Shown here: positions 1-64,000 of the stretch, piece after piece
How positions within the stretch are numbered: the first letter of the stretch is position 1
Layout: the number at the start of each line of letters is the position of its first letter
From: Riemerella columbina DSM 16469
GTDB taxonomy: Bacteria; Bacteroidota; Bacteroidia; Flavobacteriales; Weeksellaceae
Assembly: GCF_000374405.1 (NCBI RefSeq)
Contig: NZ_KB894217.1
Location: 86,619 to 150,618, forward strand
Length of the DNA: 64,000 nucleotides
Reading direction: 5' to 3'
The notes under the pieces: generated by a model
The model's database searches: none
Told to the model about the DNA's origin: nothing
Seen by the model: the letters and a program-made list of their open reading frames with translations, nothing else
Made by a program: the position numbers and the translations under genes

Positions 1-413
<413 letters not shown>

Positions 414-440
414 TTAATCTTTAAAAAAGATTCGTTTTTG

Positions 441-448
441 CAAATATA
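441..448 (-). promoter_or_regulatory. -7 box of the pyrH promoter
   Basis: On the minus strand this reads TATATTTG, an exact match to the Bacteroidota TAnnTTTG -7 element. It sits 40 bases before the pyrH ATG, in an otherwise AT-rich gap. The start site is inferred, not measured. Confidence 0.6.
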
Positions 449-525
449 ATAATTATGTCTTTATTATTCACCATACAGCGGGATATTTTGTGGGGTTTGG
501 TCTGTTAAAAAGAATTAATTTTTGC

Positions 526-533
526 TAAGTTTG
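526..533 (+). promoter_or_regulatory. -7 box upstream of the lipoprotein gene at 553
   Basis: TAAGTTTG matches TAnnTTTG and lies 19 bases before the ATG at 553, a short leader typical of this phylum. No convincing -33 element was found. Confidence 0.45.
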
Positions 534-552
534 CGTATTAAAAAGATTTTAA

Positions 553-1209
553 ATGTTGAAAAAATTAACTTTTGCGATGGTATCATCATTTTTATTGAAT
601 AGTTGTCAGGTATTGGATCATACTACCAAACAGGAACTATCAGATAGCTATTACACTAAAATTGAGGGAACTGAAAAATCAAAAGTCTATGTAGATATCA
701 ATAATGATTTAATTAATATCTATCCTTTAAACCATGATTTAGAAGTAGATACAACTAAAGACTTTGAATCTTATCAACTGGAATCAGCATCTGAAACTCA
801 TGTTAATTTTATCTTACAACATAGTAGTTTCGATTTAGATTTTATGACCATACCGTTAAAATATAGATTTTCTACTAAAGATTTACCGGCTCAACTTAAT
901 ACAGATTTAAATGGCGGGTTATTTATAGGATTTAGAACAGACCGCTATCATATTAATTATAGCAAAAACCCACTAGGAAAATCCATAAGGAACATCAATC
1001 ATTGGGCGTATTCAGTAGGATTATATACAGGATTGGGAAATACCCAAATGACGCCTACAAATACCAATGACCAAATTCAGCAAGAGTATGATGGCGTGGT
1101 ATGGTCTAAAGGTATTGTGGGAATTATAGGATTTAATCGCTTTACCATGGGGATTACATTAGGTTTTGACCAATTATTAGATAAAAATAGAAATCTTTGG
1201 ATTTATTAG
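553..1209 (+). CDS. Putative lipoprotein, probably truncated by a premature TAG
   Basis: Unknown function. The N-terminus MLKKLTFAMVSSFLLNSCQ has a lipoprotein signal ending in a lipobox-like LLNSC, so the product is probably lipid-anchored in the envelope. The rest alternates polar and hydrophobic residues with glycine/aromatic stretches (GGLFIGFRTDRYHINY, GIVGIIGFNRFTMGITLGFD), suggesting a beta-rich protein. The frame stops at TAG 1207-1209, but codons after it continue plausibly as QRPWLGLALGLNLN to TAA at 1252-1254, a Gly/Leu-rich tail of the type that ends related envelope proteins. The natural gene is therefore probably 553-1254, with CAG or similar changed to TAG. Function stays open. 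Confidence 0.6.
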   Translation: MLKKLTFAMVSSFLLNSCQVLDHTTKQELSDSYYTKIEGTEKSKVYVDINNDLINIYPLNHDLEVDTTKDFESYQLESASETHVNFILQHSSFDLDFMTIPLKYRFSTKDLPAQLNTDLNGGLFIGFRTDRYHINYSKNPLGKSIRNINHWAYSVGLYTGLGNTQMTPTNTNDQIQQEYDGVVWSKGIVGIIGFNRFTMGITLGFDQLLDKNRNLWIY

Positions 1210-1268
1210 CAGCGTCCTTGGTTAGGCTTAGCTTTGGGATTGAATCTTAATTAAGAATATGGAATGAA

Positions 1269-1298
1269 AAAACCGATTAGAATGTTCTAATCGGTTTT
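1269..1298. terminator. Bidirectional hairpin terminator
   Basis: A near-perfect inverted repeat, AAAACCGATTAGAA at 1269-1282 paired with 1285-1298, flanked by A- and T-tracts. It lies between the convergent lipoprotein gene and acyl-CoA dehydrogenase gene and can serve both. Confidence 0.8.
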
Positions 1299-1321
1299 CT
1301 TTATTTAAAAAGTTAATAACC

Positions 1322-3085
1322 TTATTTACCAATATAATGTTGTGCTACTTTTTCAGTAAGGGCAATCACATTCGGATGATTGGTATATTTTGTAAATCTT
1401 CTTAAACCAGAAAGCATCATGCGTTGCTCGTCGCCTTCAGCAAAAGAGATGATTCCTTCCTTAGCCGCTTCAATTGTTTTTTCAATCGCTTTGTACAGAT
1501 TCAACTGTGCCATTGCCGCTTCTACAGAGTCAGCAGAGAAATGTTTTTCTGATCTTAGCACTGCCGATTCTGCCATATACAATTGGTTCAGAATTTCAGA
1601 AGCATTAAGCAATAAATGTTGTTGCTTTTCAATTTCCATCATGTATTTTTGAAGTGCCGCTCCAGATACCATTAAAAATACTTTTTTAAGTTTTTCAACC
1701 ATAGCTTTTTCTTCACTCATAAACTCTGAGTAGTCTGGGGTTTCAAATGATGGAATAGACATCAACTCTTTACCAATAGCTATCGCTGGGGACATTAAAT
1801 CAATATGACCTTTCATGGCTCTTTTAATGAGCATGCCTACGGCTAGTAAACGGTTGATTTCATTAGTTCCTTCATAAATTCGGGCAATTCTAGCATCTCG
1901 CCAAGCGGCTTCCATAGGTGTATCTTCAGAGAAGCCCATACCTCCAAATATTTGAATCCCTTCATCAGCAGCATGTTGAAGAATATCAGACACAAATACT
2001 TTTAGAATAGAGCATTCTACGGCAAATTCTTCTACCCCCTTAAGTTCGGCTTGTTGGTGGTCCATACCTTCGGCTACCAATTCATCAATTTTATTTTGAA
2101 TGTCTTTCGCTGCACGATAAGCTCCAGCCTCGCATACAAAAAGTTGAGTTGCCATTTCCGCAATTTTTTTGCGAATTGCTCCGAAAGTAGAAATGGTAAC
2201 GCCGAATTGCTTTCTTTCATTAGCGTATTGTATCGCATAATTCATAATGCGACGCTGTGCATCTAAAGAAGCCGCCGCCAATTTAATTCTTCCTACATTT
2301 AAGGCATTTAAAGCAATTTTAAATCCATTGTTACGCTCCCCTAAAAGGCTATCTACTGGCACTTTCATATCATTGAAAAAGACTTGTCTCGTAGAAGAGG
2401 CACGGATACCTAATTTATGTTCCTCTTCACCGAAAGTTAAACTTTCAGGGTTTTCTAATTCGGAACGGTTAATAACGAATCCTGTAATGTTTTTATCATC
2501 ATCAATTTTGGCAAAGAAAATAAAAGTATCTGCAAATCCTGCGTTAGAAATCCACATTTTCTGTCCATTGATGATGTAGTGTTTGCCATCTTCGCTTAAC
2601 TTGGCTCTGGTTTTTCCGCTGTTGGCATCAGAACCTGCATCGGGCTCTGTAAGGCAATATGCCCCAAATTTTTTCCCCATAGCTAAATCTGGAAGGTATT
2701 TTTGTTTCTGCTCCTCCGTACCATAGAGTAGGATAGGAAGGGTACCAATCCCCGTATGTGCACCATAGGCGGTTGCTAATGACCCCGTAGCGCCTGAAAG
2801 ATAATCGCAAGCCAGCATAGTGCTTACGAATCCCATACCCATACCGCCATAAGATTCAGGAACGGCAATACCTAAAAATCCCATTTCGCCCATTTCCTTC
2901 ATACATTCTTCGGTAAAGGCGTAGTCTTTATGCTCGAATCTTTCTCGGTTAGGGATTACTTTTTTATCAATAAATTCTTTTGCAGAGTCGCGTAGCATTT
3001 TTTGCTCCTCTGAAAAATCTTCCATCGTGAAGATGTCTTGTGCTGGTGTTTCTTTAATTAGAAACGCTCCTCCTTTATTTTTCAT
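1322..3085 (-). CDS. Acyl-CoA dehydrogenase (long, ~590-residue type)
   Basis: An FAD enzyme introducing the first double bond in acyl-CoA beta-oxidation. The 587-residue protein has the acyl-CoA dehydrogenase core in residues ~25-420: LTEPDAGSDANSGKTRA and MWISNAGFADTF for substrate/FAD contact, and IYEGTNEINRLL near the end of the core. A further ~160-residue helical C-terminal extension follows, as in the long two-domain enzymes common in Bacteroidota. The start giving MKNKGGAFLIKETPAQDIFT matches the expected N-terminus. It is the last gene of the minus-strand operon headed by marR (8108). Chain-length preference cannot be read from sequence. Confidence 0.93.
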   Translation of the reverse strand: MKNKGGAFLIKETPAQDIFTMEDFSEEQKMLRDSAKEFIDKKVIPNRERFEHKDYAFTEECMKEMGEMGFLGIAVPESYGGMGMGFVSTMLACDYLSGATGSLATAYGAHTGIGTLPILLYGTEEQKQKYLPDLAMGKKFGAYCLTEPDAGSDANSGKTRAKLSEDGKHYIINGQKMWISNAGFADTFIFFAKIDDDKNITGFVINRSELENPESLTFGEEEHKLGIRASSTRQVFFNDMKVPVDSLLGERNNGFKIALNALNVGRIKLAAASLDAQRRIMNYAIQYANERKQFGVTISTFGAIRKKIAEMATQLFVCEAGAYRAAKDIQNKIDELVAEGMDHQQAELKGVEEFAVECSILKVFVSDILQHAADEGIQIFGGMGFSEDTPMEAAWRDARIARIYEGTNEINRLLAVGMLIKRAMKGHIDLMSPAIAIGKELMSIPSFETPDYSEFMSEEKAMVEKLKKVFLMVSGAALQKYMMEIEKQQHLLLNASEILNQLYMAESAVLRSEKHFSADSVEAAMAQLNLYKAIEKTIEAAKEGIISFAEGDEQRMMLSGLRRFTKYTNHPNVIALTEKVAQHYIGK

Positions 3086-3141
3086 AATATTTTTATTTTT
3101 TTAATTAGTCTTTTATTTAGTTAAAAGGGTTGAGTTTTGAG

Positions 3142-3501
3142 TTAATAATCACTCTGTCTATCTAAATTTTCCTTAGTAGTTTTTACTATTGCGGTAAGAA
3201 TATTTATGATATTATTAATTTCATTAATATAACATTCATTATCAAACTTTACTAAATTAGATTTCGATAGCAATAATAACCAATATTTAGTCTCTCTAGC
3301 TTCTTTATTAGCTAAACTCATTTTAAAGAGAAAATCTTTTTTAGAAAATCCTGCATTCGCTTCCTGCACATTTGCTCCAATAGATGTACCGCTTCTTAAT
3401 AACTGTTTTGAGAGTATAAACTCATTTTGGAGTTTGCAAACTTTATATAATTCGATAATGGATAAAGCAAATTGAAATGTTCTCTCTGAAATAGTCATCA
3501 C
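3142..3501 (-). CDS. Four-helix-bundle protein, S23/23S-rRNA-IVP type
   Basis: A 119-residue, almost wholly helical protein. The segment LLRSGTSIGANVQEANAGFSKKDFLFKMSLANKEARETKYWL is the signature of the small four-helix-bundle family first seen as intervening-sequence proteins in 23S rRNA genes and related to diversity-generating-retroelement accessory proteins. The cellular role of free-standing members is unknown. It sits between two beta-oxidation genes and is flanked by short repeats built on ACTCAAAA and its complement (around 3130-3150 and 3500-3530), which looks like a module inserted into the operon. A second, divergent member lies at 4776-5126. Confidence 0.8.
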   Translation of the reverse strand: MMTISERTFQFALSIIELYKVCKLQNEFILSKQLLRSGTSIGANVQEANAGFSKKDFLFKMSLANKEARETKYWLLLLSKSNLVKFDNECYINEINNIINILTAIVKTTKENLDRQSDY

Positions 3502-3540
3502 TCAAAATTTATCACTCAAAACTTATCATTTATAATTTTT

Positions 3541-4719
3541 TTAAAGCAACTCAAAGATACTTGCGGCGCCTTGTCCTGTACCGACACACATGGTAACCAT
3601 GCCGTATTTGTTGCCTCTTTTTTTCATTTCGTCTAGGAGTTGAACGGTAAGTTTTGTTCCTGTACAGCCCAATGGGTGACCGAGTGCAATGGCACCTCCA
3701 TTGACATTAAGAATATCCGTATTGAGGTCTAACTCTCTTTGGATAGCCACCGACTGAGATGCAAAGGCTTCGTTAAGCTCAATCAATTCAATATCTTTAA
3801 GTTCCAATCCCGCTTGTTTTAATACTTTTGGAATGGCATAGACTGGTCCCATTCCCATAATTCTTGGTTCTAGCCCTGCCGTAGCATAAGATACCAAGCG
3901 CGCCTCAGGTTCTAAACCGAGTTCTTTTACCATGTCTTCGGACATCACGATAACGAATGCAGCACCGTCTGACATCTGCGAGGAATTTCCTGCCGTTACA
4001 CTTCCACCATTGGCAAATACAGGACGCAACCTTGCTAATCCTTCCATAGAAGTGTCTTTTCTTGGACCTTCGTCTTGTTTAAAATCAAAAGATTTAGTTT
4101 GCACTTTTTGATTGTCGTCCAAATAAGTATATTCTACAGGAATAGGCACAATCTGATTTTCAAAACGATGTTCTGCTAATGCCTTTAACGCTTTTTGATG
4201 CGAGTGATAAGCAAATTCATCTTGAGCTTCTCTGCTGATGTTGTACTCCTTAGCTACGGCTTCCGCAGTATAACCCATTCCCCAATAATAATCTGGATTG
4301 GTTTTGGACACTTCTGTTTCTGGAACTGGCTTATATCCTCCCATTGGGATAAAGCTCATAGATTCTGTACCACCTGCAATAATGCAGTCTGCCATCCCTG
4401 CTTGAATTTTTGCCGAAGCAATAGCGATGGCTTCCGAACCTGAAGCACAATAGCGGTTTACCGTTACCCCAGGAACTTTATCCGTTTGCAATCCCATCAG
4501 AGAGATAAGTCTGGCGACATTAAGCCCTTGTTCTGCCTCTGGCATGGCATTACCTACAATAAGGTCGTCTATTCTGTTTTTATCTAATTGTGGTACGGCT
4601 TTCATCAATTGTTTAATTACGGTTGCCGCCATCACATCTGGTCTTGTAAAGCGTAGACTGCCTTTAGGTGCTTTGCCCACCGCAGTTCTAAAGCCTTTTA
4701 TAATATATGCTGTTTTCAT
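3541..4719 (-). CDS. fadA: Acetyl-CoA acyltransferase (thiolase)
   Basis: Last step of beta-oxidation: CoA-dependent cleavage of 3-ketoacyl-CoA. The protein has the thiolase landmarks: active-site cysteine in VNRYCASGSEAIAIA, then ELNEAFASQSVA, NVNGGAIALGHPLGCTGTK, and the second cysteine in MVTMCVGTGQGAASIFE at the C-terminus. I chose the ATG at 4717-4719 (MKTAYIIKGFRTAVG), which gives 392 residues, the family length; an upstream in-frame ATG at 4758 would add 13 poorly conserved residues. It lies between the two S23-type genes in the operon. Symbol by function; orthology to E. coli fadA is not implied. Confidence 0.93.
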   Translation of the reverse strand: MKTAYIIKGFRTAVGKAPKGSLRFTRPDVMAATVIKQLMKAVPQLDKNRIDDLIVGNAMPEAEQGLNVARLISLMGLQTDKVPGVTVNRYCASGSEAIAIASAKIQAGMADCIIAGGTESMSFIPMGGYKPVPETEVSKTNPDYYWGMGYTAEAVAKEYNISREAQDEFAYHSHQKALKALAEHRFENQIVPIPVEYTYLDDNQKVQTKSFDFKQDEGPRKDTSMEGLARLRPVFANGGSVTAGNSSQMSDGAAFVIVMSEDMVKELGLEPEARLVSYATAGLEPRIMGMGPVYAIPKVLKQAGLELKDIELIELNEAFASQSVAIQRELDLNTDILNVNGGAIALGHPLGCTGTKLTVQLLDEMKKRGNKYGMVTMCVGTGQGAASIFELL

Positions 4720-4775
4720 TTTTTTTATTGATTTATTGTACAATGTATTGAAGTACAAAGTACAAGGTTTACTAT

Positions 4776-5126
4776 TTATTTAAGCGTTTTAATAAGTTTT
4801 GCAAGCATGTTTTGGATGTATTTTAAGTCGTTGAAAATGATATTATAATGTTCTTCTTCTAAATAATTTAAGTTAAAAGCAATTGTCAGTTGAGTTTCAA
4901 ATTCAAATGACGATGCTAAAGCTATGGATAAAAATTGTTTAAACTGTTTATTAGTATTTCTACCCGAACCTTCTGCAATATTTGAAGCAATAGAAATGAC
5001 ACTTCTTCTAGATTGAGAAGTTAGCCCAAACATTTCCTCCTTTGGGAATTCATTAGAATATTGATAATATATTGTTATCAATTCCATTGACTTTTTCCAA
5101 ACTTCTAATTCTCTAAAATTATGCAT
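4776..5126 (-). CDS. Four-helix-bundle protein, S23/23S-rRNA-IVP type (second copy)
   Basis: A 116-residue member of the same helical family as 3142-3501 but of the other common subtype: FRELEVWKKSMELI at the start, then FGLTSQSRRSVISIASNIAEGSGR and FLSIALASSFEFETQL. These motifs are diagnostic of the S23 ribosomal/four-helix-bundle family. It lies between the thiolase gene and the fused dehydrogenase/hydratase gene, and is bracketed by short degenerate repeats built on GTACAA / TACATGATACAT (about 4735-4770 and 5180-5228). Molecular role unknown; likely an inserted module. Confidence 0.82.
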   Translation of the reverse strand: MHNFRELEVWKKSMELITIYYQYSNEFPKEEMFGLTSQSRRSVISIASNIAEGSGRNTNKQFKQFLSIALASSFEFETQLTIAFNLNYLEEEHYNIIFNDLKYIQNMLAKLIKTLK

Positions 5127-5237
5127 TAGTATTTATTAAAAATTTATATTCATCCAAAATGTTGTAAAAATTGTATTCTACTGTACAAGATACATCATAC
5201 AAAAGTACATGATACATCGTACAACATTACACACTCA

Positions 5238-7637
5238 TTAATTTCTCAACGGTTTTCCTTTTTGGAGCATGTATTGGATACGCTCTAGGGTTTTTCTTTC
5301 GCCACAGAGTTGTAGGAACGCTTCTCGCTCTAGGTTAAGCAAGTATTGTTCTGTAACTAAGGTTTCTTCAGAAAGGTTACCCCCTGCCATTACATACGCC
5401 AATTTATCGGCGATTTTTTTATCGTGTTCAGAAATATAATTTCCGGCTAACATTTGGTCGGTGCCTACATAGAACATTCCCAACGCGTCTTTACCAACTA
5501 CTTTTACCTTTTGAGGAATCGGTTGGGTATAGCCTTGTTCAGCCATCAACTTAGCAACTTTTTTAGCCTCTGCGATTTGACGGTTTTTATTTACAACCAC
5601 GATATCTTTTCCGTGTTGAAGGATGCCCATATCGTAGGCTTCATAAGCAGAAGTTGCTACTTTACCCATTGCGATATTCATAAAGGCATCGCGAAGACGG
5701 TTATTTTTAACATCGTCTTTATAAACTTGCTTCATGGTTCTTAGCGTCATTTCTTTACTACCGCCACCACCTGGGATTACACCAACGCCCACTTCCACTA
5801 ATCCGATATAAGTTTCTGCTGCTGCAACCACACGGTCGGCATGGAGTGTCATTTCGCAACCGCCGCCTAAAGTCATTCCAAATGGTGCGACTACAGTTGG
5901 CACGGCACAGTAGCGTAATCTCATCATAGATTTTTGGAAATATGCAATCGCCATATTAAGGTCGTCCCAATCTTGCTCCACCGCCATCATCAGAATCATG
6001 GCTAAGTTGGCTCCCACTGAGAAGTTAGCCCCTTGATTAGCGACTACTAAACCATCGTATTCCTTCTCTGCTAAGTCTATAGCACGATTAAGTCCGTCTA
6101 ATACCTCACCACCTAAAGAATTCATTTTTGAGCGAATCTCAAAGTTGATGATACCATCACCAAGGTCTTGAATAGCAGAGCCAGAATTACTCCAAAGGGT
6201 TTTATTTTTTCTGATATTATCTAAAATAATAAAGGCTTCCTGACCTGGAATAGGTTCGTAATTATCTTTATGATAGAAGGTAGAATGTCCTTCGTCATTC
6301 ACTTGATAGAAGGCTTTACCTTCATTAGCCATAGTTTTTACCCAATCGGAAACTTCATAGCCCGCTTCTTTCGCTAAGTCTATCCCTTTCTGAACGCCCA
6401 CGGCATCCCAAATTTCAAACGGTCCATTTTCCCACCCGAAACCTGCACGCATGGCATCGTCTATTTTATAAACTTCGTCTGAAATTTCTGGTACTTTGTG
6501 AGAAACATAAGCGAATAATGCACCCAACGATTTTTTATAAAGCTCACTGGCTTTGTCTTGTCCACCGATAAGGACTTTAAAACGCTTAATAGGCTCATCA
6601 ATATTTTTAGTCATTTCCAATGTTGGGAACGATGTTTTCTCTTGCGCCTCATATTCTAAAGTATCTAAATTTAGCCCTAAGATTTCAGATTTACCCTCGG
6701 CATTTTTTACTTTTTTATAGAAGCCTTGTCCTGATTTAGACCCTAGCCATTGGTTATCCATCATTTTTTGGATATAGTCTGGCAATTGGAAGACATCATT
6801 AAAATCATTGGCTTCAGCACCACTTTCTCTTACCCCATTAGCCACATGGATTAAAGTATCTAACCCTACAACATCTGCTGTTCTAAATGTAGCTGACTTG
6901 GGACGCCCAATGATAGGTCCCGTCAATTTATCCACATCGGTAACACTTAGCCCAAGTTTTCTTACATTATGAAGTAAATCCATAATACTAAATACCCCAA
7001 TTCTATTCGCAATAAATGCTGGTGTATCTTTAGCTAGTACTGTAGTTTTACCTAAAAACTTCGCGCCATAATTCATATAGAAATCTACAACCTCTGGTAA
7101 AGTATCTTTGGTTGGGATAATCTCTAATAAAGGTAAGTAACGCACAGGGTTAAAGAAGTGTGTCCCTGCAAAATACTGTTTGAAATCTTCGCTTCTACCA
7201 TCGATTAGTAAATGAATCGGAATTCCAGAAGTATTGGACGATACTAAAGTCCCCGGCTTGCGGAATTGCTCAATTTTTTCGTATACTGATTTTTTGATGT
7301 CTAAGCGCTCTACCACTACCTCGATAATCCAATCGGTATCTTTGATTTTCTTTAAATCATCCTCAAAGTTACCTACGCTAATGCGGTCGGCAAATTTAGG
7401 GGAATAGAGTAGGGCAGGGCTCGATTTTTTTAGTTTGGCTAAATTCTCTGTTGCAATACGATTTCTAAAGGCTTTATCGTCTTTAGAAATTCCTTTTTTT
7501 TGTTCCGTTTCGTTTAGTTCAGAAGGTACGATATCCAGCATCAGCACTTCTACACCAATATTGGCGAAATGTGCCGCGATGCCAGCCCCCATAATTCCAG
7601 AACCTAAAACGGTAATGTGTTTGATTCTTCTTTTCAT
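5238..7637 (-). CDS. Fused 3-hydroxyacyl-CoA dehydrogenase / enoyl-CoA hydratase
   Basis: A bifunctional beta-oxidation enzyme of 799 residues. The N-terminal part is an NAD-binding 3-hydroxyacyl-CoA dehydrogenase: Rossmann motif VLGSGIMGAGIAAHFA, NTSGIPI, GTHFFNPVRYLPLLEI, DTPAFIANRIGVF. The C-terminal part, from about residue 480, is a crotonase-fold hydratase with NQGANFSVGANL and PFGMTLGGGCEMTLHADRVVAAAETYIGLVEVGVGVIPGGGG. The order (dehydrogenase first) resembles Bacillus FadN rather than E. coli FadB. It lies 9 bases after marR and starts MKRRIKHITVLGSG. Its partners fadA and the acyl-CoA dehydrogenase follow in the same operon. Confidence 0.93.
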   Translation of the reverse strand: MKRRIKHITVLGSGIMGAGIAAHFANIGVEVLMLDIVPSELNETEQKKGISKDDKAFRNRIATENLAKLKKSSPALLYSPKFADRISVGNFEDDLKKIKDTDWIIEVVVERLDIKKSVYEKIEQFRKPGTLVSSNTSGIPIHLLIDGRSEDFKQYFAGTHFFNPVRYLPLLEIIPTKDTLPEVVDFYMNYGAKFLGKTTVLAKDTPAFIANRIGVFSIMDLLHNVRKLGLSVTDVDKLTGPIIGRPKSATFRTADVVGLDTLIHVANGVRESGAEANDFNDVFQLPDYIQKMMDNQWLGSKSGQGFYKKVKNAEGKSEILGLNLDTLEYEAQEKTSFPTLEMTKNIDEPIKRFKVLIGGQDKASELYKKSLGALFAYVSHKVPEISDEVYKIDDAMRAGFGWENGPFEIWDAVGVQKGIDLAKEAGYEVSDWVKTMANEGKAFYQVNDEGHSTFYHKDNYEPIPGQEAFIILDNIRKNKTLWSNSGSAIQDLGDGIINFEIRSKMNSLGGEVLDGLNRAIDLAEKEYDGLVVANQGANFSVGANLAMILMMAVEQDWDDLNMAIAYFQKSMMRLRYCAVPTVVAPFGMTLGGGCEMTLHADRVVAAAETYIGLVEVGVGVIPGGGGSKEMTLRTMKQVYKDDVKNNRLRDAFMNIAMGKVATSAYEAYDMGILQHGKDIVVVNKNRQIAEAKKVAKLMAEQGYTQPIPQKVKVVGKDALGMFYVGTDQMLAGNYISEHDKKIADKLAYVMAGGNLSEETLVTEQYLLNLEREAFLQLCGERKTLERIQYMLQKGKPLRN

Positions 7638-7646
7638 ACTTTTTTA

Positions 7647-8108
7647 TTAATCTATTTGTTTTTTATTGTTTAGATGATTAGCGATATTAGAAATATCCTT
7701 CATCACCTCTTTAAAAATATCAAGTTTCTCTGGCTCTATCGTATCTATGATACTTTTATTAAACTTCAGCACCATTTTTTTAGATAAATTTCGAGATTCT
7801 AAGCCTTTAGGCGTTAATTTTATGATGACCTCTCGTTTATCCGTAGCCGATTTTTCCTTATAGATATAGCCATTGTCTTCTAGTAGTTTTATAATCCTTG
7901 TAAGGGAAGTGGATTCAATGCCCATTTTGGGTCCCAAATTGGTACTGCGGGTTCCATTTTTCGGGTCTATTTTCAATAATGTTAAGGCTTGGACGGTAGT
8001 CGATTGATACTCTTGTGCCAGTTCAGCATACATCTTGGATACCGAGAGCCATGTGGATTTTAATATTAAATCGATACTTTCTATTTTCTCTTTGGTAAGT
8101 GACTGCAT
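7647..8108 (-). CDS. MarR-family transcriptional regulator of the beta-oxidation operon
   Basis: A 153-residue winged-helix protein: VQALTLLKIDPKNGTRSTNLGPKMGIESTSLTRIIKLLEDNGYIYKEKSATDKREVIIKLTPKGLE covers the recognition helix and the wing with the DxR (TDKRE) motif of MarR proteins; long helices at both ends make the dimer interface. It is the first gene of the operon and lies directly behind a 26-bp perfect palindrome that overlaps its own promoter. By family knowledge it is probably a dimeric repressor released by an acyl-CoA or fatty acid; the ligand is inference from the operon content. Confidence 0.88.
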   Translation of the reverse strand: MQSLTKEKIESIDLILKSTWLSVSKMYAELAQEYQSTTVQALTLLKIDPKNGTRSTNLGPKMGIESTSLTRIIKLLEDNGYIYKEKSATDKREVIIKLTPKGLESRNLSKKMVLKFNKSIIDTIEPEKLDIFKEVMKDISNIANHLNNKKQID

Positions 8109-8128
8109 TATTAAAATTTTGATTTATC

Positions 8129-8136
8129 CAAATATA
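8129..8136 (-). promoter_or_regulatory. -7 box of the marR/beta-oxidation operon
   Basis: Read on the minus strand this is TATATTTG, matching TAnnTTTG, 21 bases before the marR ATG. The 26-bp palindrome begins three bases upstream of it, inside the -33 to -7 spacer. Confidence 0.65.
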
Positions 8137-8139
8137 CAA

Positions 8140-8165
8140 AAAATACTATGCATGCATAGTATTTT
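8140..8165. promoter_or_regulatory. 26-bp perfect palindrome, likely MarR operator
   Basis: The half-site AAAATACTATGCA (8140-8152) is followed by its exact complement to 8165. It occupies the promoter spacer just upstream of the -7 box, where a bound dimer would block RNA polymerase. The combination of perfect symmetry, position and the adjacent marR gene makes autorepression of the operon likely. Confidence 0.75.
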
Positions 8166-8238
8166 AATGTTAAATTTTAGTTAATATTTTGGTATACAGT
8201 TATTTAAATATTATGCTATACATATTTTAAATGTTTGT

Positions 8239-9171
8239 TTAATTTAACATGGAGGTCTTTATCTCATTTAATAGAGATTCTAAATTATTGAATACCTGTA
8301 TTTTACCTTCAGTATTTATGCACCATTGCGTTGCTTGGTACTGTATCTGATAATACGATAAATCTTGATTGAAATGTTTTTCCAATAACGCGATTAAAGT
8401 TTTTTTATGAAGTTCTGGGGCATCAATGGTGGGAAGTTTTAATTTTTGAGGCGGTTGTATCGTATGATTGTTTTGAAGTTCTGGATGGGTTAAAAGCATA
8501 TCTTCCACCAGTCCGTGGTGCAGTCTTCCCGAATGAAGCCACCAAAGTTGGTCGGCATATTGTTGGGCTAAGCGCCAATTGTGAGATGAGAAGATGATTA
8601 GTTTGTTTTGCTCTTTGGCTAATTGCCTTAGCAATTTAAGTATTGCGATTTTGTTTTTTTCATCGAGATGAGTTGTGGGTTCATCTAAAATAATGATTGG
8701 TGTATTCTGGGCAATGGCTCTTCCAATAAAGGCTTTTTGAAGATTGCCGTCAGAGAGTTGTGATAATTTTTTATCCGCGTAGGATGATAAACCTAGTTGG
8801 CTAATAATATGATTTATTTCTTGTGCGTCTTGTTGGGTTAATTTAAAATAATAAGGATAATGGATATATTTGCCTAATGCAATTAAATCTTTGGTAGTGT
8901 AATGTTCAGGAAGTTGATATTTGGATAATACTACGGAAACCATTTGGGCAATGGCTTGATGGTCTAATTTGTCAATAGAGGTGTTGTTGATCTCAATACG
9001 ACCTTCAAGTAGTGAAATTTGTTTTAGAATGGATTTAATCAATGTGGTTTTGCCAATGCCATTATCGCCTACCATTAACACTACTTCGCCCAAATGGGTT
9101 TTTATATTAATATTACGGATTAATGGGCTTTTGTAGCCAATGGTAAGATTCTTAAATTTGAGAATTGACAT
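8239..9171 (-). CDS. ABC transporter ATP-binding protein, iron/siderophore type
   Basis: The ATPase of a FecCD-type iron-complex importer, acting on the inner face of the cytoplasmic membrane. Walker A is VGDNGIGKTTL near residue 35, the signature region is LSQLSDGNLQKAFIGRAIAQ (a degenerate LSxG), Walker B is PIIILDEPTTHLD, and the switch histidine lies in IIFSSHNW. The C-terminal ~60 residues extend beyond the usual ~250. It follows the unknown membrane-anchored gene at 9174 by two bases and the permease at 9965, so the three form one transcription unit. No substrate-binding protein or TonB receptor is in the window, so the ligand cannot be named. Confidence 0.88.
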   Translation of the reverse strand: MSILKFKNLTIGYKSPLIRNINIKTHLGEVVLMVGDNGIGKTTLIKSILKQISLLEGRIEINNTSIDKLDHQAIAQMVSVVLSKYQLPEHYTTKDLIALGKYIHYPYYFKLTQQDAQEINHIISQLGLSSYADKKLSQLSDGNLQKAFIGRAIAQNTPIIILDEPTTHLDEKNKIAILKLLRQLAKEQNKLIIFSSHNWRLAQQYADQLWWLHSGRLHHGLVEDMLLTHPELQNNHTIQPPQKLKLPTIDAPELHKKTLIALLEKHFNQDLSYYQIQYQATQWCINTEGKIQVFNNLESLLNEIKTSMLN

Positions 9172-9173
9172 GA

Positions 9174-9968
9174 TTATTTTTTATAGTGCTGAATAATTTT
9201 ATGTTTTGGGGTTTGAAGAAACTCTAATATTTCTTCTGTATCATTCATATTATGCAAAACTTTATAGGTATCAAATAATTCTTGCTGATGACTCTCTAAA
9301 TCGTAGATGATTTCATAACTTCCATATTTTTGAACTTTGTCATTTGTACTTTTTTTGAAAGTAAAAACTAATGGATGTGCTTTTGTATCTCTAATTAGTG
9401 AATCGGGTATTGTAATAGGGTTTGGAAATTTTAATTGAGAGAATGGTTTAAAAACTGTTGTTTTAAAATTTGATTGACGATATAACTTCTGACTGATTAA
9501 AGGAGCATAGACCCTTAAAGGCTGATAATAATAAAACGTTCTGCTAAGAAAGGGCGGAATTTTGTCGTTATTTTTAAGATTGAGATAGTCAATCAATTTG
9601 AAATTGGCTAATAATGAGTCTAATACTAAGTGCTGTTCCAACTCCAATGGTTTGTTTCTTAAACTGAATCCATTATTGTCAAAAATGAGATTTTCAAATT
9701 CAAAATCTGTGGTTGGTGTATCATAGACATATATACCATTAACTGATAGTGTTTTAGCCCGATGATTAGTGACTTTTACCTTATGCGGAATGAAAATCAT
9801 CACACTATCTTCATTAGAAGAATAAGGCTTTATTTTTACTGGAATATCAGATTCCAAAGGCTCTAAACTAAGAGTAACTGCAGGTTTTAAGTATTGAACA
9901 CTTATATTTATTAATGCCAACACTGCTATTGCTATGGTTAACCATTGGATATTAAATGTTCGTTTCAT
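9174..9968 (-). CDS. Membrane-anchored protein of unknown function in iron ABC operon
   Basis: I do not recognise this 264-residue protein. It has one N-terminal membrane helix (FNIQWLTIAIAVLALINISV, residues ~5-24) and a mostly polar, beta-rich remainder expected to face the periplasm; it lacks a lipobox. The start ATG overlaps the stop of the FecCD permease gene by four bases, and the stop lies two bases before the ABC ATPase gene, so translation is probably coupled. Its position between permease and ATPase suggests an accessory role in that importer, but nothing in the sequence shows one. Confidence 0.6.
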   Translation of the reverse strand: MKRTFNIQWLTIAIAVLALINISVQYLKPAVTLSLEPLESDIPVKIKPYSSNEDSVMIFIPHKVKVTNHRAKTLSVNGIYVYDTPTTDFEFENLIFDNNGFSLRNKPLELEQHLVLDSLLANFKLIDYLNLKNNDKIPPFLSRTFYYYQPLRVYAPLISQKLYRQSNFKTTVFKPFSQLKFPNPITIPDSLIRDTKAHPLVFTFKKSTNDKVQKYGSYEIIYDLESHQQELFDTYKVLHNMNDTEEILEFLQTPKHKIIQHYKK

Positions 9969-10939
9969 TCATGTTTTCTTTTAATCAGCATTAACAAAAT
10001 AACGGGAATCCCAAATACCGAAGTGATGATATTGATGGGTAAACTGCTTACTTCCGAAATAATGGAAAAGCCTTGCATCAAAGCCATGCCAATCGTTAGA
10101 TTAAGTAACCATTGTTGCCAAAGCAAGGCAGGATTGTAAACCATACGACTAAAATGAGGAACAATAATACCGATAAATAATATAGGCCCTAAAAACGCCG
10201 TAGTACCTGCTGCCAATAGGGAAGACCCTAAAATAATATTGAATTTAAGCCCCTTTAAATTAACCCCAAAACTTTGAGCATAAGAAGTTCCCAAAGCATT
10301 TCCTATCAAAGGTTTGATACTTTTAAAACTAAATCCTAATCCTAAAATTATTAGACCAGATAATAGAATTAATTGATTAAAATTCAGCTGATTATTAGCG
10401 CCAAAACTCCATAAAATGTAATGTTTAAAACTTTGATTGTCTGCATAAACTTGCATAATAGATACCACAGCACCAGCCAATGCCGAAACTAAAAATCCAA
10501 AAATAATGAGAAAGGAAGTGTCTTTAAAAGTTTTTGAAAACAGCAGCAAAATGCCCATCATACTAAGGCTTCCAACTACTGCCACTAGACTCATGAGTCC
10601 GTTTTGTAAGAACTCTGGAATAATGATTTGATTCGAAAAAAAGATAAACAATGCCACACTAAGACTAGCAACAGAGGTAATTCCTAAAACCGAAGGTCCA
10701 GCCAAAGGGTTTTGAAAATATTCTTGGAGTAAAAATCCAGAGGTCGGAATGGCAATCCCTGCAATCAGCATCGCGAATACCCTTTGGATTCTAAGCTCTG
10801 CAATTTGATGATGGGGTGTATTTTGAAAAAAATCAATAGGTTCCAAATGGATATAGCCTATATTTAAATTGACGGTAATTAGAACCATTACCGCCAATGA
10901 AATACTGATAATTAATTGTTTAAAACCTATTTTAAACAT
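9965..10939 (-). CDS. FecCD-family iron-complex ABC permease
   Basis: A 324-residue polytopic membrane protein with about nine hydrophobic helices, the membrane part of a BtuC/FecCD-type importer. Diagnostic segments are LRIQRVFAMLIAGIAIPTSGFLLQEYFQNPLAGPSVLGI near residue 50 and FLGPILFIGIIVPHFSRMV near residue 245. It stands between the thioredoxin-like gene (10943, three bases away) and the unknown gene at 9174, with overlapping ends. Usually two copies or a homodimer form the channel; only one gene is present. Substrate is likely a ferric siderophore or heme, by family only. Confidence 0.9.
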   Translation of the reverse strand: MFKIGFKQLIISISLAVMVLITVNLNIGYIHLEPIDFFQNTPHHQIAELRIQRVFAMLIAGIAIPTSGFLLQEYFQNPLAGPSVLGITSVASLSVALFIFFSNQIIIPEFLQNGLMSLVAVVGSLSMMGILLLFSKTFKDTSFLIIFGFLVSALAGAVVSIMQVYADNQSFKHYILWSFGANNQLNFNQLILLSGLIILGLGFSFKSIKPLIGNALGTSYAQSFGVNLKGLKFNIILGSSLLAAGTTAFLGPILFIGIIVPHFSRMVYNPALLWQQWLLNLTIGMALMQGFSIISEVSSLPINIITSVFGIPVILLMLIKRKHE

Positions 10940-10942
10940 AGA

Positions 10943-11500
10943 TTATTTTAATTCGTTGAGCTTTCCATTGAGGTCTTCTTTGCTCATACTGCCTACCGTT
11001 TCATTAGATTTTTTACCTTTTTGAATTAAAGTAAATGGAATACTTTCACCTTTCCAAGTTTTAAAATGCTCACTAAAGAAAGACTCATCAAAACTTTCCC
11101 CATCAAATAATACGATATTTGAAGATAGTCCATTTTCTTCGCCAAACTCTTTTACTTTAGTATCCCAATCGCTCTTTTGGTCTAGACTTACAAAGGTAAA
11201 CTTAACGGGTTGTCCCTCTAATTCTTTCATTTTTTCCTTAAAATGTGGAATTTCCATCATACAAGGGCCACACCAAGTGGCAAAAAAATTGGTAACATAA
11301 AGCGTATCATTATCTTTTGGAGTAACAAGGTCTGCCAGTTGTGCCTTAGTTACTTCCTTAGGTGTAGTCACTACTGTGGTTGTTTCTGTTACCTGTTCCG
11401 TAGAATCTGCATCGTTTGTTGTGGTGCTAATAGGTGTGTCTTTTTTTTCACAGCTAAGAGCAAATAGGGCAATACTCACCCCTAATACTAATTTTTTCAT
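10943..11500 (-). CDS. TlpA/ResA-like thioredoxin-fold lipoprotein
   Basis: A 185-residue envelope thiol protein. The N-terminus MKKLVLGVSIALFALSCE ends in a lipobox (LSC), then a Thr/Asp-rich linker of about 45 residues, then a thioredoxin fold with the redox motif WCGPC in NFFATWCGPCMMEIPHFKEKM. TlpA-like proteins reduce disulfides or support cytochrome c maturation outside the membrane. It is the first gene of the iron ABC transporter unit (three bases before the permease) and diverges from the reductase gene at 11526 across 25 bases. A specific partner cannot be inferred. Confidence 0.88.
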   Translation of the reverse strand: MKKLVLGVSIALFALSCEKKDTPISTTTNDADSTEQVTETTTVVTTPKEVTKAQLADLVTPKDNDTLYVTNFFATWCGPCMMEIPHFKEKMKELEGQPVKFTFVSLDQKSDWDTKVKEFGEENGLSSNIVLFDGESFDESFFSEHFKTWKGESIPFTLIQKGKKSNETVGSMSKEDLNGKLNELK

Positions 11501-11525
11501 AATTTTTTATTATTTTTGTTCGCTT

Positions 11526-12632
11526 ATGAACGAAGTTAATAAAAGTATTAAGCCTCGTTTTGAAAGGCTAAAAGTAACTAAAAAACAGCAATTATCCAAA
11601 CACACCTTTTTATTGGGGCTAGAGCCGCCGAAAGGGCAGGGGACTGAGTTTTTAGCAGGACAATATTTAAGGCTAAAGCACGAAGACAAAGCCAACGATT
11701 ATAGTTTTGTATCCGCTCCTTATGAAAATAAATGGGAATTGGCACTCAAAATCAATCATGAGGAATCATTTGCGAATCATATTTTTAAACACTATGAAGT
11801 GGGTGATGAAATTTTAGTTTCAGCCCCTATGGGTAGATTTACCTTAGCCGATAAACCGAATGAAAAACGCACCATTTTGGGGTTTGCGGGCGGCATTGGC
11901 ATTACCCCAATTTTATCTCATCTTAAACATATACTACATACCGAACGTCTCACTCGATTCTTTTTATTTTATGCTAACAAAACTAAGGCGCAAATTGTAT
12001 TTAAAGATGAATTGGCTGCGTTGGTTGCACAATATCCAGAGCGTTTAGAAGTTTATGAATTTTATACGCAAGAACCTGATATGCACCCATTTTTTTCGGG
12101 TAGAATTAATGAACGGAAAATAGAGCTCATCATCAATCAATTATTGCATTTAGATGAAGATGACGACGAATCTACCATTTGGGATGCCGTGGACGAAATT
12201 TTAATTTGCGGTCCTGGAATGATGATAAAAGATATTGCCACAGCGTGTTATGAAAATGGGATTAGAAAGAAAAATATCCATTTTGAGTTATTTGAGAGTT
12301 TTAATGAAGACATTTATCCAGAAGAGCAAGTACACGAACGTATAGAAGATATTTTGGTGCAGTGGCAACTCAACGGGGAAACTTCGCCAGTGGTACACCT
12401 TAAAAATAATCAGCAGAAATTATTATCTCAATTATTAGATTTAGGTTATGAGTTACCATATTCTTGTAAATCTGGAATTTGTGGGGCGTGTCGTTGCAAA
12501 CTAGAAGAAGGCAAAGTGGAAATGACCGATAATGAATACCTTACAGATAAAGAATTAGAAGAAGGTGAGGTGCTGATTTGTGTATCTTTGCCTATATCTA
12601 AAACCTTAAAACTCAATTTTGATTTGATTTGA
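11526..12632 (+). CDS. Ferredoxin-NADP-reductase-like protein with C-terminal 2Fe-2S domain
   Basis: A 368-residue electron-transfer flavoprotein of the PaaE/HCP-reductase class. It has an FAD domain (residues ~10-105, QYLRLKHEDKANDYSFVSAP), an NAD(P) domain (FAGGIGITPILSHLKHIL; ILICGPGMMIKD) and a plant-type ferredoxin domain at ~285-368 with cysteines in LPYSCKSGICGACRCK and a fourth in VLICVSLP. I chose the ATG at 11526 (MNEVNKS): the longer frame to 11376 runs antisense through the thioredoxin gene and has no flavoprotein features. The electron acceptor is unknown; no phenylacetate oxygenase genes are near. Confidence 0.88.
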   Translation: MNEVNKSIKPRFERLKVTKKQQLSKHTFLLGLEPPKGQGTEFLAGQYLRLKHEDKANDYSFVSAPYENKWELALKINHEESFANHIFKHYEVGDEILVSAPMGRFTLADKPNEKRTILGFAGGIGITPILSHLKHILHTERLTRFFLFYANKTKAQIVFKDELAALVAQYPERLEVYEFYTQEPDMHPFFSGRINERKIELIINQLLHLDEDDDESTIWDAVDEILICGPGMMIKDIATACYENGIRKKNIHFELFESFNEDIYPEEQVHERIEDILVQWQLNGETSPVVHLKNNQQKLLSQLLDLGYELPYSCKSGICGACRCKLEEGKVEMTDNEYLTDKELEEGEVLICVSLPISKTLKLNFDLI

Positions 12633-13246
12633 AATTTGTAATTAACATATTGAAAACCATAATTATAACTGCTGAATTATTACTTTTAGTGATGCTTTCG
12701 GCAAATAGTTGGGTTTATGCACTAAATCATGGGCGAACTTATACCAAGGTAAGTAAAATTCCTTACAGAAATGCGGCTTTGGTATTGGGAACTTCGCCGA
12801 AAATGCGCTCTGGTATTGCCAATCCTTATTTCACGAAGCGTATGGAAGCGGTATCGGCATTATATCATTATGGTAAAATTGAAACAATAATTGTGAGTGG
12901 CGAAAAAAGTCCATACTACGACGAACCCAAAGCGATGAAAAATTATTTAGTGAATACTGAACATATTCCAGAAGATATAATTATAGAAGACCCCAAAGGT
13001 TATAGCACCAAAGAAAGTATTGAGCGTTGTAAGAATGTGTATCATCAAACAAATATCATCATTATTTCGCAAGGGTTTCATAATTTACGGGCTTTATTTT
13101 TTGCTCGAAATATGCATATGAATGCCTTAGCCTTTGAAGCCCAAGATGTCACGAAGCCAGAAAGTTATTATAGAAATCATACCCGAGAATTTTTAGCCAG
13201 AGTACAAGCAGTAGTATATTATGTATTGGGTATAGAAAAAAGATAA
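12629..13246 (+). CDS. SanA/YdcF-like (DUF218) membrane-anchored protein
   Basis: A 205-residue protein with an N-terminal membrane helix (residues ~5-27) followed by a DUF218 domain: AALVLGTSPKMRSGIANPYFTKRMEAVSALYHYGKIETIIVSGE, then STKESIERCKN and IIIISQGFHNLRALFFAR. The family includes SanA and ElyC, linked to envelope barrier function; no precise reaction is established. The frame opens with TTG at 12629, overlapping the TGA of the reductase gene by four bases; this start is needed to include the membrane helix. A later ATG (~12692) would remove most of it. The 20-bp left repeat of the integrated element begins 30 bases downstream. Confidence 0.82.
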   Translation: MKFVINILKTIIITAELLLLVMLSANSWVYALNHGRTYTKVSKIPYRNAALVLGTSPKMRSGIANPYFTKRMEAVSALYHYGKIETIIVSGEKSPYYDEPKAMKNYLVNTEHIPEDIIIEDPKGYSTKESIERCKNVYHQTNIIIISQGFHNLRALFFARNMHMNALAFEAQDVTKPESYYRNHTREFLARVQAVVYYVLGIEKR

Positions 13247-13276
13247 ACACATTTATGTAAATCATAATCAATTTAA

Positions 13277-13296
13277 CATAATATAAATTATAGGAT
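13277..13296 (+). repeat. Left attachment repeat (attL core)
   Basis: CATAATATAAATTATAGGAT, identical over 20 bases to 22820-22839; the match ends sharply at both sides. It contains ATAAT...ATTAT arms around a short AT spacer, the kind of symmetry tyrosine recombinases bind. It begins immediately after a TAA (13274-13276) in the frame of the following ORF. Confidence 0.8.
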
Positions 13297-13927
13297 AAAA
13301 AAATATACAAAATATTATAAATCAATATTTTATAAATTATTTGCGTGTTCATTTTTTATCATTTTTAGTATAAAATATTATCATTGTCAATCTTTAGAAA
13401 CTTTACAACAAGATTACAAACAATCTCGTATTGCTACCAATTCCCAGTTAATAAAACTCACATCCGAAAAAAAATCATGGAAATGGTTATCATTATTACC
13501 CACAGTATCAGTTTCTAGCACTTGGGATCCTTTCACACAGGTATATAGACCGACGGTCAATTTTGGAATATCCTTATCCAATTTATCCAATTATATACAA
13601 ACATCAAATCGCAATCGTATTGAGCGCGAAAAACTAGCTATTTCATTACAGGAGCAGCTATCATCACAATTAATCGCTATAGATGCAGAAATTTTAGACT
13701 TAAAAAGAGACTCTATTGCACTTACCTATGAACATAAAAACATCATGCTTTTAGAAGAACTATACACTATAAAATCAAAACAGTATGAGCAAAACCAAAT
13801 CAATTTAGAAGAAAAAATAAGACACCAGATGAATCTTAATAATAGTAAGCATTCATTTGAAATTCGAAAATTAAACTACGAAAACAAGCAGAAAAAATTA
13901 ATCAATAAACTAAAAAAACGCCTATGA
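13277..13927 (+). CDS. Secreted TolC-like coiled-coil protein whose start codon lies at the other end of the element
   Basis: The frame is open from 13277 to TGA 13925-13927 but holds no ATG, GTG or TTG until ATG 13745. The coding character starts far earlier: IKKYTKYYKSIFYKLFACSF is a signal-peptide-like N-terminus, then SLLPTVSVSSTW, RPTVNFGISLSNLSN, and two long coiled-coil helices rich in Lys/Glu/Asn, resembling one half of a TolC-type outer-membrane channel protein. In the circular form the ATG at 22811-22813 reads ATA CAT and through the repeat into this frame, giving MIHHNINYRIKKYTK... and 219 residues. An ATA at 13295 is the only alternative start-like codon. Its stop overlaps the next tiny ORF. 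TolC relation is a structural impression only. Confidence 0.6.
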   Translation, partial: HNINYRIKKYTKYYKSIFYKLFACSFFIIFSIKYYHCQSLETLQQDYKQSRIATNSQLIKLTSEKKSWKWLSLLPTVSVSSTWDPFTQVYRPTVNFGISLSNLSNYIQTSNRNRIEREKLAISLQEQLSSQLIAIDAEILDLKRDSIALTYEHKNIMLLEELYTIKSKQYEQNQINLEEKIRHQMNLNNSKHSFEIRKLNYENKQKKLINKLKKRL

Positions 13928-13995
13928 TGTGGTTAGGCATCGTAAGCGTTTTGAAAAAATTCTATTCTTTATTATGGACAAAAATACAATTTTAA
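13924..13995 (+). CDS. Possible 23-residue hydrophobic peptide
   Basis: ATG at 13924 overlaps the TGA of the preceding frame (ATGA) and reads MMWLGIVSVLKKFYSLLWTK plus three residues to TAA 13993-13995. It is hydrophobic with three Lys, and overlaps the primase start region in another frame. It could be a leader peptide that couples translation of the two large genes, or chance. Only the junction geometry supports it. Confidence 0.3.
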   Translation: MMWLGIVSVLKKFYSLLWTKIQF

Positions 13996-16067
13996 AGCAA
14001 ACAACACAAGTAGAAATTTACAATTATTACTACGGTCATGGCTTCATACCATATACCAAAATATCTTCACCATTTACAGAGGATAAGAACCCCAGTTTCA
14101 AAGTCTTTAAAAATGGTTCTTTCAAATGTTTTAGTACAGGGAAGCAAGGGGATGTTTGGCAATTTGTAGCAGACATTAAAGGCTTAGATTGTAAAACACA
14201 ATTTGCAGAAATATTAAATATAATCTCTAGTGATATGGGAGTTATCAAGGAACAGAAACAAAAAAATATAAATTTTCAGTCTATTAATAATAGTACTGAT
14301 AATAAACACTTTATATATTTTGAAAAACCCTATACTTCCCATAGTTTAGAATTTTGGACACAAGGAAATTGGAATGTTACAAAAGATATTCTAGAAAAAT
14401 ACAATGTCAAAAACCTTGATAAATACGAGTATTATAACTCTAAAAAAAATGCTATACAAAAAATAAAACTTTATTCTGGTATTGTGGGGTTTATTTATAA
14501 AGTCAATGACAATGCCGAAATTTATATCCCTGCACAAGGCAAAAACAAAAAATTCTTTTATAATAACCTTACATTTTCCGATATTTTTGGATACGAACAA
14601 TTAAAAAATAAAGAAGACTATATCATCATTACAGCAGGCAAAAAAGACTGTCTAATACTCAATGCCAATGGCTTTCCCGCCGTATCATTTAGGTCAGAAA
14701 GTGGCTTTATAAAAGAAGAAGAAATACTCAAGCTCAAGCAGAAAACAGACAATATTTACATTTGCTACGACAATGATAAAACAGGCATGGAAACCGCTTT
14801 AAAACTATGCCAGGCCTACTCTATCAAACAAATTATTTTACCCGAAAAATACAACGATATAGCCGACTATTTCCTAGTATACGATAAATCACACTATCAG
14901 AAATTAATACAAGAAATAAGAGAACTAGAAGAAGCCGAAACAAAAAAAGACACTCAAAACACTATATTTCATATCACAGAAGAATATTTATCTACTTACT
15001 ACAAATTCAGATACAATACCATTGCATTAGACATAGAATACTGCAAAAAAACAACCCATGATTGGAAATCACTCAATGAAAATTCCTTGTATTTAGAACT
15101 TCAGAAAAAAGGAATTAAAATCAGTATAAACAACCTCATTGCCATTCTAAAAAGTGAGTTTGTACCCCATTATAACCCTATACAGGAATACTTTGAGAAC
15201 TTACCAAAATGGGACGGTAGAACAGATTATATCAGTAACCTTGCCAATTATGTATACCCTTTGGATAGAGAAAAATTCAATCATCATTTCAAAAAATGGG
15301 CAGTTAGAACAGTTAAATGTGCGCTATTAGAAAGATACTTTAACAAACAAGCCTTCGTTTTAGTACACAAGGCTCAGAACTCAGGTAAAAGTTCTTTTTG
15401 CCGTTTCTTATGCCCACCAGAATTATCCCAATATCTAGCCGAAGATATTAGTAATGATAAAGATGCAAGGATACTATTATGCAAAAATTTCCTTATCAAT
15501 TTAGACGAACTTTCAAGCCTAGCCAAAAAAGAAATCAATACCCTAAAATCCTACTTCTCAAAAGACCAAATCAACGAACGCCTACCCTACGATAGAAAAA
15601 ATAGCATACTACCACGCATTTGCAGTTTTATAGGATCTACCAATAGAGATACATTTTTAGATGATGAAACAGGCTCCGTGCGTTGGTTATGCTTTCAAAT
15701 TACAGGCATCAATTGGAACTACCGTCAAGAGTGCAATATAGATTTATTTTGGTCTCAAGCCTATGCCCTTGCACTAGATGATAGTTTCAATAGCGAAATG
15801 ACATTTGATGAAATCCAAGACAACGAAGATAGAAACAAAAAATACCAAATCCTAAGCACTGAGCAAGAACTCATCGCCAGCAATTACAAACCAGCTCAGG
15901 AAAACGAAGGCGTATTTGTAACCAGTACAGATGTTTTGATAAGGCTATCAGAATTAGGCGTTAGGCTCTCTAGCGTACAGATTGGAAAAGCATTTAATGC
16001 CTTAGGCTTTGAAAGAAAAAAACATAAAACCAAACAAACCTACGGATACTGGGTAAAAGTATTATAA
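13974..16067 (+). CDS. Primase-helicase: CHC2-like, TOPRIM and VapE-type ATPase domains
   Basis: A 697-residue replication protein. Residues ~10-85 resemble the zinc-finger region of DnaG primases (PFTEDKNPSFKVF, FKCFSTGKQGDVWQFVADI), though only one Cys of the finger is evident. Residues ~215-300 form a TOPRIM fold (YIIITAGKKDCLILNANGFPAVSFRSES; DxD in ICYDNDKTG). Residues ~400-600 are a virulence-associated-E type helicase: YFENLPKWDGR, Walker A HKAQNSGKSSF, Walker B FLINLDEL, and FIGSTNRDTFLDDETGSVRWL. The chosen ATG 13974 starts just before the first domain; GTG 13929 would add 15 residues. Such proteins start replication of plasmids and phage satellites; iteron-like repeats follow within 250 bases. 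Probably co-transcribed with the preceding frame. Confidence 0.85.
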   Translation: MDKNTILKQTTQVEIYNYYYGHGFIPYTKISSPFTEDKNPSFKVFKNGSFKCFSTGKQGDVWQFVADIKGLDCKTQFAEILNIISSDMGVIKEQKQKNINFQSINNSTDNKHFIYFEKPYTSHSLEFWTQGNWNVTKDILEKYNVKNLDKYEYYNSKKNAIQKIKLYSGIVGFIYKVNDNAEIYIPAQGKNKKFFYNNLTFSDIFGYEQLKNKEDYIIITAGKKDCLILNANGFPAVSFRSESGFIKEEEILKLKQKTDNIYICYDNDKTGMETALKLCQAYSIKQIILPEKYNDIADYFLVYDKSHYQKLIQEIRELEEAETKKDTQNTIFHITEEYLSTYYKFRYNTIALDIEYCKKTTHDWKSLNENSLYLELQKKGIKISINNLIAILKSEFVPHYNPIQEYFENLPKWDGRTDYISNLANYVYPLDREKFNHHFKKWAVRTVKCALLERYFNKQAFVLVHKAQNSGKSSFCRFLCPPELSQYLAEDISNDKDARILLCKNFLINLDELSSLAKKEINTLKSYFSKDQINERLPYDRKNSILPRICSFIGSTNRDTFLDDETGSVRWLCFQITGINWNYRQECNIDLFWSQAYALALDDSFNSEMTFDEIQDNEDRNKKYQILSTEQELIASNYKPAQENEGVFVTSTDVLIRLSELGVRLSSVQIGKAFNALGFERKKHKTKQTYGYWVKVL

Positions 16068-16085
16068 TATGAAAATATTTCAAAT

Positions 16086-16301
16086 ATGAAACAAGTAGAA
16101 ATTAAAAACGAACTAGAATATATAGATGGTGTCAGAGAAGCACTAGGCTATATATTAGAAGTCATAGATAAGGATACAGATTATCTCTATCACGAAAAAG
16201 AAATCATTAAAAAATTCATACGCTCCGAAATTTGGAAAAACATTTCAGAAAAAGATTTTGATAATTTTTTAAATCAATTACAGCAACAAAAAAATAAATA
16301 A
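16086..16301 (+). CDS. Small acidic helical protein of unknown function
   Basis: 71 residues, strongly charged and helical (MKQVEIKNELEYIDGVREAL ... QQQKNK). It lies 18 bases after the primase-helicase gene and directly before the iteron-like repeats, so it may be a replication accessory or copy-control protein. No family is recognised. Confidence 0.55.
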   Translation: MKQVEIKNELEYIDGVREALGYILEVIDKDTDYLYHEKEIIKKFIRSEIWKNISEKDFDNFLNQLQQQKNK

Positions 16302-16303
16302 CC

Positions 16304-16492
16304 TTACCTAAGTTACCTAATCAGTATAATAAAATGATAATCAGGACAATAATTTTAGGTAAGATAATAAAATAAAGTTACCTAGAAGTTACCTAAGTTA
16401 CCTAATACATGTAGGTAGGTTGGGTAAGTTCAGGTAAGTATAGGTAAGTAGTCTTAGCCCCTATAAATAAAGGCTTTGGTAAGATAGGTAAG
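16304..16492. repeat. Iteron-like array of TTACCTAA / AGGTAAG motifs; candidate origin
   Basis: TTACCT(A)(A) occurs at 16304, 16313, 16378, 16389 and 16398; the complementary AGGTAA at about 16357, 16432, 16442 and 16486, with related GGGTAAG and TGGTAAG at 16422 and 16478. Forward copies dominate the left half and reverse copies the right half. The array fills the gap between the replication genes and the next lipoprotein gene. Iterons next to a primase gene are typical of replication origins; operator function for the genes on either side is the alternative. Confidence 0.6.
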
Positions 16493-16525
16493 ATTTTTTA
16501 GCAAAAACAGTTTAAAAAAAATAAT

Positions 16526-16783
16526 ATGAAAACCAACATCACACTCTTAGCATTAGCAGTATCAGCACTCACTGCCTGTAGTTACAAAAACTATCAACTT
16601 ACCCAAGACGATAGAAAACTACTAAAAAAATACCCCGAAATTATCCTTTTACACTCGGGTAAACAACATATTCTACTAGCCCGTAGATTAGAAATTATAG
16701 ACAGTATCCAGAACGCACATCAGCAGGACTTAGCACAAGAATTTAAAGAAGAGCAATACCATAACAATAGCGAAGACTTTTAA
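16526..16783 (+). CDS. Small putative lipoprotein
   Basis: 85 residues beginning MKTNITLLALAVSALTACSY, a lipoprotein signal with lipobox LTAC at residues 15-18. The mature part is short and charged (LTQDDRKLLKKYPEIILLHSGKQH, then an acidic tail). Its stop TAA shares one base with the ATG of the recombinase-ATPase gene (TAATG), so the two are probably translated together. Function unknown; pairing with a membrane-anchored recombinase is notable. Confidence 0.65.
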   Translation: MKTNITLLALAVSALTACSYKNYQLTQDDRKLLKKYPEIILLHSGKQHILLARRLEIIDSIQNAHQQDLAQEFKEEQYHNNSEDF

Positions 16784-18297
16784 TGCTTATGATTACCATA
16801 GACTACATATCAAAAGAAGAAAGCCTATTACTCATTGAAAAATGCAAAAATCCAAAGTACAAATGCATCATTCTTTTAATGTTAGATTGTGGCTTTAGAG
16901 TATCAGAAACCGTTACACTTAGGCTTAGAAACTTCGATTTTCAAAAAAGAACCATTACAATAAAATCACTCAAAAAGAAAAACGAAGACTATCGTACCAT
17001 ACCCATATCAGACCGTTTATACAGAGCCTTAGCCAACTATTTAGAACAATCCAAAATCCCCATTACACAGCCCGAAAACTACCTATTCCCAAGCTATACC
17101 CACAAAGGGCATCTATGCCGTAAGACTGTTTGGAAAGTCCTTAAGGCCTATGGAAAAAAATTAGGCATACAAAACCTACACCCGCACACGCTTAGGCATA
17201 CCTTTGCCACACATCATCTCAATAACGGGACTAAGTTAGAAGAAATAAAAACCATGCTAGGACATAGTTCATACGATACCACACTTATATATGCTCAGAT
17301 CCCTACCGAACAACTAAGCAAAAAAATAGAAGCCGTTACCACACAAAAAAGAAATTTTTGGGTTAGAGTTAAACATAAATTCTTCCCACCTAAAAAAACA
17401 AAACTTATCAATCTATCGTTCAACAAAAATTATTTTACCATTGGGCGAAATGAAGAATTATCAAAACTCAATGTCAATGCAGAATTAGGAATCAATACCG
17501 TTATCATTGGCGATATAGGCACAGGTAAAACCCACCTTCTAGACAATCTAAAAACAAACAAAAAAATACTAAAATTTGAAGACGATAGAATGGCAAAAAA
17601 ATCCCTTATGTATATGATGTTATACCTATTAAAAGGCGATAAAGAAAATATGTTATCTATGCTCTATGGCGATATTGGTATAGAAGCCGTAGAAAAAAAA
17701 ATACAAAGAGAATCAGCCCTATTCATTTGTGATAAAATTATGACCATCGTAGAACCAAAAGAATACATATTGCTAATAGATAATATTACAGACATTACAG
17801 CCGCTAGTAAAAGAATTATAGAACGCCTTAAAGACACCTTTGTTATCATTTGTGCAGCGCGGTATATCAAAAATAAAAACACCTCATTCCTTTGGAATTT
17901 CGAAAAAATAGAAATCAAAAATCTATCTCGAGAGAACGCCATAAAATTCATTCAGCAAAACTCATTTGGATTAGAAGTAGAATCTTGGGAAGACTTTAGA
18001 AACCACATCTACGAACAAACCAATGGCAACCCTCGTGCAATGGCAGAAATGATAGACCGTTATAGAAAAGAACCATTTTTAACCCTAGATATAGTAAAAA
18101 ACATTAAGCACTCTGGAGCATTACCCGAAATAGATTTTACCTTTATCATTGTTGTATTCTTAGGCATCATCACAGCACTACGCTATGCCAGCAGAGAGCT
18201 AGACGAGCCCGCACTCCGTATGATAGGCTCCGTAGGCCTAATACTACTCATCATCTCACGCCCATTATTCAAAGAACTCAAAAGAAAATTTATTTAA
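16783..18297 (+). CDS. Tyrosine recombinase catalytic domain fused to P-loop ATPase and two C-terminal membrane helices
   Basis: 504 residues in three parts. Residues ~1-180 are a tyrosine recombinase catalytic domain with the full set: Arg39 in CGFRVSE, a Lys-rich beta-hairpin (KSLKKKNEDYR), His135 and Arg138 in HPHTLRHTFA, His161 in LGHSSYDTT and Tyr170 in LIYAQI. The usual N-terminal core-binding domain is absent. Residues ~215-440 are a STAND/AAA-like ATPase: Walker A GDIGTGKT (243-250), Walker B YILLIDN (328-334), and TNGNPRAMAEM. Two hydrophobic helices (~451-468 and ~479-494) follow, with a positive tail. It presumably catalyses integration/excision at the 20-bp repeats. The membrane anchor and ATPase on a recombinase are unusual; no frameshift or join is visible. 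Confidence 0.85.
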   Translation: MLMITIDYISKEESLLLIEKCKNPKYKCIILLMLDCGFRVSETVTLRLRNFDFQKRTITIKSLKKKNEDYRTIPISDRLYRALANYLEQSKIPITQPENYLFPSYTHKGHLCRKTVWKVLKAYGKKLGIQNLHPHTLRHTFATHHLNNGTKLEEIKTMLGHSSYDTTLIYAQIPTEQLSKKIEAVTTQKRNFWVRVKHKFFPPKKTKLINLSFNKNYFTIGRNEELSKLNVNAELGINTVIIGDIGTGKTHLLDNLKTNKKILKFEDDRMAKKSLMYMMLYLLKGDKENMLSMLYGDIGIEAVEKKIQRESALFICDKIMTIVEPKEYILLIDNITDITAASKRIIERLKDTFVIICAARYIKNKNTSFLWNFEKIEIKNLSRENAIKFIQQNSFGLEVESWEDFRNHIYEQTNGNPRAMAEMIDRYRKEPFLTLDIVKNIKHSGALPEIDFTFIIVVFLGIITALRYASRELDEPALRMIGSVGLILLIISRPLFKELKRKFI

Positions 18298-18336
18298 TAT
18301 TTTTTTGTTTCTGTTAATCTTTTAATAATTAATATC

Positions 18337-19737
18337 ATGACAGCACCCAACCACATAGCAGGTGGCATACTATTCACAGGCATATTTACCAGCCTTTGGA
18401 ATGTCAATATATTCTCAAACCCCTACTACCTTGCAGCCACAATATTTGTATCTCTATTGCCCGATATAGACACACCAAAATCCATAATCGGAAAACCCTT
18501 TTACCCCATATCCAAATGGCTCTATCGTCGCTATGGTCATAGGACTATCACACACTCGCTACTCGCAACCGTCATCATCACACTATTAGTCCTTATCTTA
18601 CAAAAATTACAAATCATTCCAGAACACTACGCTTTAATCACATTCTTCGCTTACTTTGGGCATCTATTATTAGATATGCTCACAATCTCTGGTGTTCCCC
18701 TACTCTACCCGTTTTGGCGAAATCCTTGCGTTATCCCTGGTAACCCCACTTACAGATTCAGCACTGGCAACCTAAAGCAAGAAGGTATTTTATTTGTTGT
18801 ATTCCTATGCAGTTCCGCACTTATGAATAACCTATTTACACAAGGCTTTTGGCTTACCTATAACCAACAATTTAACGATATAACCCATGTTTATAGAGAA
18901 TTTACAAAATCAAACAAACTCTACAAAATAGACTACGATTTATACAACTTTCAAAAACCAGTCAAAGGAACAGGCTATTTAGTCTATGCAGATTTCCAGC
19001 AATTATACATCGTATCAAATGATACCATTATAAGATTAAGAGAAGGTCAGCAAGGGCTAAAAATCAATACTCTAAAACCATACAATACCAAACATACACT
19101 CACAACCAAAAGAGTAGAATTTAACCATATTACAGCCGATAGTTTAAATATATTGGTAGATGATAAATTCATATCCTACACCAAAATTACAGCTACAGAA
19201 AAAGCCGATGTTATCACATTAGAAAGAAAACTACACGATTACTATTTTGAACTAAAAAACGAACATAACTTATACTTTTCAAAATCCTTAAAAGACACCC
19301 TAAAAATAGAAACCATAGACCACTCAGAAGCCAATCAGCGTTTGAAATACGAAGAAAATCGCCTAAAAATACAACAGCAAATCCTAGAAAAACAAACCCA
19401 AATCGCTCAAGAAGAAGCCAATATCAAAGCCACAAACGAACCCTATTATAGAGCCTTAGAAGAAATCAAAATAGCCAAACAAAACCTATCCAACGAAACC
19501 GATAGTTACCAAATCAATGAACTAAAAAACCAAATCATAGCACTTCAAAAATACATAGACCATCATACCCCAAAAGACAGCCGTAATCTTGCATTACTCA
19601 AAGTACAACTATCAGGGCTTAATGCCCAACTAAACAAACCATTCAAATACATCAGCAACAAAAAAAATACCCCTAAAAATCCTTTGCTTTTCTCTGGATA
19701 TTTTGATTATTTTGTACTCCCAAATAAAAAACAATGA
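18337..19737 (+). CDS. DUF457/YdjM-like membrane metal-dependent hydrolase with coiled-coil C-terminus
   Basis: 466 residues. The N-terminal ~170 form a membrane domain with the family's histidine/aspartate motifs: MTAPNHIAGG, SLLPDIDTPKS, GHRTITHSLLA and GHLLLDML, expected to bind metal near the membrane. The family includes LexA-regulated YdjM; activity is poorly known. Residues ~335-440 are a long coiled coil (repeated Gln/Glu/Lys heptads), not typical of the short family members, after a beta-rich middle. It follows the recombinase gene by 39 bases and overlaps the nuclease gene by four bases, so the three probably form one operon. Confidence 0.8.
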   Translation: MTAPNHIAGGILFTGIFTSLWNVNIFSNPYYLAATIFVSLLPDIDTPKSIIGKPFYPISKWLYRRYGHRTITHSLLATVIITLLVLILQKLQIIPEHYALITFFAYFGHLLLDMLTISGVPLLYPFWRNPCVIPGNPTYRFSTGNLKQEGILFVVFLCSSALMNNLFTQGFWLTYNQQFNDITHVYREFTKSNKLYKIDYDLYNFQKPVKGTGYLVYADFQQLYIVSNDTIIRLREGQQGLKINTLKPYNTKHTLTTKRVEFNHITADSLNILVDDKFISYTKITATEKADVITLERKLHDYYFELKNEHNLYFSKSLKDTLKIETIDHSEANQRLKYEENRLKIQQQILEKQTQIAQEEANIKATNEPYYRALEEIKIAKQNLSNETDSYQINELKNQIIALQKYIDHHTPKDSRNLALLKVQLSGLNAQLNKPFKYISNKKNTPKNPLLFSGYFDYFVLPNKKQ

Positions 19738-20201
19738 GAGCATTTCTAATTATCTTTTTATTTTATTACGCTATCTTTTTTCCCCAACAAAAAGCCTTCG
19801 TTATAGGCATAAAAGATGGTGATACCATAGTCGTATTAGATAGTTTAAAAAATCAACATACCCTAAGACTTGCCGAAGTAGATTGCCCCGAAAATGGTCA
19901 AGCCTTCGGCAAAAACGCAAAGCAATTTGTATCATTACAAGTATTCAAAAAAAATATAACCTATTACCCTATTAATACAGATAGATACAGGAGAACCATT
20001 GCAAAAGTATATTATGACAATGGTAAATACTTATCCAAAGAAATCATAAAAAACGGCTTCGGTTGGTGGTATTATAAATATTCAGATGATAAGAGTTTAG
20101 GAGAATTACAACAAAAAGCACAACAACAAAAAATAGGTTTATTTTCCGATAAAAATGCTGTGGCTCCTTGGGTATATCGTCAGTATCATCAGCGATTCTA
20201 A
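19734..20201 (+). CDS. Thermonuclease (SNase-fold), probably exported
   Basis: 155 residues: a hydrophobic N-terminal segment (MRAFLIIFLFYYAIFFPQQ) consistent with export, then a staphylococcal-nuclease domain. Catalytic-type residues are Asp30 in KDGDTIV, Arg45 and Glu53 in LRLAEVDCPE, and Arg87 in DRYRRTIAKV, followed by WWYYKYSDD and GLFSDKNAVAPWVYR. The family cuts DNA and RNA with calcium. ATG overlaps the previous stop (ATGA). Export by an element that also encodes a recombinase recalls nucleases carried by conjugative plasmids; role here is unknown. Confidence 0.88.
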   Translation: MRAFLIIFLFYYAIFFPQQKAFVIGIKDGDTIVVLDSLKNQHTLRLAEVDCPENGQAFGKNAKQFVSLQVFKKNITYYPINTDRYRRTIAKVYYDNGKYLSKEIIKNGFGWWYYKYSDDKSLGELQQKAQQQKIGLFSDKNAVAPWVYRQYHQRF

Positions 20202-20492
20202 TTTTTTTTGTTTCTGTATTGCCACGCAGTGCCATATCCCCAGCCATATCCATCCACATATATCGCACTTGCTTCCTATGCAATCATGTATTATATTTTT
20301 TTCTCAAAAAATATAATACACATAGCTTTTTCCAACGCTTACTACTATTCGTCTTCTTATCTTTTTTTCCAAATAAAAATTTATAGTGGGGGTGGGTGGT
20401 AGACGCTTATTTTTTATCTTGTTTTCCCAACCCCCGCCCTGCGGGACGGGGCTTAGGAAACCGCTTCAATAATTTTTTTTATTTTTTTTGAC

Positions 20493-20536
20493 GGCTATAC
20501 CGTCAAAACCATTTATTCCAGTTTCACGGTATAGCC
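20493..20536. repeat. 11-bp inverted repeat GGCTATACCGT with 22-bp spacer
   Basis: GGCTATACCGT at 20493-20503 and ACGGTATAGCC at 20526-20536. It follows a T-tract after the nuclease gene region, so it could be a protein-binding site or an RNA hairpin. Confidence 0.55.
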
Positions 20537-21223
20537 TATTACGGGCGGTTATATGGTGTTCGGTTGTTCGGCGTACCCTGCGGGGTCTACGGCATCTGCA
20601 AGGGTAATAATAAACTCCGCTTTGCTCCGCCCTTGCATATGCCTCCGCCCCTTGTGCACCTCACTGCCCTCATCGCTCCACGTGTCACCGCTTCGCTATT
20701 TTTTTAGAAAAAAAATTGCCACACTCCGCCTATTGGGGCGTGCCGCTTAGTCGGCGCTGATTCCACGACTTTATTTAGTTCGCTTACGCTCCGCTCCAGC
20801 TGGCATCTAAGGTGTTCCCTTCCACTTCCGGTGCTACATCAGCTCCGCTTTGCTCCACCATTCCGCACCTTCAGGCATCGCCTCCACACGCCACTCCGCT
20901 CCCCCGCCCTACTTCCCCACACCATACCCATTCCCTTTCCCTCATCTGGTCGCTCCGCAGTACGCACGCCGGTTATCGCACCGCTTATATATAGGTGTCA
21001 GTGTGCGTGGCTCGACTACGCTCGCTATTTTTATACAGTCTTAGACTTTACGCTAATACATACACTACGCTGATTATCTTTTCCCACCCACCACCCTTTT
21101 GGGTGGTTACTTTCTATTTTGATTTGCTTAAAAAAACTGACACTTATAGGTAACTTAGCGGTATTGACTACCTGAAAAAGCATTTTTCATCCTTTTTGAT
21201 TCGATTGTTTTGTCTACTTTTTT

Positions 21224-21274
21224 GAGGATTGAAAGGGCGACAAAATCGCAATTTCGTCGCTCCTTTCAATCCTC
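21224..21274. repeat. Long near-perfect hairpin
   Basis: GAGGATTGAAAGG(A)GCGAC(A/G)AAAT pairs with its complement over about 24 base pairs, with one bulge, one mismatch and a 3-base loop. It is followed by GTAATTTTAAAAAAAA and lies 80 bases before the lipoprotein gene at 21354. It could be a terminator for a transcript from the GC-rich region, or a single-strand origin-like structure. Confidence 0.65.
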
Positions 21275-21353
21275 GTAATTTTAAAAAAAAACATTTGTTT
21301 TAATTCATTTTAGTATCTATATTACAGGCTCTTAACCATTAATTCTTTTTATT

Positions 21354-22100
21354 ATGAAAAAGCTAATTTTACTTACAGGAATTACACTTACAACTCTAGT
21401 TGCATGTAAAAGAGAAATCCATAATGAAGATAGCGAACTAAAAGAAATTACACCAATCGCTATGTGTGAGAAGACTTACAACACACCTTCTGTCCTTAAT
21501 AAATTCGGTACCCTTATTCGTACCACTTGTAAACCAGGTCCCGGGACTGAAGTTGTTTCACTATCAGCTAATGGTAATAATAGTAAATCTGATTTGATTA
21601 CATTTTCACAACCTTTAAAAACATTAGACAAGGTAAAAACTAAAGCCACCCACTTTTGGTTTTATGGCACAGATTCACAGCAATTATTTAAACCTATTAC
21701 TTACGCTCGTGTATTTGTTTTTGATGAAAACGATCCAAAGGTCAATCTAGCCAAACAACAGATACAAAGCGGAAATCATTATTTAGGATTTGACAGAGGA
21801 ATATTTGAAGGCATATATCCATATGTTGTGCTCAATATTAATCATAGAGAGGTCAATGGTAAAATATACAGTTCTTTTAATCTAGAGAATGAAGTAAAAA
21901 GAAGTTTACCTGTAGGCAAGCGAATTTTTATACAATTCATAGTACAAAAAACGCCAAATGAAGTACCTACATTTGAAAATGCTAAATTCACCTATTGTGA
22001 TTTTGTTAATGAAGATAATAAAGCCTATCCGCATTATAAAATAGACTTATCAGATGCTAATTTAGGTTATCAGGGTTCTTCATTTTACTATGTACAGTAA
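21354..22100 (+). CDS. Putative lipoprotein of unknown function
   Basis: 248 residues starting MKKLILLTGITLTTLVACKR, a lipoprotein signal with lipobox LVAC. The mature part has several Cys (PIAMCEKTYNTP, RTTCKPGPGTE, FTYCDFVNEDN) and looks beta-rich. No family recognised. It is monocistronic: the GC-rich region lies before it and a strong terminator after it. As element cargo it could be a surface protein acting on the host envelope, but nothing in the sequence shows a role. Confidence 0.65.
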   Translation: MKKLILLTGITLTTLVACKREIHNEDSELKEITPIAMCEKTYNTPSVLNKFGTLIRTTCKPGPGTEVVSLSANGNNSKSDLITFSQPLKTLDKVKTKATHFWFYGTDSQQLFKPITYARVFVFDENDPKVNLAKQQIQSGNHYLGFDRGIFEGIYPYVVLNINHREVNGKIYSSFNLENEVKRSLPVGKRIFIQFIVQKTPNEVPTFENAKFTYCDFVNEDNKAYPHYKIDLSDANLGYQGSSFYYVQ

Positions 22101-22117
22101 TGGATTTTTTAGAAATC

Positions 22118-22149
22118 AAAAAAAGACTATCTATTAGATGGTCTTTTTT
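22118..22149 (+). terminator. Terminator after the lipoprotein gene
   Basis: An A-tract, then GACTATCT / AGATGGTC pairing around loop ATT, and T6. It separates the lipoprotein gene from the toxin promoter, which starts three bases later. Confidence 0.75.
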
Positions 22150-22151
22150 AT

Positions 22152-22159
22152 TATATTTG
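22152..22159 (+). promoter_or_regulatory. -7 box of the toxin-like gene
   Basis: TATATTTG, 20 bases before the ATG at 22180. It shows that the toxin-like gene has its own promoter, separate from the antitoxin-like gene on the other strand. Confidence 0.6.
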
Positions 22160-22179
22160 TATCAAAATTGATATAAAAA

Positions 22180-22488
22180 ATGGAACGGGTTATTTTATGG
22201 ACAGATACAGCAAAAAATTCTTTTAATGATAATATAGCATATCTTTTAGAAGATTGGACACAAAAGGAAATAGAGAATTTTATAGACAAAACCGACTCAG
22301 CAATAGAAAATTTGCGTTATCATCCTTATATAGGCAAACCTGTTAGTGGCTATTCAGACTATAGAAACATACTCATTGTACCACAAATTAGTTTAATTTA
22401 TCGTGTAGTAAACACCTATGAAATTCTTTTAATTACTTTTTTCAATAACTATCAAAATCCTTACAAACTAGAGATACTTCTCTCTTAA
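22180..22488 (+). CDS. RelE/ParE-family toxin-like protein
   Basis: 102 residues with the RelE/ParE pattern: WTDTAKNSFNDNIAYLLEDWTQKEIENFIDKTDSAIENLRYHPYIGKPVSGYSDYRNILI, then ISLIYRVVNTYEILLITFFNNYQNP. Members poison ribosomes (RelE) or gyrase (ParE); which applies here cannot be read. Start ATG lies 20 bases after a TATATTTG box. The gene ends overlapping, by 21 bases and tail to tail, the antitoxin-like gene on the minus strand. Most such pairs are co-directional operons, so the convergent layout is odd. It may serve to keep the element in the cell line. Confidence 0.83.
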   Translation: MERVILWTDTAKNSFNDNIAYLLEDWTQKEIENFIDKTDSAIENLRYHPYIGKPVSGYSDYRNILIVPQISLIYRVVNTYEILLITFFNNYQNPYKLEILLS

Positions 22489-22764
22489 GTCTTTCATGTA
22501 CTCTCTATGTTCTTGTACTCTTCCATTTTTGTAATCAGCTTCCGCTTTTTCTATTTCATATAGAAGAGCTTCCTGTGGTTTGAGCAATGTAAGTATTTTT
22601 AATACTTCATCAGGTGTAAAAGTTAGAGACTTTAACTTTCTATAAAAAGTTGGTGCTGGTATCCCTACTTGCTCAATAATATATGTTTTTTTAAATGGGC
22701 TTTTATCCAATAGTCCTTCAATACCATCAAGCACATTTTTATATGCAATAACTTCTTGTATCAT
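22468..22764 (-). CDS. Antitoxin-like HTH protein, convergent with toxin
   Basis: 98 residues. The middle, TYIIEQVGIPAPTFYRKLKSLTFTPDEVLKIL, looks like a Cro/XRE helix-turn-helix. The C-terminal tail ADYKNGRVQEHREYMKDLREKYL resembles toxin-binding ends of RelB/ParD-type antitoxins (GRV..H.E). Its promoter is the minus-strand TATATTTG at 22793-22800, half of a 19-bp palindrome that also carries the outward plus-strand promoter. It probably represses itself at that palindrome, and so could also control the outward promoter. Assignment as antitoxin rests on the motif and its toxin neighbour. Confidence 0.7.
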   Translation of the reverse strand: MIQEVIAYKNVLDGIEGLLDKSPFKKTYIIEQVGIPAPTFYRKLKSLTFTPDEVLKILTLLKPQEALLYEIEKAEADYKNGRVQEHREYMKDLREKYL

Positions 22765-22781
22765 ATTTGAAATATTTTTAT

Positions 22782-22800
22782 TATATTTGTTGCAAATATA
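22782..22800. promoter_or_regulatory. Palindrome holding two divergent -7 boxes: antitoxin and outward junction promoter
   Basis: TATATTTG TTG CAAATATA: an 8-base inverted repeat with 3-base centre. The plus-strand TATATTTG (22782-22789) has a TTG at 22756-22758 as possible -33, spacer 23, and points to ATG 22811 and out across the right repeat. The minus-strand TATATTTG (22793-22800) serves the antitoxin-like gene starting at 22764. One bound dimer would control both directions. Confidence 0.65.
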
Positions 22801-22810
22801 CGAATTAAAA

Positions 22811-22852
22811 ATGATACATCATAATATAAATTATAGGATTTTTATTAAATAA
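22811..22852 (+). other. Outward start codon crossing attR; first codons of the circular-form gene
   Basis: ATG at 22811 reads ATA CAT and enters the right repeat at 22820 in the same codon phase as the ORF after the left repeat. In the integrated state it gives only 13 residues (MIHHNINYRIFIK) to TAA 22850-22852. In the joined circle it would continue into the 13297-13927 frame and form a 219-residue protein. Leader from the -7 box is 21 bases. Confidence 0.65.
22820..22839 (+). repeat. Right attachment repeat (attR core)
   Basis: Exact copy of the 20-bp repeat at 13277-13296. To its right, host sequence leads at once into the pncA-side terminator; to its left is the element's outward promoter and ATG. 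Confidence 0.8.
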
Positions 22853-22882
22853 AAAAACATCACAGAATTTATGATGTTTTTT
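22852..22882 (-). terminator. Terminator downstream of pncA
   Basis: AAAAAACATCA (22852-22862) pairs with TGATGTTTTTT (22872-22882) around a 9-base loop. It lies directly after the pncA stop on the minus strand and could also stop the outward transcript from the integrated element. Confidence 0.75.
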
Positions 22883-22885
22883 GAT

Positions 22886-23491
22886 TTACCCCAAAATAGT
22901 AACCCCGTTTTGAAGCATCTCATAAATGGCATCTCTACCATTTTCTGGACGCACATTTACAGCCTTGGTTCCGTTGAAATGTACACATGTAATAAAGCCT
23001 TCTTTAGCAGCATCTATACAAGTATATTTTACGCAATAATCTAGTGCTAGCCCAACCACTTCAATCATTTGAATATCATTTGATTTTAGATAATCTGCTA
23101 AGCCTGTTTTCATAAACTGATTATTATCTTGGAAGGCACTATAACTATCAAATTCTGCATTTTGACCTTTCTTTATAATATGGTCAATTTTGCTTGTATT
23201 TAAATCTTTATGAAATTCTGCGCCATGCGAACCTTGTACACAATGGTCTGGCCACATAAACTGCGGAATTCCATTTAGAGTAATAGTCTTACCAACTTTT
23301 TTACCGTTGTTAGACGCAAAACTTTTATGGTTCTGAGGATGCCAATCTTGTGTAAAAACAATTTTATCGTATTGATTTTCTTCTATTAATAAGTTAATAT
23401 ACGGAATAATATCGCTTGCATTAGGAACGGCTAAAGCGCCGCCTTCACAAAAATCATTTTGTACATCAACTACAATCAGTGCTTTTTTCAT
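22886..23491 (-). CDS. pncA: Nicotinamidase / pyrazinamidase
   Basis: 201 residues of the isochorismatase-like hydrolase fold, converting nicotinamide to nicotinate for NAD salvage in the cytoplasm. Catalytic triad candidates are the Asp in VDVQNDFCEGGALAVP, a Lys in IIKKGQNAEFDSYSAF, and Cys in VVGLALDYCVKYTCIDA. Metal-binding Asp/His are in FTQDWHPQNHKSF. Starts MKKALIVVDVQ as expected. It reads toward the integrated element and is the nearest host gene on the right flank; integration does not interrupt it. Confidence 0.92.
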   Translation of the reverse strand: MKKALIVVDVQNDFCEGGALAVPNASDIIPYINLLIEENQYDKIVFTQDWHPQNHKSFASNNGKKVGKTITLNGIPQFMWPDHCVQGSHGAEFHKDLNTSKIDHIIKKGQNAEFDSYSAFQDNNQFMKTGLADYLKSNDIQMIEVVGLALDYCVKYTCIDAAKEGFITCVHFNGTKAVNVRPENGRDAIYEMLQNGVTILG

Positions 23492-23570
23492 AAGTTAATT
23501 TTATACTCTTAACCTGCAAAATAAAAACCAAACTTTTATGGCAGACAAATCGGCAGAGATTATCTTAGTT

Positions 23571-24404
23571 TTATTCTATATTCTGCATATCCCTAGTCAA
23601 AACTTTAGACTTTTCTATTTTTTTATAGACGAATACCGACATTAAGATACAAATTTCATAAAGGATAACCAAAGGCAATGCCGCCGCCATCATACTGATA
23701 ATATCCGCTGGGGTAATGAATGCCGCGATGACCATAATCACCACTATGGAATGGCGTCTATAAGTTCTAAGAAATTGTGGGGTAAGTAGTTCTAATGAAG
23801 TCAAAATATAGACAATCATTGGAAATAGGAAAATCACTGCCATACCTAATACAATTTGTAAAAGAATAGTCACATAACTTGCCAAGTCGATATCCACTCT
23901 TACAAAATCCGAAATACTGAAAAAATAACCAAAATTAATTACAAAAGGCATCACTAAAAAGTAACCCGATAATGCACCCAATATAAACAACACCCATGTG
24001 CCATTAATAATGAATATAGAATTCTTTCGCTCACTAGGTTTTAATGCTGGACTAATAAATTTCCACAGTTCCCATACCACATAAGGAAAAGCAATCAAAA
24101 GTCCGCCTACAATAGAAATCGCCATCATCATATTGAACTGTTCGAATAGTTTTCTTACTTGGATTGGAAATTCTTTGGGCATGGTAATGGTATCCTCCCC
24201 TATGGTCATTCTAGAAATATAATTCACCACGCGGAAAGTGAAAAAGTCGGGACGGGTTGGTCCAAAAATGATATGGTCCATCACCCAGTTTATATTAAAC
24301 CCTATTAAAAATCCTCCAATGATAATCGCTATGATTGAGCGAATTAGATGCCCTCGAAGTTCTCCAATATGGGCGAGAAAAGACATTTCTTTATCTGTAC
24401 TCAC
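23571..24404 (-). CDS. tatC: Sec-independent protein translocase TatC
   Basis: 277 residues, six membrane helices. MSFLAHIGELRGHLIRSIIA at the N-terminus is the conserved cytoplasmic signal-recognition segment (E-L-R) that binds the twin-arginine peptide; later FPYVVWELWKFISPALKPSERK and FITPADIISMMAAALPLVILYEI are also family marks. It exports folded proteins together with TatA, which is not in this window. It lies 28 bases after the kdsD-like gene on the same strand, a common pairing in this group. A periplasmic loop (residues ~60-95) is longer than in E. coli. Confidence 0.95.
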   Translation of the reverse strand: MSTDKEMSFLAHIGELRGHLIRSIIAIIIGGFLIGFNINWVMDHIIFGPTRPDFFTFRVVNYISRMTIGEDTITMPKEFPIQVRKLFEQFNMMMAISIVGGLLIAFPYVVWELWKFISPALKPSERKNSIFIINGTWVLFILGALSGYFLVMPFVINFGYFFSISDFVRVDIDLASYVTILLQIVLGMAVIFLFPMIVYILTSLELLTPQFLRTYRRHSIVVIMVIAAFITPADIISMMAAALPLVILYEICILMSVFVYKKIEKSKVLTRDMQNIE

Positions 24405-24432
24405 AGTATTTTTTATTTTTATATTGGCAAAT

Positions 24433-25419
24433 TTACAATATTCCTTCGTCTAAAAGGGTATGTAAGTCTATTATTCCAAAGTATTCGTTGTGGCTTGTAA
24501 CAATTAATTGTCCTATATTAAACTCCTTAAGCATCGCCATTGCCTCTTTTGCTAAAGCATTTTTGTCGATACTTTTAGGCTCTTGACTCATAATTTCTTT
24601 GGCTGTTTTATGGGTAATATCTGTATCCATCATCAGCATCCGTCTTAGGTCGCCATCGGTTATAATGCCTTTTATTTTATTACCTTCTGTCACTACCGTT
24701 ACCCCATGGGTAGAAGCACTGATGGAAATAATCACTTCTTTAATATCGGCAGATTCCGAAACACAAGGTTTTTGAGAAGACAAAAATTGCTCTACGGTGG
24801 CTGTGAGATTTTTACCTAAACTTCCTCCTGGGTGAAATTTAGCAAAATCGGTATCTTTAAAATGGTTAATTTCCATTAAACTTACGGCTAGAGCATCGCC
24901 CAATGCCATTTGAACCGTCGTAGAACTCGTAGGCGCTAGTTTATTAGGACAGGCTTCTTTTTCTACAAAAGTATCTAAAATGATATCGGCAGTTTCGGCG
25001 AGTTTGGATTTTGTATTTCCCGTCATGGCAATCAGCCCCGAGGCATATTGTTTTAAATAAGGAGCAAGATTCACAATTTCTGGGGAATTTCCCGAATTAG
25101 AAATACACAACACCACATCTTGCTTCTGAACCACACCTAGATCCCCATGAATGGCTTCCGCAGCGTGTAAAAATTGTGCGGGAGTTCCCGTAGAATTAAG
25201 CGTAGCTACAATTTTTGTTCCTACATGAGCTGATTTCCCTATGCCTACCACAATTAATTTTCCTTTTGATAAATGGATCATCTGGATGGCTTCTAAAAAG
25301 CATTGGTTCAATCGATTTTTTAGTTGGGTTAATGCCTCTATCTCCGTTGCTATTGCCTTCTTCCCTATTTCTAGCAATGGGGACATATCTTCTGAAATGA
25401 GCTTATTTTGATGATTCAT
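24433..25419 (-). CDS. kdsD: Arabinose-5-phosphate isomerase (SIS plus two CBS domains)
   Basis: 328 residues. The SIS domain (~40-175) has GIGKSAHVGTKIVATLNSTGTPAQFLHAAEAIHGDLG and CISNSGNSPEIVNLAP; LAPTSSTTVQMALGDALAVSLM closes it. Two CBS domains (~205-328) contain GVTVVTEGNKIKGIITDGDLRRML and IGQLIVTSHNEYFGIIDLHTLLDEGI. The enzyme turns ribulose-5-phosphate into arabinose-5-phosphate for KDO in lipopolysaccharide. Symbol by domain order; KpsF or GutQ paralogues look alike. It diverges from recQ. Confidence 0.9.
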   Translation of the reverse strand: MNHQNKLISEDMSPLLEIGKKAIATEIEALTQLKNRLNQCFLEAIQMIHLSKGKLIVVGIGKSAHVGTKIVATLNSTGTPAQFLHAAEAIHGDLGVVQKQDVVLCISNSGNSPEIVNLAPYLKQYASGLIAMTGNTKSKLAETADIILDTFVEKEACPNKLAPTSSTTVQMALGDALAVSLMEINHFKDTDFAKFHPGGSLGKNLTATVEQFLSSQKPCVSESADIKEVIISISASTHGVTVVTEGNKIKGIITDGDLRRMLMMDTDITHKTAKEIMSQEPKSIDKNALAKEAMAMLKEFNIGQLIVTSHNEYFGIIDLHTLLDEGIL

Positions 25420-25496
25420 AGCGATGTTTAGTTGGTCCGTTTAGTTGTTTTAAATAAAGAAATATCATATAATTTTTGAACATAACAAAAAAAATT

Positions 25497-25504
25497 GTAC
25501 CTTT
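25497..25504 (+). promoter_or_regulatory. -7 box of recQ
   Basis: TACCTTTG, matching TAnnTTTG, 32 bases before the recQ ATG in the divergent recQ/kdsD gap. Confidence 0.55.
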
Positions 25505-25536
25505 GGTAAGTTGCAAATTTAGTAAACAAAACTAAA

Positions 25537-27741
25537 ATGACTACGAAAAAATATAATTTAACACAGGAACTCAAAAAATATTTTGGCTTTTCCTCTTTTA
25601 AGGGGCAACAAGAACAAGTGATTACAGCGCTTTTAGAAGGCAAAGATGCTTTTGTATTGATGCCTACTGGTGGCGGCAAATCACTATGTTATCAATTACC
25701 CGCCCTTATTTCAGATGGTACCGCGATTGTAGTTTCACCACTGATTGCCCTTATGAAAAATCAGGTAGATGCGGTAAATGGACTTTCCTCTGACGAAGGT
25801 GTAGCGCATGTCCTTAATTCTTCATTAAACAAAACACAAGTCAGACAAGTGTTTGACGATATACAAGCAGGACGAACTAAATTGCTCTATGTAGCGCCAG
25901 AATCGCTCATTAAAGAGGAATATCTAGAGTTTCTTAAATCGGTTAAAATTTCTTTTTTCGCTATTGATGAAGCCCACTGTATTTCGGAATGGGGACATGA
26001 TTTCCGTCCAGAATATAGAAATTTAAAAGTAATTATAGAACAAATTGCAGAGGTTCCTGTAATTGCCCTTACGGCTACGGCAACCCCAAAAGTTCAAGAC
26101 GATATTCAGAAAACTTTAGGGATGAATAATGCCCAAGTTTTTAAGGAAAGTTTTAATCGTCCGAATCTATTTTACGAAGTGCGTTCTAAAGTGGATGTAG
26201 AAAAGCAAATTGTAAAATTCATCAAAAAAAATAAAGGCAAATCAGGGATTATCTATTGCCTTAGCCGAAAAAAAGTAGAGGAATTCGCACAAATATTACA
26301 AGTCAATGGCATTAACGCACTACCCTACCATGCTGGTTTAGACCAGAAAACGCGTATCGCCAATCAGGATAAATTTTTGATGGAAGATTGCGATGTCATT
26401 GTAGCGACTATTGCATTTGGTATGGGGATAGACAAGCCCGATGTGCGTTTTGTGATTCATTATGATTTTCCAAAATCTCTCGAAAGTTATTACCAAGAAA
26501 CAGGGCGTGCTGGTAGAGATGGTGGCGAAGGCTATTGTTTAGCGTTTTACGACCCAAAAGATATCGAAAAACTAGAGAAGTTCTTAGCTCAAAAATCGGT
26601 TTCCGAAAAGGAAATTGGATTACAATTGCTCAACGAAGTCATTGGCTATGCCGAAACTTCTATGAGTAGAAGACAATATATATTGTACTATTTTGGGGAA
26701 TCCTTTGACCCAATCCATGGCGATGGTGCTAAGATGGACGATAATTCCGTAAATCCGCCTCAGCTTATAGATGTTTCAGATGATTTTAAATTGGTATTAG
26801 AACTTACCAAAAATTTAGAAGAAAAGTTTAAAACCAAAGATTTGATTGCGGTGCTTATGGGCAAAGAAACCCCAGTGACTAAATCTTATAAATTAGAAAA
26901 ATCTGAATACTTTGGTAAAGGCAGTGATAAGACCGATAATTATTGGAAGTCTATCATCAGACAAGCGACGGTGAGAGGCTATATCACCAAAGATATTGAA
27001 ACTTACGGCATTCTTAAACTTAGTCCATCAGGGTTAGAAGTCCTTAAAAATAAGAATACACCTGAATTTTTAATTGCAGAAGATAGAGAATACGACTTAG
27101 CACAAACTAGAGCCGAATCCGAACAGATGAATACACAAGCAGGGAATGCCATGGATCAGGCTTTATTTTCGCAACTTAAAGACCTTAGAAAAAAAGTGGC
27201 TAAGAAACACGGAATTCCACCTTATACGGTTTTTATGGATCCGAGTTTGGAAGATATGACCATACAATACCCGATTTCCATAGAAGAAATTGCTAAAGTT
27301 CATGGTGTTGGCGAAGGCAAGGCTAGAAAATTTGGGAAAGAATTTGCAGAATACATCAAAAAATATGTTGAGGAAAATGATATTGAGCGACCAGATGATA
27401 TGGTGCTGAAAAAAGTAGCCAATAAATCTAGCCATAAAGTATTTATCATTCAAAATACCGATAAAAAAATAGACCTCGAAGATATAGCCAATGCTAAAAA
27501 CCTAAGTATGGAAGAATTAATTTCCGAAATGGAAAGCATTGTCTACCAAGGGACTAAATTAAATATCGACTATTATATTGACGAAAATTTCGATGAAGAT
27601 TTAGTAGACGACTTTATGGAGTTTATGAATGATTCTGAAAGCGATAGCATGAAAATTCTTCTAGCAGAATACGGCGATGAATTAACGGATGATGAAGTGC
27701 GATTGCTCAGAATTAAGTTCATTAGTGATGTGGCTAATTAA
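25537..27741 (+). CDS. recQ: ATP-dependent DNA helicase RecQ
   Basis: 734 residues. Motifs in order: FKGQQEQVITALLEGKDAFVLMPTGGGKSLCYQLP (Q motif and Walker A), FFAIDEAHCISEWGHDFRPEY (DEAH and aromatic-rich loop), ALTATATP, and the second helicase lobe with GIIYCLSRKKVEEF, VIVATIAFGMGIDKPDVRFVIHYDFPKSLESYYQETGRAGRDG. An HRDC-like domain lies near 545-625 (LFSQLKDLRKKVAKKHGIPPYTVF). The acidic C-terminal ~100 residues are extra. A typical RecQ zinc site is not clear: after the helicase core the residues read SMSRRQYILYYFGE without the four-Cys pattern, as in many Bacteroidota. Role: recombination and fork repair. Confidence 0.93.
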   Translation: MTTKKYNLTQELKKYFGFSSFKGQQEQVITALLEGKDAFVLMPTGGGKSLCYQLPALISDGTAIVVSPLIALMKNQVDAVNGLSSDEGVAHVLNSSLNKTQVRQVFDDIQAGRTKLLYVAPESLIKEEYLEFLKSVKISFFAIDEAHCISEWGHDFRPEYRNLKVIIEQIAEVPVIALTATATPKVQDDIQKTLGMNNAQVFKESFNRPNLFYEVRSKVDVEKQIVKFIKKNKGKSGIIYCLSRKKVEEFAQILQVNGINALPYHAGLDQKTRIANQDKFLMEDCDVIVATIAFGMGIDKPDVRFVIHYDFPKSLESYYQETGRAGRDGGEGYCLAFYDPKDIEKLEKFLAQKSVSEKEIGLQLLNEVIGYAETSMSRRQYILYYFGESFDPIHGDGAKMDDNSVNPPQLIDVSDDFKLVLELTKNLEEKFKTKDLIAVLMGKETPVTKSYKLEKSEYFGKGSDKTDNYWKSIIRQATVRGYITKDIETYGILKLSPSGLEVLKNKNTPEFLIAEDREYDLAQTRAESEQMNTQAGNAMDQALFSQLKDLRKKVAKKHGIPPYTVFMDPSLEDMTIQYPISIEEIAKVHGVGEGKARKFGKEFAEYIKKYVEENDIERPDDMVLKKVANKSSHKVFIIQNTDKKIDLEDIANAKNLSMEELISEMESIVYQGTKLNIDYYIDENFDEDLVDDFMEFMNDSESDSMKILLAEYGDELTDDEVRLLRIKFISDVAN

Positions 27742-27750
27742 GAACTATTC

Positions 27751-28824
27751 ATGATGCCAAAAGATATCATTTTTATCCTGCCCGATATGGAAACTGGCGG
27801 AGCAGAGCGTATTGTAATGACTTTAGCCAACCATCTTCCTAGAGCTTATTTTAGCTCTAAAATCATGTTGCTTAGAAAAGAAGGGGGCTATCTAAAGTTT
27901 CTAAAAGAAGATGTAGAAATCATAGACCTTAAGACGCCAAGAATACGCCATTCATTAATTCCTATTTTAAAAGAATTAAGAAAACGGAAACCAGAGATTG
28001 TTTTTTCAGGGTTTGGTGAGGTTAATGCTTATCTTTCCATGTTTACTAAGTTATTCCCAAAAATTCATTTTGTGGCTCGGGAAACTAATGTGGTTTCTCA
28101 GCATGTAACTCGTAAAGAAATTAGGCTGTTTTATCGCTTTTATAATAATTATAACACCATCATTGCTCAAAGCGATGATATGGCGCAAGACTTAATTCAG
28201 AATTTCAATATTAAGCCAAAAAAAATTGTAAAAATTAACAATCCTGTCGATTTTCAATTTATAGAAGACAAACTAAAGGATACTATACGCCCAGACGCTT
28301 ATACAGAAGGTAAAAAGCATGTTGTTGCTATTGGCAATCTATCTCATAGAAAAGGTTTTGATAATTTACTAAAGGTATGTTCCTATCTAAAAGGCCAACC
28401 GATTATGTTTCATATTTTGGGCGATGGGGCAGATAAAGAACAACTGCATCAGATGAAAACAGATTTAGGTCTAGAGCAAGTGATATTTCATGGAAGACAG
28501 AGTAACCCCTACCCTTTCCTTAAATTTGCCGATTTATTTGTATTATCCTCTCGCTACGAAGGTTTTCCTAATGTATTGTTGGAGGCTGGTGCTTGTGGGA
28601 CTTTTGCCCTAACTAACAATTGCCCTGGGGGAATTAACGAAATTATCCAACCTCAGATTAATGGTGAAATTGCAGATATTACGCAACATCAAATATTTGC
28701 AAATACCATAAAAAGGCTTTTAGAGCAAAATTATAATGAGGAAGACATTAAAAATAGTATCAAAACACGGTATAGTAAAGAGGTGATTTTAAAGCAATAT
28801 GTGGAAACGCTAAATTCACTTTAG
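27751..28824 (+). CDS. Glycosyltransferase, family 4-like (GT-B)
   Basis: 357 residues with a two-lobe GT-B layout. The N-terminal lobe has ILPDMETGGAERIVMTLANHLP, and the C-terminal lobe has VVAIGNLSHRKGFDNLLKVCSYL, HILGDGADKEQLHQM, VIFHGRQSNPYPFLKFADLFVLSSRYEGFPNVLLEAGACGTFALT, typical of the donor-binding E-x7-E region of family 4 transferases. It probably adds a sugar to envelope polysaccharide, donor and acceptor unknown. It starts nine bases after recQ and ends one base before the convergent blaI-like gene. Confidence 0.88.
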   Translation: MMPKDIIFILPDMETGGAERIVMTLANHLPRAYFSSKIMLLRKEGGYLKFLKEDVEIIDLKTPRIRHSLIPILKELRKRKPEIVFSGFGEVNAYLSMFTKLFPKIHFVARETNVVSQHVTRKEIRLFYRFYNNYNTIIAQSDDMAQDLIQNFNIKPKKIVKINNPVDFQFIEDKLKDTIRPDAYTEGKKHVVAIGNLSHRKGFDNLLKVCSYLKGQPIMFHILGDGADKEQLHQMKTDLGLEQVIFHGRQSNPYPFLKFADLFVLSSRYEGFPNVLLEAGACGTFALTNNCPGGINEIIQPQINGEIADITQHQIFANTIKRLLEQNYNEEDIKNSIKTRYSKEVILKQYVETLNSL

Positions 28825-28825
28825 C

Positions 28826-29191
28826 CTATTTTTTCTTTTTCTTAAGTTGTTTTGCAAATTTCTTTATTTGCTTTTTAGACACTATTTTTTCTGAAACTAA
28901 ACGCTTTAGCAGTGTTTCCTCTTCGTCTTTATAAAACTGTGTGACTAAATTTTTAAGTAAATCAATACGGTACTCTTGCTTAGATATTTCAATTTTATAG
29001 AAGAATATTCTACCATGTTTTTCAATGCTTAGATAGCCTTTTTTCGTTAATATTTTAACATAAGTAGACACCGTATTCTGGTGAGGTTTCGGCTCTGGAA
29101 AAGTCTCTACGATATCTTTAAGAAACCCACCTTGTAGTTCCCAGATGACTTGCATTACTTGTTCTTCGGCTGTAGTCAGCGGTTGTATCAT
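28826..29191 (-). CDS. BlaI/MecI-family transcriptional regulator
   Basis: 121 residues: TAEEQVMQVIWELQGGFLKDIVETFPEPKPHQNTVSTYVKILTKKGYLSIEKHGRIFFYKIEISKQEYRIDLL matches the penicillinase-repressor winged helix, with a lysine-rich tail. Such proteins are usually paired with a BlaR/MecR-type sensor protease or TonB-like gene; none is adjacent, and the next gene on the strand encodes a PAP2-like membrane protein. Targets unknown. Confidence 0.85.
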   Translation of the reverse strand: MIQPLTTAEEQVMQVIWELQGGFLKDIVETFPEPKPHQNTVSTYVKILTKKGYLSIEKHGRIFFYKIEISKQEYRIDLLKNLVTQFYKDEEETLLKRLVSEKIVSKKQIKKFAKQLKKKKK

Positions 29192-29211
29192 GTTTTGTTA
29201 GTTTTTCAATT

Positions 29212-29781
29212 CTAAATCCTTAAAGTACAAATATAGCAAATAGATACGACAATACCTATCACTCCACCCAATACCACCTCATTTTTGGAATGTCTTTTTA
29301 AAACTAAGCGAGACCACCCCACAATCATGGTGACTAGAATCCAAACAATACACCACTCTAACGCACCAAGACTATAAAACAATGTCGCAACAAATACATT
29401 ATAAGCTGTATGCATAGAAGTTTTAATAAAATAATTACTCAAAAATAGCACTATGGTAAGCCCTAATAAGTACAATATCTTAACATCTACCCTACCAAAT
29501 TGATAATAAAACCCAATATTATAAACCATAAAAATGCCGATTAAAAAATAGTATAAGGATTGGCGTTTCCTTTTATCCGATACATCCGCATCTTGGTAAT
29601 ATCCTCTTTTAACATTCCAAATAAGCCAAATGATAGCGGGAAAACCGACCATTAAAGCAAAGCCAAGACATTCTAATTTAGAGATAGCCCCATTGATAAA
29701 TGTACCATATACATAAAACCAAGCGATGGAAATAAAAGGATAAAACAACTTGGATAGCCACTTGGAAATTAGTTTGAGCAT
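29212..29781 (-). CDS. PAP2-like integral membrane protein
   Basis: 189 residues, about six hydrophobic helices. Degenerate acid-phosphatase motifs are visible: IKTSMHTAYNVFVATLFY (like the PSGH motif) and WSRLVLKRHSKNEVVLGGVIG (like SR-x5-H-x3-D, with Asn where Asp is usual). PAP2 enzymes remove phosphate from lipid phosphates at the membrane. The Asp-to-Asn change and loss of the first KxxxxxxRP motif (KRKRQSLYYF is nearby but not the pattern) leave activity uncertain. Diverges from pdhA. Confidence 0.6.
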   Translation of the reverse strand: MLKLISKWLSKLFYPFISIAWFYVYGTFINGAISKLECLGFALMVGFPAIIWLIWNVKRGYYQDADVSDKRKRQSLYYFLIGIFMVYNIGFYYQFGRVDVKILYLLGLTIVLFLSNYFIKTSMHTAYNVFVATLFYSLGALEWCIVWILVTMIVGWSRLVLKRHSKNEVVLGGVIGIVVSICYICTLRI

Positions 29782-29863
29782 AAAAGATTAGATTTAAGCG
29801 GATAAAATTACATTTTTTCAAAGGAATGTCTGGCATAAGGTTTTATATTAAATAAGATTTTCT

Positions 29864-29871
29864 TATTTTTG
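29864..29871 (+). promoter_or_regulatory. -7 box of pdhA
   Basis: TATTTTTG, matching TAnnTTTG, 20 bases before the pdhA ATG at 29892. Confidence 0.55.
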
Positions 29872-29891
29872 CGATATATTTTTGAATAGAT

Positions 29892-30893
29892 ATGAAAGAA
29901 TTTTCTAAAGAAGTTTACCTTCAATGGTATGCTGATATGACGATGTGGAGACGCTTTGAAGATAAATGCCGCTCTCTTTATTTAAAACAAAAAATCAGAG
30001 GTTTCCTACACCTTTATAATGGACAAGAAGCTATTCCTGCGGGGTTTGTACACGCTATGGATATGACTAAAGATAGTATGATTACTGCGTACCGTTGTCA
30101 CATCCACCCTATGGCAATGGGTGTAGATCCTAAAAAAATAATGGCAGAACTTTGTGGTAAAGCCACAGGAACCTCCAAAGGTATGGGCGGTTCTATGCAT
30201 ATTTTTAGCAAAGAACACCGTTTTTATGGAGGACATGGTATTGTAGGTGGACAGATTCCTTTGGGTGCTGGTATTGCCTTTGCAGATAAATATTTCGATA
30301 GAAAGGCGGTCAATATTTGTTTTATGGGGGATGGTGCTGTTCGTCAAGGATCACTACACGAAACCTTCAATATGGCAATGAACTGGAAACTCCCTGTAGT
30401 TTTTGTTTGCGAAAATAACCAATACGCAATGGGAACTTCAGTTAAAAGAACGGCTAATCATGAAGATATTTATAAATTAGGTTTGGGCTACGAAATGCCT
30501 TGTTTACCTGTAGATGCAATGGATCCAGAGAAAGTAGCTGAAGCCGCTTTTGAAGCTATTGAAAGAGCTAGAAGAGGTGATGGACCAACATTTATCGAGG
30601 CTAGAACTTACCGATACAGAGGACACTCTATGTCTGATGCTGAACCTTATAGAACTAAAGAGGAAGTCGCAATGCATAAAGAGCACGACCCGATAGAGCT
30701 AGTAAAGTCAAGGATCCTTGAAAACCAATGGGCATCTGAGGCTGAGTTGGAAGACATAGATGCGAAGTCTAAAGCTTTTGTTGAAGAATGTGTAGAGTTT
30801 ATGGAAAATTCTCCATATCCAGAAGCTAGCCAAGTTTATGACTTTGTTTATTCTACTCCAAATTATCCTTTTTTAGACAAATTAGAAAACTAA
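29892..30893 (+). CDS. pdhA: Pyruvate dehydrogenase E1 component, alpha subunit
   Basis: 333 residues. It decarboxylates pyruvate with thiamine diphosphate as the alpha half of E1. Visible marks: GGSMHIFSKEHRFYGGHGIVGGQIPLGAGIAFADKY, the TPP motif GDGAVRQGSLHETFNMAMNWKLPVVFVCENNQYAMGTS, and the phosphorylation-loop-like YRYRGHSMSDAEPYR. The E2 gene follows after 54 bases. The beta subunit gene is not in this window, as is common where it is encoded elsewhere. Confidence 0.95.
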   Translation: MKEFSKEVYLQWYADMTMWRRFEDKCRSLYLKQKIRGFLHLYNGQEAIPAGFVHAMDMTKDSMITAYRCHIHPMAMGVDPKKIMAELCGKATGTSKGMGGSMHIFSKEHRFYGGHGIVGGQIPLGAGIAFADKYFDRKAVNICFMGDGAVRQGSLHETFNMAMNWKLPVVFVCENNQYAMGTSVKRTANHEDIYKLGLGYEMPCLPVDAMDPEKVAEAAFEAIERARRGDGPTFIEARTYRYRGHSMSDAEPYRTKEEVAMHKEHDPIELVKSRILENQWASEAELEDIDAKSKAFVEECVEFMENSPYPEASQVYDFVYSTPNYPFLDKLEN

Positions 30894-30947
30894 GAATAGA
30901 TTGATGATGCAATAGCATATAAAATCATTAAAATACACAAAATACTT

Positions 30948-32555
30948 ATGGCAGAAATTATTACAATGCCTCGCCTTTCTGATACGATGACGGAAGGAAA
31001 AGTGTCCAAATGGCACAAAAAAGTGGGCGATACAGTAAAAGAAGGCGATATTCTTGCTGAAATTGAAACCGATAAAGCCGTACAAGATTTCGAATCTGAA
31101 TTGGATGGTACGCTACTTCATATTGGGGTTCAGGAAAATGGTGCCGCACCCGTAGATAGCATTTTGGCTATTATTGGTAAAGAAGGCGAAGATATTTCAG
31201 GTCTTTTAAATGGTGGAGACAATTCAGCATCTAATGGTAAAGAAACTGAGGCTGAGGAAACTGCTTCTGAGGTTAATGGAACAGAAACCTCCTCTGACTC
31301 TGTAGATATACCTGACAATGTAGAAGTGGTAACGATGCCTCGCCTTTCTGATACGATGACAGAAGGAAAAGTAGCCAAATGGCATAAACAAGTTGGCGAC
31401 ACAGTAAAAGAAGGCGATATTCTTGCTGAAATTGAAACCGATAAAGCTGTACAAGATTTTGAATCTGAATTTGATGGAACACTTTTATACCAAGGTGTAG
31501 CAGAAGGCAACGCTGCCGAAGTAGACAAAATTTTAGCCATTATAGGACCAGAAGGTACTGATGTATCTGCAATTGTATCTGGCGGTGGTAAAAAAGAACA
31601 GAAGGCAGAGCCTAAAGTAACTAAGAAGGAAACAACCTTTTCTGAGGCACCAAAATCAGAACAAAAGACTACATCAAACGCTTTAACTTCTGACCGTATT
31701 GCAATTTCGCCTTTAGCAAGAAAGATGGCAGAGGAAAAAGGAATTGATATTTCAACCATCGAAGGTTCTGGTGAAAATGGCAGAATTGTAAAAAGAGATA
31801 TTGAAAATTATACGCCTAAAGCCGCAGCTTCTACTCCTCAAGCCGTTGCTCAGCCAGCTGTTAATTTTGTACCAGGTGAAGACACCGAAACGGTAAATTC
31901 TCAAGTAAGAAATGTGATTGCTAAGCGTTTATCGGAAAGTAAATTCTCGGCACCACATTATTATCTAATGGTGGAAATAAATATGGATAAAGCTATTGCT
32001 GCAAGAAAAGACATCAATGCTTTGCCTGATACCAAAGTATCGTTTAACGATATGGTGATTAAAGCGACAGCCATGGCATTAAGAAAACATCCACAAGTGA
32101 ACAGCAGTTGGGCAGGTGATAAAATCATCCACCACGGTAATATCAACATTGGTGTAGCCGTTGCCATTCCAGATGGTTTAGTTGTTCCTGTACTTAAGAA
32201 TGCAGACTTTATGAGCTACAACCAAATTTCTTCTGGGGTTAAAGATATGGCCTCTAGAGCGAAAACAAAAGGTCTTAAAGCTAATGAAATGGAAGGTTCT
32301 ACTTTCTCTATTTCTAATTTAGGTATGTTTGGTATAGAAACCTTTACTTCAATTATCAATCAGCCTAACTCATGTATTCTTTCTGTAGGGGCAATTATAG
32401 AAAAACCGATTGTAAAAGATGGTCAAATTGTGGTAGGCAACACCATGAAGTTATCCCTAGCCTGCGACCATAGAGTGGTTGATGGTGCTACGGGTGCAGA
32501 ATTCTTACAGACACTAAGAACTTATTTAGAAAATCCAATGGTTATGTTAGTATAA
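30948..32555 (+). CDS. pdhC: Pyruvate dehydrogenase E2, dihydrolipoamide acetyltransferase with two lipoyl domains
   Basis: 535 residues: lipoyl domain 1 (~1-80) and 2 (~125-205), each with the lipoylated Lys in EIETDKAVQDFES, separated by a Glu/Ser/Thr-rich linker; an E3-binding domain (~250-290, ISPLARKMAEEKGIDISTIEGSGENGRIVKRDIENY); a catalytic domain ending with LACDHRVVDGATGAEFL, which holds the active His. Acetyl groups pass to CoA. The two lipoyl DNA segments, 30966-31110 and 31335-31479, are about 90% identical, as if kept alike by gene conversion. It follows pdhA. Confidence 0.95.
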   Translation: MAEIITMPRLSDTMTEGKVSKWHKKVGDTVKEGDILAEIETDKAVQDFESELDGTLLHIGVQENGAAPVDSILAIIGKEGEDISGLLNGGDNSASNGKETEAEETASEVNGTETSSDSVDIPDNVEVVTMPRLSDTMTEGKVAKWHKQVGDTVKEGDILAEIETDKAVQDFESEFDGTLLYQGVAEGNAAEVDKILAIIGPEGTDVSAIVSGGGKKEQKAEPKVTKKETTFSEAPKSEQKTTSNALTSDRIAISPLARKMAEEKGIDISTIEGSGENGRIVKRDIENYTPKAAASTPQAVAQPAVNFVPGEDTETVNSQVRNVIAKRLSESKFSAPHYYLMVEINMDKAIAARKDINALPDTKVSFNDMVIKATAMALRKHPQVNSSWAGDKIIHHGNINIGVAVAIPDGLVVPVLKNADFMSYNQISSGVKDMASRAKTKGLKANEMEGSTFSISNLGMFGIETFTSIINQPNSCILSVGAIIEKPIVKDGQIVVGNTMKLSLACDHRVVDGATGAEFLQTLRTYLENPMVMLV

Positions 32556-32576
32556 CAACAAATGCCAAAAATAGAT

Positions 32577-32604
32577 AAAGCCCTCTCTAGAAGAGGGCTT
32601 TTTT
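32577..32604 (+). terminator. Terminator after the pdh genes
   Basis: AAGCCCTCT pairs with AGAGGGCTT around CTAGA, followed by T6. It faces the convergent methyltransferase gene and may act both ways. Confidence 0.85.
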
Positions 32605-32621
32605 AATGTGATGGTATGCTA

Positions 32622-33356
32622 TTATTTTTTAGATTTCTTAGTGGGCTTTGGTACTAGCATCTTTCCAATGACAAAAACGGCAGGTATTTTATGGAAATCA
32701 AACTTTTGGCGTTGCCATTCTTTTACCGTTAAGGTTTTTATAAACTCATCACTAGGATGGTTGATATTGGCAGCAACACAAAGTTTCGTATTAGGGCTAA
32801 GCGTTTTTAATAAATCATCCATTAAGGCATTATTACGGTATGGGGTTTCCATAAAAATCTGACTATATCCCGTTTTTTGGACTTGCTGTTCCAAATATTG
32901 AATTTGGTTTTTCTTCTCTATTTTATCTATCGGTAAGTAACCATGGAAAGTGAATTGTTGTCCATTAAATCCACTAGCAATCAATGCGGTAATCATAGCT
33001 GAAGGTCCATTGATAGGTACCACTTTAATATTATTTTGATGTGTCCAATGGACTATAATATGTCCTGGGTCTGCAATACAAGGCAACCCAGCTTCGGATA
33101 ATAAGCCAAAATCTTGTCCATTTTTCATTAATTCCAATGCTTCCGAAACATCAGCAGTCGTAGAATATTTGTTGAGTAAATAAAGTTTTAAATCAGGTTG
33201 TGATTTTTCTGGACAGAAAAATTTAATGACTTTTCTGGCTGTTTTTTCGTTCTCAACAAAGAAATAATCGGTCTTTAAAATATAATCTTTGATGATGGGT
33301 GCAAAGTAAGACCGTGGCGACTGGTCGGAAAGATAAGCAGGTAACAAAAATAACAT
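32622..33356 (-). CDS. RsmI-like SAM-dependent methyltransferase (tetrapyrrole-methylase fold)
   Basis: 244 residues with the fold of the 16S rRNA 2'-O-methyltransferase RsmI: LSEAGLPCIADPGHIIVHWTHQNNIKVVPINGPSAMITALIASGFNGQQFTFHGYLP and IFMETPYRNNALMDDLL. The usual N-terminal GTLYLVATPIGNL is replaced by LFLLPAYLSDQ, so this is the divergent Bacteroidota branch and the target base is unsure. I chose ATG at 33354-33356, one base after the phosphatase stop; the longer frame uses TTG inside that gene. Confidence 0.82.
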   Translation of the reverse strand: MLFLLPAYLSDQSPRSYFAPIIKDYILKTDYFFVENEKTARKVIKFFCPEKSQPDLKLYLLNKYSTTADVSEALELMKNGQDFGLLSEAGLPCIADPGHIIVHWTHQNNIKVVPINGPSAMITALIASGFNGQQFTFHGYLPIDKIEKKNQIQYLEQQVQKTGYSQIFMETPYRNNALMDDLLKTLSPNTKLCVAANINHPSDEFIKTLTVKEWQRQKFDFHKIPAVFVIGKMLVPKPTKKSKK

Positions 33357-33357
33357 A

Positions 33358-33795
33358 TTACACAAGATTAAGTTCTTTAATCACTCTATCGCAAGCCTTA
33401 TCGAGCATAGCGTATACTTTTTCAAAACCACCAATACCACCATAATAGGGGTCTGGCACTTCTTGCTGGCCTTCTAAAATCAGTTTTAATTTTTGCTGCT
33501 CTTCCTCATTGTCAGCCAATTTTAAAGCATCTTTATAATTTTGCTGATCCATACAATATATTACATCAAACACTTTAAAATCCTCTTTAGTCAGGGGTCT
33601 AGAGCGATGGTCTGTAATATCTATCCCGTGGAAATCAGCAGTTTCAATTGAGCGTGGGTCGGCTTGGTGTCCTTCATGAAATGCACTAGTTCCCGCAGAG
33701 TCTATTTCGTGGATATCGGAAACTTTAGACTTTAAAATCCCCTCTGCTAATGGACTTCTACAAATATTTCCTAAACATAACATTAAAATCTTCAT
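33358..33795 (-). CDS. Low-molecular-weight protein-tyrosine phosphatase
   Basis: 145 residues. The P-loop CLGNICRSP (residues 7-15) carries the catalytic Cys and Arg, and the acid Asp lies in PDPYYGG near residue 117. STADFHGIDITDHRSRPLT is also a family mark. These enzymes dephosphorylate tyrosine kinases of capsule synthesis or small substrates. It is the first gene of a two-gene unit with the methyltransferase, separated by one base. Confidence 0.93.
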   Translation of the reverse strand: MKILMLCLGNICRSPLAEGILKSKVSDIHEIDSAGTSAFHEGHQADPRSIETADFHGIDITDHRSRPLTKEDFKVFDVIYCMDQQNYKDALKLADNEEEQQKLKLILEGQQEVPDPYYGGIGGFEKVYAMLDKACDRVIKELNLV

Positions 33796-33888
33796 GACTT
33801 GATGGTTTTTAAAATAAATAAAAAAGGATTCTCAATAATTTTAACATTAAAGAAAATCCTTATAGATGATTAACGATGGTAAGTGGAT

Positions 33889-35367
33889 TTATTTACCAAT
33901 CTTCTCTTTAAGTTCTTTAACATAAGTTCTTATTTCTTTATTAACCTCAGTACCACCTTTAATGGTTTGGCAAGCGTGCATTACCGTAGCATGGTCTTTA
34001 CCCCCCATTTCTTTTCCAATTTTGGCATAAGTAGCTTCGGTATATTCTTTAGCAAAATACATGGCGAGTTGTCTTGGTAGCGCAATTTCTCTTTTTCGTG
34101 TTTTAGATAATAACTGCTCTCTTTTTAATCCAAAATACTCACAAACCACCTCTTGGATATAAGGAATATTGATTTCTTTTTTCTGGTTTTTAGCAATTTT
34201 CTTGATGGTTTCTTTTAATAAATCTAATGTTAAATCAGACTTATAAATCGTAGAATAAGCAATCACGGCATTAATTACCCCAATTAATTCTCTCACATTG
34301 GACTGAACCTCACCCGCTAAGAAATCTATCATATCCTCGCTAAGGACAATACCATCTCTATTGAGTTTATCTTCGATAATTTTTCTTCTTGTGTCATAAT
34401 CTGGCGATTTGATTTCCGCAGAGAGTCCCCATTTAAAACGAGAAACCACACGCTCTTCAATATCCATAATATCCGCCGGTGCCTTATCCGAAGTTAAGAT
34501 AATCTGCTTACCATTTTGATGCAGATAATCAAAAATATGGAAGAACGATTCTTGAGTTGCTTTTTTACCCGATAAAAACTGAATATCATCTACAATTAAG
34601 ACATCTAGCATTTTATAAAAATTAGCAAAGTCCTCTCTACTACTAGAGTTTCCACGAGTGGTACTTGCCGCCTTTACAAATTGCTGAATGAATTTCTCTG
34701 ATGATAAATAATGTACAATTTTTTCTGGATAAGCAGTTTTAATTTCCAAACCGATAGCCTGCGCAATATGCGTTTTCCCTACACCTACGCCTCCATGAAT
34801 AAACATTGGGTTAAATGAGGTTTCACCAGGTCTTTTAGCGATAATTTTAGCCGCAGAATAAGCAAATTTATTACTCTCTCCTTCTACAAAATTATCAAAC
34901 GAGTGCACTGGATTAAGATTAGATTCCACAGGGACTTTTTTAATACCAGGCATCACCAAAGGATTTTGGATTTTCCCATGGATTTGAGGCATTACTTCTT
35001 GTGTTTTAATCTCTTGTGGCTTAGGTGTTGGAACGGTATTCCCTTTGATGTTTTGGTTGGTAGGGTTTTCCGTAGGTATCGCTTTACCATTTAAAATTAA
35101 ATAGTATAATTTCACTCGTTTTCCAATATATTTTTTAAGTGCAGAGGATAATAAAGCAATATAATTCTCCTCAATATACTCCTTATAAAAATTACTCGGT
35201 ACCCCAAGGGTTAAACTATTTTCAACCAACGATATCGGCTGTACTTTATCAAACAACAAATGGAATGAGTCTTCCAATTTACCCAAATCTTCAGTTTCAT
35301 TAGCATTTAAATTGTCTTTCATAAACTGAAGACATTTTTGCCAGATATTGAGTAAATCGTGTTCCAT
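33889..35367 (-). CDS. dnaA: Chromosomal replication initiator DnaA
   Basis: 492 residues. Domain I (~1-85, WQKCLQFMKDNLNANETED), a Pro/Gln-rich linker, then the AAA+ domain with FVEGESNKFAYSAA, Walker A GGVGVGKTHIAQAIG and Walker B LIVDDIQFLSGK, and domain IV with the DNA-binding signature YTEATYAKIGKEMGGKDHATVMHA. I use ATG 35365-35367 (MEHDLLNIW); the frame to 35415 adds a poly-basic stretch not found in the family. I saw no cluster of DnaA boxes next to the gene, so the origin is not placed here. Confidence 0.96.
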   Translation of the reverse strand: MEHDLLNIWQKCLQFMKDNLNANETEDLGKLEDSFHLLFDKVQPISLVENSLTLGVPSNFYKEYIEENYIALLSSALKKYIGKRVKLYYLILNGKAIPTENPTNQNIKGNTVPTPKPQEIKTQEVMPQIHGKIQNPLVMPGIKKVPVESNLNPVHSFDNFVEGESNKFAYSAAKIIAKRPGETSFNPMFIHGGVGVGKTHIAQAIGLEIKTAYPEKIVHYLSSEKFIQQFVKAASTTRGNSSSREDFANFYKMLDVLIVDDIQFLSGKKATQESFFHIFDYLHQNGKQIILTSDKAPADIMDIEERVVSRFKWGLSAEIKSPDYDTRRKIIEDKLNRDGIVLSEDMIDFLAGEVQSNVRELIGVINAVIAYSTIYKSDLTLDLLKETIKKIAKNQKKEINIPYIQEVVCEYFGLKREQLLSKTRKREIALPRQLAMYFAKEYTEATYAKIGKEMGGKDHATVMHACQTIKGGTEVNKEIRTYVKELKEKIGK

Positions 35368-35470
35368 AATATTTGATGTTTTTTGTAATTTTTTTTGAGA
35401 AGAATTAGAACGCAAATATCCAAGATTTAATTCAAAAAAAAAAATGTTTGCACTCTTGATTTTTTAGAAA

Positions 35471-35478
35471 TATATTTG
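35471..35478 (+). promoter_or_regulatory. -7 box of the thioesterase gene
   Basis: TATATTTG, 23 bases before ATG 35502, in the gap shared with divergent dnaA. Confidence 0.6.
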
Positions 35479-35501
35479 TATGTATAAATAAAAAAAACGG
35501 T

Positions 35502-35918
35502 ATGATTCACACAACCCACTCTATACGAGTAAGATACGGCGAAACTGACCCTATGAAGTATGTTTATTACGGTAACTATGCTGAGTATTTGGAAGTTGCT
35601 AGGGTAGAACTCTTCCGAAGTATAGGAATTGCCTATGATGAAATTGAAAATCGAGGGATTTGGTTGCCCGTTTCTGAGTTTAATATTAAATATTTGAAAC
35701 CTGGAAAATATGACGAACTTCTAGAAATACATACTTATGTGAGAAAAAAACCAGCCGGGGTAAAAATCATTTTTGATTATGAAATTTTTAATCCTAATGG
35801 GGATAAAATTACCGAAGCGAGTACAACGCTTTATTTTCTAGAGGCTGAAAAACAAAAAGTCATTCGCTGTCCAGATTTTCTTATGGCGTATATGGCACCT
35901 TTTTTTGAAGAATCGTAA
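35502..35918 (+). CDS. Acyl-CoA thioesterase, 4-hydroxybenzoyl-CoA type (YbgC-like)
   Basis: 138 residues of the hot-dog fold. VRYGETDPMKYVYYGNYAEYLEVARVELFRSIG carries the Asp of the active site (TDPM) and the long helix, and FNIKYLKPGKYDELLEI follows. The family hydrolyses acyl-CoA thioesters; substrate unknown. It diverges from dnaA and has its own promoter. A second promoter at 35992 starts the following transporter gene. Confidence 0.9.
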   Translation: MIHTTHSIRVRYGETDPMKYVYYGNYAEYLEVARVELFRSIGIAYDEIENRGIWLPVSEFNIKYLKPGKYDELLEIHTYVRKKPAGVKIIFDYEIFNPNGDKITEASTTLYFLEAEKQKVIRCPDFLMAYMAPFFEES

Positions 35919-35991
35919 AAGAAGAAGTGAAAGACTTATTTGGTAGAACAAATTTTATATTCATTCATTTTTTTAGCCGATAATATTGCGT

Positions 35992-35999
35992 TATATTTG
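35992..35999 (+). promoter_or_regulatory. -7 box of the sodium:solute symporter gene
   Basis: TATATTTG, 25 bases before ATG 36025. Confidence 0.6.
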
Positions 36000-36024
36000 C
36001 GATACTTAAAAACTAAAATAAATA

Positions 36025-37467
36025 ATGTCTCCAATTATTCTATTAAGTATTATTTTAGCCTACTTCGCCATTCTACTATGGGTGGCTTATCGTACAGGTA
36101 AGGGTAGTAACAACGACAGTTTTTTTATCGGTAACCGTAGCAGCAACTGGATGCTAGTGGCATTTGGGATGATAGGCACTTCGCTTTCTGGGGTTACTTT
36201 TGTGAGTGTTCCCGGTCAAGTAGGCAAAGACAGTTTTCATTATTTACAAATTACCATTGGGTATTTAATCGGCTATATTGTAGTGGCGTATGTCCTGCTT
36301 CCACTCTACTATCGGCTGAAACTGACTTCCATCTATGGTTATCTTCAGCAACGGATGGGGCAATACTCTTATAAATCTGGGGCATCTATATTCATCGTAT
36401 CCCGATTGGTAGGCGCTACGGCAAGACTTTATTTGGTGGTGAATATTTTGCAAGTGGCTATCTTAGATAATTTAGGTGTGCCATTTATTCTAACTACGCT
36501 GATTATCTTAGCTATGATTATCCTCTATACTTATGAAGGTGGTGTAAAAACCATTGTTTGGACGGATACTTTGCAAACCTCATGTATGCTTTTAGGCTTA
36601 ATTATTTGTACCATTTATATGCTAAATTATATGGATTTAGGCATAGTGGAAAGTTTTAACGCTATGAGTGCTAAAGGCTATACTAATATCTTTGATTTTA
36701 ATGTGAATGACAAAGGCTTTTTCCTAAAACAAATTTTGGCTGGAGCATTTATTACCATTACAATGACGGGGATAGACCAAGAAATGATGCAAAAATCCAT
36801 TTCTGTAACCAATCTTAAAGATTCTCAAAAAAATATGGTAACGCTCGGGTTTATTCTATTAGGCGTTATTTCCTTATTTTTGTATATGGGGGGACTACTT
36901 CACTTATACGGCATCAAAGAAGGGGTATTGAGCAGCGGCGACCAGCTGTTCCCAGATATTGCCCTTAACCATATGCCACCATTGATTTCGATTATATTTA
37001 TTGTGGCTTTAATATCCGCATTATTCCCAAGTGCTGATGGAGCGATGACGGCACTCACCTCTTCTATCTGTATCGATATTTTTGGATTAAAGGAAAAACA
37101 TATCGACAGCCAAGCGAAAGAAAAGTTTAGAAAGCGTGTTCACCTTTGGGTAGCCTTATCATTTTTAATTATGGTCTTAGTCTTCAAGTGGATTGATGAC
37201 AATTCTATGATTGGGCTAATCTTAAAATTGGCAGGATTTACCTATGGACCATTATTAGGATTATTTGCATTTGGTATCTTTACGAAGAGAACGGTTAATG
37301 ATAAACTTGTGCCTTATGTTTGTATCGCGGCACCGGTATTATCTTTTATTATTGATAAATACCAAAGCCTTATTTTTGGGGATTTCCAAGTTGGCTTAGA
37401 GTTATTAATCATTAACGGGTTATTGACTTTTATAGGACTATGGCTTATTAGTAAGCCTAAAAAATAA
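36025..37467 (+). CDS. Sodium:solute symporter (SSS family)
   Basis: 480 residues, about 13 membrane helices. FFIGNRSSNWMLVAFGMIGTSLSGVTFVSVPGQVG near residue 30 holds the conserved region of helix 1, and YEGGVKTIVWTDTLQ and ALFPSADGAMTALTSSICID are typical of the SSS group. Sodium drives uptake of an unidentified solute. The split transketolase genes follow 51 bases later, which may suggest a sugar or other carbon source, but that is only position. Confidence 0.9.
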   Translation: MSPIILLSIILAYFAILLWVAYRTGKGSNNDSFFIGNRSSNWMLVAFGMIGTSLSGVTFVSVPGQVGKDSFHYLQITIGYLIGYIVVAYVLLPLYYRLKLTSIYGYLQQRMGQYSYKSGASIFIVSRLVGATARLYLVVNILQVAILDNLGVPFILTTLIILAMIILYTYEGGVKTIVWTDTLQTSCMLLGLIICTIYMLNYMDLGIVESFNAMSAKGYTNIFDFNVNDKGFFLKQILAGAFITITMTGIDQEMMQKSISVTNLKDSQKNMVTLGFILLGVISLFLYMGGLLHLYGIKEGVLSSGDQLFPDIALNHMPPLISIIFIVALISALFPSADGAMTALTSSICIDIFGLKEKHIDSQAKEKFRKRVHLWVALSFLIMVLVFKWIDDNSMIGLILKLAGFTYGPLLGLFAFGIFTKRTVNDKLVPYVCIAAPVLSFIIDKYQSLIFGDFQVGLELLIINGLLTFIGLWLISKPKK

Positions 37468-37518
37468 TACTATTTTTTAAACATAAAATATCAAAAGAAT
37501 AAAAATCAAATACAAAAA

Positions 37519-38370
37519 ATGAAAAAAACAACCGAAGAATTAAAACATCTCACCACACAAATCAGAAGAGACATTTTACGGATGGTACACGCTGTAAGCT
37601 CTGGACATCCAGGGGGAAGTTTGGGCTGTGTAGAATATTTTACTGCGTTGTATGGCAAGGTGATGAACTACGAGTTACCCTTTACTATGGAAGGCAAAAA
37701 CGAAGATTTATTTTTCCTTTCCAACGGGCATATTTCCCCTGTATTTTATAGCACATTGGCAAGAACTGGATTTTTCCCAGTAGAGGAACTTAAAACTTTT
37801 AGAAAATTAGACTCCAGATTGCAAGGACACCCTACAACACATGAGGGACTTCCTGGTGTTAGAATAGCTTCGGGGTCTTTGGGTCAAGGGCTTTCAGTGG
37901 CTATTGGTGCGGCTTTAGGTAAAAAATTAGACGGGGATAAAGGCTTAGTCTATACCCTACACGGCGATGGCGAATTGCAAGAAGGACAGATTTGGGAAGC
38001 GCTAATGTACGCCAGCCACAACAAAGTAGACAACCTAATCGCGACCATAGACTACAATAACCGACAAATAGACGGCGATGTAGACCAAGTGCTATCTTTG
38101 GGTAATCTAAAAGCCAAATTAGAAGCCTTTGATTGGAAAGTTTTAGAACTAAAAGAAGGGAATAATCTAGAAGCGGTAATCCACACTATAGAGCAAGCCA
38201 AATCAGAAACTGGCAAAGGAAAACCTATTGCCATCATTATGCATACCGAAATGGGTAATGGCGTAGACTTTATGATGGGAACTCACGCTTGGCATGGAAA
38301 AGCCCCCAATGATGAGCAATTAGAAAAGGCGTTAGCTCAATTAGAACTAGATGAAGTAGCAGATTATTAA
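37519..38370 (+). CDS. Transketolase, N-terminal subunit
   Basis: 283 residues: the thiamine-diphosphate half of a split transketolase. HAVSSGHPGGSLGCVEYFTALYG, GHPTTHEGLPGVRIASGSLGQGLSVAIGAAL and GDGELQEGQIWEALMYASHNKVDNLIATIDYNN (TPP motif) are visible. It moves two-carbon units in the pentose-phosphate pathway once joined with the C-terminal subunit encoded at 38697. A small membrane-protein gene lies between the two halves. Confidence 0.94.
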   Translation: MKKTTEELKHLTTQIRRDILRMVHAVSSGHPGGSLGCVEYFTALYGKVMNYELPFTMEGKNEDLFFLSNGHISPVFYSTLARTGFFPVEELKTFRKLDSRLQGHPTTHEGLPGVRIASGSLGQGLSVAIGAALGKKLDGDKGLVYTLHGDGELQEGQIWEALMYASHNKVDNLIATIDYNNRQIDGDVDQVLSLGNLKAKLEAFDWKVLELKEGNNLEAVIHTIEQAKSETGKGKPIAIIMHTEMGNGVDFMMGTHAWHGKAPNDEQLEKALAQLELDEVADY

Positions 38371-38383
38371 AAAAATAAAAACA

Positions 38384-38653
38384 ATGGAAAATTCAAATAA
38401 ATCAGAAAAAGTAATTGTAGTCACCCCTACCAAAAGTGTGGGAATTAGTTTATTGTTGACTTTCTTTTTTGGTCCAATAGGTATGTTGTACTCTACCGTG
38501 TCTGGGGCTATCATCATGTTTATTATATCCTGCATTGTAGGTATATTTACTTTAGGTGTTGGATTATTTATCACTTGGCCTATTTGTATGATTTGGGGTG
38601 CAATCGCGGCAAACAATTATAATAAGAAAATTACCATTCAACAAAAAGACTAA
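38384..38653 (+). CDS. Small two-helix membrane protein between transketolase halves
   Basis: 89 residues with two hydrophobic helices (SLLLTFFFGPIGMLYSTVSG and IIMFIISCIVGIFTLGVGLF) and a basic tail. The GPIGMLY turn resembles small TM2-like proteins. It is 13 bases after the N-subunit gene and 43 before the C-subunit gene, so probably co-transcribed. No function can be named. Confidence 0.6.
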   Translation: MENSNKSEKVIVVTPTKSVGISLLLTFFFGPIGMLYSTVSGAIIMFIISCIVGIFTLGVGLFITWPICMIWGAIAANNYNKKITIQQKD

Positions 38654-38696
38654 GTTTAGGTCTTAACTAAACTTTCATAAATTTTAAAAAATAAAA

Positions 38697-39638
38697 ATGA
38701 AATATACATATACAGAAAAAAAAGATACCAGAAGTGGATTCGGAGCAGGCTTAGCCGAGTTAGCAGATAAAAATCCTAATGTAGTTGCTTTATGTGCTGA
38801 CCTTATTGGTTCACTAAAGATGGAAAAATTTATAGAAAAAGCCCCCGATAGATTCTTCCAAGTGGGAATTGCCGAAGCCAATATGATGGGTATCGCGGCA
38901 GGACTTACCATTAATGGAAAAATTCCTTTTACGGGAACTTTTGCTAACTTTTCTACTTCTAGAGTTTACGACCAAATCCGCCAGTCCATCGCCTACTCAG
39001 GGAAAAATGTAAAGATTTGTGCTTCTCACGCAGGACTAACTCTAGGTGAAGATGGGGCAACCCACCAAGTGTTAGAAGATATTGGGATGATGAAAATGTT
39101 ACCTGGGATGGTGGTGATTAACCCATGTGATTATAACCAAACTAAAGCCGCAACCATCGCTATTGCAGACTATGAAGGTCCCGTATATTTAAGATTTGGG
39201 CGTCCTGCGGTTCCCGTGTTTATACCAGAAGATATGCCATTTGAAATCGGGAAAGGGATTTTATTACAAGAAGGTAGTGATGTAACAATTGTGGCTACGG
39301 GGCATCTGGTTTGGGAATCTTTAGTTGCAGCTGAAGAATTAGCTAAAGAAGGTATTTCTTGTGAAGTGATTAACATTCATACGATAAAGCCATTAGACGA
39401 AGACATCATCTTAAAATCAGTAAAGAAAACAGGGAAAATCGTAACGGCAGAAGAGCATAACTACTTAGGTGGCTTAGGCGAATCCGTAGCGGGAATGCTT
39501 GCAAGAAAGCACCCTACAAAGCAAGAATTTGTAGCCGTAAACGATAGTTTCGGTGAATCTGGAACCCCAGCCGAATTGATGAAAAAATATGGTATTGATG
39601 CTGAAGCCGTGAAAAAAGCCGTTAAGAAATTAATGTAA
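38697..39638 (+). CDS. Transketolase, C-terminal subunit
   Basis: 313 residues covering the pyrimidine-binding and C-terminal domains. RSGFGAGLAELADKNPNVVALCADLIGS and FFQVGIAEANMMGIAAGLTINGKIPFTGTFANFSTSRVYDQIRQSIAYSGKNVKICASHAGLTLGEDGATHQ hold the catalytic Glu and the phosphate-contact His. EHNYLGGLGESVAG ends the C-terminal domain. It completes the enzyme encoded from 37519 and is followed by a strong terminator. Confidence 0.94.
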   Translation: MKYTYTEKKDTRSGFGAGLAELADKNPNVVALCADLIGSLKMEKFIEKAPDRFFQVGIAEANMMGIAAGLTINGKIPFTGTFANFSTSRVYDQIRQSIAYSGKNVKICASHAGLTLGEDGATHQVLEDIGMMKMLPGMVVINPCDYNQTKAATIAIADYEGPVYLRFGRPAVPVFIPEDMPFEIGKGILLQEGSDVTIVATGHLVWESLVAAEELAKEGISCEVINIHTIKPLDEDIILKSVKKTGKIVTAEEHNYLGGLGESVAGMLARKHPTKQEFVAVNDSFGESGTPAELMKKYGIDAEAVKKAVKKLM

Positions 39639-39654
39639 TATTATAACTTAATAT

Positions 39655-39688
39655 AAAAAAGGAATATCCAATGAGATATTCCTTTTTT
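39655..39688. terminator. Bidirectional terminator after transketolase
   Basis: A6 then GGAATATC / GATATTCC around CAATGA, then T6. It sits two bases before the stop of the convergent gene at 39690. Confidence 0.88.
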
Positions 39689-39689
39689 G

Positions 39690-40124
39690 TTAAACCTCAT
39701 TGGGATAAAAGTGATAAGAATTATCTTTATATTGGGCAAAAATATGGTGCAGCCCATTACTTAGAATAATTTCTGGGGCTTTGATGATGCTATTGTATCG
39801 AGCGGTTTGCTCAAATACAACTTCGTTGAGTTTAATATGGGGTGCTTTACATTCAATAAGGATTTGAGGTTGGGTTTTTGCCGTTACCAATAAGTCCAAA
39901 CGCTTAGTGGTTCCATTTAATATAATTTTCTGTTCTGCAATCAAGGCAGAGGTGTGGTAACCTTTAGTTTTATGGAAATAATAAATCCAGTGTTGCCTTA
40001 CCCATTCTTCGGGTGTTAGCACTAACCAGATTTTTCTTAGTATATCGTAAATAAAAAATGTATCTTTGTCTTGTTTAATTTGAAACGGATAGGTTTCTTT
40101 AAAATTGAGTTTTGTAACTTGCAT
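39690..40124 (-). CDS. HsdR-N-like nuclease-fold protein
   Basis: 144 residues resembling the N-terminal nuclease domain of type I restriction subunits as a stand-alone protein: YDILRKIWLVLTPEEWVRQHWIYYFHKTKGY, then KRLDLLVTAKTQPQILIECKAPHIKL, with the PD-(D/E)xK pattern D...ECK. Many Bacteroidota have this gene beside holA; its role is unknown. I chose ATG 40122-40124 (MQVTKLNFKETYPF); the longer frame overlaps holA. Only four bases separate its start from the divergent holA start. Confidence 0.78.
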   Translation of the reverse strand: MQVTKLNFKETYPFQIKQDKDTFFIYDILRKIWLVLTPEEWVRQHWIYYFHKTKGYHTSALIAEQKIILNGTTKRLDLLVTAKTQPQILIECKAPHIKLNEVVFEQTARYNSIIKAPEIILSNGLHHIFAQYKDNSYHFYPNEV

Positions 40125-40128
40125 TGGT

Positions 40129-41166
40129 ATGAAAGACTTAGAAATAATCATCAAAAATATAAAAAATAAAACATTTCTACCCATCTATTTTTTGCATGGC
40201 GAAGAACCTTATTTTATTGATGATGTGGTAAGACACTTAGAACAAGAGGTTTTAACCGAAGATGAAAAAGCCTTTAACCAAACCATTGTCTATGGTAAAG
40301 ATACCACCTACGCTGAAGTATTGGCATTAGCAAGGCAATTCCCTATGATGGGCGACAAACAACTCATCATCATAAAAGAAGCCCAAGACATTCGATTGAC
40401 AGAAAGCGAGACCAAAGCGCTAGAAGCCTACGCAGAAAATCCTATTCCCAGTACTATTTTAGCCATTGCCCACAAGCATAAAAAAGTAGATACTCGGAAA
40501 AAGTTTGCTAAAACATTAAACAAAAATAAAATGCTATTTCTTAGCGAACGCGTTAAGGATTGGCAGTTGCCACAGTTTATACAATCGGAAATTACAAAGG
40601 CGAGTTTTAAAGCCGACCCGAGTATTTCCAACCTACTTGCAGAATACCTCGGGAACGATTTATCAAGAATTGCCAATGAGATTAATAAACTACACTTGGT
40701 ACTTCAGGAAGGGGAAACCATTACGGCTAGTGTGATAGAAAAACATATCGGCATCAGTAAGGATTATAATGTGTTTGAACTTCAAAAAGCACTAGGTAAT
40801 AAAAATGCCGACCAAGCGATGAAAATAGCCTATTATATCGGTAAAAATCCAAAATCTAATCCTTTTGTAGTTATTTTGGGAAGTTTATATTCTTATTTTT
40901 CTAATTTGGTATTGTTCCATACGATGAAGGGAGCATCGCCCACCACCATTGCATCTACCATTGGTATCAATCCTTATTTTGTTAAAGATTATGAAGCGGC
41001 TTCCAAAGTGTATGGGCTAAAACACGCCACAAGAATTATTTCCATTTTAAGAGAATTTGATATGAAAAGTAAAGGACTTGGGGCGGTAAATATGAGTGAT
41101 GCCGAGCTTTTAAAAGAAATGGTGTATAAAATTATTAATATTGATAAAATCAAAATAAAACTTTAA
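40129..41166 (+). CDS. holA: DNA polymerase III, delta subunit
   Basis: 345 residues. The clamp-loader subunit that opens the beta clamp: IYFLHGEEPYFIDDVVRHLEQEVL at the start, then LARQFPMMGDKQLIIIKEAQDI, and LLAEYLGNDLSRIANEINKLHL followed by NPFVVILGSLYSYFSNLVLFHTMKG in the C-terminal collar domain. I use ATG 40129 (MKDLEIIIKN); ATG-like starts upstream overlap the divergent nuclease-fold gene. Confidence 0.9.
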   Translation: MKDLEIIIKNIKNKTFLPIYFLHGEEPYFIDDVVRHLEQEVLTEDEKAFNQTIVYGKDTTYAEVLALARQFPMMGDKQLIIIKEAQDIRLTESETKALEAYAENPIPSTILAIAHKHKKVDTRKKFAKTLNKNKMLFLSERVKDWQLPQFIQSEITKASFKADPSISNLLAEYLGNDLSRIANEINKLHLVLQEGETITASVIEKHIGISKDYNVFELQKALGNKNADQAMKIAYYIGKNPKSNPFVVILGSLYSYFSNLVLFHTMKGASPTTIASTIGINPYFVKDYEAASKVYGLKHATRIISILREFDMKSKGLGAVNMSDAELLKEMVYKIINIDKIKIKL

Positions 41167-41184
41167 TTATTTAGAATTTAATTT

Positions 41185-42210
41185 ATGAAAAAGACCTTCA
41201 TTATGGCTGGAATCAGCCTACTGTTAATGACTTCTTGCAACAACGATAAAGACATGCTGAATACACTAAATGAATATAACCTATCTAAACAAACCCAAGG
41301 CTACCACTTTGGCGATGCCATCCAGCTGCCTAAAGAAGTGACCGAAAACGCTGAACAAATCAGCATTAGTTTTGGTGATAAGGAAACCAACGACCTTAAG
41401 GTAACCCCAGATTATTTTACTTTAGGGGATAATGATGTGTCGTTTATCATTAAAACTAAGGGTGGCGAAACACTCACCCAAGATGCCGTCATCAATGTGT
41501 ATGCTAAAAACCCAGCCAAAAAATTAAGCTTTACCATAGAAAAAGAATATCCACACGATCCTAATAATTTTGTACAAGGTTTCCAATTAGAGGGCAATAC
41601 AATCTACGAAAGTGATGGGCAAAATGGAAGCTCTAGAATGATAAAATACCCTCTAGGCAATACCAAAGTTACCGAAGCCACTACGCAACCCAACGAAGTT
41701 TTTTCCGAAGGAGCAACCATCGTGGGCGATAAAGTCTATCAATTGACTTGGCAAAATAAAGTTGGATTTATCTATAACAAATCGGATTTAAAATTGTTGG
41801 AAACTTTCCCTTACCCCGGCATTCTGGGCGAAGGTTGGGGCTTGACTTATGATGGACAATACCTCATCGCTTCAGATGGTTCTAAAAACCTCTATTTCAT
41901 TGACCCTAAAACGCCTTCGGAAGTGGTTAAATTTATAGCCGTAGCAAGTAATGATAAAGCTTACGACCGTTTGAATGAACTAGAATACCACAATGGTTAT
42001 GTGTATGCTAATGTTTGGCAGCAGCCCATTATCCTAAAAATCAACCCTAAAAATGGTGAAGTGGTAGGTATTTTTGATTTTACAGAACTGGCTAAAAAAC
42101 ATACCAAAGGTCAAGACGATGTATTGAATGGCATTGCATTCAAAGGCGAAAATATGCTCGTAACGGGTAAAAATTGGGATAAAATCTATGAAGTAAAAAT
42201 CAGCGAATAA
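41185..42210 (+). CDS. Glutaminyl-peptide cyclotransferase, bacterial/plant type, lipoprotein
   Basis: 341 residues. MKKTFIMAGISLLLMTSCNN is a lipoprotein signal; a beta-rich ~100-residue N-terminal part precedes the glutamine cyclotransferase propeller, FVQGFQLEGNTIYESDGQNGSSRMIKY, then LGEGWGLTYDGQYLIASDGSKNLYFIDP and NELEYHNGYVYANVWQQPIILKINPKNGEVVG. The enzyme turns N-terminal Gln into pyroglutamate in the envelope. Its stop shares one base with the ATG of the next gene (TAATG). Confidence 0.88.
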   Translation: MKKTFIMAGISLLLMTSCNNDKDMLNTLNEYNLSKQTQGYHFGDAIQLPKEVTENAEQISISFGDKETNDLKVTPDYFTLGDNDVSFIIKTKGGETLTQDAVINVYAKNPAKKLSFTIEKEYPHDPNNFVQGFQLEGNTIYESDGQNGSSRMIKYPLGNTKVTEATTQPNEVFSEGATIVGDKVYQLTWQNKVGFIYNKSDLKLLETFPYPGILGEGWGLTYDGQYLIASDGSKNLYFIDPKTPSEVVKFIAVASNDKAYDRLNELEYHNGYVYANVWQQPIILKINPKNGEVVGIFDFTELAKKHTKGQDDVLNGIAFKGENMLVTGKNWDKIYEVKISE

Positions 42211-42971
42211 TGCAGTGGCGGTGGTTTTTCTTATTGTGTTTTGCATTTCTATTGGGAAAATCTCAAAGCCTTATCCCTTTGGATTCCAGCATTGTACAAG
42301 ATACTAATCGTTTTTATTTAGACGATTATAACCACCTTTATTTGTATCGTGATAAAGATTTTAGCCTTACCAAATTTAATGATAAAGGACAACCGCTGAG
42401 CCAAAGAATGGAAGTTTATCCATTTAAAATTCAGCAAATCGTCAATCCATTAAATGTGATTTTATTCTCAGCCAATCAGCAAGTGTTTAAGTTTTTAGAC
42501 CAAAACTTAGTTGAAATTCAACAATTTAAAATTCCGCAACGCTTAGGTTATATCGACGCGGTTTATGTTGAAAACCTACAAGTGGTTTGGCTATTGAATA
42601 CGACTCAAAACACACTAACGAAGTACAATTACAGAGACCATCATATTCTTAGCACTACCATTTTTAAAGATGATATTAATGTTGAGGAATTTATTATTCA
42701 AAATGGCATGATGTATTATGCAACCTCGAACGCATTGATAGGTTTGGATACTAAAACGGGAACCACTACAACTTATCCTTTAAACCAAATAAAAAAAATT
42801 AGGCGAGAGGGAAATAAGATTTTTGTATTGACTCATCAGGCTATTTATGAGCTGGTTAACTATCATTTAAAATTAAAAAATTCTCAAGACGATGGTAGAA
42901 TTGTGGAAAAAAATTCCAATGGATATTTGGCATTGATAGGTAACAAAGTCTATCTTTACACCTCTTTTTAA
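42210..42971 (+). CDS. Putative exported beta-propeller-like protein
   Basis: 253 residues, signal peptide MQWRWFFLLCFAFLLGKSQS, then repeated beta segments with LYLYRDKDFSLTKFN, VFKFLDQNLVEIQQFKI and NTLTKYNYRDH that suggest a small propeller. No family name can be given. Translationally coupled to the cyclotransferase gene, and 18 bases before the deoxynucleoside kinase gene. Similar genes accompany these neighbours in related genomes as far as I recall; treat that as uncertain. Confidence 0.65.
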   Translation: MQWRWFFLLCFAFLLGKSQSLIPLDSSIVQDTNRFYLDDYNHLYLYRDKDFSLTKFNDKGQPLSQRMEVYPFKIQQIVNPLNVILFSANQQVFKFLDQNLVEIQQFKIPQRLGYIDAVYVENLQVVWLLNTTQNTLTKYNYRDHHILSTTIFKDDINVEEFIIQNGMMYYATSNALIGLDTKTGTTTTYPLNQIKKIRREGNKIFVLTHQAIYELVNYHLKLKNSQDDGRIVEKNSNGYLALIGNKVYLYTSF

Positions 42972-42989
42972 TCATAAAAATTACAAAGC

Positions 42990-43604
42990 ATGCATATTGC
43001 AGTTACAGGAAATATTGGCGCAGGAAAAACCACCCTTACCACCATGCTGGCAAAGCATTACCAATGGGAAGCCCAGTTTGAAGATGTAGACCACAACCCT
43101 TATCTAGACGACTTTTACCACGATATGTCCAAATGGTCGTTCGCGCTTCAAATTTATTTTTTGGGCAGCCGTTTTAGACAGGTAAAAGAAATTAGAGAAA
43201 GTGGTAAAAATATCATTCAGGATAGAACCATCTATGAAGACGCCCATATTTTTGCTGAAAACTTAAATGAAATGCAATTGTTAAGTGATAGGGATTATCA
43301 AAATTATTTGTCTTTATTTGAATTGATGAAGACCTTTGTGTCTGCACCAGATTTATTGATTTACCTTAGAGCCTCAGTACCGAAATTGGTGGGACAAATT
43401 GCTAAACGCGGCAGAGATTATGAAGCCGAAATCAGTATTGACTACCTTTCTAAACTGAATAATAAATACGAAAACTGGATTAAAAATTATAAGGAAGGGA
43501 AATTGCTCATCATAGATGTAGACCATTTAGATTTTGTAGAAAAACCAGAAGATTTTGGTTCTATCCTAGAGCGTATAGACGCTGAATTAAACGGACTATT
43601 TTAA
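42990..43604 (+). CDS. Deoxynucleoside kinase
   Basis: 204 residues of the dNK/dGK family: P-loop GNIGAGKTTLTTMLAKHYQW at residue 7, FEDVDHNPYLDDFYHDMSKWSFALQIYFLGSRF, and the ERS-like IIQDRTIYEDAHIFAENL. It phosphorylates deoxynucleosides for dNTP salvage. Substrate choice is not readable. The arsC-like gene follows after 11 bases. Confidence 0.9.
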   Translation: MHIAVTGNIGAGKTTLTTMLAKHYQWEAQFEDVDHNPYLDDFYHDMSKWSFALQIYFLGSRFRQVKEIRESGKNIIQDRTIYEDAHIFAENLNEMQLLSDRDYQNYLSLFELMKTFVSAPDLLIYLRASVPKLVGQIAKRGRDYEAEISIDYLSKLNNKYENWIKNYKEGKLLIIDVDHLDFVEKPEDFGSILERIDAELNGLF

Positions 43605-43615
43605 ATTTTAATACG

Positions 43616-43960
43616 ATGAAAACTACTCTATACCACAACAACCGTTGCTCTAAATCCCGCTGTGCTTTAGATTATTTAAAAGAACACGAATCTAATGTAG
43701 AAGTAGTGGATTTATTAAAAGATAACATCACCAAGTCCCAACTAGAGGAAGTTTTAAGCCTCTTAAATATGAAACCTTCTGAATTAATACGGACTTCGGA
43801 TAAGTATTTTAAAGACAATTTTGAACAAAAAGAATATTCCGAAGAAGATTACCTTAACATTATGTTGGAGCATCCAAGATTAATCCAACGCCCAATTGTT
43901 GTTAAAAACAACAAAGCGGCAATTGGTAGACCTTTAGAACGAGTGATTGAGATTTTGTAA
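43616..43960 (+). CDS. arsC: Arsenate reductase (ArsC/Spx family, glutaredoxin-linked type)
   Basis: 114 residues. HNNRCSKSRCALDYLKEH holds the catalytic Cys of the ArsC type, and RTSDKYFKDN, HPRLIQRPIVV and AIGRPLERV hold the arginines of the arsenate site. A YffB-like or Spx-like role is possible; the HNxRCSKSR start favours ArsC. No arsR or arsenite pump gene is adjacent. Confidence 0.8.
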   Translation: MKTTLYHNNRCSKSRCALDYLKEHESNVEVVDLLKDNITKSQLEEVLSLLNMKPSELIRTSDKYFKDNFEQKEYSEEDYLNIMLEHPRLIQRPIVVKNNKAAIGRPLERVIEIL

Positions 43961-44022
43961 AGCGGCAATAGCCTTACCAAAAAATTAAGCCGTTGTATTT
44001 TGTGTATATTATAGAAAAGTTA

Positions 44023-44030
44023 TATATTTG
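44023..44030 (+). promoter_or_regulatory. -7 box of the SRP RNA gene
   Basis: TATATTTG ends five bases before the mature SRP RNA, the ideal distance for its transcription start. Confidence 0.75.
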
Positions 44031-44034
44031 CACT

Positions 44035-44127
44035 GGCAAGTCCTAAACAACCAGCTCCTGAGAATCCTCCAGGGTGGGAACGCAGCAAAGGTAATCGGTT
44101 GTAGCGGTGTGATTTAGGTAGCTTGCC
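44035..44127 (+). ncRNA. ffs: Signal recognition particle RNA, small bacterial (4.5S) type
   Basis: A single long hairpin: GGCAAG at 44035 pairs with CTTGCC ending at 44127, and CCTAAA with TTTAGG inside it. The apical part has the conserved SRP domain IV features, including GGGAACGCAGCAAAGGTA with its tetraloop-side asymmetric bulges. It binds Ffh for membrane targeting of nascent proteins. A T-rich stretch follows at 44130. Confidence 0.93.
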
Positions 44128-44221
44128 ATTTTTTGTGTCCCTACTCTACTTTTGAAGGCACTCTTAACTCATTAAAATCGCTATTTTATCTTTTGTAAAG
44201 GAATTCTGATTGTAGTATTTT

Positions 44222-45004
44222 TTGTATTTTTGGATTTCTGATTATAAAAACCTACGCCGTATCGTTACTTTTATCAAAAAATATATTGTAGATAGCCAAA
44301 TCTATGTTTCCCTTATGGGAACTGCATTAGCGATGCTTTTTATAGGAAGACATCACCAATGGTCTTGGCAGTTTATAGGGCTGATTTTCTTTACTTATCT
44401 CTGTGGCTATACCTATACAAAATATCAAAACATCAAATCTAAATTAACAAAAATTATCGTGTTTAATATTATCGTTTTTGTATTTGGATTATTGTTTCTA
44501 TGGAAATTCCACAATTTTAATATTATTGTTAAATGGTTGATTATCATTGTTATAGGATTATTATACGATAGTCGATTCTTGAAATATTTTGTTAGGCAAA
44601 TTCCATTATTTAAGATTTTTTATGTAGGGCTCACTTGGGCATTGATGAGTGTTTGGCTGCCTTTAGAATCTATCCATTGGGGAGCGTTTTGGGTAGTCTT
44701 ATTGTATATTTCAGCATTGGTTTTGCCCTTTGACATCAGAGACCGTCATCAGGACAAAATTATGACTTTCCCTAAGCTAATCGGTACTTCGAATACCAAA
44801 CTACTAGCCTATACTCTATTAATTTCCAGTGCTACGATGGCTTATTTTACTTTAGAACATCGGTTATTTTTAGCCATAGCATGTTCGGGGTTGATTTCGG
44901 CAGGATTGGTATCAGCTTCAAATGACAAGAGAGTAGATTTATACTACTCTCTTGGTGTGGAAACCTGTTGTGGTTTACCTTTTCTATTGGGATTAATGTT
45001 CTAA
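44222..45004 (+). CDS. UbiA-like integral membrane protein
   Basis: About 260 residues, eight or so membrane helices. LPFDIRDRHQDKIMTFPKLIG matches the second Asp-rich motif (DxRDxxxD) of UbiA prenyltransferases; the first NxxxDxxxD motif is not clear, so activity is uncertain. The frame opens with TTG at 44222; a TATTTTTG box at 44225-44232 suggests the transcript may begin after it, and the next in-frame ATG is 44315, so the start is unsettled. Convergent with the transaldolase gene, ends touching. Confidence 0.6.
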   Translation: MYFWISDYKNLRRIVTFIKKYIVDSQIYVSLMGTALAMLFIGRHHQWSWQFIGLIFFTYLCGYTYTKYQNIKSKLTKIIVFNIIVFVFGLLFLWKFHNFNIIVKWLIIIVIGLLYDSRFLKYFVRQIPLFKIFYVGLTWALMSVWLPLESIHWGAFWVVLLYISALVLPFDIRDRHQDKIMTFPKLIGTSNTKLLAYTLLISSATMAYFTLEHRLFLAIACSGLISAGLVSASNDKRVDLYYSLGVETCCGLPFLLGLMF

Positions 45005-45658
45005 TTATCCCATTTTTTTAGCATCTGCTACGAACTGGGCTAGACCATTATCTGTCAATGGGTGTTTTAATAAACTTAAAATCGGTGGCAGTGGCGAAGT
45101 AATCACATCGGCACCAATTTTAGCACAATTGATGATATGCATCGAATGTCTAATAGAAGCCGCTAAAATTTCAGTTTCGTACATATAGTTATCAAAAATC
45201 ACACGGATATCTTCGATTAACCCTAGACCTTCCGTAGAAATATCGTCTAATCTGCCTAAGAATGGCGATACATAGGTGGCTCCTGCTTTAGCCGCCAACA
45301 ATGCCTGCCCTGCTGAAAAAATTAATGTACAATTGGTTTTAATGCCTTTATCTGAAAAGTATTTTAATGCCTTCACCCCATCTTTAATCATAGGAATTTT
45401 AACCACGATATTCGGATGAATGGCTGCCAACTCCTCCCCTTCTTTTATCATTTCGTCATAAGTTGTAGAAAGCACTTCGGCAGAGATATCGCCATCAACT
45501 AAATCACAGATCGCTTTGTAATGTTTTAGAATGGCGTCCTTACCTTGGATGCCTTCTTTTGCCATAAGCGAAGGATTAGTCGTTACCCCATCTAAAATTC
45601 CGAGGTCTTTTGCTTCTTTAATTTGTTCAAGGTTTGCGGTATCAATGAAAAATTTCAT
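45005..45658 (-). CDS. fsa: Transaldolase, small (fructose-6-phosphate-aldolase-like) type
   Basis: 217 residues. [36 protein letters not shown] and the Schiff-base Lys region [17 protein letters not shown], then [30 protein letters not shown], are clear marks of the short transaldolase/FSA family. It likely acts as transaldolase in the pentose-phosphate pathway, fitting the transketolase genes nearby. FSA versus Tal activity is not decidable here. Confidence 0.93.
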
Positions 45659-45760
45659 AAGTAGATAATGTTTTTATGTTTCCACAAAGTTACTAAATTA
45701 ATACGAAATTTCCTTACTAAAAACGACCTATTAAGGTTAAAAAGAATTAATATTTATTAG

Positions 45761-45768
45761 TATTTTTG
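45761..45768 (+). promoter_or_regulatory. -7 box of aroB
   Basis: TATTTTTG, matching TAnnTTTG, 18 bases before the aroB ATG. Confidence 0.55.
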
Positions 45769-45786
45769 CGATTCTAAAAATAGATT

Positions 45787-46827
45787 ATGATAACAACTTT
45801 AGATAAAGACTTTACAGCATTAAACCAATATATTAAAGAGCTTCGTCCAAGCCAAATTTTGATTTTGGTAGATGAAAATACACACCAGCATTGTTTGCCT
45901 TTATTACTAGGAAATTTAGCCACCGATATCCCTATGGAATCCATTGAATTAGAAGCAGGGGAAGAAAACAAAAACCTTCATACGGCTACTCAATTATGGG
46001 AAATTTTTTCCGAATTTCAAGTGGATAGAAATGCATTACTCATTAATTTGGGTGGCGGTGTGATTACAGATATGGGTGGATTTGTAGCTTCAACTTATAA
46101 AAGAGGCTTTAAATTTATCCATTTACCTACTTCACTTTTAGCAATGGCAGATGCTTCAATTGGTGGCAAAACAGGAATAGACCACCAGTTTTTAAAAAAT
46201 ATTGTAGGAACTTTTGCTTTTCCAGAACAAATTTTTGTAACTACCGATTTCCTAAAGACTTTGCCTTATAAAGAATTAAGAAGTGGATTTGCTGAAATGC
46301 TAAAACATGGACTCATTGCCGACGCCTCTCATTGGGAAGAATTGAGCGCTTTAGAAACGCTTACACCAGAAGTTTTAGATGGGTTGATTGAAACCTCAAT
46401 TAAAATTAAGCAACATATAGTAGACCAAGATTTTAAGGAACAAAATATCCGAAAGACTTTAAATTTTGGACATACTTTTGGGCATGCCGTAGAAAGTTTA
46501 TTCATGTCTCTAGACCAACCCATAGCTCATGGGGAAGCGGTAGCCATAGGTATGATCATGGAAACTTATCTGGCTTTTCTAGAAGGTTTGATTCCAGAAA
46601 CAGCATGCAACACTATTGTTAAAAAAATTCAGCATTTTTATCCCTATATTTCTATTGACCCACTTTCCAACACTTCAATTATGGAATGGATGAAAAACGA
46701 TAAGAAAAATAAAAATGGAAGCATACAATTTTCTTTAATTGATGGTATTGGCTCTTGTACTTATAACTATAAAGCCGATGCTAACAATATCCATAAAGCC
46801 ATAGAGTTTTATAAAAGTTTAGCATAA
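45787..46827 (+). CDS. aroB: 3-dehydroquinate synthase
   Basis: 346 residues. NAD site LINLGGGVITDMGGFVASTYKRGFKFIHLPTSLLAMADASIGGKTGID, then FRSGFAEM-like LRSGFAEMLKHGLI, and the zinc ligands in LNFGHTFGHAVE and IAHGEAVAIGM. It makes dehydroquinate from DAHP in the shikimate pathway. Monocistronic with its own promoter and a perfect terminator. Confidence 0.95.
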   Translation: MITTLDKDFTALNQYIKELRPSQILILVDENTHQHCLPLLLGNLATDIPMESIELEAGEENKNLHTATQLWEIFSEFQVDRNALLINLGGGVITDMGGFVASTYKRGFKFIHLPTSLLAMADASIGGKTGIDHQFLKNIVGTFAFPEQIFVTTDFLKTLPYKELRSGFAEMLKHGLIADASHWEELSALETLTPEVLDGLIETSIKIKQHIVDQDFKEQNIRKTLNFGHTFGHAVESLFMSLDQPIAHGEAVAIGMIMETYLAFLEGLIPETACNTIVKKIQHFYPYISIDPLSNTSIMEWMKNDKKNKNGSIQFSLIDGIGSCTYNYKADANNIHKAIEFYKSLA

Positions 46828-46828
46828 A

Positions 46829-46860
46829 ACAATCGGTGTGGAAATTTCCACACCGATTGT
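46829..46860. terminator. Perfect 32-base palindrome terminator
   Basis: ACAATCGGTGTGGAAA is followed at once by its exact complement. It lies between convergent aroB and the KKACC-repeat gene and can serve both. Confidence 0.85.
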
Positions 46861-46874
46861 TAGTTTAAGAAATC

Positions 46875-47090
46875 TTATGATTTCTTTTCTTTTTTAGTTT
46901 TGCAGCATGCTTTCTTTTCAGTAGCTTTTGCTTCTTTAGTTTTGCAACATGCTTTTTTCTCTTCTTTACCTTTTTGGGTTGTACATTCTTTTTTATCTTT
47001 TGTAGAGCAACACGCTTTTTTCTTAGGGGTTTCTTGTCCTAATACGATAGTAAACGCAGATAATAATGCGATGGAAAGAATCTTTTTCAT
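46875..47090 (-). CDS. Small exported Lys/Cys-repeat protein
   Basis: 71 residues: signal peptide MKKILSIALLSAFTIVLGQ, then a very basic mature part with three copies of KKACC(S/K)TK. Paired cysteines in a lysine-rich exported peptide suggest binding of metal ions or heme, but no family function is known to me. It shares a terminator with aroB and lies 29 bases after the E2 gene on the other side. Confidence 0.6.
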   Translation of the reverse strand: MKKILSIALLSAFTIVLGQETPKKKACCSTKDKKECTTQKGKEEKKACCKTKEAKATEKKACCKTKKEKKS

Positions 47091-47119
47091 AATTTCTATG
47101 GTTTTAATTGATTGTTAAG

Positions 47120-48445
47120 TTAAATATCGGTATCTAAATCCCAGTTTTCTAGATAGTCGTGTACGGACTTTAAAAATAATCCGCCTAAAGAGCCATCTAC
47201 TACACGATGGTCATACGAATGGCTCATAAACATCTTTTGTCTAATCGCGATGACATCACCATCTGGTGTTTCTAATACCGCAGGTTTTTTCACGATAGCA
47301 CCAACAGCTAAAATAGCCACTTGAGGCAATGGAATAATAGGTGTACCCATTAAGTTTCCAAAAGTCCCAATGTTTGAAATGGTATAAGTTGCCCCTTGGG
47401 TATCCTCTGGTTTTAGTTTTTTATTTCTTGCTCTATACGCTAGGTCGTTAATAGCTTTTGCTAAACCGCTTAAAGATAATTGGTCTGCATTTTTAATCAC
47501 AGGGACAATCAGGTTACCATCTGGCGTTGCTGTTGCCATACCAATATTAATATTTTTCTTTTTGATGATTTTATCTCCATCTACTGAAACATTAATCATA
47601 GGATGGTCTTGGATGGCCTTCACCACAGCGCGTACAAAAATTGGCATAAAAGTTAATTTCTCACCTTCTCTTTGTTGGAATCCGTTTTTGTTTTTATTAC
47701 GCCATTTTACCACATTGGTTACATCCGTTTCAATGAATGAACTGACATGTGGTGCGGTTTGTTTACTTCTCACCATGGCATCGGAAATGAGTTTTCTTAC
47801 TCTATCCATTTGAATAATCTCGTCTCCAGAAGACACACTTACCGTAGATGCTGGAGCTGAAGATGTTGTAGTTTCCACCTTAACTTGTGGTGTGCTAGGA
47901 ACTGATGATGACGATTTAGAGCGGTTATTAACAAATGCTAAAATATCATCTTTAGTAATTCTTCCTTCCAAACCAGTCCCTTGGATGCTTTTTAATTCCG
48001 CTTCAGAAATATTTTCTTCTTGAATAATAGATTTAACTAAAGGGGATAAATATAAATCATCAAAAGAAACAGATGCTTGTGCCTTTAATGGGGCTTCAAT
48101 AGTTGCTAAAGTGTCTTCGTCTGGTGTTGGTGCCTCTTCAGTTTGGGTTGGTTCTGGTGTAGTCGTTGAAGTTTTTGTGGCTTCCGTATCGCCAGAGCCT
48201 TCGCCTTCCACCTCTAAGATCGCAATTGCCTCTCCTACTTGAGCGACTTCATCTTTTTGTTTTAAAATTTTAACAATCTTCCCAGAAACTGGTGTGGGAA
48301 CATCGGAATCTACTTTGTCGGTTGCAATTTCCACCACGCTATCATCTTCGGACACATGGTCGCCTTCATCAAAAAGCCAAGAGATAATGGTGGCTTCCAT
48401 TACGCCTTCTCCCATAGAGGGTAATAATAATTTATATTCTGCCAT
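47120..48445 (-). CDS. 2-oxoacid dehydrogenase E2 component, one lipoyl domain
   Basis: 441 residues. Lipoyl domain with Lys in VEIATDKVDSDVPTPVSG (~43), a Thr/Glu/Pro-rich linker, an E3-binding domain (YLSPLVKSIIQEENISEAELKSIQGTGLEGRITKDDILAF), and the catalytic domain with FMSHSYDHRVVDGSLGG. It is likely the branched-chain E2 (BkdB type) judging by the single lipoyl domain and MGEGVMEATI start; 2-oxoglutarate E2 is the alternative. Neighbours on the strand are catabolic CoA genes. Confidence 0.88.
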   Translation of the reverse strand: MAEYKLLLPSMGEGVMEATIISWLFDEGDHVSEDDSVVEIATDKVDSDVPTPVSGKIVKILKQKDEVAQVGEAIAILEVEGEGSGDTEATKTSTTTPEPTQTEEAPTPDEDTLATIEAPLKAQASVSFDDLYLSPLVKSIIQEENISEAELKSIQGTGLEGRITKDDILAFVNNRSKSSSSVPSTPQVKVETTTSSAPASTVSVSSGDEIIQMDRVRKLISDAMVRSKQTAPHVSSFIETDVTNVVKWRNKNKNGFQQREGEKLTFMPIFVRAVVKAIQDHPMINVSVDGDKIIKKKNINIGMATATPDGNLIVPVIKNADQLSLSGLAKAINDLAYRARNKKLKPEDTQGATYTISNIGTFGNLMGTPIIPLPQVAILAVGAIVKKPAVLETPDGDVIAIRQKMFMSHSYDHRVVDGSLGGLFLKSVHDYLENWDLDTDI

Positions 48446-48518
48446 TTTCTATATTTTGTATGGTAGCAAAGATACCTTTTTTTTATGATTTTCAAAAGTT
48501 ATACTGCACCTTTATTTA

Positions 48519-49178
48519 TTATAAAACCATTTCAGGTATCTCTCCTTCTATTACTAATTTTCCTGCGGTGGCATTTTTAATTTCATCTATACTTACACCT
48601 GGTGCTCGTTCTATTAACTTAAAACCTCCTTCAGGAAGAACTTCATAAACGCCTAATTCGGTTACAATTTTTTTAATACATTTAACGCCTGTTAAAGGTA
48701 ACGAACATTCTGGGAGTAATTTGCTGTCGCCATGTTTATTGACTTGTTGCATTGCTACTATAATATTTTTTGCTGAGGCCACTAAATCCATAGCACCGCC
48801 CATTCCTTTTACCATTTTACCAGGGATTTTCCAGTTGGCAATATCACCATTTTCGGATACTTCCATTGCCCCAAGAATGGTTAAATCTACCTTTTGGGCA
48901 CGAATCATCCCAAAACTCATAGCCGAGTCAAAAATAACTGAACCCGGTAGTGTGGTAATGGTTTGCTTTCCTGCATTGATAAGGTCAGCATCTTCCTCAC
49001 CTTCGTAAGGGAATGGGCCCATCCCTAATAATCCATTTTCCGATTGTAGTACTACATTAATATTTTCAGGAATATAATTGGCCACTAGAGTAGGAATCCC
49101 AATTCCTAAATTAACATAAGAGTTATTTTTTATTTCTTTCGCAATGCGTTGTGCGATTTGTTCTTTTGATAAAGCCAT
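48519..49178 (-). CDS. scoB: 3-oxoacid CoA-transferase, subunit B
   Basis: 219 residues. YVNLGIGIPTLVANYIP, VLQSENGLLGMGPFP with the catalytic Glu of the SENG motif, and GMGGAMDLV are typical of the beta subunit of succinyl-CoA:3-ketoacid transferase. With subunit A it activates acetoacetate. Encoded 16 bases after scoA. Confidence 0.92.
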   Translation of the reverse strand: MALSKEQIAQRIAKEIKNNSYVNLGIGIPTLVANYIPENINVVLQSENGLLGMGPFPYEGEEDADLINAGKQTITTLPGSVIFDSAMSFGMIRAQKVDLTILGAMEVSENGDIANWKIPGKMVKGMGGAMDLVASAKNIIVAMQQVNKHGDSKLLPECSLPLTGVKCIKKIVTELGVYEVLPEGGFKLIERAPGVSIDEIKNATAGKLVIEGEIPEMVL

Positions 49179-49194
49179 GCTTTCAATTTTTTAA

Positions 49195-49899
49195 TTAAGA
49201 TTCTCTTTGTTTCACAGTTCTCTGCTCAATACGCTTTTCATAATGTGCACCTTGGAAAATACGATGAACATAAATCCCTGGGGTATGAATTTCGTCTGGA
49301 TCTAAAGTTCCCGCAGGTACCAATTCTTCTACTTCGGCAATGGTAATTTTCCCTGCCATCGCCATAGGTGGATTGAAATTTCTGGCGGTAGATTTATAAA
49401 CTAAGTTTCCAGCGGAATCTCCTTTCCACGCTTTTACAATAGCAAAGTCAGCATCGAAAGCATATTCTAAAAGATAATCTTTTCCATTAAAATTTCGTAT
49501 TTCTTTACCTTCAGCGACTTCTGTACCTACACCCGCAGGAGTAAAAAACGCAGGCATACCATAACCTGCTGCCAAACATCGCGTAGCCAATGTTCCTTGT
49601 GGAATAAGTTCTACTTCTAGTTCTCCGTTTAATAGTTGTCTTTCAAACTCTCCATTTTCGCCAACATAAGACGATATCATTTTTTTGATTTGCTTTTTTT
49701 GAAGTAACAAGCCTAAGCCAAAATCGTCTACGCCTGCATTATTAGAAATACAAGTTAGATTTTTCACATTTTTTTCTACCAATTCTGCGATGCAGTTTTC
49801 TGGAATCCCGCATAGCCCAAAGCCTCCAAGCATAATGGTCATTCCATCTTCTATCCCTTCGCAGGCTTCTTTTACATTTTTTACAGTTTTATCTATCAT
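49195..49899 (-). CDS. scoA: 3-oxoacid CoA-transferase, subunit A
   Basis: 234 residues. [46 protein letters not shown] and [23 protein letters not shown] match the alpha subunit. It heads the pair with scoB and follows the small membrane-protein gene. Confidence 0.92.
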
Positions 49900-49909
49900 G
49901 ATTTAATTT

Positions 49910-50206
49910 TTAAAGTGTAGTTTCGTCTTTATCCTGATTGATTAGTTGATTATAGCGTTGTTCGTAGCGTTTAAAGCCTATGTAGTAATAGTATATAAAT
50001 AAAATCACCGAACTAATCAACCAAATGATGGTATTCTTTAATATAAAGAATTTAAAATTCTCAGGTTTTGTGAGGAAATAGTTAATTGTGGCAGCAAAAA
50101 GTATAAATATAAAAGCAATAACAATACCTTGTTTTAAAGAAAACTTCACTCTACTTTTTCTTAAATTCTGCCATAGCATAATGAAGCGTTTGTCTTTTTC
50201 GTTCAT
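49910..50206 (-). CDS. Small two-helix membrane protein
   Basis: 98 residues with two membrane helices (VIAFIFILFAATINYFLT and NTIIWLISSVILFIYYYYIG) and charged ends. I chose ATG 50204-50206 (MNEKDKRF); the longer start overlaps the dehydrogenase gene. Co-directional with scoA and the dehydrogenase. Function unknown. Confidence 0.55.
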   Translation of the reverse strand: MNEKDKRFIMLWQNLRKSRVKFSLKQGIVIAFIFILFAATINYFLTKPENFKFFILKNTIIWLISSVILFIYYYYIGFKRYEQRYNQLINQDKDETTL

Positions 50207-50217
50207 AGTTTTATATT

Positions 50218-51399
50218 TTAGCAAAAGGCGTTAATTCCCGTAATATCCATACCCGTAATGAGTAAATGGATATCGTGAGTACCTTCGTAAGTGATTACAG
50301 ATTCTAGGTTAGCAGCGTGTCGCATCATAGGAAATTCTCCCATGATTCCCATACCACCCAGCATTTGGCGACTTTCTCTAGCAATATCGATGGCCATTTT
50401 TACATTATTTCTTTTCGCCATAGAAATTTGTGCTGGGGTGGCTTGGTGTTTGTTTTTCAATTGACCCAATCGCCAAGATAACAATTGAGATTTGGTAATT
50501 TCGGTTAAAAACTCTGCCAATTTCTTTTGTTGTAATTGAAATCCTGCAATAGGCCTACCAAACTGGCTGCGTTCTTGTGCATATTGTAATGCCGTACAGT
50601 AGCAATCTATTGCTGCACCAATCACGCCCCAAGAAATACCATATCTTGCAGAATTAAGACAGGAAAGAGGTCCTTTAAGTCCTTTAACATTAGGAAGTAC
50701 ATTATCTTTAGGTACTTTAACCTCTCTGAATACGAGTTCTCCAGTCTTAGACGCTCTTAAACTCCATTTATTAAGCGTTTCAGGCGTTGTAAAACCTTCC
50801 ATTCCACGCTCTACAATCATTCCTCTTATAGTGCCGTCTTCTCCTTTAGCCCAAACTATGGCAATGTCGCAGATGGGGGCATTGGTAATCCACATCTTTG
50901 CTCCATTTAGAATAAGGTAATCGCCTTCTTCTCTAAAATGCGTTTCCATCCCTGCTGGATTAGAACCGTGGTTAGGCTCTGTTAAACCAAAAGCGCCTAC
51001 AAGGTCGCCACTCGCCAACTGAGGCAAGTATTTTTTCTTTTGTGCTTCTGAACCAAATTCATAAATTGGAAACATCACCAAAGAAGATTGTACCGAAGCT
51101 GCCGAACGAATGGCAGAATCACCGCGTTCTAACTCCTGCATAATCAGTCCGTAGGAAATTTGATCTAGCCCAGCCCCACCATATTCTTCTGGAATATAAG
51201 GGCCTAAAGTACCGATATTTCCCAGTTCTTTCATTAGATTAGGGATTTCTTTATGGTGTTGTGCAGCATCATCTATTTTAGGCATAATGAATGACTCTAC
51301 CCAATCCCGAACCGAACCTCTAATAAGGCGGTGTTCATCGGTGAGTAAATCATCAATACCATAATAATCTGGAATGCTATTGAGAGGATAATATGACAT
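50218..51399 (-). CDS. Glutaryl-CoA dehydrogenase-like acyl-CoA dehydrogenase
   Basis: 393 residues. AFGLTEPNHGSNPAGM, AKMWITNAPICDIAIVWAK, LRASKTGELVFREVKVP, and GMGIMGEFPMMRHAANLESVITYEGTHDIHLLITGMDITG, with the base Glu in TYEGTHDIH, match glutaryl-CoA dehydrogenase, which makes crotonyl-CoA in lysine and tryptophan breakdown. First gene of a unit with the small membrane protein and CoA transferase genes. Confidence 0.88.
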   Translation of the reverse strand: MSYYPLNSIPDYYGIDDLLTDEHRLIRGSVRDWVESFIMPKIDDAAQHHKEIPNLMKELGNIGTLGPYIPEEYGGAGLDQISYGLIMQELERGDSAIRSAASVQSSLVMFPIYEFGSEAQKKKYLPQLASGDLVGAFGLTEPNHGSNPAGMETHFREEGDYLILNGAKMWITNAPICDIAIVWAKGEDGTIRGMIVERGMEGFTTPETLNKWSLRASKTGELVFREVKVPKDNVLPNVKGLKGPLSCLNSARYGISWGVIGAAIDCYCTALQYAQERSQFGRPIAGFQLQQKKLAEFLTEITKSQLLSWRLGQLKNKHQATPAQISMAKRNNVKMAIDIARESRQMLGGMGIMGEFPMMRHAANLESVITYEGTHDIHLLITGMDITGINAFC

Positions 51400-51631
51400 C
51401 TTTACTTTTTTTAGATTGTTTTGATGCCACTAATATAATAAAATTTGGTAAAATCTTTATATTTTTTTTAAAGTTTTTGAATATACTTATTTTATACGAA
51501 GTAGCAATTGTAAAGTCCAAATTAGCATCCGAAACGAATATGTAAATAATGCTGTAGTAATGCCCATTTGTTTGGGTGGTACAACATCAAGATGTTGAAA
51601 AAGCCCAAAGTATTATTTTTGAATTATCACT

Positions 51632-52570
51632 CTAAATATAAGGCTTTACAATATTCATCTCTGAAGTTTTTGGAATTTTTGATGTAATACTTTTAGCCAT
51701 CGTTTGGATTAAAGCTTTTAGTACTTTTTTCTTTACAAAATGCTGGTGGGTTACCACCCCAATCGAACGAACTGGATAAGGTGGGTTAAACTGAGCCAAA
51801 CGGGCTTTATCTTCTGCCCTTAAATCCAAAGTTGAAAGATACGGTAGAATCGTTACCCCTTTGTTAGCCTTAGTAAATCTAATCAGGCTATCGATTGACC
51901 CCGCTTTAAATTGTAAATTATGCATCCCCTGCGATTTATTTTTAGAAAGTTGACAAATTTGTTCTACTTGCATCCTTAAGCAATGCCCATCTTGTAGCAG
52001 GATAAAATTATCATAATCTACCTCTGTTATATCCACCTGTTGAGGAATAGTTTCAGAATGACAATCAAACAATAAAAAAGGTTCTTGATAAATTTCGGTT
52101 TCTATCAATTCGCTATCGTGAATCGGAATAGCGATAATGCCAATGTCTATACTACCATTTTTAAGTGATTTTTGAATATCATGGGTCATCATTTCTTCTA
52201 CGATAATGTTGATATTTGGAAATTGATTTGAAAAATCCCCTAAAAACAAGGGCAATAAATAAGGAGCCACGGTAGGGATAATCCCAATAATCAACTCACC
52301 TGATACTTCCCCTTTTATTTGTAAAGTCAACTCGTCCAAAACCTTTATTTCTCGACGAATAATTTTAATTTGGTCAATGAGGAGTCTTCCTTCTTTGGTG
52401 GTAGTAATAGGTTTGGTTTTCCGATCAAAAATGTTGATGCCTATTTCATCTTCAAATCGCTTAACCATGGTACTCAGTGTAGATTGTGTAATAAAACATC
52501 GGTCAGCCGCCTCACCAAAACTTTTAAATTCATCTATCGCCAATATATAATCAAATTGTCTTGTATTCAT
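51632..52570 (-). CDS. oxyR: OxyR: hydrogen-peroxide-sensing LysR-type regulator
   Basis: 312 residues. LysR helix-turn-helix at ~1-60 (FGEAADRCFITQSTLSTMVKRFEDEIG), then a ligand-binding domain whose GHCLRMQVEQIC carries the two redox cysteines of OxyR nine residues apart. It diverges from katG, whose promoter is next to its own; OxyR normally activates katG when oxidised. The pairing and cysteines make the call secure. Confidence 0.92.
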   Translation of the reverse strand: MNTRQFDYILAIDEFKSFGEAADRCFITQSTLSTMVKRFEDEIGINIFDRKTKPITTTKEGRLLIDQIKIIRREIKVLDELTLQIKGEVSGELIIGIIPTVAPYLLPLFLGDFSNQFPNINIIVEEMMTHDIQKSLKNGSIDIGIIAIPIHDSELIETEIYQEPFLLFDCHSETIPQQVDITEVDYDNFILLQDGHCLRMQVEQICQLSKNKSQGMHNLQFKAGSIDSLIRFTKANKGVTILPYLSTLDLRAEDKARLAQFNPPYPVRSIGVVTHQHFVKKKVLKALIQTMAKSITSKIPKTSEMNIVKPYI

Positions 52571-52613
52571 CTATTTTATCAATATTAATATCTAAACTAT
52601 CGTTTTTATAAAT

Positions 52614-52634
52614 CAAATATACACATTATCTTTG
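52614..52634. promoter_or_regulatory. Back-to-back -7 boxes of oxyR and katG
   Basis: Minus-strand TATATTTG (52621-52614) for oxyR and plus-strand TATCTTTG (52627-52634) for katG, five bases apart. They fit the starts at 52570 and 52667. An OxyR site is expected here, but I cannot define its bases. Confidence 0.6.
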
Positions 52635-52666
52635 CAAGAGAAAAATTTAACATAAAAAATGTGAAT

Positions 52667-54943
<2,277 letters not shown>

Positions 54944-54966
54944 ACAAATACTTTTGATTAATACCC

Positions 54967-54995
54967 AAAAACCATCTCACTCTGAGGTGGTTTTT
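54967..54995 (+). terminator. Terminator after katG
   Basis: AAAAACCATCTCA pairs with TGAGGTGGTTTTT around CTC, with one G-T pair, then T-tract. Confidence 0.75.
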
Positions 54996-55065
54996 TGCGT
55001 TTTGTTTTTCACTATACATTCTCAATTGTCCCTTGTTCATTGTCCATTATTTTTTGGGCGTGCCT

Positions 55066-55144
55066 CTCTGCCTTTTTTTTAGGAAAAGGCAGAGCGTCGG
55101 TCTACGGGCAGTCACTTCTCGGGCTTTTTTAGGAAAGCCCGAGA
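55066..55144. repeat. Two hairpins with common loop TTTAGG
   Basis: Hairpin one 55066-55094: CTCTGCCTTTT and its complement. Hairpin two 55117-55144: TCTCGGGCTTT and its complement. Both arms differ, but each loop contains TTTAGG. They lie in the 336-base non-coding gap between katG and the metal operon, within locally GC-rich DNA that otherwise holds nothing recognisable. Confidence 0.65.
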
Positions 55145-55261
55145 GAGTTCCAACAATGCCCTCCGCCCTCACGCGTAGCACCGAAAAAAACAACGAAAGA
55201 AATTTACAATTTCACAAAGAATAATTTCAGTAAGAACTTGGTTATTTGAATAAATAAGTTG

Positions 55262-55269
55262 TACCTTTG
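55262..55269 (+). promoter_or_regulatory. -7 box of the heavy-metal operon
   Basis: TACCTTTG, matching TAnnTTTG, 11 bases before ATG 55280, with TTG about 21 bases upstream as possible -33. It likely transcribes 55280-59561. Confidence 0.55.
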
Positions 55270-55279
55270 TTCCGCTTTT

Positions 55280-55639
55280 ATGAAAAAAATATATTACATA
55301 CTTATAATTTTTCTAATGACTATTCCTTTGAATAGGTTATCGGCATGTAATAATATTACCCCAACTAAAAGTGAAATTCCGTGTCATATAAATTCCAGCG
55401 AATCAGCTAACAAACAATCTTGTGATTCGCACGATAATGATAACAACACAAACCATTGTAATGGCAGTTGTAATAATAATTGTCATTGTCCTGCATCGGT
55501 AAATATTTCTATCCCTATTAACAATTTTACTACCCCTTTAAACTCGGTAGTTATTTATACAAAAGAAACAAATTGGGCATATCATAATAATATGCCTGAA
55601 CCTGTTTATCTTCCCATTTGGCAACCACCCAAAATATAA
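55280..55639 (+). CDS. Small exported Cys/His-rich protein of metal operon
   Basis: 119 residues from ATG 55280: signal peptide MKKIYYILIIFLMTIPLNR, then a Cys/His/Asn-rich stretch (CHINSSE, SCDSHD, NHCNGSCNNNCHCPASV). The spacing suits copper or another soft metal in the periplasm. I know no named family with certainty. It opens the operon with HMA and multicopper-oxidase genes. An upstream start at 55259 is possible but weak. Confidence 0.6.
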   Translation: MKKIYYILIIFLMTIPLNRLSACNNITPTKSEIPCHINSSESANKQSCDSHDNDNNTNHCNGSCNNNCHCPASVNISIPINNFTTPLNSVVIYTKETNWAYHNNMPEPVYLPIWQPPKI

Positions 55640-55738
55640 GTTAAAACCTATCTATACAGCCATAGGTATATCCTGTTCACTACAAATAAATCTTCATTTG
55701 TAGACAATAACTTATATAATAATTTTAAAATTAAAAAA

Positions 55739-56572
55739 ATGAAACCAATAATTAAATCTTTGGTAGCATTACTAATGCTATCCAACGCAGTATGCTATGC
55801 ACAAAATATAAAAAATAAAAAGACAACAACTGTAAAAGTTTATGGAAATTGTGAAATGTGTAAAAGCAGAATAGAAAAAGCAGGAAATAAAAAGAGAGAA
55901 ATCTTTATAGATTGGAACAAAGAAACCAAAATAGCTACTATTTCCTATGACAGTTTAAAAACAAATGAGAGCGAAATATTAAAAAGAATTGCTTTATCAG
56001 GGTATGATAACGAGCAATTTCTATCACCCAATCAGGCTTATGACAATTTACCAAACTGTTGCCAATACAATCGTGCAAAAAACTTTAGTTACAATAATTC
56101 AAATCACTCAGAGCACCATTCAGAGAAGAAAAATATCAAACAGAATGATTTGAAAGCAGTGTTTGATAATTATTTCAATTTGAAAGACGCCCTTATAGAA
56201 TCAGATAAAGAATTAGTGTCCATTAAGGCTAAAGAATTAGGGAAATCATTAGAAAGTATAAAAATGAGTGAATTACAAACAGATATACATAAAGTTTGGA
56301 TGAAAGTAATGGAAGCCTTAAAGACACAGACAAAAAGTATAGCTAATAGCAAAGATATACAAACACAGAGGATACACTTCATCTCACTTTCAGATGATAT
56401 ATATTCATTGCTAAAGACTGCAAAATATGAAGTACCCGTCTATCATCAGCATTGTCCTATGGCAAATAAAGGCAAAGGAGCAAATTGGTTAAGCACAGAA
56501 AAAGTAATTCAAAACCCCTATTATGGGAATACAATGCTTAGATGTGGAGAAACAGTAGAAACAATCAAATAG
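55739..56572 (+). CDS. Exported HMA-like plus DUF3347 protein
   Basis: 277 residues: signal peptide (LVALLMLSNAVCYAQ), a heavy-metal-associated domain with CxxC in VYGNCEMCKSRIEKAG, and a DUF3347 domain (~135-275) with DNYFNLKDALIESDKELVSIKAKEL and the metal-site-like VYHQHCPMANKGKGANWLS. DUF3347 accompanies CusB-type efflux systems. It likely carries copper in the periplasm. Not a full CusB: the adaptor domains are absent. Confidence 0.82.
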   Translation: MKPIIKSLVALLMLSNAVCYAQNIKNKKTTTVKVYGNCEMCKSRIEKAGNKKREIFIDWNKETKIATISYDSLKTNESEILKRIALSGYDNEQFLSPNQAYDNLPNCCQYNRAKNFSYNNSNHSEHHSEKKNIKQNDLKAVFDNYFNLKDALIESDKELVSIKAKELGKSLESIKMSELQTDIHKVWMKVMEALKTQTKSIANSKDIQTQRIHFISLSDDIYSLLKTAKYEVPVYHQHCPMANKGKGANWLSTEKVIQNPYYGNTMLRCGETVETIK

Positions 56573-56623
56573 ACAATGAGGGCGAAATGAAAGGTCATTT
56601 CGCCTACTCTAAAACAAAAAACA

Positions 56624-57337
56624 ATGAAACATACATATAAAATTACAGGTATGACCTGCGAAAGTTGTGAGGCTAAAGTAAAATCAGCTTTGTTAATGGT
56701 AGAAAATGTAATATCTGTAGAAGTATCCAAAGAAAAAAATTTAGCAACTATTACAATGGACAAACATATACCATTGGCAAAATTAAAAGAAAGTTTAGCA
56801 CCGAAATACAATATCATTGCAGAAGAACATAAAGAGAAAGCAGAAGAAGTAAAATCATGGTTACAAACTTACAAACCAATACTACTCATTTTTGCCTATA
56901 TTTTTGGAGTTACTTTACTCATTCAGCTCAAAAACAAAAATATTGACTCGTTAGAATGGATGCGTCATTTTATGGCAGGATTCTTTTTAGTTTTTTCTTT
57001 CTTCAAAATGTTAAACCTAAAAGACTTTGCCAATACTTATCAGATGTATGATATTGTCGCAAAAAAAATTCCCATTTGGGCATATATCTATGCTTTCATA
57101 GAATTACTCTTAGGAGTTGCCTATCTTATTGATTTTAACCCCATAATTACCAATAGCAGTGCGCTTATCATTATGCTTATAAGTATTATAGGAGTAGTAC
57201 AATCTTTATTAGATAAGAAAAAAATTCAATGCGCTTGTTTAGGAGCTGTTTTCAATCTTCCTATGAGTACCATTACAGTAATTGAAGATGGACTTATGAT
57301 TGTAATGAGTGCATACATGTTATTTCAATTAACCTAA
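56624..57337 (+). CDS. HMA domain fused to MauE/DoxX-like membrane domain
   Basis: 237 residues. N-terminal HMA domain (1-68) with metal motif MTCESCEAKV, then four membrane helices (~85-235) containing LQTYKPILLIFAYIFGVTLL and HFMAGFFLVFSFFKMLNL, as in MauE/DoxX proteins. CACLG near residue 205 adds a Cys pair. It may hand metal or thiols across the inner membrane. Between DUF3347 and oxidase genes. Confidence 0.83.
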   Translation: MKHTYKITGMTCESCEAKVKSALLMVENVISVEVSKEKNLATITMDKHIPLAKLKESLAPKYNIIAEEHKEKAEEVKSWLQTYKPILLIFAYIFGVTLLIQLKNKNIDSLEWMRHFMAGFFLVFSFFKMLNLKDFANTYQMYDIVAKKIPIWAYIYAFIELLLGVAYLIDFNPIITNSSALIIMLISIIGVVQSLLDKKKIQCACLGAVFNLPMSTITVIEDGLMIVMSAYMLFQLT

Positions 57338-57350
57338 AAATAAAAGTAAA

Positions 57351-59561
57351 ATGAATAATAAAGCACATAAAAGAATACTATCAATAGTAGCAATACTATT
57401 GATGATAACCACTAACATTTACGCGCAAAATGTAGTGCGTTATGAACTAACAGTTACAGACACCATCGTTAATTATTCAGGTGTAGAAAAAAGAGCAATT
57501 GCAGTAAACGGACAAATTCCAATGCCTACTCTCACCTTTACAGAAGGAGATATTGCAGAAATCGTAGTACACAATCAACTAAAAGAAAGTACTTCCTTAC
57601 ATTGGCATGGCTTATATGTCCCAAATAAAGAAGATGGCGTACCCTACCTTACACAAATGCCTATTGAACCCAACCATACATTTACCTATCGTTTCCCCAT
57701 CACCCAAAATGGCACACATTGGTATCACAGCCATAGTGGAATGCAAGAACAATTAGGCATGTACGGCTCACTAATATTAAAGAAAAGGGAAAGCGACCCA
57801 ACCTTTAGAAAAGGAATCGATGACTTACCACAAGTTCCCATAATCTTAAGTGAATGGACAGACATCAAACCCGAAAATGTACATAGAATGCTACACAATG
57901 CCAACGATTGGGGAGGAATTAAAAAAGGCTCTGTACAAAGCTACTCAGAAGCAATAAAAGCAGGACACTTCAAAACAAAATTAGAAAACGAATGGAAACG
58001 AATGTTAGCAATGGATGTAAGCGATGTATATTATGATGCCTTTCTAATAAATGGACTAAAGCAAAGCAGGCTATCACACCTAAAAAGTGGAGATAAAGTA
58101 CGACTTCGTATAGCTAACGCAGGAGCATCATCATACTTTTGGCTTACCTATGCAGGAGGTAAAATAACAGTAGTAGCCAATGACGGGAATGATGTAGAGC
58201 CAATAGATGTAGACCGACTCATCATTGGAGTATCCGAAACCTATGACATTATAGTTACTATTCCAAAAGAGGGCTTAGCCTACGAACTTCTTGCTACACC
58301 CGAAGACCGTACAGGTTCTGCATCAATCTATCTCGGAAACGGCAAAATCCAATTAGAAAACAGACTTCCAAAGCTCAATTACTTTGAAGGTATGAAAATG
58401 ATGAATAATATGATGAATTTAGATGGCAGTATGGACGATATGGGAATGAATATGAGTAATCAGAAAATGGATATGAACACCGTGATGTACCCCGAGATAA
58501 CAACAAAAAAATCAAAACACACGAGCCATACACACAAAAACTCAGAAAATATCATCACCTTAAACTACGGAATGCTAAAAGCCACCAACCCAACCACACT
58601 TCCTAAAAATGCCCCCGTAAGAGAATTACGATTTGAATTAACAGGAAATATGAATCGGTATGTATGGAGTATGGATAATAAAGTCCTTTCCGAATCAGAC
58701 AAAATACTAATTAAGAAAGGAGAAAATGTAAGAATCATACTATATAATAATTCTATGATGCGACACCCTATGCACCTACACGGTCATGATTTTAGATTAC
58801 TCAATGGACAAGGAGACTACGCACCACTCAAAAATGTTTTAGACATACTACCAATGGAAACAGATACTATTGAATTCAATGCAAACTTAGAAGGCGATTG
58901 GTTTTTTCACTGCCATATCCTATACCACATGATGTCAGGAATGAATAGAGTATTTACCTACCAAGACCAAGCACCTAACCCATATCTGCCCGACAAAAAA
59001 TGGGCTTATAAAAAACTACAAAAAGAAAGCAATCAATTTCACTTTATGTTTGAAAATGATTTTGCTACCAATGGCAACGATGGAATGATGATGATACAAA
59101 ATACCCGTTGGAGTATAGGTACAGAATGGAGATTAGGCTATCACAAAGAACACGGATTTGAAGTAGAAACACACATCGGTCGGTATATAGGCGAAAATCA
59201 ATTCTTTATGCCATTCATTGGCTTTGATTGGAGATACAGAAAACAAGACGGAGAAGTCGAAAAGAATATATTCGGTCAAGCCAATACAAAAGACCAACGA
59301 GCCGTAATAAGCATTGGAGCTGAATATATCTTGCCTTGGCTGATAACCCTACAAGGAGAGATATTCCAAGATGGGAAAATCCGTTTCCAACTAAAGCGAG
59401 AAGATATACCAATTACGCCAAGATTAAGATGGGCATTTATGCTAAATACTGACAAAGAATATATGTCAAGTTTCAAATACATCATAACCCGAAACATTGC
59501 TCTCTCTACACATTACGATAGTGATATGGGAGTCGGTATAGGGGCAACTTTCACTTATTAG
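57351..59561 (+). CDS. Multicopper oxidase fused to a C-terminal CopB-like outer-membrane barrel
   Basis: 736 residues. Signal peptide, then a CopA-type multicopper oxidase (~25-545) with all four copper-ligand motifs: HWHGLY, HWYHSHSG, HPMHLHGHD and HCHILYHM, plus a Met-rich loop at ~345-380. Residues ~560-736 look like beta-hairpins of CopB: WSIGTEWRLGYHKEHGFEVETHIGRYIG, IGFDWRYR, GAEYILPW, ending GVGIGATFTY with terminal Tyr typical of barrel proteins. It may anchor copper oxidation at the outer membrane. The reading frame is continuous, so the fusion is natural. Confidence 0.88.
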   Translation: MNNKAHKRILSIVAILLMITTNIYAQNVVRYELTVTDTIVNYSGVEKRAIAVNGQIPMPTLTFTEGDIAEIVVHNQLKESTSLHWHGLYVPNKEDGVPYLTQMPIEPNHTFTYRFPITQNGTHWYHSHSGMQEQLGMYGSLILKKRESDPTFRKGIDDLPQVPIILSEWTDIKPENVHRMLHNANDWGGIKKGSVQSYSEAIKAGHFKTKLENEWKRMLAMDVSDVYYDAFLINGLKQSRLSHLKSGDKVRLRIANAGASSYFWLTYAGGKITVVANDGNDVEPIDVDRLIIGVSETYDIIVTIPKEGLAYELLATPEDRTGSASIYLGNGKIQLENRLPKLNYFEGMKMMNNMMNLDGSMDDMGMNMSNQKMDMNTVMYPEITTKKSKHTSHTHKNSENIITLNYGMLKATNPTTLPKNAPVRELRFELTGNMNRYVWSMDNKVLSESDKILIKKGENVRIILYNNSMMRHPMHLHGHDFRLLNGQGDYAPLKNVLDILPMETDTIEFNANLEGDWFFHCHILYHMMSGMNRVFTYQDQAPNPYLPDKKWAYKKLQKESNQFHFMFENDFATNGNDGMMMIQNTRWSIGTEWRLGYHKEHGFEVETHIGRYIGENQFFMPFIGFDWRYRKQDGEVEKNIFGQANTKDQRAVISIGAEYILPWLITLQGEIFQDGKIRFQLKREDIPITPRLRWAFMLNTDKEYMSSFKYIITRNIALSTHYDSDMGVGIGATFTY

Positions 59562-59575
59562 AAAATATAATAAAC

Positions 59576-59608
59576 AAAAAAGGTCTCTCAAACAGGAGAC
59601 CTTTTTTC
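59576..59608 (+). terminator. Terminator after the metal operon
   Basis: A6 GGTCTC, loop TCAAACAG, GAGACC T6. Confidence 0.85.
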
Positions 59609-59639
59609 TACAATCATCTGTGGACATATATAAACAAAT

Positions 59640-59765
59640 CGGAGCAATGCAAGAACGACTCGGAGCAATGCAAGAACGACTCGGAGCAATGCAAGAACGA
59701 CTCGGAGCAACACAAGAATGGCTCGGAGCAACACAAGAATGGCTCGGAGCAACACAAGAACGACT
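59640..59765 (+). repeat. Six tandem copies of a 21-bp unit
   Basis: Unit CGGAGCAATGCAAGAACGAC plus T repeats six times without gaps. Copies 1-3 are identical; copies 4-6 carry ACA for ATG, and 4-5 TGG for CGA. Length 21 keeps the frame. Confidence 0.9.
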
Positions 59766-59778
59766 CAGAATAATATAG
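59647..59778 (+). CDS. Possible 43-residue heptad-repeat peptide
   Basis: The 21-bp repeat encodes MQERLGA three times, then TQEWLGA twice, then TQERLRII and stop. The seven-residue period suits an amphipathic helix, and changes between copies keep the frame. No promoter was identified. It could be a remnant of a longer repetitive gene or a chance ORF in a repeat. Confidence 0.3.
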   Translation: MQERLGAMQERLGAMQERLGATQEWLGATQEWLGATQERLRII

Positions 59779-59854
59779 AAATAGGTGTGTTTATAGTAGA
59801 TATTAAATTTTTTTCATAAATTTACATCAATACTAATTTTAAAAACCAAATCCT

Positions 59855-60511
59855 ATGAGAACAAGAAAATTATCAGAACTACAGTACCTCGAAAACTACC
59901 GAGTTTTATTTACCAATTTAGAGGAGGTAAAAGATTTAAAAACCGAATTAGTAGACTACGGCTACGACGATGCCAAAATCGCCGAAGGCAAAGCACTATT
60001 CGACCACACACAACAACTCTACGACCAAAACAAACAAGAAACCGCCGAAGAAAAAGAAGCCTACGCCCAATTTTCCGATGCGTTTAGTACCCTAAAGAAA
60101 GCCTACAGCAAGCATCGAAAAGTAGCCAAAGTCGCCCTAATGAAAAAGCCCGAACTTTGGAAAACCCTCGCCCTCGATGGCAGCCTATCCGCCGCTTACC
60201 TAAAAGCAATGCAAGAAATCAAAACCTTTTACCAGCAAGCCCAAAGCCACAGTGAAGCCAACCCCTTATTAGAAAAGTTTAAAATCAACAAAGAGGCAGT
60301 CGATACCCAAGTCGCACAAATTGAAAAAGTAGAAAACCTACGCGCCAAGTACGAAAAAGAAAAGGGCGAAAACCAAAACGCTACTCAACAGAAAAACAAA
60401 GCCTTTGCCGAGCTTTCCGATTGGGTGCGAGAGTTCTACGCCGTAGCTAAAATTGCTCTGGAAGACCGCCCACAGCTACTGGAAAGCATCGGCAAATTCG
60501 TAAGAAGTTAA
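59855..60511 (+). CDS. Helical two-repeat protein of unknown function
   Basis: 218 residues, highly charged. Two related halves are visible: AYAQFSDAFSTLKKAYSKHRKVAKVALMKKPELWKTLAL and KAFAELSDWVREFYAVAKIALEDRPQLLESIG, both ending in VAK-x-AL-x-PxL. No family is recognised; such cytoplasmic proteins are common in Bacteroidota genomes. Codon use (many CCG/GCC-ending codons) is more GC-rich than neighbours. Confidence 0.65.
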   Translation: MRTRKLSELQYLENYRVLFTNLEEVKDLKTELVDYGYDDAKIAEGKALFDHTQQLYDQNKQETAEEKEAYAQFSDAFSTLKKAYSKHRKVAKVALMKKPELWKTLALDGSLSAAYLKAMQEIKTFYQQAQSHSEANPLLEKFKINKEAVDTQVAQIEKVENLRAKYEKEKGENQNATQQKNKAFAELSDWVREFYAVAKIALEDRPQLLESIGKFVRS

Positions 60512-60613
60512 AAAATCATTTAAAACCCATTTAAAAGGCCTTTCATATCTTTGCAAAGGTCTTTTTTAAATTAAAACCCATCAGAACAATAAAATAACTT
60601 ATAGAAGTAAAAG

Positions 60614-60670
60614 ATGCCCCCCCCAATCATAGACATCCACCGTGATTTACTAATTTACTTAACCGAATGA
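60614..60670 (+). pseudogene. Short remnant ORF with a C8 tract
   Basis: ATG CCC CCC CC... reads MPPPIIDIHRDLLIYLTE and stop. IIDIHRDLL resembles the N-terminus of metal-dependent peptidases (IDxHxDLL). The run of eight C in AT-rich DNA is striking. No downstream continuation exists in any frame, so it is a remnant or chance. Confidence 0.25.
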
Positions 60671-60729
60671 ACTAAAGAACAACATCAGCCACAAAAATGT
60701 ATAAACTTACTATCAAGACAATGGAAATA

Positions 60730-61326
60730 ATGTTACAAAAAGAATATTACTTAGAAAATTCTAGAGTATTGCTAAAACCTTTATCCATAGAAGATGTAAA
60801 TCATCTAGTGGACATTGCCATTAACGAACCCGAATTATGGAATTACACCTTAAGCAGACTCAACACCAAAGAAAAACTAACCGAATACATCGCAAAAGCC
60901 ATCGCTGATAGAGAAAATGGAATCTCTTATGCTTTCAGCGTTTATGACAAGCAAAGTCAGGCTTATGCAGGATGTACAAGATTGTATGATATCAATTTTA
61001 TTCACAAAACATGTGATATAGGCTTTACTTGGTACGGCAAAGACTTTCAAGGAACTGGGCTCAACAAAAACTGCAAATATTTACTGTTCGAGTTTACTTT
61101 TGAAAAATTAGTAATGGAAAGAATTCAGTTTAGAGCAGATAAAGATAATATTAGAAGTATAAATGCTATCAAAAGTCTCGGCTGCACAGAAGAAGGCATC
61201 CTTAGAAGTAATATGTATAAACCCGACGGAACCAGAAGAGATAGTATGATCCTGAGTATTTTAAAAAATGAGTGGAACTCTTGTGAGAAAGAGAAATTAA
61301 GAAATAAAATAGGAATGGGGAATTAA
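60730..61326 (+). CDS. GNAT-family N-acetyltransferase
   Basis: 198 residues from ATG 60730 (MLQKEYYLENSRVLLKPLS); the frame to 60697 adds 11. RimJ/RimL-like features: IGFTWYGKDFQGTGLNKNCKYLLFEFTFEKLVMERIQFRADKDNIRSINAIKSLGCTEEGILRSNMYKPDGTRRDSMILSIL, with a weakened acetyl-CoA loop. Substrate unknown. Confidence 0.85.
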   Translation: MLQKEYYLENSRVLLKPLSIEDVNHLVDIAINEPELWNYTLSRLNTKEKLTEYIAKAIADRENGISYAFSVYDKQSQAYAGCTRLYDINFIHKTCDIGFTWYGKDFQGTGLNKNCKYLLFEFTFEKLVMERIQFRADKDNIRSINAIKSLGCTEEGILRSNMYKPDGTRRDSMILSILKNEWNSCEKEKLRNKIGMGN

Positions 61327-61457
61327 TCTTCAATATTTTTTCTTGAAGGTCTAATAAGTATATAAATCTGAATTTGAGACATGAAGTTTTAACTTTTAGT
61401 TTTAATATCTTTTGAAGATTTCATAGGTTAGATTTAGCATAATATCAAAATTATTAT

Positions 61458-61465
61458 TATATTTG
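61458..61465 (+). promoter_or_regulatory. -7 box of the merR-like gene
   Basis: TATATTTG, 18 bases before ATG 61484. Confidence 0.6.
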
Positions 61466-61483
61466 TAATCAATAGATTTACGA

Positions 61484-61828
61484 ATGAAACTCAATTTGCC
61501 AGAAAAATTATATTATTCCATTGGAGAAGTTGCTAAAGCATTTGATGTTAATACCTCTACCCTACGCTTTTGGGAAAAAGAGTTTCCTATTCTTAAGCCT
61601 AAAAAAAACAAGAAAGGGAATCGGTATTTTACCCCTAAAGATATAGAAAACCTAAAGATGATTTATCATCTAACCAAAGAAAAAGGCTACACTTTAGATG
61701 GTGCTAAAATTGCACTAACTACCAATGAAACGATTGGCGAAACGATAGAAATTATTGATCGCTTAGAATATGTAAAATCTGAGTTGCTAAAACTGAAAGA
61801 GGCCTTGATGGAAAAAGATCCAACTTAA
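61484..61828 (+). CDS. MerR-family transcriptional regulator
   Basis: 114 residues: YYSIGEVAKAFDVNTSTLRFWEKEFPILKPKKNKKGNRYFTPKDIENLKMIYHLTKEKGYTLDGAKIAL, a complete MerR winged HTH, then a short coiled coil without a Cys effector domain. Of the small MlrA/heat-shock-like branch. It precedes the helix-hairpin-helix gene by 11 bases. Confidence 0.9.
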   Translation: MKLNLPEKLYYSIGEVAKAFDVNTSTLRFWEKEFPILKPKKNKKGNRYFTPKDIENLKMIYHLTKEKGYTLDGAKIALTTNETIGETIEIIDRLEYVKSELLKLKEALMEKDPT

Positions 61829-61839
61829 AATGTAATGAT

Positions 61840-63195
61840 ATGAAACCCAAAGGTCCACAACTGCCTTTTAAAATCTATAAGAAACAACTTATAGGTTGGG
61901 GTACTATTGGGCTTTTGATTTTAGTACTTCAAATATTCTTTTATTTTTACAAAATCTATCAAACTACCGAAGTACCCAAAGTCACATTCGTAACAGAACC
62001 ACAGGAAACTCAACCATTAAACTTAACCCCGTTCAATCCAAATGAACTCAATGCAGAAGACTGGAAAAACTTAGGGTTTTCAGAAAAACAAGTCCAAACC
62101 ATTTTGAAATATAAAGATGTGGTGGGCGGTACATTCCAATCCAAAGCACAATTGGCAAAATGTTATGCCATTTCAACAGAAAAATTTGAAACACTTAGCC
62201 CATACATTCAACTACCAGAAGAACATCACTCAAAGTCCTATAGCACCTATCCACAGAAAGAATATGGTATAAAAGTGCATCAAGCATTTAACCCAGACCA
62301 TTATCAAGTGAAAGATTGGATGGCATTAGGGTTTTCGGAAAAACAAGCCCAGTCTTTTATTAAATATAAAAACTATCTGGGTGGCAGTTTTATCAGTAAA
62401 GAAAAACTCAAGGAATGCTATACCCTTAGCCCAGAACATTACCGCAAATTAGAGCCTTATCTTATATTGCCAGATAAAATCCCTGAGCATGATACAAATT
62501 ATAAAAAAAGTAATAATCCTCAATTTAAAAAGCAAAGAATTAATTATCAACCTTTTGACCCTAATCAACTAAGCTTAGAAGGATGGCAGGCTTTAGGGTT
62601 TTCCGAAAAGCAAGCCCAAGTGATTTTGAAATATAAAAACTACCAACTAAAAGGGCAAATTAAAACTTTGGAAGACCTACAAAAGTGTTTTGTAATTTCG
62701 GATGAAAAATTCTCAGAATTAAAACCTTATATTCAGTTAAACCCAATTACTAGTACAAAAGAAATGATAAAAACAGAGGTACCACAAGCCCCCAAAGTGG
62801 TTACCGACTTTTCAAAGGTGGGTATTAATGAAATCACTTACGACCAACTTATTGAATTTGGATTTTCACCAAAAGCCGCTAAAAGTTATCTTGGATTTCG
62901 TAAAATTTTAGGTGGTTTTGCCAAGCCTAACCAAATTTTTGACACCTATCATATTGATAAAAACTTAGCTCATAAATTAATTTTAACTTGTCCATTCGAT
63001 GAAACCAAAGTCAAGAAATATAAACTCGCAACAGCACCCGAAGACTGGTTAAAAAAACACCCTTATTTTAAATATTATGCGGATAAAATCATCTATTATC
63101 GAATTTCTTACCCTGATGATAAAAAGATTTTAAAATTCATTAACCCTAAGCCTCAATATTTAGAAAAAATGAAATGGTATTTACAAGAAGATTAA
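61840..63195 (+). CDS. Helix-hairpin-helix (ComEA-like) repeat protein with membrane anchor
   Basis: 451 residues: one membrane helix at ~16-36, then at least four HhH repeats: NAEDWKNLGFSEKQVQTILKYKDVVGGTFQSK (~65), VKDWMALGFSEKQAQSFIKYKNYLGGSF (~155), LEGWQALGFSEKQAQVILKYKNYQLKG (~245) and YDQLIEFGFSPKAAKSYLGFRKILGGF (~340). These bind DNA backbone without sequence choice. It may help DNA uptake as ComEA does, or envelope-side DNA binding. Repeated units are closely alike. Confidence 0.83.
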   Translation: MKPKGPQLPFKIYKKQLIGWGTIGLLILVLQIFFYFYKIYQTTEVPKVTFVTEPQETQPLNLTPFNPNELNAEDWKNLGFSEKQVQTILKYKDVVGGTFQSKAQLAKCYAISTEKFETLSPYIQLPEEHHSKSYSTYPQKEYGIKVHQAFNPDHYQVKDWMALGFSEKQAQSFIKYKNYLGGSFISKEKLKECYTLSPEHYRKLEPYLILPDKIPEHDTNYKKSNNPQFKKQRINYQPFDPNQLSLEGWQALGFSEKQAQVILKYKNYQLKGQIKTLEDLQKCFVISDEKFSELKPYIQLNPITSTKEMIKTEVPQAPKVVTDFSKVGINEITYDQLIEFGFSPKAAKSYLGFRKILGGFAKPNQIFDTYHIDKNLAHKLILTCPFDETKVKKYKLATAPEDWLKKHPYFKYYADKIIYYRISYPDDKKILKFINPKPQYLEKMKWYLQED

Positions 63196-63251
63196 ATTTG
63201 TACATCTATTAAAAAAGAATTAATTTTACAGCCTATTTATTAAATCTTACA

Positions 63252-63731
63252 ATGCAGAAGACATTTCAAATCGATTTCGAAGTTTTTGAAAACGAACACA
63301 CATTAAACGATATTGAGCAACAACTCTTTAAAGCAGCTAAAGAAGCAAGAGCCAACGCCTATGCACCTTACTCGCAATTTTTGGTTGGTTGTGCTATTTT
63401 GTTAGAGAATGGCGAAATTATATCTGGAAGTAACCAAGAAAATGCAGCCTACCCTTCTGGACTTTGTGCCGAAAGAACTACAATTTATTGGGCTTCTGCT
63501 AACTATCCTAATGTAGAAATAAAAAAACTTTTTGTAATTGGAGCGCCAAAAGATGCTATTACTTCTACCGCTATTCCACCATGTGGTTCCTGTAGACAAA
63601 GCATTCTAGAGTATGAAGCTAAACAAAAAACACCAATAGAAATCTATTTTGCATCGGTAGAAGGCGAAATCTACAAAACCAAATGTATCAGAGATTTACT
63701 ACCGTTTTCTTTCGATCAATCCTTTCTTTAA
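63252..63731 (+). CDS. cdd: Cytidine deaminase
   Basis: 159 residues. Zinc/catalytic motifs CAERTTIYWA (His replaced by Cys at the first ligand, as in the tetrameric class) and PPCGSCRQSILE; N-terminal YAPYSQFLVGCAILLENGEIISGSNQENAAYPSGL. It deaminates cytidine and deoxycytidine for pyrimidine salvage. Confidence 0.93.
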   Translation: MQKTFQIDFEVFENEHTLNDIEQQLFKAAKEARANAYAPYSQFLVGCAILLENGEIISGSNQENAAYPSGLCAERTTIYWASANYPNVEIKKLFVIGAPKDAITSTAIPPCGSCRQSILEYEAKQKTPIEIYFASVEGEIYKTKCIRDLLPFSFDQSFL

Positions 63732-63817
63732 CCTGAGTAAATTAAACCTCTAACCATCAATAGGTTTCAAGATTTTAAAAAACTTAATTTTCTCATTGTC
63801 AGTCAGAAAAAAAACAG

Positions 63818-63825
63818 TATATTTG
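63818..63825 (+). promoter_or_regulatory. -7 box for the gene at 63943, with long leader
   Basis: TATATTTG; the next start codon is 118 bases on, an unusually long leader for this window. Confidence 0.6.
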
Positions 63826-63942
63826 CACCACTTTTTACGGATGATTTGAGCAAAAGTATTAACCCAAAATAACTAACATCTTCAAAACCCATTTTCCGTT
63901 TTAGCTCAAAAAAATGTGCGTTTTGGATACAAATTTTTAATT

Positions 63943-64000
63943 ATGTCAGAACAGACAAAACAACAAGAAGAGGTTCTAATGAACCAAAATGTAGCTCCTG
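63943..64000 (+). CDS. rpsA: Probable ribosomal protein S1, first 19 codons (runs off window)
   Basis: Reads MSEQTKQQEEVLMNQNVAP, then leaves the window. The wording, particularly NQNVAP, resembles the N-terminus of S1 in Flavobacteriia as I recall it, and a long leader would suit S1 autoregulation. Too short to be sure. Confidence 0.5.
   Translation, partial: MSEQTKQQEEVLMNQNVAP

Follow-up and report, generated by a model that had tools for sequence, protein, structure and literature searches.

Gene content of the element

The window (the whole stretch of DNA analysed, 64,000 nucleotides long) contains on its forward strand a single open frame of 504 amino acids (16783-18297), with zero internal stops, that joins a tyrosine recombinase catalytic domain to an ATPase and a membrane hairpin. 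This gene is the sole recombinase gene of an element of 9.54 kb (13271-22841) whose position, as comparison with sister genomes shows, is exactly the host dif site, a context missed by the sequence-only reading of this DNA that preceded our analysis. Neither the ORF list nor Pfam revealed a second recombinase among the ORFs of the element.

Along the forward strand, the element encodes a half-length TolC/OEP-like envelope protein (open frame 13286-13926; Pfam OEP, 24.3 bits for a cut-off of 22), a CHC2 zinc finger-Toprim-VapE primase/helicase (13929-16067; Pfam VapE-like 9e-28, Zn_ribbon_DnaG 1.7e-8, and Toprim), a small ORF with no Pfam match over cut-off (16086-16301), a small lipoprotein with the lipobox LTAC (16526-16783), the fusion, a YdjM membrane metal-dependent hydrolase carrying C-terminal strands and an MFP-like coiled-coil hairpin (18337-19737; Pfam YdjM 3.5e-29), and a secreted staphylococcal-nuclease-like DNase (19734-20201; Pfam SNase 4e-21). 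They are followed by a GC-rich non-coding block (20400-21100; 55% GC versus ~33% around it), a lipoprotein with zero Pfam or PHROGs matches (21354-22100, forward strand), a RelE/ParE-like toxin matching phrog_2455 (22180-22488, forward strand) and, facing it, a putative antitoxin (22468-22764, reverse strand), the last two within a block common to the sister genome G003. Pfam detected no relaxase and no VirB4/VirD4 set among the proteins of the element, which is thus not of the conjugative/T4SS class, and the element in the window encodes no DNA translocase. The GC-rich block had zero Rfam matches and did not align with a similar GC-rich block in the Olivibacter element (L022 11300-12200), so that an RNA or replication-origin meaning was dropped.

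The half-TolC frame is kept in G003 with changes at the three codon positions of 22/12/47, a third-position bias that indicates purifying selection between the two genomes. It has no ATG, GTG or TTG before 13745 in the window and likewise lacks an early start in G003; its counterpart at locus L021 (genome G037) has an ATG. The window frame may use a non-canonical start or a start within the att region. The small lipoprotein gene had been described as coupled to the fusion. This holds for the window, where the two genes overlap by 1 base, and does not extend to the relatives: the two genes are separated by a few bases in G003 and by ~10 in L021, the only places where homologues of the lipoprotein were found, and the gene is missing in Olivibacter. 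The related suggestion of an envelope-spanning complex survives through other genes, those for YdjM with its MFP-like part and for the half-TolC, and not through the lipoprotein, which is restricted to the closest relatives.

Domain architecture of the fusion protein

Motif and profile comparisons show that the protein encoded at 16783-18297 consists of a complete Xer-like catalytic domain without a core-binding domain (residues 11-183), a linker, a minimal STAND ATPase (~220-430) and a two-helix membrane hairpin (~452-496). The Pfam family Phage_integrase matches residues 11-173 (4.5e-37), covering the entire catalytic domain, and the solved structures nearest in sequence are archaeal XerC-like/XerA and bacterial XerD. 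The sequence-only reading had listed Arg39, His135, Arg138, His161 and Tyr170 as a full catalytic set; these residues and K64, the beta-hairpin lysine which that reading did not name, do not vary among nine full-length relatives, the most distant at 35-37% identity, and the protein thus displays the R-K-H-R-H-Y signature of tyrosine recombinases in a catalytic-domain fold. The N-terminal core-binding (SAM-like) domain of Xer/lambda-type recombinases is missing in all ten fusions. Just 6-38 residues lie upstream of their catalytic domain, versus 117-189 in stand-alone integrases from plasmids with an unfused ATPase, and the absence already claimed for the window is therefore genuine. A recombinase lacking this domain is in itself no novelty, since FimB/FimE-type invertases are single-domain tyrosine recombinases of that kind; invertase models match the fusion weakly.

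Residues 222-422 gave weak matches to AAA_22 (8.7e-4) and ATPase_2 (1.6e-3), both under the Pfam curated cut-offs. The Walker A motif (G246xGK249), A359-R360 and G415xP417 are unchanged across the nine full-length relatives; the last two agree with the hhhToR-like and GxP motifs that mark STAND NTPases, and by its Walker A, arginine and GxP motifs the protein belongs to that class. An AF2 model (pLDDT 57, low confidence), built like that of YdjM on a three-row alignment and, both models being poor, used for segment order and Foldseek only, contains the catalytic domain, the NTPase and two C-terminal helices (452-469 and 476-496). In Foldseek searches with this low-confidence model, the front part resembled XerA (1.1e-9), XerD and XerH, and the ATPase part the STAND NTPases Sr35, CED-4 and archaeal PABY2304; a winged helix in the STAND part is implied solely by the same low-confidence model. 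The combination of an ATPase and two membrane helices in one frame, as first read from the sequence, was thus confirmed by the frame, the motifs and the AF2/Foldseek results. The C-terminal hairpin carries the signature [RK][YF]xxxGxGDxxLYxxGG, or a near variant, that is common to stand-alone ATPases of Proteobacteria, Thermus, cyanobacteria, Fusobacteriota and Thermococcus.

Distribution and origin of the fusion

Ten fusion records were found, distributed in the phyla Bacteroidota and Spirochaetota. Beyond the window, they come from G003 (96% identity), G037 (locus L021, 78%), Olivibacter and the Flavobacterium plasmid pA5BP1 (53% each) and, at 34-37% identity, two Haliscomenobacter plasmids, Spirosoma, Flammeovirga and Thiospirochaeta, where the gene spans the origin of its record. 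All ten form one clade in the catalytic-domain tree (support 99/99), which shows a single origin of the fusion. The frameshift named in the sequence-only reading as a possible refutation left no trace in the intact frame, and an assembly frameshift is excluded because the same fusion recurs at 96%, 78%, 53% and 34-37% identity. The idea that an integrase and an ATPase gene were joined by chance or by assembly, in favour of which we found nothing, is refuted by these conserved fusions, shared by ten records, two phyla and one clade, and its probability is practically negligible. Nor are the two parts always separate proteins in relatives, since the fusion is kept in the ten records; in the wider ATPase family the enzyme stands alone. 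The ATPase is rare: it occurs in 3 of 323 genomes of the family, always as the fusion, in 1 of 395 genomes of the class, and in 4 of 396 genomes of the phylum, 3 of these unfused.

Integration in dif

Blastn against G003 found homology confined to one discrete block (window 13271-22838), beyond which the flanks are unrelated. At its left end, attL (13271-13298, forward strand) is an intact dif site (ATTTAACATAA TATAAA TTATAGGATAA; 0 mismatches, chance 0.00). At the right end, attR (22814-22841, forward strand) is dif-like (ATACATCATAA TATAAA TTATAGGATTT), with the centre and the XerC arm conserved and the XerD-side arm divergent. The two sites form a direct repeat at the element ends (chance 0.00), and dif repeats also flank the G003 element. 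A single perfect dif copy exists in each of four sister genomes without the fusion; the copy in G004 represents the empty site, because its two sides run into sequence matching both outer flanks of the G003 element. Across the family, 56 of 60 genomes have the site, mostly as a single copy. The position antipodal to dnaA failed as a test of dif, since in G003, G004 and G005 a distance of 0.19-0.31 Mb separates dnaA from the site, and sampled GC skew was therefore used for its placement: the skew peaks near the site in G004 and, in G005, flips sign in the interval 1.234-1.336 Mb, which includes the site (1.299 Mb). One arm of the repeat is identical to the XerD arm of E. coli. We name the repeat dif because of its once-per-genome occurrence, the empty site, the change in GC skew and the XerD arm.

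The same location recurs in all chromosomal fusion copies sampled. In Olivibacter, which belongs to a different order, the element has an identical dif core on both sides (L022 4226 and 13711), and the G037 element has its left end at dif on a contig that stops before the right end. The fusion-carrying plasmids yielded no convincing dif-like site; pA5BP1 has just a weak 11-8-11 site, near chance. With its position at dif and dif-like sites at both ends, the window element is an IMEX by location.

Two side observations concern the surroundings of dif in these genomes. The dnaA gene of the window (33889-35415, reverse strand; G000:C1:120516-121892) lies 11-20 kb from the integrated element, and the distances of 0.19-0.31 Mb in the three sister genomes indicate that dnaA is closer to the terminus than expected in this genus. 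The end of the element with the toxin and antitoxin genes (window 22143-22830) is found in G005 (L061 15172-15861) without the fusion, ~16 kb from the dif site of that genome and with no recognisable att copy.

A putative envelope module carried by plasmids

The ATPase half of the fusion is a fused version of a membrane STAND ATPase that elsewhere stands alone, on plasmids without a relaxase in several diderm phyla and in Thermococcus, and that belongs to a plasmid module. A Methylobacter plasmid carries three genes in a row, for a TolC-like protein, an unfused ATPase with this hairpin, and YdjM. Tblastn with the Methylobacter ATPase retrieved 50 plasmids, 49 of them typed non-mobilizable, and YdjM relatives occurred on 34 plasmids, all 34 non-mobilizable. 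ATPase and YdjM genes are adjacent or a few genes apart in Nitrosococcus, Allochromatium, Methylobacter, Thermus, Desulfocapsa, Fusobacteriota and Thermococcus, and also in the cyanobacteria Synechocystis, Nostoc, Synechococcus and Calothrix; at the loci examined, the module sits on plasmids or integrated elements. The half-TolC is present in Bacteroidota, Spirochaetota, Proteobacteria, Desulfocapsa, Fusobacteriota and Thermus, and none was recognised at the examined cyanobacterial and archaeal loci. These gene neighbourhoods show a conserved association of ATPase, YdjM and usually half-TolC.

The half-TolC proteins (~157-307 amino acids) have a single OEP stretch and lack the two tandem repeats per chain of TolC. 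Many fall below the Pfam cut-off, which is passed by the window protein and by that of Thermus (38.2 bits), where a gene in the module is annotated as TolC family; a profile of them found CmeC (6e-5) and OprM as best matches in the PDB. In Thermus, in the Bacteroidota G264 and G344, and in G323, YdjM extends into two lipoyl-like halves flanking a coiled coil, a layout reminiscent of HlyD-type adaptors; the Thermus homologue has sub-threshold Pfam matches to Biotin_lipoyl_2 and HlyD_3, and there was also a weak match to MacA. A separate lipoyl-like protein adjoins YdjM in cyanobacteria. For the window YdjM, the AF2 model places a coiled coil (330-432, pLDDT 68-92) between strands, within a poor model overall.

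DNA motors were seen in cyanobacterial versions of the module only: in three cyanobacterial plasmids, the protein right after ATPase-YdjM has TrwB/DUF87 matches over cut-off. These TrwB/HerA-like translocases lie at L037 6397-7470, L144 4896-5978 and L145 5820-6932, and include that of Synechocystis pSYSX. Genomes G264 and G344 have the STAND ATPase flanked by a large serine recombinase and a RadA/Sms-like ATPase (L048 5374-9188 and L049 5478-9282). A separate tyrosine recombinase lies directly upstream of the module in Desulfocapsa. A viral origin was rejected, as IMG/VR scans yielded no relatives of the fusion or of YdjM and phage records no relatives of the ATPase. The module did not correspond to a known defence system either, PADLOC giving generic P-loop or nuclease matches only.

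Discussion

We favour, with a confidence only a little above even, the view that the ORF is the integrase of a dif element, derived by an ancestral fusion to the ATPase of an envelope module, and that it works as follows. The ATPase would be anchored by its hairpin in the inner membrane beside YdjM, and the half-TolC, together with YdjM and the MFP-like part extending it, would bridge the periplasm and the outer membrane. The recombinase would be tethered because the fused ATPase would sit next to YdjM and this conduit, a membrane position that we expect in vivo. The STAND domain, oligomeric in its ATP-bound form, would gather recombinase domains at the membrane and assemble the synapse, so that recombination may be gated by ATP and oligomerisation, close to the energy-dependent or sensor-gated recombination raised in the sequence-only reading. 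The recombinase domains would then join attP, with its divergent XerD-side arm, to the chromosomal dif, alone or with host XerC/XerD; the fused recombinase rather than host XerCD is likely to act there. By analogy, the fusion would play for the element the part that membrane-bound FtsK plays for XerCD. The substrate of the envelope complex is probably DNA, and in moving that of the element the complex would link recombination to transfer. The plasmid fusions without a convincing dif-like site, the lack of a DNA translocase and of a relaxase in the window element, the low OEP scores of many half-TolC proteins and the MFP call in the window, which comes from a poor AF2 model and from sub-threshold Pfam matches in a Thermus homologue, count against this explanation, as do the host's own XerD-like (325 bits) and XerC-like (232 bits) proteins, which could carry out the integration.

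Typical IMEXs use host XerC/XerD, and an ordinary IMEX of this kind, in which the host enzymes integrate the element at dif and the fusion has a different task, for example the resolution of multimers of the free plasmid or DNA inversion, is a real if tentative possibility. The host encodes the XerD and XerC homologues that this would need, fusions occur also on free plasmids without a clear dif-like site, and large plasmids commonly have resolution recombinases of their own (PMC5357621). The attR, with its conserved centre and XerC arm and its divergent XerD arm, also resembles those of GGI and TLCphi (PMC5357621). However, every sampled chromosomal fusion copy is at dif, and modules without a fused recombinase have another one, large serine in G264 and G344 or tyrosine in Desulfocapsa, which suggests that the fused domain is the element's own recombinase. 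We consider it rather unlikely that the fused domain is instead an activator or partner of host XerC/XerD, as XafT is for TLCphi (PMC9765430). In that case it would attach to one arm of the divergent attP or to host Xer, and the trigger role of FtsK would fall to the membrane ATPase. The missing DNA clamp, the complete catalytic site, the membrane ATPase context and the divergent XerD arm of attR would all suit such a role, but the conservation of the catalytic tyrosine and of the rest of the catalytic set suggests that the domain cleaves DNA itself, and FimB-type recombinases function without a core-binding domain.

What the module carries is a related question. We interpret it as a probable machine spanning the envelope, to which the recombinase is tethered and of which DNA is a possible substrate. 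That it exports a small molecule, a peptide or a protein, or serves defence or exclusion, with no DNA transport, is a serious contender to which we give somewhat less than even chances: efflux systems and T1SS typically have TolC-like and MFP-like parts, STAND ATPases often serve in immunity, YdjM is predicted to be a hydrolase, and a DNA motor is absent at most loci. Nevertheless, there is no ABC/RND pump domain, PADLOC gave no specific family match, the examined loci are plasmids or integrated elements, and a TrwB/HerA-like ATPase and secreted DNases recur nearby. More speculative, and in our opinion improbable, is a relaxase-independent plasmid transfer machine made of the STAND ATPase, YdjM as hydrolase or adaptor, the half-TolC and, in cyanobacteria, the HerA/TrwB-like motor; the fusion of the ATPase to a recombinase in Bacteroidota and Spirochaetota would then allow DNA crossing the envelope to enter or leave dif by recombination at the membrane.

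Among known systems, XerA, XerD and XerH share with the fusion the active-site-complete catalytic domain, as best matches in sequence and fold, and the element lies at dif; the fusion differs by lacking the core-binding domain and by adding the STAND ATPase and membrane hairpin. FimB/FimE, in contrast, are unfused and act on invertible promoters, not on dif-integrated elements. The IMEXs GGI, TLCphi and LME-1 also lie at dif, and GGI and TLCphi likewise combine an intact dif with a second site whose XerD-side arm diverges (PMC5357621; PMC9765430). IMEXs are defined by their use of host Xer, whereas the window element brings an Xer-like recombinase of its own, joined to a membrane ATPase. The proposed membrane modules of pT26-2 archaeal plasmids, where membrane proteins and an ATPase would form a DNA or protein transfer system (PMC6972569), offer an analogy only, as their ATPase is HerA/VirB4-like and homology to the present module is not evident. 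Type I secretion and tripartite efflux (TolC-MFP-ABC/RND) have TolC-like and MFP-like components as well, but the module has a half-length TolC, an MFP-like part fused to YdjM, and a STAND ATPase in place of ABC/RND.

Xer recombination at dif is normally triggered by a separate membrane-bound ATPase, FtsK. FtsK-XerCD is thus alike, by analogy, in that a membrane-anchored ATPase meets an Xer recombinase at dif, but in our case the ATPase is a STAND NTPase and not an FtsK/HerA translocase, the link is covalent, and the coupling is putative. Recombinase and membrane ATPase are here one polypeptide, on an element living in dif, and spatial and ATP control of site-specific recombination therefore becomes directly testable. 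Searches of open-access literature turned up no paper that describes the fusion or the module; the gene set, on relaxase-less plasmids of diderm bacteria and in its ATPase-YdjM form in an archaeon, appears to be undescribed. The ATPase points to a gene set that may bear on how relaxase-less plasmids spread.

Secreted DNases are frequent companions of the module in many phyla. They are of SNase type (window 19734-20201; L036, L039, L040, L050 and L145), DNA/RNA non-specific endonucleases (L029 and L031) or Endonuclease I-like proteins (L050 and L051). The secreted DNases might degrade competing or incoming DNA.

What the first reader, a model, noticed from the sequence alone, without database searches (positions are those of the whole stretch)
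22782..22800. One palindrome, two promoters: antitoxin-like repressor may control the circular-form operon
TATATTTG TTG CAAATATA puts two -7 boxes head to head. The leftward one drives the HTH antitoxin-like gene, the rightward one the junction promoter. Autorepression by the antitoxin would also silence or tune the replication operon, linking stability and copy control.
Basis: inference. Interest (0 to 1): 0.62.

Follow-up and report, generated by a model that had tools for sequence, protein, structure and literature searches.

The report
Head-to-head promoters on a dif-integrated element
A short DNA palindrome at the end of a mobile element looks like two bacterial promoters overlapping back to back, one for an antidote gene and one that can switch on the element's own genes only after it loops out of the chromosome.

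Summary
The palindrome TATATTTG-TTG-CAAATATA is at 22782-22800. It is best read as two overlapping divergent promoters rather than a repressor-binding palindrome.

It lies 19 bp inside the right-end repeat of a 9.5-kb element integrated at the chromosomal dimer-resolution site dif. In the rejoined circle an OEP (TolC-like) gene reads in frame across the junction: its ATG (22811) is at the right end, its body at the left end. In this element and its relative in G003 no other canonical start precedes the body, and the nearest upstream -7 box is the palindrome's rightward box.

The leftward box sits where 32 of 38 homologous antitoxin loci have theirs. The head-to-head partner occurs only in the two elements (2 of 38). 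G003 breaks the symmetry at a degenerate promoter position but keeps both boxes. The family's conserved, phased motif is TATCA, not this palindrome. One TATCA copy overlaps the junction gene's start codon, so antitoxin control of the junction operon remains possible through another site; polymerase competition could couple the promoters anyway.

No binding, transcript or excision was tested. A third element (L071) has its own start codon, so the junction-spanning start is not universal.

The parts
22782..22800 (.). 19-bp palindrome TATATTTG-TTG-CAAATATA: two -7 boxes head to head
22793..22800 (-). leftward -7 box TATATTTG, 36 nt before the antitoxin ATG; predicted +1 near 22788
   Evidence: box at -36 to -40 in 32 of 38 family loci; +1 inferred from box position in PMC9723704
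22782..22789 (+). rightward -7 box TATATTTG, 29 nt before the junction ATG 22811; predicted +1 near 22794
   Evidence: kept in G003, broken in G005 where the element is absent
22812..22816 (-). TATCA motif at -16 of the leftward box, overlapping the junction start codon; candidate antitoxin site
22160..22164 (+). TATCA at +8 of the toxin gene's -7 box (22152-22159); candidate antitoxin site
22468..22764 (-). 98-aa HTH-like antitoxin candidate, convergent with the toxin
22180..22488 (+). 102-aa ParE-like toxin
   Evidence: PF05016, 29 bits against cut-off 23
22811..22839 (+). right-end part of the junction ORF: ATG and first codons, crossing the att repeat
13297..13927 (+). left-end part of the junction ORF: signal-peptide-like stretch and OEP (TolC-like) body, without a canonical start codon before it
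13974..16067 (+). CHC2/Toprim/VapE-like primase-helicase, downstream of the junction ORF (start ATG chosen by comparison with G003)
16304..16491 (+). TTACCT/AGGTAA iteron-like cluster, candidate origin of the circle
   Evidence: 9 copies in 250 nt; 7 in G003, 6 in L071
16783..18297 (+). Xer-like tyrosine recombinase fused to an AAA-type ATPase and a C-terminal hydrophobic stretch
13271..13296 (+). attL: full dif-like site
22820..22839 (+). attR: 20-bp repeat; the XerD-side half is degenerate
22846..22888 (+). host-side hairpin with a T run just outside attR, expected to stop rightward RNA while integrated
   Evidence: fold z-score -3.74

Best explanation
The palindrome is a pair of overlapping divergent promoters. 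The leftward -7 box (22793-22800) transcribes the antitoxin-like gene in both states of the element. The rightward -7 box (22782-22789) makes at most a short dead-end RNA while the element sits at dif, because a host hairpin follows. After excision and circularisation it transcribes the junction gene (promoter and ATG from the right end, signal peptide and OEP body from the left end) and, by read-through, the primase-helicase. Because the boxes are 3 bp apart, polymerase on one side should exclude polymerase on the other, so the promoters compete even without a repressor. If the antitoxin also represses, the likely site is the TATCA element over the junction start codon (22812-22816), not the palindrome. 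Shown by sequence: the boxes, dif integration, the split ORF, the phased TATCA motif. Inferred: promoter activity, circularisation, polymerase exclusion, repressor binding, operon read-through.
For: TAnnTTTG is enriched 20-60 nt before genus ORFs (64 of 251 against 123 of 3200 random positions), and both boxes lie at typical distances (36 and 29 nt). Antitoxin-family promoters carry the leftward box at -36 to -40 in 32 of 38. Exact dif once in 6 of 6 genus genomes, with extra copies only beside elements, and GC skew flips there. Junction ORF open in 2 of 2 rejoined circles without another canonical start before the body, and no other + box nearby. The 9 differences between the window and G003 in the 55-nt intergenic stretch avoid all 12 fixed box positions. 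The rightward box is broken in the TA-only copy of G005. Host hairpins follow attR in both.
Against: No transcript, excision or protein evidence. Only two complete elements were found, and they are close relatives; avoidance of 12 positions by 9 changes has P of about 0.1 by my hand estimate. In L071 the OEP homologue has its own ATG and the junction frame is closed. A box alone is common: 122 in the 64-kb window. The hydrophobic N-terminus was judged by eye.
Confidence: 0.55

Rival explanations
1. One reading: the palindrome itself is the antitoxin operator, so autorepression silences both promoters from one site.
For: It is a perfect dyad placed over the antitoxin promoter, where many type II antitoxins bind (established knowledge).
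Against: Only 2 of 38 family promoters have the second arm; G003 breaks the dyad at an n position while keeping both boxes, and G005 breaks the second arm; a different motif, TATCA, is conserved and phased. The HTH assignment itself is weak.
Confidence: 0.1
2. The antitoxin represses both promoters through TATCA copies, mainly the one at 22812-22816 that overlaps the junction start codon, and represses the toxin through the copy at 22160-22164.
For: TATCA sits at phased positions in 13 of 17 cluster representatives (0.79 expected, 0 of 500 shuffles as high), roughly 22 bp apart; the copy at 22812-22816 is also in G003 and G005, and toxin promoters of the window and G003 carry a copy at +8.
Against: Binding not shown; that the antitoxin reads TATCA is inferred; the copy near the ATG in relatives could be a translation signal; at the position just before the ATG the window and G003 have TTTCA instead.
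Confidence: 0.4
3. Only the leftward promoter is real; the rightward box is a by-product of AT-rich sequence, and the junction ORF and primase are transcribed some other way (host read-through at attL, or an alternative sigma factor).
For: The box is frequent (122 in 64 kb); some 74% of genus ORFs of this size class lack one in the usual place (64 of 251 have it); L071 shows that the gene can have its own start; an upstream host gene points into the left end.
Against: The box is at a preferred distance from the only canonical start of the junction ORF in both complete elements, and it is the arm that decays in the TA-only copy. Read-through at attL would not supply a start codon for the OEP gene.
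Confidence: 0.3

Closest known systems
State-dependent promoter switching of ICEKp1, ICEclc and ICEEc1 (PMC13023037; abstract and one Results section read)
   Same: A promoter at one end of an integrative element serves a gene at the other end once the ends are joined.
   Different: There it drives the integrase gene, with a host tRNA promoter in the integrated state. Here it would drive an OEP-primase operon, the start codon also crosses the junction, and the promoter overlaps an antitoxin promoter.
IMEX: integrative mobile elements exploiting Xer, such as LME-1 (PMC9765430, passages) and Bacteroidetes microvirus-like proviruses (PMC3091885, passages)
   Same: Integration at dif through a dif-like att site; one end keeps a full dif, the other a modified one.
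   Different: This element also encodes its own Xer-like recombinase fused to an ATPase, whereas IMEX use the host enzymes; gene content is plasmid-like.
Type II ParE/RelE toxin-antitoxin pairs
   Same: ParE-family toxin next to a small HTH-like partner whose family accompanies ParE-like genes in many loci.
   Different: The two genes are convergent with separate promoters (5 of 18 loci read have this layout) instead of one operon.
Plasmid pA5BP1, NZ_MN657160.1
   Same: Recombinase-ATPase (53% identity), YdjM-like hydrolase and an OEP relative (37%) close together on a circular replicon.
   Different: Different replication gene, no antitoxin relative found on plasmids, and no match within 3 mismatches to the dif core next to its OEP gene.

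Membership tests
Bacteroidota sigma-A promoter (TAnnTTTG) | TAnnTTTG -7 box at a usual distance from the start codon | tested here: met
   36 nt leftward, 29 nt rightward; genus peak 21-40 nt
Bacteroidota sigma-A promoter (TAnnTTTG) | Transcript start just downstream of the box | not testable with these tools
   no RNA data
IMEX | Integrated at chromosomal dif with a dif-like att site | tested here: met
   E. coli dif read in PMC3025954
IMEX | Uses host Xer recombinases instead of its own | tested here: inconclusive
   the element has its own Xer-like recombinase; which enzyme acts is unknown
Circle-activated promoter switch | Promoter at one end faces across the junction into a gene at the other end | tested here: met
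   (sequence only)
Circle-activated promoter switch | Excised circle and state-dependent transcript exist | not testable with these tools
   no reads or RNA
Type II ParE toxin-antitoxin | ParE-family toxin | tested here: met
   PF05016, 29 bits against cut-off 23
Type II ParE toxin-antitoxin | Partner with a DNA-binding domain | tested here: inconclusive
   HTH_26 in 6 of 15 members at E up to 0.1, best 0.0037; the window protein has only weak TrmB and Xre-like hits below cut-off
Type II ParE toxin-antitoxin | One operon, antitoxin and toxin co-transcribed | tested here: not met
   convergent genes
Type II ParE toxin-antitoxin | Toxicity neutralised by the partner | not testable with these tools
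   needs expression
Palindromic antitoxin operator | The dyad is conserved in the family's promoters | tested here: not met
   second arm in 2 of 38; dyad imperfect in G003

The most novel reading that the evidence does not exclude
A toxin-antitoxin module serves as the on-switch of its own mobile element. Its promoter region supplies both a head-to-head promoter and, inside a putative antitoxin-binding motif, the start codon of a gene whose body lies at the other end of the element. Replication functions and addiction would then be read from one mutually exclusive switch that becomes productive only in the circle.
Probability: 0.25. Interest if true: 0.68.

Novelty: new variant of a known kind. 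Interest (0 to 1): 0.45.

Why it matters
It would be a compact way for a small dif-integrated element to sense that it has left the chromosome, since both the promoter and the start codon of its first gene come from the other end. It would also tie that switch to a toxin-antitoxin module by polymerase or repressor competition. The architecture is directly testable: single base changes in either box should separate the two promoters. It also argues for checking reading frames across att junctions, because gene callers cannot see a gene that exists only in the circle.

Tried and rejected
Rejected: the 19-bp palindrome as the conserved antitoxin operator. Rejected as a test: a -33 TTG box; it shows no clear signal in 65 genus boxes, so its absence says nothing.

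Led nowhere: relatives in viral contigs (none by tblastn); near-identical plasmids (none); the antitoxin on plasmids (none); the recombinase in phage records (only partial matches); Rfam matches in 13000-23200 (none); solved structures for the antitoxin profile (best E 0.28); PADLOC (weak partial matches only); a tRNA attachment site (no tRNA in the window); more elements in the order (one weak hit besides the window's own genome among 395 genomes). The sigma-70-type scan of 22100-23000 gave 5 sites against 5.6 expected. No structure prediction was run. The genome-contig scan gave one relative, L071, which partly contradicts the junction-start model and is reported as such.

Rows dropped: of 43 antitoxin loci, four with duplicate upstream regions (L016, L113, L122, L124) and one at a contig edge (L104). 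The truncated copy L002 was never included. The 43 loci are those laid out, not all places listed there.

Full report
Observation. The sequence TATATTTGTTGCAAATATA is at 22782-22800. It is the only TANNTTTGNNNCAAANNTA in the window (mean 0.04 in shuffles). The assembly holds 6 such sites against 2 for the reversed control. One of these (L005) lies between divergent ORFs with start codons 25 and 26 nt away; another (L004) has no ORF of at least 50 codons nearby. The arrangement is thus a plausible, recurrent way to build overlapping divergent promoters.

Are the boxes promoters? In the window and 15 stretches of 20 kb from the same-genus genome G004, a TAnnTTTG starts 20-60 nt before the ATG of 64 of 251 ORFs of at least 150 aa, against 123 of 3200 random positions, with a peak at 21-40 nt. 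No clear -33 signal was seen. In F. psychrophilum the sigma-A box TAnnTTTG lies at -12 to -5 and the median 5' leader is 24 nt (PMC9723704, passages). Applied here, this predicts +1 at 22788 (leftward, 24-nt leader) and 22794 (rightward, 17-nt leader). These positions are inferred.

Setting. A 20-bp exact repeat (13277-13296 and 22820-22839) bounds a 9,543-bp element. ATTTAACATAATATAAATTATAGGA occurs exactly once in each of 6 of 6 genomes of the genus. Extra degenerate copies occur only in G000 and G003 (this element) and in G002 (two tandem 5,224-bp units of another element). The GC skew of G004 flips there: +0.057 in the 4 kb to the left, -0.160 in the 4 kb to the right. The reverse complement of 13271-13296 shares TTATGTTAAAT with E. 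coli dif (sequence read in PMC3025954). The target is therefore dif. G003 carries the same element (8,772 bp; primase 93% identical). A Flavobacteriaceae MAG contig, L071 (G037:C71 in the genome search; that they are the same contig is inferred from matching gene positions), carries its left end at dif. No other clear element was found in 320 family genomes or 395 order genomes.

The circle junction. When the ends are rejoined, a frame starts at ATG 22811, crosses the repeat and ends at 13927 in the window (219 aa); the G003 circle has the same layout. Between that ATG and the mature part there is no in-frame ATG, GTG or TTG in either, and in the integrated state a TAA stands directly left of the repeat in the window, G003 and L071. 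The protein has a signal-peptide-like N-terminus (by eye) and matches the outer-membrane efflux family PF02321 just above its cut-off (23.6 against 22 bits). In L071 the homologue has its own ATG 30 nt after the repeat and the junction frame is closed by a stop, so the junction-spanning start is a feature of two of three elements. L071 has no box between 2561 and its ATG at 2668, and its right end is not on the contig, so its promoter could not be read. In the window circle the rightward box is the only + strand box in the last 120 nt of the right end, the next one lying 1,285 nt into the left end; G003 shows none in 1,200 nt. Outside attR, host hairpins follow in both genomes (z -3.74; z -3.55), so rightward RNA would be short while integrated.

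The antitoxin side. The 98-aa gene belongs to a family found in 82 of 320 genomes, next to ParE-like genes in many loci. In 5 of 18 loci read the pair is convergent, as here. Of 43 loci laid out, 38 distinct upstream regions remained after removing four duplicates and one contig edge. A box lies at -36 to -40 in 32 of 38. TATCA recurs at about -15, +8 and +30 from the box start (23, 8 and 15 of 38; the first class was counted between -25 and -10, the last within 15 nt of the ATG). Because many loci are close relatives, I clustered them: 20 clusters, 17 representatives with a box, 13 of which have TATCA at one of the phased positions, against 0.79 expected and 0 of 500 shuffles as high. The head-to-head partner box at +11 occurs only in the window and G003. 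The toxin promoters of both also carry TATCA at +8.

What changed between relatives. In the 55-nt intergenic stretch the window and G003 differ at 9 positions: three are the spacer (TTG to CAA, its reverse complement, as a micro-inversion would give) and one is at an n position of the leftward box. None falls in the 12 fixed box positions. This is suggestive only (P about 0.1, a hand estimate made over a 60-nt stretch). In G005, where the same TA pair exists without the element, the leftward box is intact and the rightward one reads TACATTTA.

Mechanism. The best-supported reading is a pair of mutually exclusive promoters, one of which becomes productive only in the circle. Antitoxin repression of the junction operon is possible through the TATCA element over the junction start codon. 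It is unlikely through the palindrome itself. Copy control by this route is a further inference with no test here. The primase and an iteron-like cluster (9, 7 and 6 repeats in the window, G003 and L071) make a replicating circle plausible, as does the presence of recombinase-ATPase, YdjM and OEP relatives on circular plasmid pA5BP1.

Known relatives. The promoter principle has a direct precedent in ICEKp1, ICEclc and ICEEc1 (PMC13023037, abstract and one Results section). The dif target has precedents in IMEX (PMC9765430, passages) and in Bacteroidetes microvirus-like proviruses (PMC3091885, passages). I found no paper describing a TA promoter overlapping a circle-activated promoter, or an element gene whose start codon lies across dif. 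This rests on the listings only, in an open-access library.

Noticed in passing
13271-13296 and 22820-22839: The element's attachment site is the chromosomal dif site: one exact copy in each of 6 of 6 genus genomes, at a GC-skew flip in G004.
   Followed up: yes
L072 3300-13763 (G002): Two tandem 5,224-bp copies of a different element at dif, with a rolling-circle Rep-like protein, an endolysin-like protein and a 169-aa tyrosine recombinase.
   Followed up: partly
16304-16491: Iteron-like cluster of TTACCT/AGGTAA repeats, kept in G003 and L071; a candidate origin.
   Followed up: partly
22790-22792: The spacer between the boxes is TTG here and CAA in G003, its exact reverse complement, as if the palindrome's loop had inverted once.
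   Followed up: partly
G000:C18:17718-17912 (L002): A truncated relative of the antitoxin gene (72% identity over residues 32-96) elsewhere in the same genome.
   Followed up: no
16783-18297: Xer-like recombinase domain fused to an AAA-type ATPase with a C-terminal hydrophobic stretch; full-length relatives on Bacteroidota plasmids, often near a YdjM-like hydrolase.
   Followed up: partly
16064-16103 and 22747-22786: 40-nt inverted arms, 83% complementary: the leader and start of the small ORF at 16086 resemble those of the antitoxin gene.
   Followed up: no
L071 9563-9742 and L072 5147-5329: Small membrane-type ORFs of about 60 aa that look alike by eye in two otherwise different dif-integrated elements.
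   Followed up: no
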